Below the pieces are notes generated by a model. It was not told where the DNA came from, did no database searches, and worked only from the letters and a program-made list of their open reading frames with translations. The translations under genes and the position numbers were made by a program. Below, piece after piece: positions 1-47,787 of a stretch of 47,787 nucleotides of DNA. The stretch spans positions 1 to 47,787 of the forward strand of contig JANXVU010000060.1 in the NCBI GenBank assembly GCA_025351485.1, in the 5' to 3' direction. This DNA comes from Candidatus Eiseniibacteriota bacterium. Its GTDB lineage: Bacteria; Eisenbacteria; RBG-16-71-46; JACRLI01. Position 1 is the stretch's first letter; each line of letters begins with the position of its first letter.

Positions 1-217
1 CCGATCCTCTTGAAGCGCCAACCCGTTGGGCTGCAATGGAAAGCGCAGCTGGGGTTGGGACAATGCGGTGGCAGGTGTGTTCTCATGCAGACTAACTACT
101 GCATGAACCATGCGAGACACATTCTTCGAAGCACAACCAAAAAATAACGAACCCCGCGCCATCCCCGCGCCGTATTCTGGTGAGCCAGTCTTTGGAATCC
201 GCCAACAAGGAGCTTTC
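1..217. other. Upstream flank, no gene recognised
   Basis: I see no convincing gene or promoter here. Reading frames run through it, but the only recognisable protein homology begins at the GTG at 218, which has a Shine-Dalgarno sequence (AAGGAG, 207-212). The window edge may cut off an upstream gene or the promoter of the ABC exporter. Confidence 0.4.
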
Positions 218-1102
218 GTGAAACTTTCGATCCAGGATGCCGGCAAGCGCTACAAGGGCAACGTCTGGGGCCTTCGCCATTTCACGCTGGAACTGGGCCC
301 GGGAGTTCTGGGTCTCCTGGGGCCCAACGGGGCTGGCAAGTCCACCCTGATGAAGGTCCTCGCCACCATCACCAAACCCACCGAGGGCACGGTGGAATGG
401 AACGGCCACGACCTGGTGGGTGAGCCCGATGCGCTGCGCCAGAAGCTGGGCTACCTGCCCCAGGACTTCGGCGTGTACCCGAACCTGTCCGCGCAGGAGT
501 TCCTGGAATACATGGCCGCGGTGAAGGGGCTCGATCCCAGGGCGGCCCGGCAGCGGATCGAGGAGCTGCTGGTGCTGACCAACCTCACCGAGGTCCGCAA
601 GCGCGCGCTGGGCGGCTACTCCGGCGGTATGAAGCAGCGCGTGGGGATCGCGCAGGCGCTGCTTAACGATCCCCGCCTGCTGATCGTGGACGAGCCCACC
701 TCGGGCCTGGATCCCGAGGAGCGGGTGCGCTTCCGCAATCTGCTCTCCGACCTTTCGGGCGAGCGCATCGTGATCCTGTCCACGCACATCGTGTCCGACG
801 TGGAGGCGGTGGCCACGGGGATCGCGATCATCCGCAAGGGCGAGCTTCTGAAGCACGGGGCGCCGGAAGATCTCCTTCGCTCGGTGGAGGGCAGGGTGTG
901 GGAGTGGGTGGTGCCCAGCGCGAGCCTGCCGGACCTCAAACAACAGTTCCTGCTCAGCGGAACCGCCCGCCGCTCCGACGGGGTGCATGCCCGGCTGGTT
1001 TCCGAAAAGCAGCCGGGCCCGGGCGCCGCTCCGGCGGATCCCACGCTGGAGGACGCGTACCTTTACTGGATCTCCAGCGCGCCCGCCGCGGCCCACGCAT
1101 GA
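218..1102 (+). CDS. ABC transporter ATP-binding protein (CcmA/NatA class)
   Basis: This 294-residue protein is the cytoplasmic nucleotide-binding subunit of an ABC-2 type exporter and hydrolyses ATP to drive the permease encoded next. Visible motifs are Walker A GPNGAGKST near residue 37, a Q-loop in LPQDFG, the signature YSGGMKQR and Walker B LLIVDEPTSGLD, followed by an H-loop in LSTHIV. About 80 C-terminal residues lie beyond the ATPase core, as in exporters of this class. I chose GTG 218 because AAGGAG lies 5 nt upstream and the family homology starts there; an in-frame ATG at 110 would add 36 unrelated residues. Its TGA overlaps the permease ATG (ATGA), so the two are translationally coupled. 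The substrate is unknown. Confidence 0.9.
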   Translation: MKLSIQDAGKRYKGNVWGLRHFTLELGPGVLGLLGPNGAGKSTLMKVLATITKPTEGTVEWNGHDLVGEPDALRQKLGYLPQDFGVYPNLSAQEFLEYMAAVKGLDPRAARQRIEELLVLTNLTEVRKRALGGYSGGMKQRVGIAQALLNDPRLLIVDEPTSGLDPEERVRFRNLLSDLSGERIVILSTHIVSDVEAVATGIAIIRKGELLKHGAPEDLLRSVEGRVWEWVVPSASLPDLKQQFLLSGTARRSDGVHARLVSEKQPGPGAAPADPTLEDAYLYWISSAPAAAHA

Positions 1103-2664
1103 GCGCGAGCCACGCCCTGTATCAGATGATGCGCGCCGACTTCCTGGAGCGGGTGCGCCGGCGCAGCTTCCTGATGGTGCTCGCGTGCGCCGTGTGGCTG
1201 GCGGTGGAGGTGCAGCGCGGGCACGTCATACTGCAGGTGGACGGCTACCGCGGCGTCAACAACTCCGCCTGGCTGGGTTCGATGATGAGCCTGGTCACCA
1301 CCACTTTTCTGTCGCTGTTCGGCTTCTACATCGTCAAGAACACCGTGGCGCGCGACATCCAGACCGGCGTGGGGCAGGTGCTGGCCACCACCCGCATGAC
1401 CCGGCTCCAGTACGCCTTTGGAAAGGTGTTGAGCAACCTCGCCGTGCTGATGTCGATCGTGATGGTGCTGGTCCTGGCTGCGCTGCTGATGCGCTTCACG
1501 GGCGGCGTGGGCGACTCGCCGCAGCTCGCGGAACTGCTGGTTCCGTTCGTTCTCATCGCCCTGCCCGCCATGGCGCTGGTGGCGGCGGCCGCGCTGGTGT
1601 TCGAGTTGATCCCATGGCTCCGCGGCGGATTGGGGAATGCGCTCTACTTCTGGGCATGGACCGGTCTCCTGGCCATCTTCGTGATCGGAAAGCGCGATGA
1701 CCCGCTCGGGTTCACGATGCACATGAACAGCATCGAAGCCTCGCTCCGCGCGCAGGGACTACCGATGATGCACAACAGCAGCCTGTCCATCGGGGGCGGC
1801 AGCGAGCCGAAGATCTTCCACTGGGAGGGCATTCGCTGGACCGGTGAAATCTTGCTGGCGCGCCTCTCGTGGCTGCTGGCGGCCCTGGGCCTGACTGCCG
1901 CCGGATCGTTCATCTTCGACCGGTTCGATCCTGACCGCGGGATGCTTCCAAAGTTGCTGGCGCCACAGGAACGGGCGGAGGAGCCCGGCCCCGCGGCGCA
2001 GGCCCAGGTGTCCACCGCGCCGATACGCCACCTGACCCCGCTCGCGAGAACCGCGGTCCGCAACCGGTTCGACGCCCTGCTCGGAGCCGAGCTCAAGCTG
2101 ATGCTCCGGGGCGTCAATATCTGGTGGGGGCTGGTGCTCATCGGCATGCTCGTGGCGAGCTTCCTGATCCCCATCGCGAAGGCGCACGGACCGCTGCTGG
2201 CGGGCCTGTGGATCTGGCCGCTGCTGGTGTGGTCCCAGATGGGAGCGCGCGAGAGCTTCCACCGCACCGACCAGATGGTGTTCTCCGGCGCGTTCCCGCT
2301 GTTCCGGCAACTGCCCGCCACCTGGCTGGCCGGGTTCCTGCTGGCGCTGCTCGCCGCGAGCGGCGTCCTGGTCCGGCTGGCTCTTGCCGGGAGCATGCCC
2401 GAGCTGGGCGCGGTCCTGGTCGGGGCGCTGTTCATTCCCTCGCTCGCAGTCGCGCTGGGAGCGTGGAGCTCCTCGCCGCGCCTGTTCGAGATCCTCTACC
2501 TGCTGGTTTGGTACGCCGGCCCGCTGAACCGCATCCCCAGCCTGGATTTTTCCGGCCAGACCGAAGAGGCGCTGCACTCCGGCGCGCCGCTGCTCTTCCT
2601 GGGGCTCTCGGCCGGGCTGCTGGTGGCGGCGTTCGTCGGCCGGAGCCGGCGCATCCAGTGCTGA
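1099..2664 (+). CDS. ABC-2 type exporter permease
   Basis: This 521-residue integral membrane protein is the partner of the preceding ATPase. It shows an N-terminal cytoplasmic stretch, a first hydrophobic segment around FLMVLACAVWLAVEV, then TM groups around residues 60-80, 105-185, 245-265 and, after a soluble middle, at least six more segments in the C-terminal half. Length and arrangement fit ABC-2 permeases with two membrane blocks. The ATG is fixed by the ATGA overlap with the ATPase stop. A 14-bp hairpin terminator follows 58 nt downstream. No sequence feature gives the substrate; lipids, drugs and copper-type NosFY-like systems all remain possible. Confidence 0.8.
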   Translation: MSASHALYQMMRADFLERVRRRSFLMVLACAVWLAVEVQRGHVILQVDGYRGVNNSAWLGSMMSLVTTTFLSLFGFYIVKNTVARDIQTGVGQVLATTRMTRLQYAFGKVLSNLAVLMSIVMVLVLAALLMRFTGGVGDSPQLAELLVPFVLIALPAMALVAAAALVFELIPWLRGGLGNALYFWAWTGLLAIFVIGKRDDPLGFTMHMNSIEASLRAQGLPMMHNSSLSIGGGSEPKIFHWEGIRWTGEILLARLSWLLAALGLTAAGSFIFDRFDPDRGMLPKLLAPQERAEEPGPAAQAQVSTAPIRHLTPLARTAVRNRFDALLGAELKLMLRGVNIWWGLVLIGMLVASFLIPIAKAHGPLLAGLWIWPLLVWSQMGARESFHRTDQMVFSGAFPLFRQLPATWLAGFLLALLAASGVLVRLALAGSMPELGAVLVGALFIPSLAVALGAWSSSPRLFEILYLLVWYAGPLNRIPSLDFSGQTEEALHSGAPLLFLGLSAGLLVAAFVGRSRRIQC

Positions 2665-2721
2665 GCCGCTCCCGGGGGAGTGGTAGGTCCGGTTCCCGGC
2701 ACGGCCCAGCAGGCAGGAAAA

Positions 2722-2753
2722 GAAATCCCCTCCGGTTTCCCGGAGGGGATTTC
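2722..2753. terminator. Bidirectional hairpin between convergent genes
   Basis: A perfect 14-bp stem (2722-2735 with 2740-2753) closes a TTTC loop, with A-rich sequence on the left and T-rich sequence on the right. It lies between the end of the permease (+) and the end of dnaK (-) and should serve both. Confidence 0.8.
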
Positions 2754-2826
2754 GCTTGAAGGCCGGCCATTCGGCCGTTCCGATTGTATTCAGGCTCCGA
2801 CCGGCCGCCACGGAGTCCGCGAAAAA

Positions 2827-4746
<1,920 letters not shown>

Positions 4747-4851
4747 GGCCTGAATTCCTTTCGAAGAGTTGCGTCACTCTATATGGGAAGAGGGACGACC
4801 CCGAGGGCCGCCCCTGCATCCCAAATCCTGCCCCACGGGGCGTCTTGAAAA

Positions 4852-5292
4852 CTAGTTGAGGCGGATTTCGATCTGGTGCTCGCGGACCTCGTCGGCCTTG
4901 GGCACGCTCACCGTGAGCACGCCGTCCTTGAGCGTCGCGGACACCTGTTCGCCGTTCACCTTGTTCGTGAGCTTCAGCATGCGCTCGAAGCGACCGAAGC
5001 TGCGCTCGGTGCGGTGGAAGCGGGCATCCTTCACTTCGCGCTCCACCTTCTTCTCGCCCCGGATCACCAGGGTGTTGTCCACCACCGAGACCTTCACATC
5101 CGCCTGGCTGAGGCCGGGCAGTTCCGCTGTCACGGTGTAGGCATCCTTGGTCTCGTGCACGTCGAGGGCCGGCATGAACCCGTGCGGTTCGACTGCGTTT
5201 TCGACCACCGGAAGGAACCCGCGGAACATACTGGTGAACTCGTCCTCGAACGGGGTCTGCAACAGCGGGCGACTCCAACGGACCAGTGACAT
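4852..5292 (-). CDS. Small heat shock protein, Hsp20/alpha-crystallin
   Basis: A 146-residue ATP-independent holdase that keeps unfolding proteins soluble for refolding by DnaK. The alpha-crystallin domain spans about 42-140: it opens at PALDVHETKDAYTVTAELPG and contains the family hallmark GVLTVSVPK. The C-terminal IEIRL supplies the I-x-I oligomerisation motif. The ATG is well supported by an AGGAGG ribosome site 7 nt upstream. A consensus sigma-54 promoter lies about 90-110 bp upstream of the start, and two direct repeats farther upstream could bind an activator. A 12-bp palindrome (GGATTCGAATCC, 5323-5334) sits in the predicted leader. Adjacent dnaK suggests one protein-quality-control unit. 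Confidence 0.95.
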   Translation of the reverse strand: MSLVRWSRPLLQTPFEDEFTSMFRGFLPVVENAVEPHGFMPALDVHETKDAYTVTAELPGLSQADVKVSVVDNTLVIRGEKKVEREVKDARFHRTERSFGRFERMLKLTNKVNGEQVSATLKDGVLTVSVPKADEVREHQIEIRLN

Positions 5293-5322
5293 ATCTCCAC
5301 CTCCTGCTTTGAATTTTGTTTG

Positions 5323-5334
5323 GGATTCGAATCC
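5323..5334. promoter_or_regulatory. Palindrome in hsp20 leader
   Basis: GGATTCGAATCC is a perfect 12-bp palindrome 31 bp upstream of the hsp20 start codon and downstream of the predicted sigma-54 start site. It could be an operator or an RNA element. It resembles a tRNA T-loop by chance only; no other tRNA arm is present. Confidence 0.3.
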
Positions 5335-5383
5335 TGGGGCCTGGTTCCCGGGTCATTCCGGCCCCGTCATCGCCCTCCTATAC

Positions 5384-5399
5384 GGCAAGGCGTGTGCCA
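5384..5399 (-). promoter_or_regulatory. Sigma-54 promoter of hsp20
   Basis: On the minus strand the sequence reads TGGCACACGCCTTGCC. This matches the sigma-54 consensus TGGCAC-N5-TTGC with the invariant GG (-24) and GC (-12) separated by exactly 10 nt. The start site would be near 5373, giving a leader of about 80 nt. A weaker sigma-70 reading (TTGAAT-N16-TATAGG) overlaps it at 5377-5404. Confidence 0.7.
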
Positions 5400-5494
5400 T
5401 TCAAAGGGTCTGGCCGATTTAATGGCGTAAGTGGCTGTGTTGAAGCAAGATGGCCGCTGGGGTTCGCATGAAATCTCATGTCACCCTGTGAAGG

Positions 5495-5528
5495 ACGTTT
5501 CAAAACAATACGCTGGCACGTTTCAAAA
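5495..5528. repeat. Two direct repeats upstream of hsp20 sigma-54 promoter
   Basis: ACGTTTCAAAA occurs at 5495-5505 and 5518-5528, 23 bp apart (about two helical turns) and on the same face. The repeats lie about 120-155 bp upstream of the predicted hsp20 start site, a typical distance for enhancer sites of sigma-54 activators. They are also 5' of the DUF2203 gene on the other strand. Binding is inferred only. Confidence 0.4.
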
Positions 5529-5625
5529 GGAAACAGTCCTTTCGGGCATCGGCCGGAGGCCTCCATCCGCCTGAAAGGACGGGCGGTCCCGGGCGGAGCG
5601 GCGGTTCAAATCCTCGGGCCTCTGC

Positions 5626-5631
5626 TAGAAT
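5626..5631 (+). promoter_or_regulatory. Candidate -10 box for DUF2203 gene
   Basis: TAGAAT matches the vegetative -10 hexamer at five of six positions, but no good -35 is visible. The start site would be near 5638, about 40 nt before the chosen ATG. Confidence 0.35.
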
Positions 5632-5678
5632 CCAAAGGTGAAGCAGGATGTCCCGGCGCATCCCATGCGCCCGCGGAC

Positions 5679-6110
5679 ATGCCAGAAGGGGTCGGTGAGG
5701 ATTTGGAACACAGAATCTTCAGTATCGAAGAAGCCAACGAGGCCATTCCGCTGCTCGAGGAGATCTTCAGCCGCGTGGACCGGCAGCGGGAAGCCATCCG
5801 AAATCTGCAGACGCAGATCTCGGTGTTGCGCCTGATGTGGGGAGATAAGATCCGGGACCCGCACAGCCCGGACCACGAGGAATTTCTGTCCCGCACCCGG
5901 GAGCACCAGGCCGCGGTGGAGGAGCTCAAGGAGCTCGTCCGCGAAATCCAGGAGTCCGGGTGCCAGCCCAAGGACCTGGAGCACGGCCTGGTGGACTTCT
6001 ACTCGCGCCGCAACGGACGGATCGTCTTCCTGTGCTGGCGGCGCGGCGAAAAGCAGATCTCATTCTGGCACGAGTTGCACACCGGCTTCAGCGGACGCGT
6101 GCCGCTCTAG
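5679..6110 (+). CDS. DUF2203 family protein
   Basis: A 143-residue soluble protein of unknown function. It matches the DUF2203 pattern: an N-terminal helix starting FSIEEANEAIPLLEEIF, a central helical region, and the conserved C-terminal block GLVDFYSRRNGRIVFLCW followed by WHELHTGFSGRVPL. The conserved WHEL, Cys and Asp residues could suggest metal or ligand binding, but no activity is established. The start is uncertain. ATG 5679 has no clear ribosome site; TTG 5703 sits just after GGTGAGG and is an alternative. Both keep the whole family domain. The gene stands alone and is followed by a rho-independent terminator. Confidence 0.8.
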   Translation: MPEGVGEDLEHRIFSIEEANEAIPLLEEIFSRVDRQREAIRNLQTQISVLRLMWGDKIRDPHSPDHEEFLSRTREHQAAVEELKELVREIQESGCQPKDLEHGLVDFYSRRNGRIVFLCWRRGEKQISFWHELHTGFSGRVPL

Positions 6111-6135
6111 GCACGGCTCCCTGCCTGAAATGAAA

Positions 6136-6171
6136 AGGCCCGGCAGGAATCCCGCCGGGCCTGTTTCTTTT
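6136..6171 (+). terminator. Rho-independent terminator after DUF2203 gene
   Basis: AGGCCCGGC (6136-6144) pairs with GCCGGGCCT (6154-6162) and is followed by GTTTCTTTT. It also lies at the 3' end of the convergent kinase-like gene. Confidence 0.8.
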
Positions 6172-6188
6172 GGTGGAGCCCGGTGGCG

Positions 6189-6920
6189 TCAGGCCGCCCG
6201 GCGCGCCGTGACATCGGGGAGCGTGAGCTTCCAGAGCATCTCACCGCCCTCGAGCGACACTTCGACCCTTCCGCCGCCCTGGGCAAAATTGTCGATGGAG
6301 ATCCGGAGCGGCGCTGCGATTCCGCGCACCAGGTCCGGCGGACTGGACGCCGCGTCGAAGTCCACCAGTCGGCGGCACTCGCCTTCCCCGATTCCGCGGC
6401 TGCCCATGCGAACCACGGCCCGGCTCCCCAGGGCGTCCTGCTCCAGGGCCAGGACCACCTCGTCTCCGGCCACCGGCGCGCGCACGGCGATCTCGCCGAT
6501 CCACGCCATCAAACTGAACAGCAGTTCGGTCGAACCATGCGCCTTGCCCCCCTCGGCGGGCGCCTGCACCCGGACACTCATCCCGCGAAGCGCCAGGGCC
6601 AGTCGAATTTCGTCCGCGGCCCGGCGCAGAGTCGCCGCGGGATCGAATTCGTCCATGGCTTCGTAGTCCTCCGCGGAGGGGGAAAGGCTTTCCAGGTCAT
6701 CCAGCATGCGGGCCAGGCGGCGCGCCTGTTCGGAGATCCCCTGCGCGAAGCGCTGGCGCTGGTCCTCCGGTATCGACGATCCGCACAAGAGTTCGGCGTA
6801 GGCGGCGATGGAAGTCAGTGGAACGCGGACGTCGTGGCAGTAGAGGTGGAGCAAAGCGTCCGTGAGGCGTGGCATGACCGGACTTTCCGTGGTTTTCGAA
6901 GGCACGCTCTCGGAGCTCAT
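6189..6920 (-). CDS. Histidine-kinase-like protein with degenerate ATPase domain
   Basis: A 243-residue soluble protein. Residues about 20-85 resemble a HisKA dimerisation domain with an H-box, CHDVRVPLTSIAAYAELL, whose His would be residue 29. The C-terminal part has the length and strand pattern of a GHKL ATPase, but the N-box and the DxGxG (G1) motif are not recognisable; the nearest trace is GSRGIGEGE. It may therefore be a phosphotransfer or scaffold protein, not an active kinase, similar in idea to ChpT or Spo0B phosphotransferases. The ATG is fixed by an ATGA overlap with the stop of the preceding gene. No sensor domain or membrane segment is present. Confidence 0.6.
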   Translation of the reverse strand: MSSESVPSKTTESPVMPRLTDALLHLYCHDVRVPLTSIAAYAELLCGSSIPEDQRQRFAQGISEQARRLARMLDDLESLSPSAEDYEAMDEFDPAATLRRAADEIRLALALRGMSVRVQAPAEGGKAHGSTELLFSLMAWIGEIAVRAPVAGDEVVLALEQDALGSRAVVRMGSRGIGEGECRRLVDFDAASSPPDLVRGIAAPLRISIDNFAQGGGRVEVSLEGGEMLWKLTLPDVTARRAA

Positions 6921-7372
6921 CGGGCGGCCCGGGCCCTGGGCGGTGGAGTGTTCGCGAGGGACCGGCAGCGCGCCGCCTCCCGCGGCAGCAGCCGGAGCAC
7001 CAGCGACAACTGGTTGCCGAAACGGGTGCCGCAGATGTAGCGCAGTTCGTCCACGCACCGGTGCATCGACTCCAGCCGCTGGTCCAGCGGGATCTGGTCG
7101 AACAGGGAGTCCAGCCGGTTGCCGGTGTGATGCAGGCTCACGGTGATCGAGGCATCGTCCCAGGAGACTTCCATTTCAAGCACGCCCCGCTGTCCCCGGG
7201 TCTGGCAGCACTCCACGATCGCCAGGTAGCCTTCCCGGCAGGCGAACTGCAGCGACTCGCGGCGTCGGGCCAGCAGGCCGGCGCGGCGGGCGCCCTCGTC
7301 CACCACCGACATGCACTTGGCCAGTTCGTCCAGGCTTCCACGCACGTGAAGCTTTCGAGTATTGCGGGTCAT
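6917..7372 (-). CDS. RsbW-like (GHKL) protein, degenerate
   Basis: A 151-residue soluble protein. Its pattern follows anti-sigma / serine kinase proteins of the RsbW type: an N-terminal strand-helix, then LQFACREGYLAIVECC where the N-box would be, and ITVSLHHTGNRLDSL where the DxGxGF motif would be. The key Asn and Asp are missing, so ATP binding is doubtful. A GAGG ribosome site lies upstream of the ATG. It is the first gene of a coupled pair with the kinase-like gene and is divergent from the MFS permease. It is probably a partner-switching or binding protein; the target is unknown. Confidence 0.5.
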   Translation of the reverse strand: MTRNTRKLHVRGSLDELAKCMSVVDEGARRAGLLARRRESLQFACREGYLAIVECCQTRGQRGVLEMEVSWDDASITVSLHHTGNRLDSLFDQIPLDQRLESMHRCVDELRYICGTRFGNQLSLVLRLLPREAARCRSLANTPPPRARAAR

Positions 7373-7432
7373 GGGGTATCCTCGTCGGGTTGGACGCCGT
7401 TTTGTTCAATTTCGACCCCGCGACAAGGCTCC

Positions 7433-8761
7433 TTGAGCCGGAAAGGCCCCGCGGCCCTCTCCTTGCGCCATCCTGCCCGACTGCCCCGGGACCCGGCGGG
7501 CTCCGGTTTCCCCAAAGTGCTCCAACTGGCCGCATTCACCGCCGGCGTGGCGGATACGCTCATGACCGTGTATTTGCCGCTGCATCTGCACCGGGATCTC
7601 CACGAAAAGCATCTGTTCGTCATTGGATTGATGATCGCGTTGCCCCAACTGGGGGTGCTGGCCGCGAGCAATTTGTGGGGCGCTGCGGGGGACCGCTGGC
7701 GGCGGCTCAAGCCGCTGGTCCTGATCGGGCTTGCGGGATACGCCGCGATGATGGTGGCGCTGGCGCTGTCTCGCGAGTCCAGCCGGGCGCTGGCGGTGGC
7801 GTTCCTGGGGGCGCTGTTCTACTCCGCCTACAAACCGGGCGCGCTGGCCTACGTCACGCTGCGAGAGCCCGAGCGCAAGGGTCACGCGCTCGGCTGGCTC
7901 ATGCGGATGCAGAGCCTGGGTTGGTTTCTCGGGAACCTGGCGTGCGGGGCGCTGCTGGTCCGGTACGGCCCGGGCGGGATGGCGCTTTCACTGTACATGA
8001 CGGCCGGGGTGGCGCTGGTGGCGCTGGTGATGATCGCGATCGGCATGCCCGAGATCGGGCGCCACGAGTTCGAAGCCCGGCTCTCCGGGGGGCCGGCCCC
8101 TGGATTCCTGGAGGACCTGGCGCAGATCTACCGCACCCCGGCGCTGTTCTGGCTGGCGGTGGTGTGGTTCCTGTGCACCGCGGGCCGCTGGCTGTTCTAC
8201 AACTTTCTTCCGATCCTGCTCACCGACTTCTTCCGTGGCCCGGTGACCTGGGTGAGCGCGGCCTCCGCGTGGTCGGCCTTCGGGGGCATTCTGCTTTTCG
8301 GCATGGCCGGCGGGTGGGTGGACCGCTGGGGACCGGGGGTGGTGCTGCGTGCGGCCGTGGCGGCCTACCTGGTGTATTTCGCGATCAACGTGGTGCTGAC
8401 CTACCTCTACGGCCGCGGTCCCTCTCCGGTCTATGGGTTGCTGGTGGCGGCGCTGTTCGTGATCCCGATCTATCCGGCGTTCGTGGTGGCGGGGAACGCC
8501 TGGGTTGCTTCGGTGCTTCATCGCAGCCAGCGCTCGGGCGGCCTGGGAGCCATCGGAGGGGTGGAGGCGGCAGGAGCCATGGGCGGCGCCCTGCTCGGAG
8601 GAGTGCTCGGGGACCGGATGGGGCTGCGGGTTGCGCCCGCGGCGTCGACGGCCCTGGCCCTGGCCGCGACCGTGGTGGCGTTTGCCGCGCTGCGCCTGCC
8701 GGGGTCGGGGACCCAGGGGAGGCAACCGGGCACCAGGGCAAACCTGCCCGGCGTGGAGTAA
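7433..8761 (+). CDS. MFS family permease
   Basis: A roughly 442-residue inner-membrane transporter with about 12 hydrophobic segments. The loop between TM2 and TM3 carries GAAGDRWRRLKPL, a form of the MFS G-x-x-x-D-R-x-G-R-R motif, and the second half repeats a related loop, GGWVDRWGPGVVLR. This supports proton-coupled transport, probably efflux, but the substrate is not identifiable. The start is uncertain: TTG 7433 follows AAGG, and GTG near 7517 is also possible. A standard ATG is absent in this stretch. The gene is divergent from the RsbW-like gene with about 60 bp between them. Confidence 0.8.
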   Translation: MSRKGPAALSLRHPARLPRDPAGSGFPKVLQLAAFTAGVADTLMTVYLPLHLHRDLHEKHLFVIGLMIALPQLGVLAASNLWGAAGDRWRRLKPLVLIGLAGYAAMMVALALSRESSRALAVAFLGALFYSAYKPGALAYVTLREPERKGHALGWLMRMQSLGWFLGNLACGALLVRYGPGGMALSLYMTAGVALVALVMIAIGMPEIGRHEFEARLSGGPAPGFLEDLAQIYRTPALFWLAVVWFLCTAGRWLFYNFLPILLTDFFRGPVTWVSAASAWSAFGGILLFGMAGGWVDRWGPGVVLRAAVAAYLVYFAINVVLTYLYGRGPSPVYGLLVAALFVIPIYPAFVVAGNAWVASVLHRSQRSGGLGAIGGVEAAGAMGGALLGGVLGDRMGLRVAPAASTALALAATVVAFAALRLPGSGTQGRQPGTRANLPGVE

Positions 8762-8809
8762 TTGGGCCGGACTCAGGGGGACCAGGCGGAGTCTTCAACC
8801 ACGGACACC

Positions 8810-8839
8810 TTGACTCTGCCTGCCCAGAAGTGCTAATAT
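8810..8839 (+). promoter_or_regulatory. Promoter in AT-rich island
   Basis: TTGACT (8810-8815) and TAATAT (8834-8839) are separated by 18 bp, within an AT-rich stretch (8830-8855) that stands out in this GC-rich DNA. It would drive the gene at 8912 with a leader of about 65 nt. Confidence 0.5.
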
Positions 8840-8911
8840 TATTTACTAATATATCGACGCTACGTCCTGCCCAGAGCCCATGGAGAACAAACCCGGAGGG
8901 ATAGACCCATA

Positions 8912-9418
8912 GTGCGCTTCCATGCCCCCCGCGTACTCTCAGGCTCGCTGACGCTTTTACTGCTGGCCGTGTTGTGCCCGGCCGCCCGCCCCCATGTCCT
9001 GTACCCGCTCCCGAGCTTCGATGAACGCCCGGCTGCCGCCGCCGCCCGGGACTCCACACTCCAGATCCTGACCGCGGAGGACTTTCGCCGCGGCCTCCTG
9101 GAAGTCCACGAACTGTCCGCCGGCCAGATCTCGTTCGCCGAGGTCTGGAATCTGCCCCACCAGCTCTCCGATGATCCGGAAAGCCTGGACGCGGTGCAGG
9201 ACCAGGATTTCCTGATTTGCTTCGTGGCTGGATTCTTCGGGCAGAAGCCGCTGGAGGGGGAGAGCCCGGCGGCCTGGGTTTCGCCCCCGGAGGAAGACTT
9301 TGTCTCGCCTCCCCCGGCTGGGCACGATTTCGCGCCGCGCCGGACAAACATCCTGAGCTTTGTTGCGGTGGGCGCGGCCGCCCTGGGCGCCGGCACGCTG
9401 TTGCGGCGCAGGACCTGA
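8912..9418 (+). CDS. Secreted or membrane-anchored protein of unknown function
   Basis: I do not recognise a family. The 168-residue product has an N-terminal signal segment (GSLTLLLLAVLCPAARP) and a soluble middle rich in acidic residues. A C-terminal hydrophobic stretch, ILSFVAVGAAALGAGTLL, is followed by RRRT. That tripartite end (hydrophobic segment plus Arg cluster) resembles C-terminal sorting tails such as PEP-CTERM or GlyGly-CTERM, but the specific motif residues are absent. The GTG start follows GGAGGG at a long spacing of 11 nt. It has its own promoter and a strong terminator, so it is a single-gene unit. Confidence 0.6.
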   Translation: MRFHAPRVLSGSLTLLLLAVLCPAARPHVLYPLPSFDERPAAAAARDSTLQILTAEDFRRGLLEVHELSAGQISFAEVWNLPHQLSDDPESLDAVQDQDFLICFVAGFFGQKPLEGESPAAWVSPPEEDFVSPPPAGHDFAPRRTNILSFVAVGAAALGAGTLLRRRT

Positions 9419-9458
9419 GATCACGGCGGCAGATCCAAGCCCCGCACTCGAACAAAGA

Positions 9459-9493
9459 AAAGAGCTCCCTGGGCCTAACCCGGGGAGCTCTTT
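9459..9493. terminator. Bidirectional terminator
   Basis: AAAGAGCTCCC (9459-9469) pairs with GGGAGCTCTTT (9483-9493) around a 13-nt loop. It lies between the convergent genes ending at 9418 and 9513 and has T-rich sequence on either strand. Confidence 0.8.
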
Positions 9494-9512
9494 CTGATTC
9501 GCCGGCGCCGGA

Positions 9513-10730
9513 CTACTCGTAGCGCAGCGCCTCGATCGGATCGAGCCGGCTGGCCTTGCGCGCCGGGTAGAATCCGAAAAAGATTCCCACCAGCCCCGAG
9601 AAGCACAGGGACAGGACGATCGATGCCGGCGAGACCAGCGTCGGCCACTTGGCCACGCTGCTGACAATCTGGCTGGTGAGTATGCCCAGCGCCACCCCGA
9701 TTACGCCGCCCACCAGACTCAGCAGCGCTGCTTCCAGGAGGAACTGGAACAGGATGTCCTTCTCGGCGGCGCCGACCGCGAGGCGAATGCCGATTTCGCG
9801 GGTTCGTTCGGTGACCGAGACCAGCATGATGTTCATGATCCCGATGCCTCCCACCAGCAGGCTCACCCCGGCGATGCTGCCGAGGAGCATGGTCATGATC
9901 TGGGACGTGGCCTCGGCCGTGGATGCGATGTCGGCCTGGCTCCGGATGATGAAGTCGTCGTTGTCGTTGGGCCCGATGCGGTGGCGCTGGCGCAGCAGCG
10001 CGGTCATTTCGTCGATCGCCTGGCCGGCCAAAAGGGGACTCGAAGTGCTGGCCATGATGTTGTTCACCGAGGTGGTGCCGGCCATCTGCTTCTGCACCAC
10101 GGTGAGCGGGGCGACGATGATGTCGTCCTGGTCCTGCCCGCGCGGGTCGGTGCCTTTGGAACTGAGCACGCCCACGACGCGGAAGGGCAACTTCTTGATG
10201 CGGATGGTCTGCCCGATCGGGTCGCTGGTCCCGAACAGGTTGTCCTCGACCGTCTTTCCGATCACGCACACCTTGGCCGATCCCCGCACATCGGAATCCG
10301 AGAAGAAGGCCCCCGCGACCAGCGGCCAGTCCCGGATCTCGGGGTAGCTCGCCCACACGCCCTGCACCGAGGTGCTCCAGTTCTGGTCTCCGAACACCAC
10401 CTGCCCCGGAGAGCGAACCACCGGGGAGACGTTCACCACCGACGGACACTCCGCCAGGATGGCCTTGGCATCGTCCTCCTTCAGCGCCGAGGACGCGCCC
10501 CAGCCCATCGCGACGCCTCCGCGGGAAGTGCTTCCCGAAAAAATCATCACCAGGTTGCTGCCGAGGCTGGCGATCTGGGACTGCACCGAGGCGCGGGCGC
10601 CCTGGCCGATGCCGATCATGGCGATCACGGAAGCCACGCCGATGATGATTCCAAGGACGGTCAGCGTGGAACGCATGCGATTGCGGCGCAGCGCCCGCAG
10701 CGCGACGCGGATGATCATCAGGAGATTCAT
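9513..10730 (-). CDS. MacB-type ABC permease
   Basis: A 405-residue inner-membrane protein with the MacB/LolC topology. TM1 is near residues 20-42 (STLTVLGIIIGVASVIAMIG), followed by a large periplasmic domain of about 220 residues. Three C-terminal TM segments follow, beginning at ITSMLLGSIAGVSLLVGGIG-like sequence. The conserved VSVTERTREIGIRLAVGA coupling loop is present. It forms a mechanotransmission complex with the ATPase just upstream and the MacA-like adaptor. Its ATG overlaps the ATPase stop as ATGA. Genes of this type export macrolides, peptides or lipoproteins; the substrate is not predictable here. No TolC gene lies nearby. Confidence 0.92.
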   Translation of the reverse strand: MNLLMIIRVALRALRRNRMRSTLTVLGIIIGVASVIAMIGIGQGARASVQSQIASLGSNLVMIFSGSTSRGGVAMGWGASSALKEDDAKAILAECPSVVNVSPVVRSPGQVVFGDQNWSTSVQGVWASYPEIRDWPLVAGAFFSDSDVRGSAKVCVIGKTVEDNLFGTSDPIGQTIRIKKLPFRVVGVLSSKGTDPRGQDQDDIIVAPLTVVQKQMAGTTSVNNIMASTSSPLLAGQAIDEMTALLRQRHRIGPNDNDDFIIRSQADIASTAEATSQIMTMLLGSIAGVSLLVGGIGIMNIMLVSVTERTREIGIRLAVGAAEKDILFQFLLEAALLSLVGGVIGVALGILTSQIVSSVAKWPTLVSPASIVLSLCFSGLVGIFFGFYPARKASRLDPIEALRYE

Positions 10731-11479
10731 TGGATCTTCACCTCGGCTTCAAGGGCGGAAAGGTGGGCGCGTTCCCCGGCGGGATCGCGCCGGGTCGCCA
10801 CCCGGGTGTCCGAGACCGGCCGGCCGTCGCGAAACACCAGGTTGCGCTCCGCGTACTGGGCGATGTCGGGCTCGTGCGTGACCATGACGATGGTGATGCC
10901 CTGCCGGTTGAGCTCCAGGAATAGCTCCATGATGTCGATCCCGGTGCGCGTATCCAGGTTGCCGGTGGGTTCGTCGCCCAGCAGCAGCATCGGCTGGTTG
11001 ACCAGTGCTCGCGCGATGGCCACGCGCTGCTGCTGCCCGCCGGAAAGCTGGCTCGGCGTGTGGTCCATGCGGTCCGCGAGCCCGACGCGCGTGAGCGCGT
11101 CCGTCACGCGCTTCCTTCGCTCCCCCGAATCCACGTTCTGGTACAGGAGCGGCAGTTCGACGTTCTCGTAGGCGGACGTCCGGCTGAGCAGGTTGAAGCC
11201 CTGGAACACGAATCCGATCTTGCGACCCCGCACTTTGGGCAACTCGCTGCGCTCCAGCGCCAGCATGTCTTGCCCACCCAGCAGGTAGCGGCCCGAGGTG
11301 GGCCGGTCCAGGCAGCCGATCACGTTCATGAAGGTGGACTTGCCGGAGCCCGACGCTCCGCTGATGGCCACGAAGCTGCCTTCGGCGATGCTCAAGGTGA
11401 CCCCGCGCAGCGCCTGCACGGTGACATCTCCCATGACGTAGTCGCGGGTCAGGTTCTCGACGACGATCAGCTCGCCCAT
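10727..11479 (-). CDS. MacB/LolD-type ABC ATPase
   Basis: A 250-residue ATP-binding subunit encoded separately from the permease, unlike E. coli MacB where both are fused. Walker A is GASGSGKST near residue 40, the signature is LSGGQQQR, and Walker B with D-loop is LLLGDEPTGNLDT; MVTHEPDIA gives the H-loop. The family-specific start MGELIVVENLTRDYVMGD is clear. It lies 15 bp downstream of the adaptor gene and overlaps the permease by 4 bp, which makes a single operon. Confidence 0.93.
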   Translation of the reverse strand: MGELIVVENLTRDYVMGDVTVQALRGVTLSIAEGSFVAISGASGSGKSTFMNVIGCLDRPTSGRYLLGGQDMLALERSELPKVRGRKIGFVFQGFNLLSRTSAYENVELPLLYQNVDSGERRKRVTDALTRVGLADRMDHTPSQLSGGQQQRVAIARALVNQPMLLLGDEPTGNLDTRTGIDIMELFLELNRQGITIVMVTHEPDIAQYAERNLVFRDGRPVSDTRVATRRDPAGERAHLSALEAEVKIQ

Positions 11480-11494
11480 GCCGGGGCCGCCTTT

Positions 11495-12934
11495 CTACCG
11501 CCCACGGCCGCCACCGCCGCCGCCGGGGCCGCCGAAACCGGGGGGCGGACTGAGCGACTTGGACTGCCCGTTGGTGAGCACTCCGGTCACGAGCGTCTGT
11601 CCGACCTGAAGGTCGCCGCTCAACACCTCGGTGAAGCTGCCGTCGCTGAGCCCGGGCTTAATGACTACCGGCTTGACCTGTCCCGGGGCCACCTGCACGT
11701 AGACCCGGACCGGCGCCGTGCGCGCCCGGCGCTGCCCGCCGCCGTTGGAATCGCCCGCTCCGCCGTGCTCCCGCCGCCACGCGGCGCGCATGCTATCCGA
11801 AGGACCGCCCTGCGCGCCGCCCATCCGCTGCCACTTGCGGGCGCGGGCGCTGTCGCCTGTTGCGGCGCCGCCGCCGGCCATGCCAGGCGCCGGGGACCCG
11901 GAAGCCGAGGCCGTGCCGGTAGATTCCCGTTGCCCGTTCCCGGCCGCGACGGCGCCGCCCATCCGGCCCTTCTCCTCGGGCTTGAGGCCCAGCAGCTTGG
12001 AGACGTCCGCGCTCGGCTTGAAGCGCAGCGCCGCATTGGGCACCTTCAGCACGTCATCGCGGCGGGCCACCAGGATGCTGACATTGGCGGTCATCCCCGG
12101 GCGAAGTTTCTGTTCAGGGTTGCCCACTTCGATCACGGTGGTGTAGGTCACGACGTTCTGCACCGTGATGGGCTGCTGCCGGATCTGCGTCACGTGCCCG
12201 TGGAACTGCGCGTCGGGGAATGCGTCCACGCTGAAGGTGACCGGCTGGTCGGGGTGGATCTTGCCGATGTCAGCCTCGTCGATGGCCGTTTCCACCTGCA
12301 TCTTGGTCAGGTCGTTCGCGATCAGGAACAGCTCGGGGGCCTGCAGGCTGGCCGCGACGGTCTGCCCGACGTCCACCGAGCGGGAGATCACCGTGCCGTT
12401 GATCGGGGAGTAGATCGTGCAGTGCGCCAGGTTCACCATGGCCAGGTCCACCGAGGCCTGCACCTGCTTGACCGTGGAGCCCGCGCTTTCGAAGGCGGTC
12501 TGGGCCGCGTCCATGTCGGCCTTGGAGCTGAAGTTTTTCTTGAACATTTCCTGGGCGCGCGCGTAGATGCGCCGCTGGTTCTCCAGATCGGAGCGGGCCT
12601 TTTCAAGGTTGGCCCGGGCCTGGGCCACCTGGGCGTTGTAAATGCCCGGATCCAGCTGCAACAGCAGTTGCCCCTGCCGGACCTGCGAGTTGTAGTCCGC
12701 GTAGAGGTGCAGGACCGTGCCTGAAATCTGGCTGCCCACGTGGACCGTCATGACCGGATTTACGGTCCCCGTGGCGCTGACCGAGGCGTCCAGGCTGCCG
12801 CGGGACACTTCGCCCGTGAGCACCTTGAACGGGGCGGGACGCTTCAGGATCGCCATGGCGCCCACCCCCAGCACCGCGAGGGCAAGCACAAGAAAGATGA
12901 GGCGTTTGCGGGCAGATGGAGTCAACCGAACCAT
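11495..12934 (-). CDS. MacA-like periplasmic adaptor (RND/HlyD family)
   Basis: A 479-residue membrane fusion protein linking the ABC pair to an outer-membrane channel. It has an N-terminal anchor (RLIFLVLALAVLGVGAMAIL), then the lipoyl half-motifs, a helical hairpin with heptad-like ARANLEKARSDLENQRRIYA, and a beta-barrel. An unusual Gly/Ala/Ser/Arg-rich insert of roughly 80 residues (about 300-390) interrupts the barrel/membrane-proximal region, and the C terminus is poly-Gly. ATG 12934 is preferred because the anchor starts there and GGAAAGGA precedes it, although the spacing is tight. It is the first gene of the operon. Confidence 0.88.
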   Translation of the reverse strand: MVRLTPSARKRLIFLVLALAVLGVGAMAILKRPAPFKVLTGEVSRGSLDASVSATGTVNPVMTVHVGSQISGTVLHLYADYNSQVRQGQLLLQLDPGIYNAQVAQARANLEKARSDLENQRRIYARAQEMFKKNFSSKADMDAAQTAFESAGSTVKQVQASVDLAMVNLAHCTIYSPINGTVISRSVDVGQTVAASLQAPELFLIANDLTKMQVETAIDEADIGKIHPDQPVTFSVDAFPDAQFHGHVTQIRQQPITVQNVVTYTTVIEVGNPEQKLRPGMTANVSILVARRDDVLKVPNAALRFKPSADVSKLLGLKPEEKGRMGGAVAAGNGQRESTGTASASGSPAPGMAGGGAATGDSARARKWQRMGGAQGGPSDSMRAAWRREHGGAGDSNGGGQRRARTAPVRVYVQVAPGQVKPVVIKPGLSDGSFTEVLSGDLQVGQTLVTGVLTNGQSKSLSPPPGFGGPGGGGGGRGR

Positions 12935-13013
12935 TCCTTTCCAGGGGGGGCCGAATCTTAGACTGGCACACCGGCCCAAAAGTTACAGGCAGAAGTCGCC
13001 GGGCAGGGCCGAT

Positions 13014-14501
13014 TTACAGCCCGAACGGGTTCAGGGGCTTTTCGCCGACCCACTGCACCACCGACTTCTGCTCGGTGTAGAGCTTGAGCGTCTCCAGGGC
13101 CAGCTCGCGCCCGAAACCGGACTGCTTGAATCCTCCGAAGGGGACCCCGGGGAACCCGGTGAACGGCTGGTTGACGGTGATCAGGCCGGCCTTGATGCCC
13201 GCGGAAGCGCGGATGGCGCGGGCGCCGTTGGTGGACCAGACCGTGCCGGCCAGGCCGTACTCGGTGTCGTTGGCCAGTTCCAGCGCCTCGGACTCCGTCT
13301 TGAACGGCGATATGGTGACCACCGGCCCGAAGACCTCCTCGCGCACGCACTTCATCTTCTGGTTCACGCCGGTGAGCACGGCCGGGGCGTAGAAGTTGCC
13401 CTTGGCCAGGTCCCCGGTCTCGACCTTCTTCCCGCCGCACTCCAGCCGCGCGCCTTCCGCCACGCCCGACTCCACGTAGCCGTGCACCTTCCGGAGATGG
13501 GCGTCCGAGATGAGCGCGCCGATCTGGGTCTTTTCATGCAGCGGGTCGCCCACCACGAGCTTCTGCGTCTTGGCGATGAAGTCGGCGACAAAAGCATCGT
13601 AGACCTTTTCGTGCACGTAGACGCGGGTGCGCGCCTCGCACGATTGGCCGGACGAATAGAACACTGCGAACACCGAGCCGTTCACCGCCGCGGCCAGGTC
13701 GGCGTCCTCGAAGACCAGGTTGGGCGACTTGCCGCCGAGCTCCAGCGTGACCCGCTTCATCGTGCCCGCGGCCGCGCGCATGATGGCCTTGCCGGTTTCG
13801 GTCTCGCCGGTGAAGGCGATCTTGTCGATGCCCGGGTGTTCGGCCATGTAGGCCCCGATTTCGGCGCCCGGGCCGGTGATCACGTTCACCACTCCCGCCG
13901 GGATGCCGGCTTCCAGCGCCAGCTCGGCCAGGCACAAGGCGGTAAGCGGGGTCGCGCTGGCGGGCTTGAGCACCACCGTGCATCCGGCCGCCAGCGCCGG
14001 CGCGAGCTTCCAGGCGGCCATCATCACCGGATAGTTCCACGGCACGATCTGCCCGCACACGCCCACCGGCTCGCGGGTGGTATAGGCGAACAGGTTGTTC
14101 GGCATCACCAGCGTCTCGCCGGTGAGCTTGGTGATCGCGCCCGCGTAATACTCGAAATCCTCGATGCCCTGGGTGAGCTCGCCCTTGGAGGCCCATACCG
14201 GCTTTCCGCAGTTCATGGTCTCCAGGCGGGCCAGCTCGTCGATGTTCTTCTGGATGAGCTCGGCATACTTCATCAGCAGGCGGGTGCGCTTGACCGCCGA
14301 AGTCTTCTTCCAGGCGTTGTTCAGCGCGCCCCGCGCGGCGGCGACCGCCGCGTCCACGTCGGCCTTGCCGGCCCGGGCCACCGTGGCCAGAACTTCGTTT
14401 TTCGAGGGGTTGAAGGTCTCGAAGGTCAGTCCGGACTGCGCCTCGACGCTCTTTCCGTCGATGATCATGCTGTAGTGCTTCCTGTCGCTCGCGGTGCTCA
14501 T
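13014..14501 (-). CDS. NAD(P)-dependent aldehyde dehydrogenase (betaine-aldehyde-like)
   Basis: A 495-residue full-length ALDH that oxidises an aldehyde to the acid. The expected catalytic residues are visible: Asn156 in PWNYP, Lys179 in VVLKP, Glu254 in LELGGKSP and the nucleophile Cys288 in SGQSCEA. The cofactor loop reads FTGETETG, where FTGS is usual. A GGAG ribosome site precedes the ATG. It is the last gene of the nine-gene catabolic operon, 27 bp after the thiolase. That position suggests it oxidises a semialdehyde intermediate, the step done by the ALDH half of PaaZ in phenylacetate breakdown. That role is inferred, and a betaine-aldehyde-type substrate cannot be excluded. Confidence 0.88.
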   Translation of the reverse strand: MSTASDRKHYSMIIDGKSVEAQSGLTFETFNPSKNEVLATVARAGKADVDAAVAAARGALNNAWKKTSAVKRTRLLMKYAELIQKNIDELARLETMNCGKPVWASKGELTQGIEDFEYYAGAITKLTGETLVMPNNLFAYTTREPVGVCGQIVPWNYPVMMAAWKLAPALAAGCTVVLKPASATPLTALCLAELALEAGIPAGVVNVITGPGAEIGAYMAEHPGIDKIAFTGETETGKAIMRAAAGTMKRVTLELGGKSPNLVFEDADLAAAVNGSVFAVFYSSGQSCEARTRVYVHEKVYDAFVADFIAKTQKLVVGDPLHEKTQIGALISDAHLRKVHGYVESGVAEGARLECGGKKVETGDLAKGNFYAPAVLTGVNQKMKCVREEVFGPVVTISPFKTESEALELANDTEYGLAGTVWSTNGARAIRASAGIKAGLITVNQPFTGFPGVPFGGFKQSGFGRELALETLKLYTEQKSVVQWVGEKPLNPFGL

Positions 14502-14528
14502 TTGTATCTCCCGGCGGGCTCGGCCGCC

Positions 14529-15725
14529 TTATAGAATTTCCACGACGGTGGCCATGCCCTGCCCGACGCCGATGCACATGGTGGCGAGGCCGTGACGGCC
14601 CCCGCGGCGGCGCAACTCGTGGATCAGCGTTCCCACGATCCGGGCCCCGCTCATGCCGAGCGGGTGTCCCAGCGCGATGCCGCCGCCGTTGACGTTCAGG
14701 CGGTCCATTGGAATTTCAAGGTCCTGCACGCACGCCAGCACCTGGGCGGCGAACGCTTCGTTGAGCTCGATGAGATCCATCTGCGACATGGTGAGACCGG
14801 CTCGTTGCAGGGCGAGGCGCGAGGCCGGCACCGGGCCGAGGCCCATGAGCGCGGGGTCCACGCCGGCCACGGCGGAAGACAGGATGCGGGCGAGCGGCTT
14901 GAGTCCGGCCCGCTTCGCAGCCTCTTCGCTCATCACCAGCAGGGCCGCGGCGCCGTCGTTCACTCCGGAGGAGTTCCCCGCGGTCACCGTGCCACCCTCG
15001 CGGAACGCGGGCTTGAGCCGGGCCAGCAGCTCCACGGTGGTGTCGGGGCGCGGGTGCTCGTCCCGGTCCACCCGAACCGGGTCCCCCTTCTTCTGGGGGA
15101 GTTCCACCGCGATGATCTCGGCGTCGAAGCGGCCTTCCGCCTGCGCTGCGCAGGCCCGCGCCTGGCTCCCGGCGGCGAACTCGTCCTGCGCCTCGCGCGA
15201 AATCCTGTACTTTTCCGCCACATTTTCGGCGGTCTCGCCCATGCTAAACGGGTGGTGCAGCTTGGCCAGCTTCGGATTGGTGAAGCGCCATCCGATGGTG
15301 GTGTCGAAGATCTTCACTTCGCGGCCGAAGGGCGATTCGCTCTTGGCCATGACGAAGGGAGCGCGGGTCATGCTCTCGGCGCCGCCGGCGATGAAGACTT
15401 CTCCTTCACCCGCCGCCACGGCGTGCGCGGCGGACACCACCGCCTGCATCCCCGAAGCGCACAGCCGGTTCACGGTTTGTCCCGGCACGGTGACCGGGAG
15501 GCCGGCCAGCAGCAGCGCCATGCGGGCGAGGTTACGGTTTTCCTCGCCGGCGCCGTTGGCGTTTCCCATGAGCACGTCGTCCACGGAGGCGGGATCGATT
15601 CCGGTGCGCTGGACGATTCCGGAAATCACCCGTGCGCCCAGGTCATCGGGCCTCACGTCCTTCAGCGCGCCGGCGTAGCGCCCGACGGGCGTGCGTAGCG
15701 CGTCCACGATCACGGCTTTGGACAT
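14529..15725 (-). CDS. paaJ: Acetyl-CoA acyltransferase, PcaF/PaaJ type
   Basis: A 398-residue thiolase that cleaves a 3-oxoacyl-CoA with CoA. It carries the nucleophilic Cys89 in NRLCASGM, the His motif GHPLGMSGAR and the second Cys in CIGVGQG. The signatures GAGEENRNLARMA and DTTIGWRFTNP are those of 3-oxoadipyl-CoA thiolases, not generic beta-oxidation thiolases. It lies 42 bp after the second PaaH module. The expected reactions are thiolysis of 3-oxo-5,6-dehydrosuberyl-CoA and/or 3-oxoadipyl-CoA to acetyl-CoA and succinyl-CoA. The subfamily call is good; the exact substrate in this organism is inferred. Confidence 0.9.
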   Translation of the reverse strand: MSKAVIVDALRTPVGRYAGALKDVRPDDLGARVISGIVQRTGIDPASVDDVLMGNANGAGEENRNLARMALLLAGLPVTVPGQTVNRLCASGMQAVVSAAHAVAAGEGEVFIAGGAESMTRAPFVMAKSESPFGREVKIFDTTIGWRFTNPKLAKLHHPFSMGETAENVAEKYRISREAQDEFAAGSQARACAAQAEGRFDAEIIAVELPQKKGDPVRVDRDEHPRPDTTVELLARLKPAFREGGTVTAGNSSGVNDGAAALLVMSEEAAKRAGLKPLARILSSAVAGVDPALMGLGPVPASRLALQRAGLTMSQMDLIELNEAFAAQVLACVQDLEIPMDRLNVNGGGIALGHPLGMSGARIVGTLIHELRRRGGRHGLATMCIGVGQGMATVVEIL

Positions 15726-15767
15726 TCGGTCACTCTTTCGATGGTTGGAGGGCGCGCATCGCCCGTT

Positions 15768-16547
15768 TCACGTTGAGGACGGTGGGTACTCGTAGAACCC
15801 GCGGCCGTGCCGCTCTCCGAGCCATCCGGCGAGCACGTGCTTGCGCAGGAGCGGCATGGAACGGTAGCGGTCTTCCCGGTACTCGCGCTCCAGCCCTTCG
15901 AGCACCGCGAGCACCCGGTCGAGCCCGATGCGGTCGGCCCAGCGGAGCGGCCCCTCGGGATAGCTGGTGCCCAGCTTCATGGCCGTGTCGATGTCGGAGG
16001 CGGTGGCGCCGCGTTCCGAAAGCAGGCTTACGGCCTCGTTGATGATTCCGCACACCAGGCGCAACTGCACGCCGCCGGGATGGTCGCCCAGAGGGTCCAC
16101 TTCGAAACCGCAGGAGCGAAAGAGCTCCTGGGCCGACTTCCACGCGGAGTCCCCGGTCCCGAAGCCGCGCTGCAACTCCATGCGCTTGCGGTCGGCGAAT
16201 GGGGGAAGGCCTGAAAAGCCGGCCACGCTTGCTCCATCCCCAAGCCACGAGCCGATCTCCGTCGGGCCTGCGCGCAGGGCGGAGCCGATCACCAGGGAGG
16301 TGGACGTTCCGGCGATCGCGCGGTACACCTCGCGCTTTCCGGCCAGGGACCCTTCCACGAACTCCACGATGGTCCCCGCCTTGCCCGCCCTGTCGCGGGC
16401 TTCGGCGAGCAGGGGGTCCGCCGGAAAGGCATCGCTCCGCGGCGCGCCCCAGTGGACGACGTCCGGGGAGTGGCCCGCCTTGGTGAGCCGGTCCGCCAGT
16501 TCCAGGATTTCCGGGCCATCACCCAGAAGCAGCAGCTCACTCGCCAT
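15768..16547 (-). CDS. 3-hydroxyacyl-CoA dehydrogenase, second module of split PaaH
   Basis: A 259-residue protein matching the C-terminal part of PaaH/PaaC dehydrogenases. It has the linker domain (SELLLLGDGPEILELADRL), then a 3HCDH C-terminal domain with IINEAVSLLSERGATASDID, AMKLGTSYPEGPLRWAD and YREDRYRSMPLLR. The N-terminal part lacks a working GxGxxG, so it cannot bind NAD alone. In E. coli PaaH these parts form one chain with the preceding module; here its ATG lies inside the end of the upstream gene (11-bp overlap, different frame). It is probably a structural or dimerising subunit. Confidence 0.8.
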   Translation of the reverse strand: MASELLLLGDGPEILELADRLTKAGHSPDVVHWGAPRSDAFPADPLLAEARDRAGKAGTIVEFVEGSLAGKREVYRAIAGTSTSLVIGSALRAGPTEIGSWLGDGASVAGFSGLPPFADRKRMELQRGFGTGDSAWKSAQELFRSCGFEVDPLGDHPGGVQLRLVCGIINEAVSLLSERGATASDIDTAMKLGTSYPEGPLRWADRIGLDRVLAVLEGLEREYREDRYRSMPLLRKHVLAGWLGERHGRGFYEYPPSST

Positions 16548-17397
16548 GCTTGTAGAATCCCTTCCCGGTCTTGCGGCCGAGCCGCCCCGATTCCACCAGC
16601 GCGCGCTGCACCGGGCTCGGCCGGTAACGGGCGTCCTCGAAGTACAAGTGATAGACCGACTGGGTCACGGCGTAGTTCACGTCCACGCCGATCAGGTCCA
16701 CCAGCTCGAGCGGGCCCATGCGAAAGCCGGCGTCGCGCATCAGGCGGTCCACCACTTCCGGCTCGGCGATCTTTTCCGAGACACACCGCATGGCTTCGCC
16801 GTAAAAGGGGCGCGCCACCCGGTTCACGATGAAGCCCGGCGTGTCCTCGGCCAGCACCGTGGTCTTGCCCCAGGACTGCGCCAGCCGGACGGCGTTCTCG
16901 ACTGTCTCGCGCGAGGTCTCCCGGCCCGGGATCACCTCCACCAGCGCCATCAGCGCCGGCGGATTGAAGAAGTGCAGCCCGACCACCCGCTCGGGCCGCC
17001 GGGTGCCGCCGGCGATCGAAGTGATGGACAGGGACGAAGTGTTCGATGCCAGGATCGAATCCCCGCCCAGCGAGCCGTCGAGCGCGGCGAACAACTCCCG
17101 CTTAAGCGGCAGCTCTTCGGCGACGGCTTCGATCGCCCAGCCGCACCCGGAAAGCTCGCCCACGTTCTTTACCGGCATCAGGCGCGCCACGCAGCGGTCG
17201 CGCTCTTCCTGGGTGAGCTTGCCCTTGGCCAGCAGCTTGTCCCAGACCTGGGAGAGCCGCTCCACGGCGGTTTCCACCAGCTCCGGCGCCCGGTCCAGCA
17301 AACGCACCTCGTGGCCCGCCTGGGCCGCCAGCTGTGCGATGCCGCTGCCCATGGTGCCGGTCCCGATCACCGCGACGGAGGGAAGGGGTGGCGTCAC
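16537..17397 (-). CDS. paaH: 3-hydroxyacyl-CoA dehydrogenase, PaaH N-terminal module
   Basis: A 286-residue NAD-dependent dehydrogenase that oxidises 3-hydroxyadipyl-CoA-like substrates to 3-oxoacyl-CoA. The Rossmann motif is VIGTGTMGSGIAQLAA, and NTSSLSITSIA and GLHFFNPPALM hold the catalytic Ser/His region. FIVNRVARPFYGEA, MGPLELVDLIGVDVN and GRLGRKTGKGFY follow. The match is closest to PaaH, not to FadB. The start is GTG, overlapping the PaaG stop (GTGA). The chain stops after KHGE, where PaaH normally continues into the linker encoded by the next gene. Confidence 0.9.
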   Translation of the reverse strand: MTPPLPSVAVIGTGTMGSGIAQLAAQAGHEVRLLDRAPELVETAVERLSQVWDKLLAKGKLTQEERDRCVARLMPVKNVGELSGCGWAIEAVAEELPLKRELFAALDGSLGGDSILASNTSSLSITSIAGGTRRPERVVGLHFFNPPALMALVEVIPGRETSRETVENAVRLAQSWGKTTVLAEDTPGFIVNRVARPFYGEAMRCVSEKIAEPEVVDRLMRDAGFRMGPLELVDLIGVDVNYAVTQSVYHLYFEDARYRPSPVQRALVESGRLGRKTGKGFYKHGE

Positions 17398-18167
17398 TTC
17401 TTGCCGCTCTTTGCCAGGAACGCGTCCACCAGCGCCTTGTATTCCGGCGTCCGGGAAGCTTCATCCTGGAGCCGGGCCTCGAGCGCGAGCATCTCTTCCA
17501 GGCTGGAGGTCCAGGTCTGGCGCAGCATCTCCTTGATCCGTCGGATGGCCTCGGGGCTCTTCGTGGCCAGCTCGCGGGCCACTTCCAGCGCCGCCTTCTT
17601 CAAGATCGGGCGAGGGACCACCCGGGAGACGATCCCGGCCCGGAGCGCCTCCTCCGCGGTCAACGCCCGGCCCGTGGCGCACAGGTCGAACGCCATCGAC
17701 GGGCCCACCAGCCGCGGCAGGAACCAGCTGGAGCCGCTGTCGGGGACCAGGCCGATGGAGACGAACGCCTGCAGGAACTTGGCGGCAACGGAGGCGATCC
17801 GCATGTCGGCCGCCAGCGCAAAGCTCATGCCCGCCCCGGCCGCCGCTCCGTTGACCGCGGCGATCACCGGCATGGGAAGGGCGCGCATGGCGAGCACCAT
17901 CGGGTTGTAGTGCTCCAGGATGTGCTTGGAGATGGACCAGTCGGCGCCGCGAGACTGCACGTCGGCCAGGTCCTGGCCGGCGCAAAAGCCGCGGCCCGCG
18001 CCGGTCACGACGAGCGCGCGCACTTCGCGATCCGCGGCCAGGGCGCGGAAGGCCTCGGTGCATTCGGAGATCATTTGTTCGTTGAAGCTGTTCAGCACGT
18101 CCGGGCGGTTCAGGGTGAGCGTGGCAAGCGCGCCGTCGCGCTCCAGCAGGATCGTCTCGAAGGCCAC
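17394..18167 (-). CDS. paaG: PaaG-like enoyl-CoA isomerase
   Basis: A 257-residue crotonase-fold protein resembling PaaG, which isomerises 1,2-epoxyphenylacetyl-CoA to oxepin-CoA and shifts double bonds in later intermediates. Oxyanion-hole segments are GFCAGQDL and NGAAAGAGMSFALAADM. The PaaG-type stretch GLVPDSGSSWFLPRLVG contains the acidic catalytic residue. The start is GTG 18167, preceded at 7 nt by GGGGAGG that overlaps the stop of PaaF. An ATG 30 nt farther upstream lies inside the previous gene and lacks support. The stop overlaps the PaaH start. Confidence 0.85.
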   Translation of the reverse strand: MAFETILLERDGALATLTLNRPDVLNSFNEQMISECTEAFRALAADREVRALVVTGAGRGFCAGQDLADVQSRGADWSISKHILEHYNPMVLAMRALPMPVIAAVNGAAAGAGMSFALAADMRIASVAAKFLQAFVSIGLVPDSGSSWFLPRLVGPSMAFDLCATGRALTAEEALRAGIVSRVVPRPILKKAALEVARELATKSPEAIRRIKEMLRQTWTSSLEEMLALEARLQDEASRTPEYKALVDAFLAKSGKK

Positions 18168-18171
18168 TGCG

Positions 18172-18945
18172 CTACCTCCCCGTGAACTTGGCGGCACGCT
18201 TTTCCACGAACGCCTTCATGCCTTCGACCTGATCCTGCGATCCGAACAGCATGTAGAACGAGCGGCGCTCGTACTCCAGGCCCTCGGCGAGCGGCGTCTC
18301 GAAGGCCTTGAGCACCGCTTCCTTGGCCACGCGCAGCGCCAGCGGGGACTTCGTGGCGATCTCGGAAGCCAAGTGCAGCGCCTCGTCCAGCCAGGTGCCC
18401 TTGGAGGCCACGCGCGCCACCAGGCCCCGCTCCAGCGCCTCGTGCGCCGACATCATGCGCCCGGTCAGGATCATGTCCATGGCCACCGACTTGCCCACGG
18501 CGCGGGTCATGCGCTGCGTGCCGCCGGCGCCCGGGATCACGCCCAGGTTGATCTCGGGCTGGCCGAACTGGGCCGTCTCGCTGGCGACGATGAGGTCGCA
18601 CGACATGGCCAGTTCGCAGCCCCCGCCCAGCGCGAAGCCGGACACGGCGGCGATGATCGGCTTGCCGATGCGGCGCACCCGGTCCCACCGGGCGATGTTG
18701 TTGCGGAGCAGCATCTCGATGTGGCCGGCGTCGGCCATCTCCTTGATGTCTGCCCCGGCCGCGAACGCCCGGTCGTCGCCGGCAAGGACGATCACTCGGA
18801 TCTCTTCCCGGGCGTCCATCTGTTCCAGGCAGGTGACCAGTTCTTCCATCACTGTGACGTTGAGCGCGTTGAGCGCCTCGGGCCGGTGCAGTTGGACCAG
18901 GCCCACGGCGCCGCGGTCTTCCACCTTGAGGCATGTAAAGCTCAT
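18172..18945 (-). CDS. paaF: Enoyl-CoA hydratase, PaaF-like
   Basis: A 257-residue crotonase with an intact active site: oxyanion segments AFAAGADIKEM and SGFALGGGCELAMSCD, and the catalytic Glu pair in the QPEINLGVIPGAGGTQR region. It hydrates 2-enoyl-CoA to 3-hydroxyacyl-CoA; 2,3-dehydroadipyl-CoA is the substrate expected from context. The ATG overlaps the stop of the BamA-like gene (ATGA) and follows GGGGGAG. Sequence alone cannot separate PaaF from short-chain crotonase (Crt). Confidence 0.85.
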   Translation of the reverse strand: MSFTCLKVEDRGAVGLVQLHRPEALNALNVTVMEELVTCLEQMDAREEIRVIVLAGDDRAFAAGADIKEMADAGHIEMLLRNNIARWDRVRRIGKPIIAAVSGFALGGGCELAMSCDLIVASETAQFGQPEINLGVIPGAGGTQRMTRAVGKSVAMDMILTGRMMSAHEALERGLVARVASKGTWLDEALHLASEIATKSPLALRVAKEAVLKAFETPLAEGLEYERRSFYMLFGSQDQVEGMKAFVEKRAAKFTGR

Positions 18946-19964
18946 CGGGATTTTCTCCCCCTGGGGGCCTTGGACCGGTTGACGGGCCGATTCCCGGCCA
19001 CGCCCCGGGGGGCGGCGGCGGCCTTCTTCTTCGGCTTCGGCGCGCTTCGGCCGGCCGCGCCGGCAATCTCCGCGGCCGCCGCATATTCGCCGTACGCGGG
19101 CTGCTGCCGGCGTTCCAGGAGCGCCGTGTAGTCGATGGCCCGCTTTTCGTTGAACGCGCGGATGCCCTCGGCCGTTTCGTGCTGGCCCGAGTGCAGCGAC
19201 AGCCAGTCGCGCGCGTGCTCGACGGTCATGTTCCAGGACAGGTCGCGCCAGAAGTTCACCTGCTGCTTGGCGTAGCGGAAGCACTCCGGAAGGCGGTGCA
19301 GGAGTTTTTCACACATGATGTCCACGGCCCGGTCCAGTCCGGCCTCCGGCACCACTTCGTTGATCAGGCCCCACTCGAGCGCCTTTTTCGCCGGGACGTT
19401 CTCGCACAGGAAGAGCATCTCCCTCGCGCGGCGGTCGCCCATCAGGAGCGGCAGCCACTGCGTGGCGCCGCCGGCGGGGACGCTTCCGCGTGCCACGCCC
19501 ACGTGCCGGAAGATGGCGTGGTCGGCGGCGATGGCCAGGTCGCAGGCCATTTGGAATTCGTTGCCTCCGCCCACCGCCATGCCGTTGACCCGGGCCACCG
19601 TGGGCTTGCCGATCTTGCGCAGCCGGTCATGCGCATCGATGAACGCGCCCATCCACTTCCAGTAATCGTGCGGGCGCTTGAGAAAGCGCGTCTGCTGCTC
19701 GCGCAGGTCCGCTCCGGTGGAGAAGGCCTCGCGCCCGGCGCCGGTCAGCACCAGCACCTGGACCTTGTCGTCCCAGGAGGCGTCTTCGAACGCGCGGGCC
19801 ATTTCGCGCAGGGTAAGGAAGTCGAGGCAGTTGTGTACCTTGGGTCGGTTGATGGTGACCGTGGCCCGGTAGTTCTTCTTGGTGTAGAGGATGCGGCGGA
19901 AGCCGAAAGAGCGGGTGGCCCGGCCTTCCGGAAACTCGGGCTGCTGTTCGCGGTCGCTGGCCAT
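18942..19964 (-). CDS. BamA-like ring hydrolase of the crotonase superfamily
   Basis: A 340-residue crotonase. It differs from ordinary hydratases and shares a run of features with BamA/Oah (6-oxocyclohex-1-ene-1-carbonyl-CoA hydrolase): FSTGADLREQ, an RPHDYWKWM insert, RVNGMAVGGGNEFQMACD, VARGSVPAGGATQWLP, FWRDLSWN and a closing AFNEKR. BamA hydrates a cyclic dienoyl-CoA and cuts the C-C bond, opening the ring. MenB and BadI are the next-nearest relatives. The last 60 or so residues are a Lys/Ala/Pro/Arg-rich tail, probably disordered, absent from the family. It starts 7 bp after the EthD gene. A ring-opening role is inference from this similarity. Confidence 0.65.
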   Translation of the reverse strand: MASDREQQPEFPEGRATRSFGFRRILYTKKNYRATVTINRPKVHNCLDFLTLREMARAFEDASWDDKVQVLVLTGAGREAFSTGADLREQQTRFLKRPHDYWKWMGAFIDAHDRLRKIGKPTVARVNGMAVGGGNEFQMACDLAIAADHAIFRHVGVARGSVPAGGATQWLPLLMGDRRAREMLFLCENVPAKKALEWGLINEVVPEAGLDRAVDIMCEKLLHRLPECFRYAKQQVNFWRDLSWNMTVEHARDWLSLHSGQHETAEGIRAFNEKRAIDYTALLERRQQPAYGEYAAAAEIAGAAGRSAPKPKKKAAAAPRGVAGNRPVNRSKAPRGRKSR

Positions 19965-19971
19965 GGCGCCC

Positions 19972-20277
19972 TTAGTCCCGGATCTCGTCGGAGATGTAGA
20001 CCCACGAGCCCGTCGGGACGTGGGCCTGCATGTCGGCGGCGCATGCGCCCATCTCGGGCGACTTCAGGGCGGCCTTCAGGGAATCCTTGTCCTTGAAGTA
20101 GAGCTCGGCCATGAAGGCGGCGGGGCTGGGGGTTTCGGGGCCGGTCTTGATCCGGGCCGATTCGATCTTCACCAGGCCCGGCAGCTTGCGAGCCAGGGGG
20201 ACGTGCTCGGCGAGGAAGCGGCTCTCGAACTGCTCCTGGTCTGCCTGCGGAGGATACATAACAATTATCTTATTCAT
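19972..20277 (-). CDS. EthD domain protein
   Basis: A 101-residue ferredoxin-like fold protein of the EthD / dimeric alpha-beta barrel group. The hallmark is the opening strand KIIVMYPP, then FESRFLAEHVPLARKLPGLVK and a closing strand. Such proteins accompany degradation gene clusters (the founding case is ethyl-tert-butyl-ether breakdown) and may be small lyases, decarboxylases or accessory factors. The activity here is unknown. AGGAGG sits 8 nt before the ATG. It is the second gene of the operon and is separated from the thioesterase by 69 bp carrying a palindrome. Confidence 0.75.
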   Translation of the reverse strand: MNKIIVMYPPQADQEQFESRFLAEHVPLARKLPGLVKIESARIKTGPETPSPAAFMAELYFKDKDSLKAALKSPEMGACAADMQAHVPTGSWVYISDEIRD

Positions 20278-20326
20278 CTACATCCCTCCTCGTATCTCCC
20301 GGGCCGCCTATGGCGGGGCAGGAGTA

Positions 20327-20338
20327 AGTAAATTTACT
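20327..20338. promoter_or_regulatory. 12-bp palindromic operator candidate
   Basis: AGTAAATTTACT is a perfect palindrome in the short gap between the thioesterase and EthD genes, 50 bp upstream of the EthD start. Its AT content stands out from its surroundings. Size and symmetry suit a TetR- or MarR-type regulator, so a second, regulated promoter inside the operon is possible. Confidence 0.45.
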
Positions 20339-20346
20339 ACTGCGAG

Positions 20347-20736
20347 TTAGAGCTTTGCCAGTCGGGATTCTAGTTCGGCCCGGGCCAGGACTCGCTGGCC
20401 CTGGCGTCCCACACCCACCAACTGGCCCTTCCAGCGGGCCTCCACCGAGCACAGCATCTCGTGGTCTTCCCAGCCCGTGAATACCGCTTCAAGCTCCACC
20501 TCCGCGCCCACGGGTACGGGCCTAAGATGTTGAACCTCAACTCGATACCCGATCCCCTCCTCATGTGGTTCCAGAAAGGGCTCAAGCACCCTGCGCGCGG
20601 CGACCTCGAAATGGTAGGCCATCCAGAAGGTGGCGTAGACCCGGTGTATCTCGCGCCCCTCCAGCCGGGCGGTCATCTCCTCCGTGACCAGGATGGCGAC
20701 CCTGGCGGCCACTCCCGGCACCAATCCCTCCCGCAA
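20347..20736 (-). CDS. FlK-like hotdog-fold acyl-CoA thioesterase
   Basis: A 129-residue single hotdog domain similar to fluoroacetyl-CoA thioesterase FlK and relatives. It shows LVPGVAARVAILVTEEMTA, then VYATFWMAYHFEVAAR with the catalytic-helix Glu, and HLRPVPVGAEVELEAVF. FlK uses a Thr/Glu/His set; a Thr and Glu are visible here, and a His lies in HLRPVPVG. It would hydrolyse a CoA ester, perhaps releasing CoA from a dead-end intermediate. The start is TTG, well placed 8 nt after AAGGAG. It is the first gene of the catabolic operon. Confidence 0.78.
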   Translation of the reverse strand: MREGLVPGVAARVAILVTEEMTARLEGREIHRVYATFWMAYHFEVAARRVLEPFLEPHEEGIGYRVEVQHLRPVPVGAEVELEAVFTGWEDHEMLCSVEARWKGQLVGVGRQGQRVLARAELESRLAKL

Positions 20737-20824
20737 TTGGCAGGCTCCTTGCAGTCAATATCTGCATCAAGAGGGGGTGGGGCGCACGCTTCCGGGGCTA
20801 CCATGAAGGGGCACCCGGAGGCCC

Positions 20825-20852
20825 GCCGGCCACACCGGAAACCGGGGCCGGC
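20825..20852. other. Hairpin upstream of catabolic operon
   Basis: GCCGGCC and GGCCGGC enclose an inner CCGG-AAA-CCGG hairpin. It lies in the 230-bp divergent gap between the thioesterase gene and the promoter at 20973. No T-tract follows, so its role is unknown. Confidence 0.3.
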
Positions 20853-20972
20853 AAGCCTGACCCTGGATCAACCGTGCACACGGAATAGGCGTAGTTTAGG
20901 AGGGCTATCCGGCGCTTACCAGACAATTCAGCATCGCGCAGCCGCTTTCGCATTTCCTAGTGGAAACAGAAG

Positions 20973-21001
20973 TTGACAGGTCCCGGGAGGTCGAATACTC
21001 T
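20973..21001 (+). promoter_or_regulatory. Sigma-70 promoter for secreted protein / activator operon
   Basis: A perfect TTGACA (20973-20978), 17-bp spacer and TACTCT (20996-21001). Transcription would start near 21008, leaving a leader of almost 190 nt before the ATG at 21196. Confidence 0.55.
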
Positions 21002-21012
21002 TAGTGTACGTT

Positions 21013-21036
21013 GGAGGCACTCTAGGGGGTGCCTCT
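21013..21036 (+). other. 5' leader hairpin
   Basis: GAGGCAC (21014-21020) pairs with GTGCCTC (21029-21035), extended by wobble pairs at both ends. It begins about 5 nt after the predicted start site, so it may protect or regulate the mRNA 5' end. Confidence 0.4.
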
Positions 21037-21195
21037 ACAAATTACGCAACTTGGTCGGGAGAACACGTCGTGAAGATCGATGTGATTCGGAAGACAGGCG
21101 AGAACCCGGGACGGATTGGGAATTGTGGAGATTCCCTGCCGTCCTTTTGCTTGTCCGACGCTCCGGGCCGCAACATGCAAGAAGGTGATAGGAAG

Positions 21196-21558
21196 ATGAG
21201 AAATCAACTCATCGCCATGCGCGCCAGGCTCTCCATCTTTTTGGTCCTGGCACTCCTTGCGGTCAGCTTCCTGCCTTCGTTCACCCCCCCAGCGCAAGCA
21301 GGCAACGCGGGTCAAATCGGCGACGGCGGCACCGGAACACCACCCCAGGGTGGTCCCGATGAGCCGACCGGTGGCCCGACCGCCAAAGGATCTCTCACCA
21401 GTACGAACCCGCGCAACATCAGCGTCAGCGCTGGCGACCTGCCGGGTGACGACATCCATGTCTCGGACCTTGGTGTCCGGAATGTCAGCGCCCAGCGCGT
21501 GGTCGGTTGGATGACCATCGTCAGGGCGGTGCTTTCGGGATTCTGGCTGCATCGCTAA
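21196..21558 (+). CDS. Small secreted protein upstream of TPR activator
   Basis: A 120-residue protein without a recognised family. A signal peptide (RLSIFLVLALLAVSFLPSF, then a likely cut after PAQA) leads into a Gly/Pro/Thr-rich low-complexity stretch. A short structured-looking C terminus contains ISVSAGDLPGDDIHVSDLG and ends hydrophobic (VVGWMTIVRAVLSGFWLHR). I chose ATG 21196, preceded by AGGAAG; ATG 21175 is also in frame. It ends only 17 bp before the TPR-containing sigma-54 activator and shares its promoter. Small exported products beside TPR regulators recall peptide-signalling pairs, but no maturation site is recognisable. Confidence 0.65.
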   Translation: MRNQLIAMRARLSIFLVLALLAVSFLPSFTPPAQAGNAGQIGDGGTGTPPQGGPDEPTGGPTAKGSLTSTNPRNISVSAGDLPGDDIHVSDLGVRNVSAQRVVGWMTIVRAVLSGFWLHR

Positions 21559-21575
21559 ACGACTGACCGGGTGCC

Positions 21576-23870
<2,295 letters not shown>

Positions 23871-23890
23871 TTCGGTATCCAAGGTATCCA

Positions 23891-23927
23891 TGGGGGTGGG
23901 TCATAGCGACCCGCCCCCTAATTTTTT
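23891..23927 (+). terminator. Strong rho-independent terminator after activator gene
   Basis: GGGGGTGGGTC (23891-23901) pairs with GACCCGCCCCC (23907-23917, one G-T pair) around ATAGC, followed by TAA and seven T. It isolates the activator operon from the sigma-54 unit downstream. Confidence 0.9.
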
Positions 23928-24132
23928 TACCCACTAGTAGTTAGCCGACTCTTTCCGAAATCCTGTCGAACTATTGGGTCGCGGGTACCCACATCAACGC
24001 TTGGATGCCTGGACAACTCCCGCACTCCGAAGCCCTGTCCGAAGCTCCACGCCAAGCTTAATTGCCAATTCAACAAGCAGTTACACAAATGAAATCCGGA
24101 GGTGTGCCCGCCGCGGCTGCTTGCCTGCGATG

Positions 24133-24148
24133 TGGCACGGACGATGCA
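24133..24148 (+). promoter_or_regulatory. Sigma-54 promoter upstream of hairpin array
   Basis: TGGCACGGACGATGCA matches TGGCACG-N4-TTGCA with one change (ATGC for TTGC); the invariant GG and GC are exactly 10 nt apart. Transcription would start near 24159, about 45 nt before the first hairpin. It lies just downstream of the only sigma-54 activator gene in the window. Confidence 0.75.
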
Positions 24149-24203
24149 GTTAGGCAAAGCAGATGTCTGAAGCAAAGAAATCGAAGTGCACGTCTTCAGA
24201 ATC

Positions 24204-24322
24204 GCAAATTTTGGTCCCGGTCTTGGCCGGGAGGGGTCCGCTCCGGCCCCACTGCCTCAGGATCTCTCCACAGGTCCTGAAGCGGTGGCCGGGGCGGAGG
24301 CAAGCCGGGACCAAGTTTTTGC
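24204..24322 (+). ncRNA. Structured hairpin element 1 of tandem array
   Basis: This is a nearly continuous long hairpin. The outer stem is TTGGTCCCGG/CCGGGACCAA (24211-24220 with 24305-24314), with a basal GCAAA/TTTGC extension. CTTG/CAAG (24222-24225 with 24301-24304) follows, then a purine-rich bulge GGGAGGGG (24229-24236). TCCGCTCCGG pairs with CCGGGGCGGA (24289-24298), then CCACTGC with GCGGTGG and TCAGGA with TCCTGA, closing a 12-nt loop. TTTTT lies at 24316-24320. The bulge and its surroundings recur in element 3. It is either a structured RNA or an elaborate terminator. Confidence 0.55.
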
Positions 24323-24327
24323 AGTAG

Positions 24328-24408
24328 GGGTCGGGCGGGTTTTGCGGGGCCCTTTCGGTAGCGCACCGCGAAGTCTGCCCGACCCACAGTAAAAGTCTTA
24401 CGGTTTTT
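24328..24408 (+). ncRNA. Structured hairpin element 2 of tandem array
   Basis: GGGTCGGGC (24328-24336) pairs with GCCCGACCC (24377-24385). The stem continues through GGG/TCT (two G-T pairs) and TTTTGCGG/CCGCGAAG (24340-24347 with 24366-24373), giving about 20 bp around an 18-nt loop. A small GTAA-AAGTC-TTAC hairpin and TTTTT (24404-24408) follow. This T-tract shares bases with the left arm of element 3, so the two could be mutually exclusive. It lacks the bulge motif of elements 1 and 3. Confidence 0.5.
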
Positions 24409-24485
24409 GGCGCCGGACCTATCGGGAGGGGTCCACCCCGGACTCGAAAGAGTAAGGGGTAGAGGTAGGGCGGCGCCAAATCTTT
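24406..24485 (+). ncRNA. Structured hairpin element 3 of tandem array
   Basis: TTTGGCGCCG (24406-24415) pairs perfectly with CGGCGCCAAA (24471-24480), followed inside by CCTA/TAGG (24418-24421 with 24466-24469). The same 12 nt as in element 1 (CGGGAGGGGTCC, 24423-24434) form the internal bulge. Above it ACCCC pairs with GGGGT, then ACTC with GAGT, closing a GAAA tetraloop (24446-24449) of the stable GNRA class. TCTTT ends it. Stem positions differ from element 1 by compensatory changes, which argues for a functional RNA. Confidence 0.55.
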
Positions 24486-24584
24486 AGGAAGGCCCCGTTC
24501 CATGCCGGGCATCCTGGTGACTCAGAACTCTCTAGGCTGAGGGACTGGGTAGCCCCGGCACCGGAAACGGGGCCTTTCTTTTTT
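24486..24584 (+). ncRNA. Structured hairpin element 4 with terminator-like end
   Basis: AGGAAGGCCCCGT (24486-24498) pairs with ACGGGGCCTTTCT (24567-24579, one G-T pair). TGCCGGG/CCCGGCA (24503-24509 with 24554-24560) and CTCAG/CTGAG (24521-24525 with 24537-24541) follow inside, with an 11-nt loop similar to that of element 1. The right arm runs into TTTCTTTTTT (24575-24584). A Shine-Dalgarno sequence begins 1 nt later, so this hairpin could attenuate the gene at 24596. Confidence 0.6.
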
Positions 24585-24595
24585 CAGGAGGTGGC

Positions 24596-25561
24596 ATGTT
24601 GAGCCCGGCCCGTTTCAGGACTCTCGCGATTGCCTGCATGCTCCCGTTCCTGCTCGCCGGCCCGGTGGCGGCCCAACAGCCTTCCGCGCCGGCCGCGGCA
24701 CCGCCTCCGGCGGAGCTCATGCAGCCTGCCGCCGCGTTGTTCGCGGCGGGCGATTGGAAGGGCTCGCTCGACGCCTACTCGGCGATCGCCGCGAAGTATC
24801 CGGCTTCTGCGCTCGCCCGATTTCGCGTCGGAGTATCGCAACTTGGGCTCGGGCGCAGCGTCGAAGCCGAGAAGAGCCTTCGCGAAGGTGAAAGACTGGG
24901 CGCCCCGGCCCCGCAAGCGGCCTGGCGCATGGCGCAGGCCCTGGCCGAACAGGGCCGGGCCGATGAGGCGGTTGCCGAACTACGCCGCGCACTGCATGCC
25001 GGGATGACTCTGACCGCAGCCGCCCTCAACTCCGACGCGCACCTGGCGAAACTCGTCGCCCACCCCGGATGGAGCGCGCTCACGGATTCCTTCGACACGA
25101 TCACCCAACCCTGCAGGCATGACCCGCACTGCCGGCAGTTCGATTTCTGGATCGGCGACTGGGACGTGCGCACCACGGGCCTCCCCGCGGTGGGACCCGC
25201 GGCGCGAAACACGGTCACGCTGGAAGAGAACGGCTGCGTGGTGATGGAGCATTGGAAGGGCGGCGGCGGCTCGACCGGGCAGAGCTTCAACGTGTTCGAC
25301 GCTTCGGTCGGAAAATGGCGCCAGACATGGGTGGACAATTCCGGCGGGCAGCACGACTACGTGGGCGAATTGAAGGACGGCAACATGGTGCTCGAGGGCA
25401 CGACCCCCGCGCCCGGCCGCCGGCTGGGACACATCCCGACGCGGCTCACGTTCTTTCACATCAGCGCGGACTCGGTGCGGCAGTTCTCCCAGACCTCGCC
25501 CGACAGCGGCCGCACCTGGCAACCCAACTACGACCTGATGTACGTGCGGCGCAAGCCGTAG
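24596..25561 (+). CDS. Secreted TPR-DUF1579-like protein
   Basis: A 321-residue exported protein. The signal peptide ends near GPVAAQQ. Residues about 45-165 hold TPR-like repeats (FAAGDWKGSLDAYSAIAAKY and AQALAEQGRADEAVAELRRA). The C-terminal half begins FDFWIGDWDVRTTG, the characteristic opening of DUF1579 / lipocalin-like beta domains. The function is unknown; a ligand-binding or sensing role in the periplasm is plausible. GGAGG lies 6 nt before the ATG. The gene sits immediately after the terminator-like hairpin of element 4 and is the first protein gene after the sigma-54 promoter, so it is probably a target of the TPR activator. No terminator was seen after it. Confidence 0.75.
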   Translation: MLSPARFRTLAIACMLPFLLAGPVAAQQPSAPAAAPPPAELMQPAAALFAAGDWKGSLDAYSAIAAKYPASALARFRVGVSQLGLGRSVEAEKSLREGERLGAPAPQAAWRMAQALAEQGRADEAVAELRRALHAGMTLTAAALNSDAHLAKLVAHPGWSALTDSFDTITQPCRHDPHCRQFDFWIGDWDVRTTGLPAVGPAARNTVTLEENGCVVMEHWKGGGGSTGQSFNVFDASVGKWRQTWVDNSGGQHDYVGELKDGNMVLEGTTPAPGRRLGHIPTRLTFFHISADSVRQFSQTSPDSGRTWQPNYDLMYVRRKP

Positions 25562-25587
25562 GGGCGGAACGGGATCGCCAGCCCCCT

Positions 25588-26136
25588 TTAGGAGGAGCGC
25601 CGCTGCTTCCGCAGCATCTGCCGGAACACTTCAAAGTCCTTCGCATGCCCCTCCCGGGCGCTCCAAGCGGAAATTCTGGCAATGCCCACCCGGTTTCTCA
25701 TGGCAATCTGGATTGCCGTCGTCAGGCTCTGGACGTCCCGCCAGTGATAGAAAGCGGCCAACCGGTCGCGGCACGCGTCCGTGGCCGAGAGCATCAGGAC
25801 TCTTCGATGGAGAACGGCCTTCAGGACCGGCTTGATCCCGTGGTCCGACCCGATGGCGAGCGGCCCGGCGGGAAACTCGACGAAGAAAGGCGTACGATCG
25901 TGGACATAACGGTCCCGGAAACGACGGAATCCGACCGACGACATCGCCAGATCGAGCTGGGCCTGGGACACCCGTCCCCTGGTAATGAAGTCCAGGTCGT
26001 GGGAGAGATAGCGGCCCGCAGTGTGAATGCTCGAGCACGCCCCGCCGGTGAGCACTGCCTCGATCCCATGCCGGCGAAGGGCGTCGCCCACCGCGGCCAC
26101 CACCTCTCTCAGCGAGGAACGGGCGCCAAGAGTCAT
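25588..26136 (-). CDS. Nucleotidyltransferase-like protein (possible toxin)
   Basis: A 182-residue MNT/AbiEii-like protein. The fold is suggested by TGGACSSIHTAGRYLSHDLDFI, which provides the GG and DxD elements of the nucleotidyltransferase active site. A conserved DRLAAFYHWRD helix follows. The ATG overlaps the stop of the upstream winged-helix gene (ATGA). A wHTH regulator followed by a coupled nucleotidyltransferase is the layout of AbiE-type toxin-antitoxin modules, though both proteins are shorter than classical AbiEi/AbiEii. It could instead modify a specific RNA or protein. It is convergent with the DUF1579 gene. Confidence 0.65.
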   Translation of the reverse strand: MTLGARSSLREVVAAVGDALRRHGIEAVLTGGACSSIHTAGRYLSHDLDFITRGRVSQAQLDLAMSSVGFRRFRDRYVHDRTPFFVEFPAGPLAIGSDHGIKPVLKAVLHRRVLMLSATDACRDRLAAFYHWRDVQSLTTAIQIAMRNRVGIARISAWSAREGHAKDFEVFRQMLRKQRRSS

Positions 26137-26471
26137 AAGGGCTTGGAGGTCCTGCGGGGCCGCCTGCGGCGCCCTGCGATGCGGCTCTGCAGATCACCAT
26201 CCGCCTCGGCGAGTCGCGCCAGGAATTGCCTCAGGGCCTGGGTCGCAAAGTAGCCCGGATTGATCTGGAACAGCCTCGTGCGCCCGACGGTCCGCCCCAC
26301 CACCAGTCCGTCGCGCTCCAGGGACTGGAGCGCCCTCTGCGTGGGAGCCAAGGTCATGCCAAGGAGCCGGGCAAGCTCCCTGGGATATCCCTCTCCCAGG
26401 ATCTCCAATGCGAGAAGGGCCTGGGTTCGGGCGGTGCTGCCAAATGGGCTGGAGGGTGATCCGACTCTCAT
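26133..26471 (-). CDS. Winged-helix transcription regulator (possible antitoxin)
   Basis: A 112-residue DNA-binding protein. The wHTH is clear: [20 protein letters not shown], the recognition helix region [16 protein letters not shown], and a wing [13 protein letters not shown]. The basic C terminus ([15 protein letters not shown]) may aid DNA or partner binding. The start ATG has no ribosome site and lies about 8 nt after a predicted -10, so the mRNA is probably leaderless. A palindrome over that promoter suggests autoregulation. It is coupled by a 4-bp overlap to the nucleotidyltransferase. Confidence 0.7.
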
Positions 26472-26509
26472 ATGGGGTCATATGACCTCATATTGGGGTC
26501 GATGTCAAG
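26467..26509 (-). promoter_or_regulatory. Autoregulated promoter/operator of wHTH-NTase pair
   Basis: TTGACA (26504-26509, minus strand), an 18-bp spacer and TCATAT (26480-26485) end 8 nt before the ATG. The palindrome GGTCATATGACC (26476-26487) covers the -10. CTCATATGGGGTC (26467-26479) and CTCATATTGGGGTC (26487-26500) are near-identical direct repeats. This is a compact operator for the wHTH protein. Confidence 0.55.
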
Positions 26510-26576
26510 TCCCGCAGAGCCCCTTCCCGGCAGCGCGGGCCTCCCGCGGCACGGCGCGCCATGCTACCATTCGCCC

Positions 26577-27101
26577 ATGCCCGAGAACATCCCGCCGCCC
26601 GACACCCTCAACCACATCGGAGTCCTCAAACGCCGCGAGATCGAGGCGCGCATCCTGGCGCCCATCGTGCAGGCTCTGGGGGAAAGGTTTGGCCGTGAAG
26701 AGGTGATCGGGATCGTGCGCGAGGCCGTCGTCCGCATCGCTCGCGAGCAGGGCGCAGCCCTGGCGGCGGCGCAGGGCGGAAGCACGCTGGAAGCATTCGC
26801 CGCCACCCGTCCCGCGTGGATCAAGGACGACGCGCTGCAGATGGAGATCCTGGAGGAGGGGCAGGAGCGGTACTCTTTCAACGTCACCCGCTGCCGCTAC
26901 GCGGAGATGTACCGTGCGCTGGGAATCCCGGAGCTGGGAGCGGTGCTTTCGTGCAATCGCGATGAATCGCTCATCGAAGGCTTCAATCCGGAAATCCGCC
27001 TGACCCGCACCCAGACCCTGATGCAGGGGGCGACCCATTGTGATTTCCGCTACCGGAAGGCCGCCGCCGGGAGCGAAAAACCCCCCACGGAGAAACCATG
27101 A
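26577..27101 (+). CDS. L-2-amino-thiazoline-4-carboxylic acid hydrolase family protein
   Basis: A 174-residue protein of the ATC hydrolase family (PF14196-like). The family block is clear: [35 protein letters not shown] and [16 protein letters not shown], with conserved Cys residues that may bind a metal or act in catalysis. The founding enzyme opens the ATC ring during cysteine formation; most homologues are uncharacterised. ATG 26577 lies 6 nt after a TACCAT sequence and lacks a ribosome site, so it may be leaderless. The stop overlaps the SDR start (ATGA). Confidence 0.8.
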
Positions 27102-27868
27102 CTCGATTCAAGGACCAGGTGGCGATCGTGACCGGAGCGACCAGCGGCATCGGACGCGCCACGGCCCAGGCATTTGCCGCCGAGGGCGCCCACCTGGCTA
27201 TCTGCGGCCGCCGCGCCGCCCGACTGGAAGAAGTTGCAGCGGAGGCCAGAAAGTACGGCGTGCGCGTGGTCAAGTTGGAAGGCGACGTGCGCGACACGCC
27301 GACGATCCGCAAATGGGTGGTCGAAGTGGAGGAAATGTTCGGCCACGCCGACTACCTGGTGAACGCGGCCGGCGTGCTGGGCCCCGGCTCGGTCTTTGAC
27401 ACCACCGACGAAGAATGGGACCGCCAGATGGACACCAACGTGCGGTCCCTGGTGAGCCTGACCCGCGAAATGGCCCCGTTGCTCAAAAACGGCACGGACG
27501 CGGCCATCGTGAGCGTGTCTTCCGTGACCGGCTACCGGCCCTACGCCAACCTGCTCGCGTACTGCGTGAGCAAGGCCGCGGTGGACATGTTCACGAAGTG
27601 TGCGGCACTCGATTTTGCGCCGTTCGGGATCCGCGTGAACGCCGTGAATCCGGGCGTGGTGCGCAGCGAGCTTCACACCGTGACGAATGCGGTGGCCGAC
27701 TACGCCGCCTTCCTGGAGCGCAGCAAGACCACCCACCCCATGGGGCGGATCGGCGAGCCGGACGAGATCGCCGCCGCCATCCTGTTCCTTTGTTCAAAAG
27801 AATCCTCGTGGATCACGGGGGCGACGCTTCCGATCGATGGCGGGCGCGGACTGGCTTCGGCAAGATAG
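27098..27868 (+). CDS. Short-chain dehydrogenase/reductase
   Basis: A 256-residue classical SDR oxidoreductase with the cofactor motif TGATSGIG (12-19), NAAG at about 89-92 and the catalytic set Ser142, Tyr155 and Lys159 (YCVSK). Arg39-type residues after the second strand (CGRRAARL) favour NADP(H). The C terminus [20 protein letters not shown] is typical of FabG-like enzymes. It is translationally coupled to the ATC-hydrolase-family gene, so the two probably act on related substrates. The substrate is unknown. Confidence 0.88.
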
Positions 27869-27889
27869 GATGGGCCTGCGGGGCGGGGC

Positions 27890-28756
27890 CTACGCTCCCT
27901 TTCCCATCCAGACCTTTCGAAAGAGCTCGATCGACCCCGGCGCATACCCCGCGTAATGATTGTTGAAGTAGATGTAGGTCGGGAGCTTGCGGCGGGCCAT
28001 GTCCTTCAGGGCGGGCACCCACGCATCCATCTCGCGCGAGCGGTCCACGGCCAGTTCTCCCCACTCGGACTTGCGCTCCCCGCTCGCCACTTTTTGTTTG
28101 ACCAGCTCGTCCATCCGGCGGTGGTGGCCCAGGAACCGGACATAGATCACGTCCATGGCTTCCAGATCGACCTTTTCCAGCAGCGCCTGCACCGGCGGCA
28201 TGGTGAAGTAGTCGGTAAGCGCCAGCGCCACGCGGTGCCGCTTCAGGACCTCGAACAACTCCGGCGCCAGCCAGTGCTCGTTGCGCACTTCCACGACGTA
28301 CCGGTGACCCTCGGGCAGCTCCGGCAGGAAAGCGGCCAGCCGCTTCACGAACTGCTTTCCCGTTCGATACTCGTCGGGGTCCTTGCCCTTGGCCACGTAC
28401 TCGAACTGCAGCAGCAGCGGACCCAGCTTTTCGCCCAGGCGGTCCATGACCTCGACGAACGAGCGCATCTCCTCGCCACAATCCACCAGGGCCTTTTCGT
28501 GGGTGATGGATTTCGGCACCTTGGCCGAGAACACGAAATCATCGGGAGTCCTGGCGCGCCAGCCGTCCACCATGGCCGCGCGTGGGGCCCGGTAGAAGGT
28601 GGAGTCGATCTCCACGGTGCCGAAGTGTTCGGCATAGTGCGCAAGGTAGCCCCCCGCCGGGGTGCCCGGGGGATAGAAGGGGCCCACCCAGTCGTCGGAA
28701 GACCAGCTGGACGTGCCGACGAATACGTTTTCGGGAAAGTCGCTCGCAGCGCCCAT
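27890..28756 (-). CDS. DUF72 family protein
   Basis: A 288-residue soluble TIM-barrel-like protein of the DUF72 family (YecE type). Family marks are the start VFVGTSSWSSDDWVGPFYPP, then FGTVEIDSTFYRAP, FVFSAKVPKSITHEK and the late YIYFNNHYAGYAPGS. The biochemical function is unknown. The start is ATG 28756, only 2 bp after the stop of the shortened VOC gene, so both are in one transcript. It is convergent with the SDR gene (21 bp apart). Confidence 0.88.
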   Translation of the reverse strand: MGAASDFPENVFVGTSSWSSDDWVGPFYPPGTPAGGYLAHYAEHFGTVEIDSTFYRAPRAAMVDGWRARTPDDFVFSAKVPKSITHEKALVDCGEEMRSFVEVMDRLGEKLGPLLLQFEYVAKGKDPDEYRTGKQFVKRLAAFLPELPEGHRYVVEVRNEHWLAPELFEVLKRHRVALALTDYFTMPPVQALLEKVDLEAMDVIYVRFLGHHRRMDELVKQKVASGERKSEWGELAVDRSREMDAWVPALKDMARRKLPTYIYFNNHYAGYAPGSIELFRKVWMGKGA

Positions 28757-28758
28757 GC

Positions 28759-28941
28759 TCACGCCCCCACCGGGGGTTCCCACAGCTCGATGCGGTTGCC
28801 GTCCGGGTCCCGGATCCACGCGAACTTGCCGTACTCGAGGTCCGCGCGCTTGATATCGAGGTGCCGCTCGTGCCACTTATAGAGTTTCTCGGGGTCACTC
28901 GACTTGAAGAATACTCCGCCGATCCCGTTCACCCGCTTCAT
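28759..28941 (-). CDS. Shortened VOC (glyoxalase-fold) protein with internal deletion
   Basis: A 60-residue product. Its N terminus (RVNGIGGVFFKSSDPEKLYKW) matches the first strand and helix of a VOC domain, and its C terminus (YGKFAWIRDPDGNRIELWEPP) matches the last strands. The 60 or so residues normally between them are missing, and the reading frame is intact. The join is at about DIKRADLE. The remaining protein cannot form a full four-module VOC barrel. It is probably a decayed gene or a small dimeric remnant. It sits just upstream of DUF72 in the same operon. Confidence 0.7.
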   Translation of the reverse strand: MKRVNGIGGVFFKSSDPEKLYKWHERHLDIKRADLEYGKFAWIRDPDGNRIELWEPPVGA

Positions 28942-28974
28942 GGTGGCCCTCCCGGGTTGCCTTGAAATGGAGAA

Positions 28975-28998
28975 CGCCCCGGGCGCGGGCCCGGGGCG
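28975..28998. terminator. GC-rich hairpin downstream of cold-shock gene
   Basis: CGCCCCGGGC (28975-28984) pairs with GCCCGGGGCG (28989-28998) around GCGG. Only a weak T-rich tail follows on the minus strand, so it may pause or stabilise the cold-shock transcript. Confidence 0.5.
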
Positions 28999-29035
28999 CT
29001 TCCGATTGAAGCACTTCGCTTGAGTCGAATGGCGG

Positions 29036-29245
29036 CTAGAACCGAACGACGTTCGCCGCCTGCCTCCCCCGCAAGTCTTCCACCAAATCGAATTCAACCC
29101 GCTCGCCCGTTCGGAGCGTCTTGAACCCGTCTTCCTGTATTGCCGAGAAGTGAACGAACACTTCGTCCGGCGCGCCCTCGGGCGTGATGAAACCGTAGCC
29201 CCTGGACTCGCTAAACCACTTTACGGACCCAGTCGTCCTCAACAC
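29036..29245 (-). CDS. Cold-shock domain protein
   Basis: A protein of about 69 residues, a single OB-fold cold-shock domain. RNP1-like [12 protein letters not shown] and RNP2-like [10 protein letters not shown] bind single-stranded RNA/DNA, and the end RGRQAANV is typical. GTG 29245 is annotated; TTG 29242, 7 nt after AGGAGG, is equally good and removes one residue. ATG 29272 would give an unusual N-terminal extension. The 254 bp upstream to the zinc-ribbon gene hold no other gene and may include a long cold-shock leader. Confidence 0.92.
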
Positions 29246-29499
29246 GGCGCCTCCTCTGGTAGGGGACTCCATTCCAGGAAGGTCCAGTCTTGGGGCTCCT
29301 CCGATTCGGAGCATGCATGCATCGGCCGGGAATCGGAGGGACCACCAGGGCGGATCTCCCTCACCTCGGCATGTCGCCAGCCGGCGAAACTCCATGGGAA
29401 CTTCGCCGGGCCGGGACACGCAGCCCGCACGGGTACGGATCCACGCCTGGGGCGCGAGTCCGGGCTCGGGCGGAAAGATCCTGAATTTACTGCAAGCGA

Positions 29500-29823
29500 C
29501 TAGCGCTTACGAGCCTGGTAGCAATCTCTGCAATAGACGGGCTTTCCGGCTGTAGGGTTGAAGGGCACCTGGGTCTCGGCGCCGCACGAAGAGCAGGTCG
29601 CGGTGAACATCTCGCGATTGCCGCCTCCGGCACCGCCTCCGAAACCACCACCGCCGCCTCCGCCACCTCCGCCACCTCCGGTCTTCTTGTTCTCGCGGCA
29701 GTTCTTGCAACGGGTCGGAGCGTGCTCGAATCCCTTCTGACGGTAGAATTCCTGCTCCCCGGCAGTGAAGGTAAATTCGTTGCCGCAATCTCTGCACTTG
29801 ATCTGCTTGTCCTGGAGTTCCAT
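29500..29823 (-). CDS. Zinc-ribbon protein with poly-Gly linker
   Basis: A 107-residue protein. The N-terminal zinc ribbon has [18 protein letters not shown] followed by CKNC, as in the small zinc-binding family PF13451. A linker with about 12 consecutive Gly then leads to a second CxxC pair region, FTATCSSCG and YCRDCY. It probably binds two zinc ions and may interact with nucleic acid or ribosomes; no function is established. GGAAGG lies 6 nt before the ATG. It has its own unit downstream of the terminator at 29859. Confidence 0.85.
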
Positions 29824-29851
29824 TCGAGACCTTCCCGGGGAGTTAAGAAAC

Positions 29852-29892
29852 AAAAAAAGCCCCGTGGCGAATTACACCACTAGGGCCGGGGC
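29852..29892 (-). terminator. Terminator of aminotransferase gene
   Basis: On the minus strand GCCCCG (29887-29892) and CGGGGC (29859-29864) close an inner GTGG/CCAC stem, followed by seven T (29852-29858). It ends transcription arriving from the aminotransferase. The same gap holds a second GCCGGC inverted repeat (29895-29925) without a T-tract. Confidence 0.75.
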
Positions 29893-30052
29893 ATTGCCGG
29901 CATTCCTTCAGCCGGCAAAGTATTCGAAGCGAAAGAGTTTGTGCAAAATTACCAACCCGTACAAGTCGGTTTAGAACGCTCGGGTCTCGGAAGGAATCCA
30001 TTCGAACCTGATCCCACTATCGAACTAGAATAGCAAGGAATAGTGTAGATTG

Positions 30053-31276
30053 TCAAGTTTTCCGGGAGGCCTCCCGGGCCGAAGCGTAGGCGGCCAGGCC
30101 CGCCTGGAGGACTGCCATGGCCTTTCCAAGCTCTTTCAATTCAAGCACATACGCGATGCGGATCTCGGTGTTGCCCCGTCCAGCCGTGGCGTAGAAGCCG
30201 TCGGCGGGGGCCACCATCACGGTGGCGCCCTCCAGGCTGAACTCCTCGAGCAGGAAGATGGCGAAGCTCTCGGCCGAGTCCACGGGCAGCTCCGCGCAGA
30301 GATAGAAAGCGCCCTGCGGCCTTCGGCACACCGCGCCGGGGATGCGCGAGACGGCCTCGAACACCAGGTCGCGCCGCCGGCGGTACTCGTCGCGGACCCG
30401 CTCCATGTACGCGGCCGGGACGTCGGGCAGCGCGGCCGCGGCGTGCTGCTCCACGCTGGGGGCGCACAGGCGGGCCTGTCCGATCTTCAGAGCGGCCTTC
30501 CAGATGTCGGTGTTGCGCGTGATCATGGCCCCCACTCGCGCCCCGCACATGGAGAGCCGCTTGGAAACGCTGTCCACCACCACCGTCTGCTGTTCCAGTC
30601 CCGGCAGGGACAGGGCGCTGCGGGCGGGCGTCGGACCCTCGTACACGAACTCGCGATACGCTTCGTCCGAGATGATGAAGAGGTTTCGCGAGCGCGCGAT
30701 GTCTCCCAGCATTTCCCACTCGTCGTCCGAGAACACGTAGCCGGTGGGGTTGTTGGGGGAGCACACCAGGATCCCGCGGGTGCGCCGCGTGATGCGCTCC
30801 TCGATTTCGGCGCGCGGCGGCAGCTTGTAGCCGTCCTCGCAGCGGGTCAGCACCGGGACCAGGCGCACACCCGCCATGACCGCGAAGCCGTTGTAGTTGG
30901 TGTAGAAGGGCTCGAACACCAGGATTTCATCGCCCGGATTGAACAGCGTGAGGAAGGTCATCAACAGCGCTTCGCTGCCGCCGGTGGTGACAAAGATGTT
31001 TTCGGGAGCCAGCTCGAACCCCAGTTTCGAGTAGTAGCACCGAAAGCCCTCGACCATCTCCACGTTGCCCTGGGAGGGCCCGTAGGGAACATAGCGTCCG
31101 GGATAGGAGCGCAGGCGCTCCATGACGATCTCCGGCGCTTCAATATCGGGCTGGCCTATATTAAGATGCAGGACCTGCACGCCCCGCCCCCGCGCGCGAT
31201 CGGCATGATGGGCCAGGCGCCGGATCGGGGAGGCCGGCATGACCCGGCTGCGTTCGGAGAGCGGTGGAATGGTCAC
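30053..31276 (-). CDS. Pyridoxal-phosphate aminotransferase (class I/II)
   Basis: A 407-residue fold-type I aminotransferase of the aspartate aminotransferase group. It has MPASPIRRLAHHADRARGRG, the cofactor-binding SEALLMTF region, CSPNNPTG, DEAYREFVY and the PLP-binding Lys in DSVSKRLSMCGARVG. The C-terminal Arg in NTEIRIAYV binds the substrate carboxylate. The amino-acid substrate is uncertain. I set the start at GTG 31276: a promoter TTGACC-N17-TAAACT ends 7 nt before it, so the TTG at 31312 is really the -35 box. It is divergent from the GNAT gene. Confidence 0.9.
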   Translation of the reverse strand: MTIPPLSERSRVMPASPIRRLAHHADRARGRGVQVLHLNIGQPDIEAPEIVMERLRSYPGRYVPYGPSQGNVEMVEGFRCYYSKLGFELAPENIFVTTGGSEALLMTFLTLFNPGDEILVFEPFYTNYNGFAVMAGVRLVPVLTRCEDGYKLPPRAEIEERITRRTRGILVCSPNNPTGYVFSDDEWEMLGDIARSRNLFIISDEAYREFVYEGPTPARSALSLPGLEQQTVVVDSVSKRLSMCGARVGAMITRNTDIWKAALKIGQARLCAPSVEQHAAAALPDVPAAYMERVRDEYRRRRDLVFEAVSRIPGAVCRRPQGAFYLCAELPVDSAESFAIFLLEEFSLEGATVMVAPADGFYATAGRGNTEIRIAYVLELKELGKAMAVLQAGLAAYASAREASRKT

Positions 31277-31283
31277 GCCCTCA

Positions 31284-31312
31284 AGTTTATCGAGGTACAG
31301 GTCTTGGGTCAA
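31284..31312 (-). promoter_or_regulatory. Leaderless promoter of aminotransferase
   Basis: On the minus strand TTGACC (31307-31312), a 17-bp spacer and TAAACT (31284-31289) lie 7 nt before GTG 31276. This predicts transcription starting at or next to the start codon. Confidence 0.6.
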
Positions 31313-31338
31313 TCGCGTCCCGCGCCCCCGGAGGATCC

Positions 31339-32268
31339 ATGAATTCGCCCGTTTCCCGCTTCACCATCCGAACCCTTCGCTCGGAGGACATGGATGCGTG
31401 CCACGCGATCCACGAGGGCAGCCAGGCCGTGGATGGGCCGTCCATCCAGACCACGCCCGAGGAGATGATCTCCGGAATGGACCATCCCAGGTTCGGCCGG
31501 GACACCTCGTGGGTGGCCGAGATGGACGGCAGGGTGGTCGCCTACCTGGAAAACTTCATCAACATCTCCGATCCGGCCGACAGCCGGTTCGTGTTCGACC
31601 TGCTGGTGCACCCCGAGTGCCGGCGGTGCGGCATCGGGACCGTCCTCTGGAACAAGGGACTGGAGGCCTGCCGGAGCAAGGGATTCCAGTGGTACGGAAC
31701 CTCGGCCTATTCCACGTCCACCTCCGGCATCCATTTCCTGGAAAAGAAGGGCGCCTGGTACGACATCAGCATGTGGAAGATGCACATGCCGCGGGAGGAC
31801 TTCCGACCCGGCCCACGCGAGCACGCGGCCACCATCCGCCATTTCCAGGACGACTCCGACTACGCACTGATCGCCAGGATGTGGAACGAGACGTTCTTCG
31901 AGCACTGGGGCTTCTCGACTTCGGTGGAAGCGGACACGCGCCACCTGGGCAAGGGCCCGTTCTGGAACCCGGAGATCGTATTGTTCGCGGAAATGAACGG
32001 CCAGGCTATGGGCATGTGCCGCAACGAAATCAGCCCGGAGAACGAGGGCTGGATCGAAGTGCTGGGGGTGAAGCCCGAGGCGCGCGGCACCGGCCTGGGC
32101 CGATTCCTGCTCGACCGCAGCATCGAGCGCATGGTGGAACGCGGCGCCACCTCCCTGTCGCTCAACGTGATGGCCAACAACGAGGGAGCGCTGCAGCTCT
32201 ACCGGAGCAGCGGCTTCGAGCCGCAATTGGAGAAGCGGATCTACCGGCTGGATTGCCGGCTGGGGTGA
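31339..32268 (+). CDS. Tandem GNAT acetyltransferase
   Basis: A 309-residue protein with two GNAT domains, as in MshD-like enzymes. The first (about 8-155) has VFDLLVHPECRRCGIGTVLW. The second (about 165-305) has the stronger acetyl-CoA motif VLGVKPEARGTGLGRFLL and then NVMANNEGALQLYRSSGFE. Only the second loop keeps a clear R/Q-x-x-G-x-G/A pattern; in the first, RRCGIG is close. It transfers an acetyl group from acetyl-CoA to an amine. GGAGG lies 4 nt before the ATG. Mycothiol-type substrates are not implied. Confidence 0.88.
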   Translation: MNSPVSRFTIRTLRSEDMDACHAIHEGSQAVDGPSIQTTPEEMISGMDHPRFGRDTSWVAEMDGRVVAYLENFINISDPADSRFVFDLLVHPECRRCGIGTVLWNKGLEACRSKGFQWYGTSAYSTSTSGIHFLEKKGAWYDISMWKMHMPREDFRPGPREHAATIRHFQDDSDYALIARMWNETFFEHWGFSTSVEADTRHLGKGPFWNPEIVLFAEMNGQAMGMCRNEISPENEGWIEVLGVKPEARGTGLGRFLLDRSIERMVERGATSLSLNVMANNEGALQLYRSSGFEPQLEKRIYRLDCRLG

Positions 32269-32341
32269 ATGGCGGTCGCCGGCGCGAGTGAACCCGGGGC
32301 TTCGGGGAGTCCGCGATGGCGCCGGTTCAGTCCGGGCGCGG

Positions 32342-32388
32342 CCATGAAGAAGGGGCGCGGATCTTGGATCCGCGCCCCTTCTTCATGG
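32342..32388. terminator. 22-bp perfect hairpin between convergent genes
   Basis: Positions 32342-32363 and 32367-32388 are perfect inverted complements of 22 bp around a TTG loop; the core is GGGGCGCGGATC. It includes A-rich and T-rich flanks on both strands and ends both the GNAT gene and the D-Ala peptidase gene. Confidence 0.85.
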
Positions 32389-32406
32389 GTCCAAGGAGAG
32401 CCGGAC

Positions 32407-33474
32407 TTAGTGCGGCACCACCACGGCCCCGACGGCCGCGGCGTTGATCACGTCGGTCCGCGCCGAAAGCGGGCTGCGCCTGCTGGCGGCCCAGTCGATC
32501 AGCTTCATGGTTTCCAGGAAGCGCGTGCCTTTGGTGGGAGCGCCCAGCACCACCGAAACCAGCGGATGGCCCGCGGCGCGCACGCACGTCGCGAAGCAGT
32601 AGCCGGCCTCGTTGATGAAGCCGGTCTTGCCGGTCATCACTTCGTAGTTTCCGTACAGCAGCCGGTCGGTGTTGTGGATTTCATGCATGCCCCGGCTGGT
32701 GCGGAACTGGTATTCGGGCGTGGAGGTGATGGAGGCGACCATCGGGTTGTGCCAGGCCGCCGAAAGCAGCCGTGCGTAGTCGTGGGCCGTGGAGACGTTT
32801 TCGGGGTCGAGCCCGGTTTCCTCCACGAAATGCGTGCCGGTAAGCCCCATGGCCCGGGCCTTCACGTTCATCATTTCTACGAACCGCTCGTGCGGCAGCC
32901 CGCTGGAACGGACCAGCGCACGGGTGGCGGCGTTGTCGGAGACCATGAGAGACAGCTGGAACAGGTCGCGCTTCTTCAGGCGTTCCCCGGAGCGCAGGCG
33001 GGTGTGGCTGGCCTGGTAGATGTCGGGGCGGGTCATGGTGACCACGCTGTCCCACGCCGGGCCGGTGTCGAGCAGAACCAGGGCGGTCATCACCTTGGTC
33101 AGGCTGGCGATGGGCATCCGCTGGTCCTCGTTCTTGCAGAACAGGACGCGGTTGCTGTCGGGATCCATGACGATGGCCGCGCGGGATCGCAGGCGGGGCT
33201 CGCCGTTGGCGCCGTAGCCCATGAACGCGAGCTCGCGGACCATTCTTCCGCGGCGGCCGTGCCGGCCGTGGCGGCGCGTGGAAGCGGCGGACGCGTGCGC
33301 CGAGGTCCGGTGGTGACGCCGGACGGTGGCGTGCGAGTGCCCGCGGGACTTGTGCGTGGACTTGGAGTGCGAATGACGGCGGGCCGAGGCAGTCCCAAAG
33401 GTGAGGAACGCCCCCAGTAGAACCAGAAGTGCCCACCCGGCCGCGCGTCGAATCCTTCGACCAGTACGGTCCAT
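32407..33474 (-). CDS. D-alanyl-D-alanine endopeptidase/carboxypeptidase (S11)
   Basis: A 355-residue periplasmic peptidoglycan peptidase of the PBP7/PBP5 group. The three active-site motifs are visible: S-x-x-K in IASLTKVMTAL, S-x-N in MVSDNAATR and K-T-G in MTGKTGFINEAG. A signal sequence (WALLVLLGAFLTFGTASA) is followed by about 45 residues dominated by Arg, His and Ser, a likely disordered cationic segment that could bind the wall or outer membrane. ATG 33474 follows GGAGGAG. No C-terminal amphipathic anchor is seen, so it is probably soluble. Confidence 0.93.
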   Translation of the reverse strand: MDRTGRRIRRAAGWALLVLLGAFLTFGTASARRHSHSKSTHKSRGHSHATVRRHHRTSAHASAASTRRHGRHGRRGRMVRELAFMGYGANGEPRLRSRAAIVMDPDSNRVLFCKNEDQRMPIASLTKVMTALVLLDTGPAWDSVVTMTRPDIYQASHTRLRSGERLKKRDLFQLSLMVSDNAATRALVRSSGLPHERFVEMMNVKARAMGLTGTHFVEETGLDPENVSTAHDYARLLSAAWHNPMVASITSTPEYQFRTSRGMHEIHNTDRLLYGNYEVMTGKTGFINEAGYCFATCVRAAGHPLVSVVLGAPTKGTRFLETMKLIDWAASRRSPLSARTDVINAAAVGAVVVPH

Positions 33475-33626
33475 GAAAGCTCCTCCATCATGGAAGGGTG
33501 TATGTCCGCTGCAACATCCATGTTGCGCGTCTTGCGGGGTCAACTCATGCAAGAATAGCACCCACTTGCCGTTCCGGGCAAGCGGTTCGCCCGGGAAAAG
33601 TCCGTGGCCCCCCGGGTCCGGGCCGA

Positions 33627-33656
33627 TTGACCCGCCGGGGCTGCCCCGCCTAGAAT
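33627..33656 (+). promoter_or_regulatory. Promoter of 5'-nucleotidase gene, leaderless
   Basis: TTGACC (33627-33632), an 18-bp spacer and TAGAAT (33651-33656) end 8 nt before the ATG at 33665. There is no Shine-Dalgarno sequence, so the mRNA is probably leaderless. Confidence 0.6.
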
Positions 33657-33664
33657 AGCAGGCT

Positions 33665-35224
33665 ATGCACACATACCTGAAAACCCGCCCAAACCTGCCT
33701 ATCGTTCTTATCGGCCTGGCCGCTGTTTTCTTCAGCTTTGGCTGCGCCGGCTCCCGGATCGCCCGTGCCGACAAGATCCTGATTCTTCACACCAACGACG
33801 TTCACAGCCACCAGGACGCCTTCGACGACTTCAACCGCGGCCAGCACCATCCCGGCACCGGAGGCGCTCCGCGACGGGCGGCCATGATCTCGCAGCTGCG
33901 GGCGGAAGGGGCCCCGACCCTCTTGTTGGATGCCGGGGATGTGTTCCAGGGAACGGCCTTTTTCAACTTCTACCAGGGCCGCCTGGACTACCAGGTGATG
34001 GCCATGATGAAATACGACGTCGGGGTGCTGGGCAACCACGACCTGGACGCAGGCTATGCGCACCAGCAGGAACTGGTCCCGCTCACCGGCTGCCCGGTCC
34101 TGTCGGCCAACGTCGAGGTTCCCTCGGGTTCCGACCCTGGAAAGATGAAGCTGCTGTGCCCGCCTGACACCATGATGGAAGTGGGGGGCCACAAGATCGG
34201 CATTTTCGGGCTGACCACCGAAGACCTGGTGGGCATCACCGACAAGCGCAAGAACCCCGGCCTCGCGGTGCTCCGGGCCGAGCCGGTGGCCACCGAGGAA
34301 GTGAAGAAGCTGCGCGCGGCCGGCGCGGAACTGGTGATCGCGCTGACCCATATCGGCCTGCGCGAGGATTCCAGCCTGGCCATGCACGTGCCCGGGATCG
34401 ACCTGATCGTGGGGGGGCACAGCCACACCTTCCTGAATCGCCTGGCCATGGTCCAGCACGCCGACGCGACCAACGGCTGGGGGGGGACGGCGATCGTCCA
34501 GACCGGCCGCTACGGAGTGAACCTGGGCCGGATCGACATGGACTTCGACGGCGCCAAGCCCGTCAAGCTGGAGTACAAGCTCCTGCCGGTGGACGAGACG
34601 GGCCCCGGGGATCCGGTCGTGGCCGCGTTCCTCCAGCCCTACAAGGCCCACGTGGATTCGGTGATGGGGGAAGTGATCGGAACGGCGACGGGGGACTTTT
34701 CCCAGAGCGAATCCGGGCGCTCCGAGACGGCCATCGGCAACCTGGTCGCGGACGCGCTGCGGGAGGCCACCAGAGCCGACGTAGGCCTTGAAAACTGGGG
34801 CGGGATCCGCGCCTCGCTCGCCAAGGGCCCGGTGAAGCTCCTGGACGTGTACTCCATGCTGCCCTTCGACAACGAGGTAGGCAGCGCCGAGTATTCGGCA
34901 GAGCAGGTGAAGGATCTGTTCGACTACATCGCCCGGACCAACCTGTCCCGCGGTCGGGGCCAGATCTCCGGCGCATCCTTCGTGGAGACTCCCGCGGGGG
35001 CGGACAGCATCCTGGTCGGCGGCAAGCCGCTGGATCCGGCGCGCACCTATACCGTGGGCAGCACCGACTTCCTGCTGAACGGTGGAGACGGATTTTCCAC
35101 CCTGCCCAAGGGCGCGAACCGCAAGGTGACCGGACTCATCCTGCGGGATGCCATGGTGAAGTACATTCGTTCCAGGGGAACCATCGAGCCGACCCTCGAC
35201 GGCCGGCTCCGCATCCGCCATTAG
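33665..35224 (+). CDS. 5'-nucleotidase / 2',3'-cyclic phosphodiesterase (UshA-like)
   Basis: A 519-residue exported metallophosphoesterase. Metal-binding motifs are ILHTNDVHSH, LDAGDVFQGT, GNHDLDAGY and IVGGHSHTF. The C-terminal 5_nucleotid_C domain (from about 330) includes AIGNLVADALREAT, LPFDNEV and GGDGFSTL. The N-terminal segment LPIVLIGLAAVFFSFGC ends in a Cys that might be lipidated, though SFGC is a poor lipobox. It hydrolyses nucleotides for phosphate and nucleoside salvage in the periplasm. It is a single-gene unit with a leaderless-type promoter and a strong terminator. Confidence 0.92.
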   Translation: MHTYLKTRPNLPIVLIGLAAVFFSFGCAGSRIARADKILILHTNDVHSHQDAFDDFNRGQHHPGTGGAPRRAAMISQLRAEGAPTLLLDAGDVFQGTAFFNFYQGRLDYQVMAMMKYDVGVLGNHDLDAGYAHQQELVPLTGCPVLSANVEVPSGSDPGKMKLLCPPDTMMEVGGHKIGIFGLTTEDLVGITDKRKNPGLAVLRAEPVATEEVKKLRAAGAELVIALTHIGLREDSSLAMHVPGIDLIVGGHSHTFLNRLAMVQHADATNGWGGTAIVQTGRYGVNLGRIDMDFDGAKPVKLEYKLLPVDETGPGDPVVAAFLQPYKAHVDSVMGEVIGTATGDFSQSESGRSETAIGNLVADALREATRADVGLENWGGIRASLAKGPVKLLDVYSMLPFDNEVGSAEYSAEQVKDLFDYIARTNLSRGRGQISGASFVETPAGADSILVGGKPLDPARTYTVGSTDFLLNGGDGFSTLPKGANRKVTGLILRDAMVKYIRSRGTIEPTLDGRLRIRH

Positions 35225-35300
35225 GCGTTCCGGACCTCACGGGCTCCCCGTCCCTGGGCGTACACCCTGGACTGTCCCGTACGGTCCGGATAGGCCTTCC

Positions 35301-35340
35301 AAGGGCTCCTTTCCCCCAATCGGGGAAGGGAGCCCTTCTT
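35301..35340 (+). terminator. Terminator after 5'-nucleotidase gene
   Basis: Positions 35301-35316 pair with 35322-35337 (16 bp, one G-T pair) around a short CAATC loop, followed by CTT. Confidence 0.8.
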
Positions 35341-35428
35341 CATGCAAACCCCTATCCTGTTGTTTTTCAAAAGAATACGGGCTCAGCACCCGCTGGCCCG
35401 ACCCGCTCGGAAAGCGGGCTTCCGCCGG

Positions 35429-35444
35429 TGGCACACCCGTTGCG
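35429..35444 (+). promoter_or_regulatory. Sigma-54 promoter of lipoprotein genes
   Basis: TGGCACACCCGTTGCG matches TGGCAC-N5-TTGC fully, with GG and GC 10 nt apart. The start site would be near 35455, 126 nt before the lipoprotein ATG. TTTCAAAAG (35365-35373), about 85 bp upstream of that start site, resembles the repeats upstream of hsp20. Confidence 0.7.
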
Positions 35445-35580
35445 ATTAAGAGGCTCCAGCGGCCCTGACCAGACCGCAGAAAATGCCCGGGACGGACGAT
35501 AACTCTCTGGATCCTCCGTGGTGGACGGCGCCCGAGATGCAGACCCCGGAATCAACCAGCGAAATGACACGGAGGCCACC

Positions 35581-36594
35581 ATGAAACGCATCCCGATTCT
35601 TCTAAGTGCAGCGCTCGCCGCATGCGCCCTGGCCGGCTGCAACAGTTCCGGCTCCCTGGGATCCACCGATCCCAACAAGGCCGTGCCCGCCGAGCTCCAG
35701 TCCCCCATCCTGAACGACGAAAGTGGCAATCCGGACGCCGCCGGAATGTTCGCCGCCGACGAGGCGGGCCTCGATGCCGGGGAACTTCTCTCGGCCGGCA
35801 ACAGCAAGGCCGAAGCCGCGCTCCCGGATTCCGTGCGCCTGCGGTGGCACCGCGAGCGCACCAGCTTCATCGACAACCTGAGCCGCTCGGGAACCGCCGA
35901 CAGCGTGTACGTGATTTCGGACCGCACCCTGCAGGGCAACCTCATCGGCAAGCTGAAGCAACCCCATCACCCCGACTCGACCTTGTACATCAAGCCGTTC
36001 GGAGTGAAGTGGAGCCGCACCGCGATCTTCAAAAAGATCGGCGTTCCGACGCCGGATGGCGAAGAGGGCACGCTGTGGGTGCTGCAGTCCCTGACGCTTT
36101 CGCATTCCACGCAGACCATCCCAAACCTGCCCACGCCGAACATCCTTTCGGTCACGGTCAGCGGAAGGGATTCCACCGGCGCGCCGGTCTCGGTCACGTT
36201 CACCGATCCGGCCGCGATGTACGACCCGCGAAGCCTGCCCTTGTTCCAGCTCGGGGATTCGATCCAGGTCAAGGTGCAGACCGACGGAAACGACGCTTCG
36301 CAGCGGGCATTCTTCCACTTCGACATGGACGGCTCGGACCACAACCGATGCTTCCGCCGCCCGCTGGCCTACAACTCCGGGGACGGGGCGTTCGAGGGCG
36401 CCTTCAAGGTGCGAGAGGGCTTCGGCGGCCACCACCGGGGAAACCTGCGCCCCCGCTCGGCCGTGTGGGTGGATGTGCTGACCCAACCGACCCTGTACGA
36501 CACCGATCCGAACATCTACGCCGCGACCGGATGGGGCGTTCCCTACCGCCTCCTCCGTCACCACCCGATGCACATGGCAGCGGCCGGCAACTAA
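35581..36594 (+). CDS. Lipoprotein, paralogue 1
   Basis: A 337-residue lipoprotein of unknown function. The signal ends in the lipobox LAGC (Cys20), followed by NSSGSLGSTDPNK. The mature part is beta-rich and ends with blocks shared with the next gene: GRDSTGAPVSVTFTDP, RRPLAYNSGDGAFEGAF, VWVDVLTQPTLYD and AATGWGVPYRL. No known domain is recognised. GGAGG lies 6 nt before the ATG. It follows the sigma-54 promoter and is probably co-transcribed with the paralogue 117 bp downstream. Confidence 0.85.
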   Translation: MKRIPILLSAALAACALAGCNSSGSLGSTDPNKAVPAELQSPILNDESGNPDAAGMFAADEAGLDAGELLSAGNSKAEAALPDSVRLRWHRERTSFIDNLSRSGTADSVYVISDRTLQGNLIGKLKQPHHPDSTLYIKPFGVKWSRTAIFKKIGVPTPDGEEGTLWVLQSLTLSHSTQTIPNLPTPNILSVTVSGRDSTGAPVSVTFTDPAAMYDPRSLPLFQLGDSIQVKVQTDGNDASQRAFFHFDMDGSDHNRCFRRPLAYNSGDGAFEGAFKVREGFGGHHRGNLRPRSAVWVDVLTQPTLYDTDPNIYAATGWGVPYRLLRHHPMHMAAAGN

Positions 36595-36711
36595 CAACGG
36601 TTTCTTTCGGCAGGGCCGGGCGCTCGAAGAGAGGGGCCCGGCCCCACGGGGCACAGCCCGCCGACCCGGGCGGGAGCGGTGCGAAATCCACGACTACGGA
36701 GGTTTGACTTC

Positions 36712-37794
36712 ATGAAACGATTGAACCTGACACTTCTCGCCCTGGCGGTGAGCCTGGCGCTGGCCGGATGCAACTCAAGCAACAGCCTGCTGGGGGGCGG
36801 CAACAACAACGGCGGCGACGCGCTCAATCAAGCCAAGACCCAGGTCGCCACGCTGGTGGCCGCTGACGAATCGGCCGACCCCAACGCCTACGGCCTCTAC
36901 GACGATGCCGAGCAGGAAATGGCCCCCAGCCTGACGGGCCACGCCTGGTTCCAGTCGGCATCCAAGGACTCGGCCCGGCCGTGCTGGTTCCGGCATCTCT
37001 CCAGGACCTCGCGTACCGTCACCGCGGTGGGGGACACGCTGGTCCAGACCGTGACGCTCACCCGTTCGAACTCCGGTGAGTTCGTGGTCGGACTGTGCGG
37101 CGGCGGGCATGGCGGCGGCCACAAGGGCCCCGGAGAAGGGGATTCGGTCCTGTTCCGCAAGGGCTTCAAGACCACCTGGACCCGCGTGGCGCAGTTGGAA
37201 AAGGTCCCCGCGGACACGTCCGGCCACGAGCAGGGCGACCATCGCGTGGGCGAACACGGCAACACCGGCGACAACGAAGAGGGCAGCCACTGGCGCCTGA
37301 AGCTGGTCTCGCTGGCTTCCAGCGTCCAGGACTCCCCGAGCGTGAGCTCGCCGCGAATCGTCAAGGTGACGGTCTCGGGCCAGGACTCCAGCGGGGCGCC
37401 GGTCAGCCGCGACTTCACCGACCCCACGGAACTGTTTGACCCGTCCCTGCTGCCGCGGTTTGCCAAGGACTCTCCGGTCATGGTGAGCGTCCAGACCGAC
37501 GATGCCGCTTCCCAGGTCTGCTTCATCCACTTCGACCAGGACAACGGTTTCCGTGGCCATGGCGGCCGGCGACCGCTGGCCTACAACCCGGCGAACAACG
37601 CGTTCGAAGGCACGTTTGACGTGAAGGGCGGCTCCGGCGAGGGCCACTTCCGCGGCAAGCGCGTGCGCCAGGGAATCTGGGTGGACGTGCTGACCAAGAC
37701 CAGCATCTCCAGCCCGGATGCACCGTACGCTGCGGCCGGCTGGGGGATTCCCTACCGCCTCGACGGCCCGGGACACGGGTTCGCGAACCACTAG
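36712..37794 (+). CDS. Lipoprotein, paralogue 2
   Basis: A 360-residue lipoprotein with the lipobox LAGC (Cys20) and the same start pattern (CNSSNSLLGG). It shares GQDSSGAPVSRDFTDP, RRPLAYNPANNAFEGTFDV, GIWVDVLTKT and AAGWGIPYRL with paralogue 1. A His/Gly-rich loop (GGGHGGGHKGPGEG) and a second acidic/His segment (SGHEQGDHRVGEHG) are extra and could bind metal. GGAGG precedes the ATG by 9 nt. The pair arose by tandem duplication. Confidence 0.85.
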   Translation: MKRLNLTLLALAVSLALAGCNSSNSLLGGGNNNGGDALNQAKTQVATLVAADESADPNAYGLYDDAEQEMAPSLTGHAWFQSASKDSARPCWFRHLSRTSRTVTAVGDTLVQTVTLTRSNSGEFVVGLCGGGHGGGHKGPGEGDSVLFRKGFKTTWTRVAQLEKVPADTSGHEQGDHRVGEHGNTGDNEEGSHWRLKLVSLASSVQDSPSVSSPRIVKVTVSGQDSSGAPVSRDFTDPTELFDPSLLPRFAKDSPVMVSVQTDDAASQVCFIHFDQDNGFRGHGGRRPLAYNPANNAFEGTFDVKGGSGEGHFRGKRVRQGIWVDVLTKTSISSPDAPYAAAGWGIPYRLDGPGHGFANH

Positions 37795-37842
37795 GCGCGC
37801 GCCGGAGAGAATGCTTCGGAGCGTGACGCAGGCCCAAGCCAG

Positions 37843-37880
37843 GAACCCCCGGACGGAGCTCTTCCGTCCGGGGGTTCTCG
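37843..37880 (+). terminator. Terminator after lipoprotein pair
   Basis: A 15-bp perfect stem (37843-37857 with 37863-37877) closes GCTCT and is followed by a short T-rich stretch. Confidence 0.8.
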
Positions 37881-37896
37881 TTTCCGGCACATCCGC

Positions 37897-37902
37897 TACA
37901 AT
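37897..37902 (+). promoter_or_regulatory. -10 box of glycosidase-like lipoprotein gene
   Basis: TACAAT ends 6 nt before the GTG start at 37909. No good -35 is visible. The spacing again suggests a leaderless mRNA. Confidence 0.45.
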
Positions 37903-37908
37903 GGGCCG

Positions 37909-38766
37909 GTGAAACTTCCTTCCTTCCCGCCCCGCTGGTCCGCGCAAGTCCTGGCGGCGCTGCTCCTCCTGTGCGCCTCCCAGGGGGGCTGCGGAGGCGC
38001 GCGCAACACCCACCGCGTAGGCTGGGAACCCTTTCGCCCCGGCCTGGACTTTGCGGAAGTCACGCTTCCGGGGGATCCCACGCAGGAGTCCTCGCGCATC
38101 CAGGTGCTCCGGGTGGATCCGCGCCTGTTCGAGATCCGGCTGCTTTCGGCATCCGCCTACCCCGGCCGGCGTGGACGCACGGTGCCGGAGTGGGCCTCGC
38201 AAACGGGCGCCCTGGCGGCGATCAACGCCAGCATGTACATGACCGACGGGATCACCAGCGTGGCGCTCATGCGGAGCGGGGGGCACGTGAATAACCCGTC
38301 CCTGGGCCGCGGAATGGCGGTCCTGCTCGCGGACCCGGTGGATTCGACGATGCCGGGAGCGAGGATGGTCGAGATGGACGATCCGGCCTTTGAAGCGCTG
38401 CTCCCGCGATATCGAACGGCCGTCCAGGACCTTCGCATCATCGCCTCCCGTCCGCGGCCCCATGTGGTCTGGAAGGGCTCGCCCCAGAAGTGGAGCCAGG
38501 CCGCCCTTGGCGAGGACGACCAGGGGCGCATCCTGCTGGTGTTCAGCCGCTCTCCCCACAACCCGTCCGACCTGGGGCGCGGCCTGCTGGAGCTGCCGCT
38601 GGGAATCCGGGTGCTCGCGCATGCCGAGGGCAGCGACGAGGCCTCGCTGGCGATCCGCGTCAGTTCCCTTCGCAAGACCTGGAGCGGCGGGCAGTCGTCT
38701 GAAGTGGGCGCCGATCAGGAAGCCCAGGCGGTGCCCAACGTGATCGCCGTTTTTCCCCGCAAGTAG
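37909..38766 (+). CDS. Phosphodiester glycosidase family lipoprotein
   Basis: A 285-residue protein with a lipoprotein-type signal (VLAALLLLCASQGGC). The mature part follows the NAGPA / DUF2233 pattern: PGLDFAEVTLPG, IQVLRVDPRLFEIRLLSA, TVPEWASQTGALAAINASMY and LRIIASRPRPHVVW. Family members cleave GlcNAc-phosphodiesters or act on cell-wall polymers, but the substrate here is unknown. The start is GTG with no ribosome site, 6 nt after TACAAT. A hairpin follows the stop codon (38768-38778 with 38793-38803). Confidence 0.78.
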   Translation: MKLPSFPPRWSAQVLAALLLLCASQGGCGGARNTHRVGWEPFRPGLDFAEVTLPGDPTQESSRIQVLRVDPRLFEIRLLSASAYPGRRGRTVPEWASQTGALAAINASMYMTDGITSVALMRSGGHVNNPSLGRGMAVLLADPVDSTMPGARMVEMDDPAFEALLPRYRTAVQDLRIIASRPRPHVVWKGSPQKWSQAALGEDDQGRILLVFSRSPHNPSDLGRGLLELPLGIRVLAHAEGSDEASLAIRVSSLRKTWSGGQSSEVGADQEAQAVPNVIAVFPRK

Positions 38767-39222
38767 TGGCGGAGTGGGCGCTCATGCCCACACCCACTCC
38801 GCCGGCGCGGACGTGCCTCCGCGCGATCCATCCATCGCCCACGCCAGGAGCTTGGACGAATTGTGCCGCGGGACGATCCGGCCGGTCCCTTCGCCGAGCA
38901 GGAAGAAATTGCGGACCGGCCGGACTGGGCTCCCGAGAGGAAGCGGTCCCACGGGGAAGATGGAGGACCCGCCCCCGGCAGCCCCCCTCGGCATCGGTGC
39001 CCCCCCTTTGGCCCCGCGCCGAATACTCTTGCCAGAGACAGGTCCTTCCAAGTTCTTGAAGGACGTCATCTCACAGGGCAAGGGCCGTGCCGGATCTTGC
39101 GGGGAACGTTGCGCGGCGCGCATGTGCAAGCCGGGAATCGCGATGGGCGATACCGGAGCGTGGATGTGGAGTGGTGGAAGGTCGCTGCGAACCTGCGGGC
39201 GCGTCGAAGTTCGACAGACGAT
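38767..39222. other. 456-bp gap without a gene
   Basis: The gap lies between the glycosidase-like gene (+) and the 3' end of the hybrid kinase gene (-). It starts with an 11-bp hairpin (38768-38803) that has no T-tract. A second structured hairpin lies at 39028-39082: CTTGCC/GGCAAG, GAGA/TCTC and GTCCTTC/GAAGGAC in nested order. The open frames through it look like random translation. Confidence 0.5.
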
Positions 39223-40986
39223 TCAGGGCGAGGGGGGAAGTTGTGCGGCTCGCGCTTCCAGGATCTCTCGCACCCGGCGACACAGTTCGTCCGGGCCGAA
39301 CGGTTTTTGAAGGAAATTGGTGCCCTGCTCCAGCGACCGCAGTTGCGCGACCGAGTCGCCCGTGTAACCCGAGATATACAGCACCGGAAGACCCGGCCAC
39401 CGCACGCGCAATTCGCGGGCGAGCTCCAGTCCGCCGATATCGTGCATGATCACATCGGTGATCAGCAGGTCCATCGGGTCCAGCAGTTCCCGGGCCTTCG
39501 ACAGGGCCTGCCTGCCGCTGTCGGCCGCCAGGACTTCGAAGCCCTGGGTTTCCAGCACTTCATGGATGAGCGCGCGCAGCGGAGTTTCGTCCTCCGCGAG
39601 CAGGATGCGCCCTTCCGTCTTGCCCCGGGCCCCGGCAGGGACGGAGCGCTCCGGCGCGGGCGGATCGGACGCCGGCGACTCCACGCGCGGGAAATACAGC
39701 CGGAACGAAGTGCCGCGCCCGAGCGAACTCGTGACTTCGATGGACCCGCCGCTCTGGTGCACCATTCCATGTACCATGGACAGCCCCAGCCCGGTGCCCT
39801 GGCCGGGTCCCTTGGTGGTGTAGAAGGGCTCGAAGATCCTGGCCCGGGTGGCCTCGTCCATGCCGGCGCCGGTGTCGGAGATCGTGAGCGTCACGTAGGT
39901 CCCCGTTGCCAGCCCTTCCAGGCGCGCCGAGCGGGCCGCGTCCACCTCCATGTTGCCGGTGGTCAGGGTCAACGATCCGCCCGAGGCCATTGCATCGCGC
40001 GCGTTCACCGCGAGGTTCATCAGGGCCTGTTCCACCTGGGCGGGATCCACCCGCACCCGGCCCAGCTGCTGGCGCAGGTCCAGCACCAGCTCCACGTCAT
40101 CGCCGATCACCCGGCGGAGCAGGTCGGCCATCCGGGTCACCAGCGCATTCAGGTCCACCACCTGGCTCTCGATCACCTGCCGCCGACTGAAAGCCAGCAG
40201 CTGTTTGGTGAGCGCGGCGCCGCGTTCGGCGGCCCGGCGGATCTCGGTCACCTCGCGGCGCTGGCTGTTGGATTCCGGAAGGCGCATCAGGAGCAGATCG
40301 CTGTAGCCGATCACCGCGGTGAGCAGGTTGTTGAAGTCGTGCGCCACGCCGCCCGCGAGTCGCCCGACCGCTTCCATCTTCTGGGCCTGCAGGAAGTCCG
40401 CCTCCAGGCGCTTGCGGTCGGTGATGTCCAGGAACGACCACACCCTACCCACCACCTCGCCGTCCAGCCATTGCGGCAGGGACCAGCGCTCAAACGTGCG
40501 ACCATCCGAGAAGTTCAGGAAGTCGTGGCTGTCGAGCTCCGGATTCTGGTAGAGGTGCATGACCTTGCCCATGAACTGGTCGGGATCCCGAAGCTGGCTG
40601 ATGGCGTAGGGCAGCAACTTTTCATCATCCCCCTCGGCGATCACCGCGGGATCCATGCGCCACATTTCGATGAAGCGCTTGTTGCACTCCACCACCTTGC
40701 CGGCGCGATCGATGACCAGGATGCCGTTGACGGTGGAATCCAGCGTGGCGCGCAGCAGGGAACTGGACCTGCGGAGCAGGGATTCCATGCGGCCGGGATC
40801 GAGCACCTGGAGCAGGGCGGGGTCCGCCAGGATCACGTCCCAGGAGCGCAGCGGGAGTTCCTGCCGAAAGTCCGGAATCGTATCCACCCGCACGACGTCG
40901 GCCTGGGAGGCCTCCAGGGGCAGGGGGCTCGTGAATGTGGGTCCGGCCAGGATCAGGACCTGGAGGCGCTGCGCCTCGGGCTCCAT
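39223..40986 (-). CDS. Hybrid sensor histidine kinase with PAS and receiver domains
   Basis: A 587-residue cytoplasmic hybrid kinase. Residues about 8-75 look like a degenerate receiver (VLILAGPTF, then [11 protein letters not shown]). PAS (about 80-200) contains [19 protein letters not shown]. HisKA has the phospho-His in [15 protein letters not shown]. The ATPase domain has [30 protein letters not shown] and [13 protein letters not shown]. The C-terminal receiver has [14 protein letters not shown] with the phospho-Asp and a conserved KPF. No membrane segment is seen. ATG 40986 follows GGAGG at 4 nt; GTG 41013 is an alternative. It is the last gene of a minus-strand run. Confidence 0.93.
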
Positions 40987-41014
40987 GCGTCCTCCAGGTT
41001 CGGGGCCTTCCACT

Positions 41015-42580
41015 TCAGATGCCTTCCAGGTTCAGGAAAGCCTCCGGAAGATACGCCAGCAGGTCCGAGGCCAGCAAGGACTCCCGCCCGGTTTCACCCA
41101 CGGCAAGATCGCCTGCAAGCCCATGAAGGTAGGCGGCCAGGGACGCGGCATCGAAGGCGTCCATGCCGCGGCCCAGCAAGGAAGCGATCATGCCGGTCAA
41201 CACATCGCCCACGCCCCCGGTGGCCATGCCGGCGTTGCCGGTCGGGTTAAGTCGCGCGCGACCATCGGGCGAGGCGATCACGGTGGGAGATCCTTTCAGG
41301 ACCACCACGGCATTCCAGCGCTGCGCGCATTCGAGCGGCAGGCTGAGTCGGCGCGATTCCACCTCCGGCCGGCTCAGCCCGGCCAGTCGCGCCAATTCCC
41401 CGGCGTGCGGCGTCAGCACCGCCGGGGCCCGGCGCGGTTTCAGTTCATCGGTGCGGCCCTCGAAGGCGTTCAGCCCGTCGGCGTCCAGCACCACCGGCGC
41501 CGTGGATCCGGCGACCAGGGCGCGGGCCAGCTCGCCCGCATCCGGAGAGCGCGACAGCCCCGGCCCCAGCGCCAGCGCATCGGCGGTCTTGAGCTGGACC
41601 AGGATCGCCCCCGCGGCGGCGGCGGTGTGGGTGCGCCCGGGCGACTCCTCGCACAGGAGGGCGGTGGCTTCCAGCAAGAGCGGCGCCAGCGGATCGTAAA
41701 GGCTGCGGGGCACGCACACCGTGGCCAGCCCGGAGCCCGTCCGGAGCGCCGCGCGCGCGGCGAGGGCGGGAGCGCCCAGCATTCCCGCCGATCCGCCCAC
41801 GATCAGGATCCGCCCCATGTCACCCTTGTGGGCGTCCTCGGGACGGTGGGGCAGCAGGGACTGCGCGCCCCTCGGAGTGAGCACTTCAAAGGCGTGGGCG
41901 CCTTCCGGCAGCGCCTCCTCCGGAATGCCGATGTCCACCACGTCGAGCTGGCCACAGTGAGCGCGGCCCGGGTGGAGCAGGTGGCCGAACTTGGGGTAGG
42001 CGAACGAGACCGTGAGCGCGGCCCGCACCGCTTCCGGCTGGGCCTCCCCGGTGGTGGCGTCCACCCCGGTAGGCAGGTCGACGGCGATCACTGGCTTTCC
42101 GGAGAGGTTCAGGGCTTCGCACGCGGCGTTCAGCAGCGGATCCAGCGGGCCGCGGGCGCCTGTTCCCAGCAAGGCGTCCACCAGCAGGTCGAACCCGGCG
42201 ATGCGGTCCTGGCGGCCGGCCATGGAGGTGGGGTTGTCCACTTCGAACCGTGGAATCGCGGGATTGGCCAGCCGCGTCCACTGGGTGCGGGCGGGGCCCT
42301 TGAGATCCCTGGCCTTCCCGAGCAGCAGCACCGTGACCTTGCAGCCGGCCTTGCGCAGGTGGCGCGCGGCCACCATGCCGTCGCCGCCGTTGTTCCCCTT
42401 CCCGCACATCACCAGCACCGATGTGCCGCGCTCGGGGGCGAATCTATCCAGCAGCGACTCGGCGAGCCCCTGGCCGGCGCACTCCATCAGTTCCAGCACC
42501 GGCATTCCGAGCTTCTCGGTGGTGTAGCGGTCCGCCTCCCGCATCTGGGCGGCGGTCAGGACCCAGCGGCGGCCGCTCAT
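41015..42580 (-). CDS. nnr: Bifunctional NAD(P)H-hydrate epimerase/dehydratase
   Basis: A 521-residue metabolite-repair enzyme. The N-terminal YjeF_N epimerase (about 1-215) has [18 protein letters not shown] and [12 protein letters not shown]. The C-terminal ADP-dependent dehydratase (about 225-520) has [27 protein letters not shown] and the signature [15 protein letters not shown]. Together they restore NADH and NADPH from their hydrates. The ATG overlaps the AcpS stop (ATGA). AcpS next to Nnr is a common bacterial arrangement. Confidence 0.96.
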
Positions 42581-42945
42581 GGGTCGATCAGCGCCACCAT
42601 CGCGACGGCGTAGCGATGGGTGTGGGAGAGGCTCAATTCCACGCGGGCTCCGCGCGCGAGTTTCAATGCGAGGCCGTGCAGGCGAAGTGTGGGCCGGCCG
42701 CGTTCGTCCCGGAGCACCTCCACGTCGGTCCACTTGGGAGGCGTGTCCACAAAGTGCAGCGCCTTGCCCACCGCCTCCTTGGCCGCGAACCGCGCAGCCC
42801 ACGAGGCGGCGCTCGCCTTGGTGCGGCAATAGGCCGCCTCTTCAGGAGTGAAGACGCGCTCGATGAAGCGCTCCCCGTGCCGCCGGAGCGCATGGGCGAT
42901 CCGCTCGATCTCCACGATGTCCACGCCCACGCGAAGGTCCCTCAT
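42577..42945 (-). CDS. acpS: Holo-[acyl-carrier-protein] synthase
   Basis: A 122-residue enzyme that moves 4'-phosphopantetheine from CoA to a Ser of acyl carrier protein. The metal-binding motif is [10 protein letters not shown], with Asp9, and [11 protein letters not shown] holds the catalytic Glu/Lys. The middle has [11 protein letters not shown] and the end [14 protein letters not shown]. The length is normal for the group I family. It overlaps both neighbours by 4 bp (HAD gene upstream, nnr downstream). Confidence 0.96.
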
Positions 42946-43637
42946 CGGCCCGGCTCCTCGCCGTTGAGACGGTCCACAATCGCCACCAGGTCGCGCACGC
43001 TGGAAAGTTCGTAGTCCGCGCCGGAGTTCACGGTTCCGAAGGTGTCGCCGTAGCGCGCGAAGGCGGTGCGCATGCCGATCCCCTTGGCGCCCACCACGTC
43101 GCGCTCGGCCCAGTCGCCCACCATGATGGCTTCCCCGGGCGAGACGTCGAGCAACTCCAGCGCCTTCTTGAACGGCTCGGGGGCGGGCTTGCGCTTGCGG
43201 GTGTCTTCCAGCGTCACCACGGCGTCGAAAACGTGCTGCAATTGCAGATACGTGATGCGCAGCCACGCCTGCAGGCGGGGGGCGTCCGAGACCACCGCCA
43301 GCTTGAGCCCGCGCTTGGCCAGTTCCACCAGGGTCTGGTGGGTGTGGGGATAGACTACCAGCGCGGATTCCCGCGTGCGCCGGTACCCCACCACCGCCGC
43401 GGCCAGCAGCTTGGGCTCGATGCGGCCGAGCTCGCTCTGTAGAAACTCGTCGAAGACGTTCTGGTACTCGATGCCCTCGAGCTTGTAGATCTCGTAGATT
43501 TTGCGATGGGCTTCGTCGCGCGGCATGTCCAGCCCGGCGTCGATCATGGCATCCACGGCGCCCTTGACCCCGAGGTCCTTCATTTTCATGAAGTCCATCA
43601 GGGTGTTGTCCAGGTCGAACACGATTGCGCGAATCAT
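42942..43637 (-). CDS. HAD superfamily hydrolase
   Basis: A 231-residue cytoplasmic phosphatase of the YjjG-like HAD group. Motif I is [10 protein letters not shown], motif II lies in [12 protein letters not shown], motif III is the Lys in [10 protein letters not shown], and motif IV is [18 protein letters not shown]. The helical cap between motifs I and II suits small phosphate esters such as nucleotides. It is the first gene of the HAD-acpS-nnr unit. A 10-bp hairpin (43664-43673 with 43683-43692) lies just upstream. Confidence 0.9.
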
Positions 43638-43724
43638 GGGAAAGGGAACCGCCTTATGTGACGGCGGCCAGTCCCGGAAAGAGACTGGCCGCGCGAGAAT
43701 GGTGGGTCGAGTTCGGGCGTCCCG

Positions 43725-43916
43725 TTACTTCGTGGACGTGGTGATGTTCCGCCCCATGCTGATCTCGCCGTTGTCGATCCGGAGATTGAAACCACAACTG
43801 GGATTGGTGCACACCCACGCTTTGTAGGTGATGGGGGCGCCGTCGCGCCCGTAGTCGGACATCGGAACCAGCGTGCCGTTGTTGCACTTGCGGCAATCGG
43901 GGAACTTCAGCTCCAT
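43725..43916 (-). CDS. Small zinc-ribbon protein
   Basis: A 63-residue protein with two metal-binding pairs: CRKCNNG near the N terminus and CTNPSCG in the middle, spaced like a zinc ribbon. The rest (RIDNGEISMGRNITTSTK) is unstructured. I do not recognise a named family. ATG 43916 is preferred because GGAGGAGGGG lies just upstream; a longer frame through the modC end has no support. Confidence 0.7.
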   Translation of the reverse strand: MELKFPDCRKCNNGTLVPMSDYGRDGAPITYKAWVCTNPSCGFNLRIDNGEISMGRNITTSTK

Positions 43917-43992
43917 GACACCCCTCCTCCCGTGCGGGAAAGACGCGTAAACCCGCGTGTACGGATGATCCTGAACCCGGGGCGGGAGGGTG

Positions 43993-44712
43993 TCAAGACC
44001 GCGGGGCGGGCTGTGGACCGGAGGATGGGGCGGAGCTCTCGGAACCCGGGTTGTCCCCTGAGGGATGCGTCGGGATCCGCCCGCCTTGGAGCAGCAGGAT
44101 CCGATTCCCGATCGCCTCGGCCTCCCGCAGGCTGTGGGTGACGTAAACGGTGATGCAGGTAAGCGCTCCAAGTACTTCCCCAAGCTCGCCCAGGACTTCC
44201 CCCCGGGTCCGTGCGTCCAGCGCCGACAGCGGCTCATCCAAGAGCAGCAACCGCGGCTCCATTACAAGCGCCCGGGCCAGGGCCACCCGCTGCTGTTGTC
44301 CGCCGGAGAGCTCGGAGGGACGCCGCCGGGCGAAGGAGTCCAGGCCGAACCGGGTCAGCGCGGCGTCCGCCCGATCCCGCACGTCCGGCCCTCTCAGGCT
44401 CTGCGCCCGCAGCCCAAAGGCGACGTTCTCGTACACATCGAGGTGTGGAAACAGGGCGTAATCTTGAGGAACGTAACCGATCGAGCGGCGGTTGGCCGGG
44501 ACCCGGGCGCCGGTCGCGGCGTCGAAATAGATCTCTTCGCCCAGGGCGATACGCCCCCGGTCCGGGTCCAGGAGGCCCGCGAGCAGGCGCAGCGTGGCGG
44601 TCTTGCCCGAACCGCTCTCTCCCATCAGCGCCAGGGTCTCTCCGGGGGCGGCCTCGAGGGCCAGGTCGAGGCTGAAGTCGCCCAGCTTCCTATGAAGTTC
44701 GGCGCGGAGCAT
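43993..44712 (-). CDS. modC: Molybdate ABC transporter ATP-binding protein
   Basis: A 239-residue ATPase subunit. Walker A is GESGSGKT, the signature LSGGQQQR, Walker B LLLLDEPLSALD, and the H-loop is in VYVTHSLREAEA. The chain ends with a Ser/Pro-rich tail and lacks the C-terminal molybdate-binding (MOP/TOBE) domain of E. coli ModC; a MOP domain is instead fused to the regulator at the operon start. Its ATG lies within the end of modB (23-bp overlap). Confidence 0.88.
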   Translation of the reverse strand: MLRAELHRKLGDFSLDLALEAAPGETLALMGESGSGKTATLRLLAGLLDPDRGRIALGEEIYFDAATGARVPANRRSIGYVPQDYALFPHLDVYENVAFGLRAQSLRGPDVRDRADAALTRFGLDSFARRRPSELSGGQQQRVALARALVMEPRLLLLDEPLSALDARTRGEVLGELGEVLGALTCITVYVTHSLREAEAIGNRILLLQGGRIPTHPSGDNPGSESSAPSSGPQPAPRS

Positions 44713-45553
44713 CGCCCGACCTCCACAGGAATCCGGCGTGCAGATGGCGCAGGCTCAGGAGCAGCGCCACCGAGATCGACACCAGCACGATCGCCAGCAC
44801 CACCGCCCCGTCCAGGTCGGACTCCAGCGCCATGTACACCGCCAGCGGCATGGTCTGGGTGCGACCGCTCATGTTGCCTGCGAACGTGATGGTGGCCCCG
44901 AATTCCCCCAGCGCGCGGGCGCAGCTCATGGTGGCACCGGCCATCAGCGAAGGCAGGCTCAGCGGCAGCATCACCCGGAAAAACGAATACGGCTCCGAGG
45001 CGCGCAGCGTGGACGCGATGTCGAGATAGCGCCGGTCCACCGAGGCGAAGCCCGCCGCCGCCGGCGAGATGAAGAACGGCGCCGCCATGAACACCTGCGC
45101 CACGATCACCCCCAGCGTGGTGAAGGGCAGGTGCAGCCCGAGGGCGTCCAATTGCCGGCCCAAAAGCCCCGCGCGGCCGAACGCCAGCAGCAGCGCGAAC
45201 CCGGCCACGGTGGGCGGAAGCACCATCGGCAGCTCGACCAGCACCTCCACCACCCGCTTGCCCGGGAAGCTGCGGGTGGCCAGCAGGTAGGCCAGCGGCA
45301 GCCCCAGCGCGCACACGATCAGGGTGGAGAGGAGCGCGGTCTCCAGGCTCAGGCGAAGGGCCGCGGCAACCACCGGATCCGAGAGTTTGGCCAGCAGCGT
45401 TTCCGGCCGGACCTTCAAGAACAGCGCCGCCAGGGGCAGCGCGAGGAGCGCCACCAGCAGACCCGCGCCAAGGCCGGCGAGCACGCGCAGGGCGACCTCC
45501 ATTGCCGGGACCCCGGCGGGGGAGCGGGGAACCGAGGCCGGGCTGCTAGTCAC
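44690..45553 (-). CDS. modB: Molybdate ABC transporter permease
   Basis: A membrane permease of up to 287 residues with about five or six TM segments. ELPMVLPPTVAGFALLLAFG and SCARALGEFGATITFAGN are hallmarks of ModB, the latter being the EAA loop that contacts ModC. The start could be GTG 45553, overlapping the modA stop by 8 nt, or ATG 45502, which begins just before the first TM (MEVALRVLAGLGAGLLVAL). Ribosome sites are poor for both. Confidence 0.9.
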   Translation of the reverse strand: MTSSPASVPRSPAGVPAMEVALRVLAGLGAGLLVALLALPLAALFLKVRPETLLAKLSDPVVAAALRLSLETALLSTLIVCALGLPLAYLLATRSFPGKRVVEVLVELPMVLPPTVAGFALLLAFGRAGLLGRQLDALGLHLPFTTLGVIVAQVFMAAPFFISPAAAGFASVDRRYLDIASTLRASEPYSFFRVMLPLSLPSLMAGATMSCARALGEFGATITFAGNMSGRTQTMPLAVYMALESDLDGAVVLAIVLVSISVALLLSLRHLHAGFLWRSGDAPRRTS

Positions 45554-46382
45554 CCGCGGTCGCCGCGGGAAGAAAGCCGTGTGCCTGCAGCGCCCGCTGC
45601 CATTCAGGCGTCAGCAGCAGGAACAGGAATTCCCGCGCCGCTCCGGCATTGGGAGCGCCCTTCAGCAGGGCCACGGGATAGGTTGCCAGCACGTTGCCGC
45701 CCTCCGGAATGGCCAGCACCTTGACCCGTTTCGCCTGGGAGGCGGTCACGTCGGAGCGGTAGACGAATCCGGCGTCGGCTTCGCCGAGCTGCACCTTGGC
45801 CACCACCTGCTTCGCACTTTCTTCCTCGGAAACCAGGTTCTTCAGCGCGCGGTCCGCGAAGCCCGAGTCGAAGCCGGCCGTGCTCGAGATGCGTCTCAGC
45901 GACTCCCGGCTGTAGGCCCCCAGCGGCACCGCCCGCGCTGCCAGCACCAGCTTGACGCCCTTGCGGGCCAGGTCCTGCAGGCGGTCCAGGCGGGCCGGGT
46001 TGCTGCCTGGCATGATCACCACCAGCGAGTTTCGCGCGAACACGCTGGGCACGCCCTCGAGGAGACCGTGGCGTTTCACGTAGCCCATCCAGCGTTCGTC
46101 CGCCGCCGCATAGAGATCGGCGGCGGCTCCGTGCTCGATCTGCGTGGCCAGCTGCTGGGATCCTGCGAAGTTGAACACCACCTCCACGCCGGGATGGGAG
46201 GATTCGAAATTCCGGCCAAGCTCCTGGAACGCTTCCGAAAGGGATGCGGCCGCAAGCACAGTGAGCGTGGTCTTGCCCCCGGTCGTCGTGGCGGAGCGAT
46301 CCGGAGCGGGCGCGGCCTGCGCCGCCTGGGTCCACGCCAGGCACACGGCCAGCAGCGCGCACCCGGCGAAGATTCCCTTCAT
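45546..46382 (-). CDS. modA: Molybdate-binding periplasmic protein
   Basis: A 278-residue solute-binding protein. The signal peptide ends near TQAAQAAP. Family marks are LTVLAAASLSEAFQELG, VFNFAGSQQLATQIEHGAAADLYAAA and the late DAGFVYRSDV. It binds molybdate or tungstate and delivers it to ModB. Its ATG overlaps the stop of the regulator gene (ATGA). It is normal length for the family. Confidence 0.93.
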   Translation of the reverse strand: MKGIFAGCALLAVCLAWTQAAQAAPAPDRSATTTGGKTTLTVLAAASLSEAFQELGRNFESSHPGVEVVFNFAGSQQLATQIEHGAAADLYAAADERWMGYVKRHGLLEGVPSVFARNSLVVIMPGSNPARLDRLQDLARKGVKLVLAARAVPLGAYSRESLRRISSTAGFDSGFADRALKNLVSEEESAKQVVAKVQLGEADAGFVYRSDVTASQAKRVKVLAIPEGGNVLATYPVALLKGAPNAGAAREFLFLLLTPEWQRALQAHGFLPAATAGD

Positions 46383-46783
46383 GACGCAGACCTTCCGATC
46401 ATCACTTCGGTGGACTTGATCACCGCGAACACTTCGGCCCCCACGGCCAGCCCCAGGCGCTCGGCCGACGAGCGCGTGATGATCGACACCAGTTCCTGGT
46501 CGCCGATCGCCACGCGCACCTCCGCCATCAGGCCGTCCACGGTGAGCCCGGTCACCCGGCCGCGCAGGCGGTTCCGGGCGCTCAATCCGGAGATGGAATC
46601 GAGGGCGGCGGGAGCGAAGGCGACACCCGGGGCGCCCAGGGTGCGTTCGATCAGATCCCGCTGGAAGAGCCATTTTCGGCCCACGCGCGCCGCCGGGAGC
46701 CGGCCTTCGCGGGCCATCTTCTGGACCTGCTTCACGTTCAGGTGGAGCAGCCCCGCAACATCCTCGGCGCTCAGGGTCTGCAT
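46379..46783 (-). CDS. HTH-MOP molybdate-responsive protein
   Basis: A 134-residue protein. An excisionase/MerR-like helix-turn-helix (LSAEDVAGLLHLNVKQVQKM, then REGRLPAARVGRKWLFQRD) is joined to one MOP/TOBE domain (SARNRLRGRVTGLTVDG, then VFAVIKSTEVMIG) that binds molybdate. It probably senses molybdate and controls the mod operon, of which it is the first gene. This is a different design from classical ModE. ATG 46783 follows GGAG at 5 nt. Overlap with modA couples expression. Confidence 0.88.
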   Translation of the reverse strand: MQTLSAEDVAGLLHLNVKQVQKMAREGRLPAARVGRKWLFQRDLIERTLGAPGVAFAPAALDSISGLSARNRLRGRVTGLTVDGLMAEVRVAIGDQELVSIITRSSAERLGLAVGAEVFAVIKSTEVMIGRSAS

Positions 46784-46837
46784 GGGGTCTCCGTCGGGTT
46801 GTTTTTGGGGGTCGAAATGGGGATTCAAGGTGCTTTT

Positions 46838-46881
46838 AAGTTATCTAAAGTTATTTTGAGGGATATTCGGAGCAGGTTCAA
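46838..46881 (-). promoter_or_regulatory. mod operon promoter with overlapping direct repeats
   Basis: On the minus strand TTGAAC (46876-46881), a 17-bp spacer and CAAAAT (46853-46858). AAGTTAT occurs at 46838-46844 and 46848-46854, exactly one helical turn apart, covering the end of the -10 and the start site. This would suit a repressor such as the HTH-MOP protein. Confidence 0.45.
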
Positions 46882-46919
46882 GCCTCGAATCAGGACGGCG
46901 CGGAGAGGATCGGGAGGGG

Positions 46920-47501
46920 CTACCCCGACCGGTGCGGAAGGCGGAGCCGCAGCAGTTCGGCGGACTTCAGGAACCTGGAGCGAACCTGGTCCAGGGGTGT
47001 TCCGGTCACCAGGCAGGTGAAGATCGCGAGCGTGAACTGGTGGCCCACCAGCAGCACCCGGGAGCCTTCGGGCCCGGCGGAGAGTTCGTCCAGCAGCGGG
47101 GCCACGCGGCGGGCGACGTCCAGCCCGGACTCGCCGCCCGGAGGGCCATGACGAAGCGGGTCGGCGTGCCAGGCGGCGGCGGCTTCGGGCTCGGTGGCCT
47201 CCACCTCTTCGTCGAACCGGCCTTCCCACCGGCCGGGATCCATTTCGAGCAAGCGGGGCTCGGCCTGGAATCCGGGGCCGCTGCGAAGGGCTGCCACCGC
47301 CTCGGCCGTCTCGCGGGCCCGGAGGAGCGGGCTCACCAGGGCCCGGTCCAAAGGCTCCGAGCGGAGTTGCTCCGCCAGAGCCAGCGCCTGCGCGCGGCCG
47401 GTTTCGTTCAGGGGCACGTCGCTGCGACCCTGCCAGCGCCGGACCAGGTTCCATTCGGTCTGGCCGTGGCGGGCCAGGAGCAGGGTGTGGTCAGCGCCCA
47501 C
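46920..47501 (-). CDS. Histidine phosphatase family protein
   Basis: A 193-residue phosphoglycerate-mutase-like phosphatase. The catalytic His is in LARHGQTEWN, Arg and Glu follow in SPLLRARETAEAV and MDPGRWEG, and the second His is in VLLVGHQFTL. Possible substrates include alpha-ribazole phosphate (CobC-like) and sugar phosphates; nothing decides between them. GTG 47501 lies 7 nt after GGGGAG; TTG 47507 is too close to it. The gene lies upstream of, and in the same direction as, the mod operon, with 36 bp between its stop and that promoter's -35. Confidence 0.88.
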   Translation of the reverse strand: MGADHTLLLARHGQTEWNLVRRWQGRSDVPLNETGRAQALALAEQLRSEPLDRALVSPLLRARETAEAVAALRSGPGFQAEPRLLEMDPGRWEGRFDEEVEATEPEAAAAWHADPLRHGPPGGESGLDVARRVAPLLDELSAGPEGSRVLLVGHQFTLAIFTCLVTGTPLDQVRSRFLKSAELLRLRLPHRSG

Positions 47502-47538
47502 GGTCAAACTCCCCGGCCACGAAAATTCCCCGATCCCC

Positions 47539-47544
47539 TATAAT
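47539..47544 (+). promoter_or_regulatory. Consensus -10 box of M29 peptidase gene
   Basis: TATAAT is a perfect -10; no convincing -35 lies 16-18 bp upstream. The start site would be near 47551, giving a leader of about 36 nt. Confidence 0.5.
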
Positions 47545-47586
47545 CCCCGCGTGTGACTTTTCATTCCATTCCAACGGAGGACCTCC

Positions 47587-47787
47587 ATGACGGATCCGCG
47601 TCAAACCAAGCTGGCCGACCTCATCATCAACTACTCCACCAAGATGAAACCGGGCGAGAACATCCTGATCGAAGCCTTCGACACCCGGCATGGCCTGGTG
47701 ACCGAACTGGTGCGGGCCGCCCATGCCGCCGGCGCGCGGCCCTTCGTTTCGCTGCGATCCACGGAACTGATCGGGGAACTGATCCGC
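47587..47787 (+). CDS. M29 family aminopeptidase, N-terminal fragment (runs off window)
   Basis: The first 67 residues of a protein whose start DPRQTKLADLIINYSTKMKP and following GENILIEAF and LVRAAHAAGARPFVSL match M29 metallo-aminopeptidases (AmpS/PepS type). These are cytoplasmic, usually about 360-410 residues long, and remove N-terminal amino acids from peptides. The ATG follows GGAGG at 7 nt. The rest lies outside the window, so metal ligands cannot be checked. Confidence 0.78.
   Translation, partial: MTDPRQTKLADLIINYSTKMKPGENILIEAFDTRHGLVTELVRAAHAAGARPFVSLRSTELIGELIR

Follow-up and report, generated by a model that had tools for sequence, protein, structure and literature searches.

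A putative sigma-54-driven, multi-hairpin regulatory RNA adjacent to a TPR activator in a Candidatus Eiseniibacteriota bacterium

The region examined lies on contig JANXVU010000060.1 of Candidatus Eiseniibacteriota bacterium (GCA_025351485.1), and the window refers to the whole analyzed stretch of 47,787 nucleotides. An operon encoding a small exported protein and a sigma-54 activator is followed by a terminator, two copies of a 14-nt repeat, a near-perfect sigma-54 promoter, and four consecutive hairpins (24204–24579), the last of which runs into a T-run shortly before a gene starting at 24596 (Table 1). A possible short stem (24165–24199) lies in front of the hairpins. Upstream of the operon, a sigma-70-like promoter (TTGACA, 17 nt, TACTCT, read by eye) is followed by a well-folded leader with a hairpin and a terminator-like GGGACGG..CCGTCCTTTT before the exported-protein gene (20973–21195), suggesting possible attenuation. 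Other 100-nt windows that fold strongly (z −4.7 to −6.1) occur at 9401–9550, 32301–32400, 35251–35400, 37801–37900, and 47301–47400, and are probably terminators or repeats between genes.

Table 1. Coordinates of the predicted features at the locus and the basis for each assignment.
Position	Strand	Feature	Basis
20738–20753	+	Second sigma-54-like site (TGGCAGGCTCCTTGCA), upstream of the exported-protein/activator operon; possible autoregulation	One mismatch to TGGCACGNNNNTTGCW; not seen at this place in relatives
21196–21558	+	Small exported protein, 120 aa: signal peptide, GGPDEPTGG motif, C-terminal tail ending FWLHR	Relatives directly upstream of the TPR activator in families f2, f3, and f5; no Pfam family
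21576–23870	+	Activator, 764 aa: TPRs, sigma-54 interaction AAA+ domain with GAFTGA, Fis-type HTH	Pfam; GAFTGA
23892–23928	+	Terminator of the activator operon	Terminator scan
23954–23967	+	Putative activator-binding site, copy 1 (TCCGAAATCCTGTC)	Repeat, 72 nt before copy 2; f2 palindromes have the same spacing
24026–24039	+	Putative activator-binding site, copy 2 (TCCGAAGCCCTGTC)	Repeat
24133–24148	+	Sigma-54 promoter TGGCACGGACGATGCA	One mismatch to consensus; equivalent site downstream of 18 of 22 GAFTGA TPR activators
24158–24584	+	Inferred noncoding RNA, about 427 nt	Start estimated from the promoter, end from the terminator; fold z −8.1
24204–24322	+	Element 1: long hairpin with unpaired GGGAGGGG (24229–24236) and apical loop CUCCAC (24266–24271)	Fold; comparison with element 3
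24328–24385	+	Element 2: hairpin	Fold; 24301–24400 has the lowest z of all 100-nt windows tested
24406–24480	+	Element 3: diverged copy of element 1, GAAA tetraloop	Fold; comparison with element 1
24486–24584	+	Element 4: long hairpin followed by CTTTCTTTTTT, taken as the intrinsic terminator	Read directly; loop too long for the terminator scan

An earlier note, made from the sequence alone, had described elements 1 and 3 as sharing a bulge motif with compensatory stem changes, and this observation was confirmed. The motif CGGGAGGGGTCC is present at 24228–24239 and 24423–24434, inside a 19-nt repeat of 89% identity, and all of the pairs named in the note exist. Of the 24 pairs in the common structure, five have changed on both sides and stay paired (one of them after shifting a gap by one column): T24223–A24303 versus C24419–G24468, G24225–C24301 versus A24421–T24466, G24240–C24295 versus A24435–T24460, and two in the outer stem (T-A versus C-G and C-G versus G-C). 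Two further pairs changed on one side and two are broken. The 12-mer on its own is not improbable in this G+C-rich DNA (with one mismatch allowed, 2 found and 1.17 expected), but the fold is: element 1 has a z of −6.2 and the array a z of −10.3, with no shuffle of either folding as well (none of 100 for the array). Two sequences cannot provide covariation statistics, and element 3 alone prefers a small GGA/UCC hairpin with a GGGG loop (−44.0 kcal/mol) over the fold shared with element 1 (−42.3 kcal/mol), such that the common internal-loop geometry is likely but not certain. An open frame (24163–24327), read by eye, extends over element 1 but was set aside as the stem pairing is kept between the copies.

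Searches for relatives of the array by sequence returned none. No Rfam 15 family scored above its gathering threshold in the window, and no sequence homologue was found in the own genome or in 98 relatives, though no other genome of the same family was among the relatives searched. A covariance model of elements 1 and 3 identified only the two copies themselves and the reverse strand of element 1 in 47 genomes of the class, with nothing in the 46 other genomes, and pattern scans of IMG/VR and of 84,980 species gave chance matches that fail the model or do not form the fold. The absence of homologues with the motif, which the note had set as grounds for rejecting its interpretation, therefore holds at the sequence level, but as detailed below the RNA has positional counterparts whose sequence differs. 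The note's interpretation of a selected fold with a conserved purine-rich loop is partly supported. A selected RNA fold is supported, and more strongly by context (the sigma-54 promoter, repeated upstream sites, terminator, fold energy, and structured RNAs in the same position in other genomes) than by the two-copy comparison, and the G-rich unpaired stretch is real in element 1, but it is not supported that the motif defines a family, and the single-strand-DNA alternative raised in the note has no support. As there is one copy in the genome, the array does not have the many copies per genome of REP/BIME or mobile hairpins.

The upstream context offers an explanation for what may drive the array. 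Two sites with one mismatch to the sigma-54 consensus occur in the window where 0.37 are expected, one on either side of the activator operon, and RpoN is present in the genome. This linkage extends across the class. TPR activators were found in 46 of 47 genomes and 40 loci were retrieved. Of the 22 loci with an exact GAFTGA and sequence beyond the stop, 18 have a sigma-54 site with at most two mismatches within 420 nt downstream on the same strand, compared to 0 of 7 without a GAFTGA-like loop and a background of 0.14 sites per kb. The remaining four of the 22 lack a clear promoter, though one has a site with three mismatches. Three loci with GAFSGA also have a site. It should be noted that the consensus and the 420-nt range were chosen after the pattern had been noticed in the first loci, with the second batch of retrieved loci serving as a second set. 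GAFSGA in place of GAFTGA was seen in the activators of family f8 (loci L080, L083, and L084). One genome, G032, has a weak exported-protein hit (E 2e-5) just upstream, but no comparable structured RNA was seen downstream of the activator in the f8 loci.

Paired palindromes lie upstream of the promoters at fixed distances, TGTYACC..GGTRACA near −211 and −139 in f2 (both copies in 7 of 13 loci, one copy in 3 more) and TGACAT..GTC near −225 and −133 in f5 (5 of 5), and these are close to zero in shuffled sequence. The window lacks these words, and its own 14-nt repeat has the f2 spacing but another sequence.

In f2, the promoter leads into an RNA of 355–540 nt (13 loci) with a conserved 3′ block, a covarying hairpin and, in most, a terminator. 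The covariation score was 0.432 against 0.266 in shuffles, with 0 of 500 shuffles as high, and 94% of cells were paired against 43–55% when the partner was slid. Exact matches to the block in f2 genomes are single and, where the activator locus was retrieved, at the module, while five elsewhere lack its context. Hits to CCCGGTCAACGAAG outside f2 have no context of the f2 RNA and look coding. The fold z of the f2 RNAs ranges from −0.5 to −5.6, compared to −1.5 to +0.8 for coding controls. In the f2 loci L087 and L090–L094, the RNA sits between the activator and a cluster of tRNA genes, in the same order in all loci examined. In f5, the promoter leads into a second conserved RNA, found once in 8 of 9 genomes, six of them next to retrieved activator loci, though the RNA cores fold only weakly better than shuffles (z −0.7 to −3.0). 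In f3, about 125 nt with a hairpin and a T-run follow (z −4.9), and downstream of the activator in locus L086 (genome G021) a short RNA of about 125 nt, predicted to be sigma-54-driven, ends in a hairpin and T-run, unlike the long RNAs of f2. None of these matches Rfam, with only tRNAs detected in the relatives. The f2 model does not detect the window RNA (best E in the own genome 0.76) and the window activator sits on a long branch whose place in the activator tree is unresolved, such that equivalence of the RNAs is by position and control and not by sequence.

Placement of the array immediately before the gene at 24596 could instead indicate a cis-acting leader, with elements 1 and 3 as tandem aptamers and element 4 as an attenuator. 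The T-run of element 4 ends 12 nt before the ATG and abuts its ribosome-binding site, and elements 1 and 3 are a duplicated hairpin. However, the closest homologues of the 24596 gene in genomes G033 and G035 lie on other contigs than the activator, other genes follow the RNA in f2 and f5, and the activator and promoter are what is conserved while the downstream gene is not conserved with the module, making this explanation unlikely. It is less likely still that the promoter serves the downstream gene or marks a silent region and that the hairpins are only a terminator array or a DNA-level element. Tandem strong hairpins with an internal duplication and the lack of expression data would be consistent with this view, but the array is single copy, promoter and terminator bracket it, the + strand folds far better than the − strand (−225 against −194 kcal/mol), and conserved RNAs with covariation stand in the same place in f2.

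A protein sponge of the CsrB/RsmZ type, in which a multi-hairpin RNA sequesters CsrA through GGA motifs, was also considered. csrA is present in the own genome and in 34 of 47 genomes, and the RNA has G-rich unpaired stretches. However, neither GGA nor A-N-GGA is enriched over dinucleotide shuffles in the window RNA or in the f2 RNAs taken together, and genome G008 has the f2 RNA but no csrA was found there, such that this role is improbable.

The exported protein has a relative directly before the activator in f2, f3, and f5, with a GDPDxP or SPDE motif and a tail mostly ending in LRF, IRF, LHR, or similar, while hits outside the class had chance-level scores. RRNPP systems (for example PMC7206700) pair a TPR receptor with an exported pro-peptide. 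The locus likewise has a TPR regulator encoded directly after a small exported protein, but the output domain is a sigma-54 AAA+ activator with Fis-type HTH, the exported protein is 104–123 aa, and the inferred target is an RNA gene. By analogy, peptide control of the activator is a reasonable idea, though on present evidence a tentative one.

Combined, these results are best explained if elements 1–4 are domains of one noncoding RNA that is transcribed by sigma-54 RNA polymerase when the neighboring TPR/AAA+ activator, bound at the two upstream sites, fires, and that ends at element 4 (probability roughly 0.75). In this view, the RNA is the version in this lineage of a module seen across the class, consisting of a small exported protein, a TPR sigma-54 activator, enhancer sites, a sigma-54 promoter, and a structured RNA. 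The array, its fold, the promoter and terminator sequences, the linkage to GAFTGA activators, the repeated upstream sites, and the covariation in f2 are established by the sequence analysis, while transcription under the activator and RpoN is an inference with good support, the covariation of the window RNA itself resting on two internal copies. A folded RNA with its own promoter and terminator is very likely, as is, slightly less so, control by the adjacent activator, and it is likely that the RNA is the functional product. Support is weak, resting on analogy, for the proposals that the RNA acts in trans by base pairing with mRNAs and that the exported protein is matured to a peptide sensed by the TPR domain, the former being the more doubtful of the two. 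Trans action would proceed through exposed loops, a G-rich unpaired stretch followed some 40 nt later by an anti-Shine-Dalgarno-like loop (CUCC in the window, CACCUCC in f2). The window RNA is of f2 length and has unpaired GGGAGGGG at position 72 and a CUCC loop at 109, while most f2 RNAs have GGGGGA (mostly 54–74) and CACCUCC (mostly 96–120), the latter in 10 of 13 f2 RNAs and mostly unpaired, a shared layout that is suggestive only.

Control of a noncoding regulatory RNA by a sigma-54 activator from a −24/−12 promoter is already known for the Qrr RNAs with LuxO and CrcZ with CbrB (PMC2680268, PMC6296734). The locus has the corresponding promoter, with GG and GC, directly before the RNA, as well as an activator with GAFTGA and RpoN in the genome. 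The activators of those systems are response regulators of two-component or phosphorelay systems, whereas here the N-terminal part is TPR repeats, the RNA is longer and much more folded, and the RNA gene is directly downstream of its activator in most loci. RNAIII of the agr system is a long (about 500 nt) multi-hairpin RNA and the output of a system with an exported peptide, as is presumed for the RNA here, and the C-rich loops of the f2 RNAs may be complementary to ribosome-binding sites. The locus differs in the absence of agr-type genes, in its predicted sigma-54 control, and in the lack of sequence similarity, and the parallel in peptide sensing and targets is by analogy. Literature searches limited to open-licence papers found no description of this combination.

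It remains possible, though less likely than not, that these loci represent an undescribed class-wide signaling module in which an exported pro-peptide controls a TPR sigma-54 activator whose dedicated output is a large structured RNA, and in which the RNA changes beyond sequence recognition between families while promoter, enhancer layout, and protein partners stay in place. The module would add a new type of RNA-output signaling system, conserved across families of a class known here mostly from draft genomes, and at least two sizeable RNA families (f2 and f5) that are absent from Rfam. The RNA sequence turns over completely while the promoter and protein parts persist, making it testable what is conserved in fast-evolving bacterial regulatory RNAs, and the analysis shows a way to find such RNAs by starting from the activator and its sigma-54 promoter rather than from sequence similarity.
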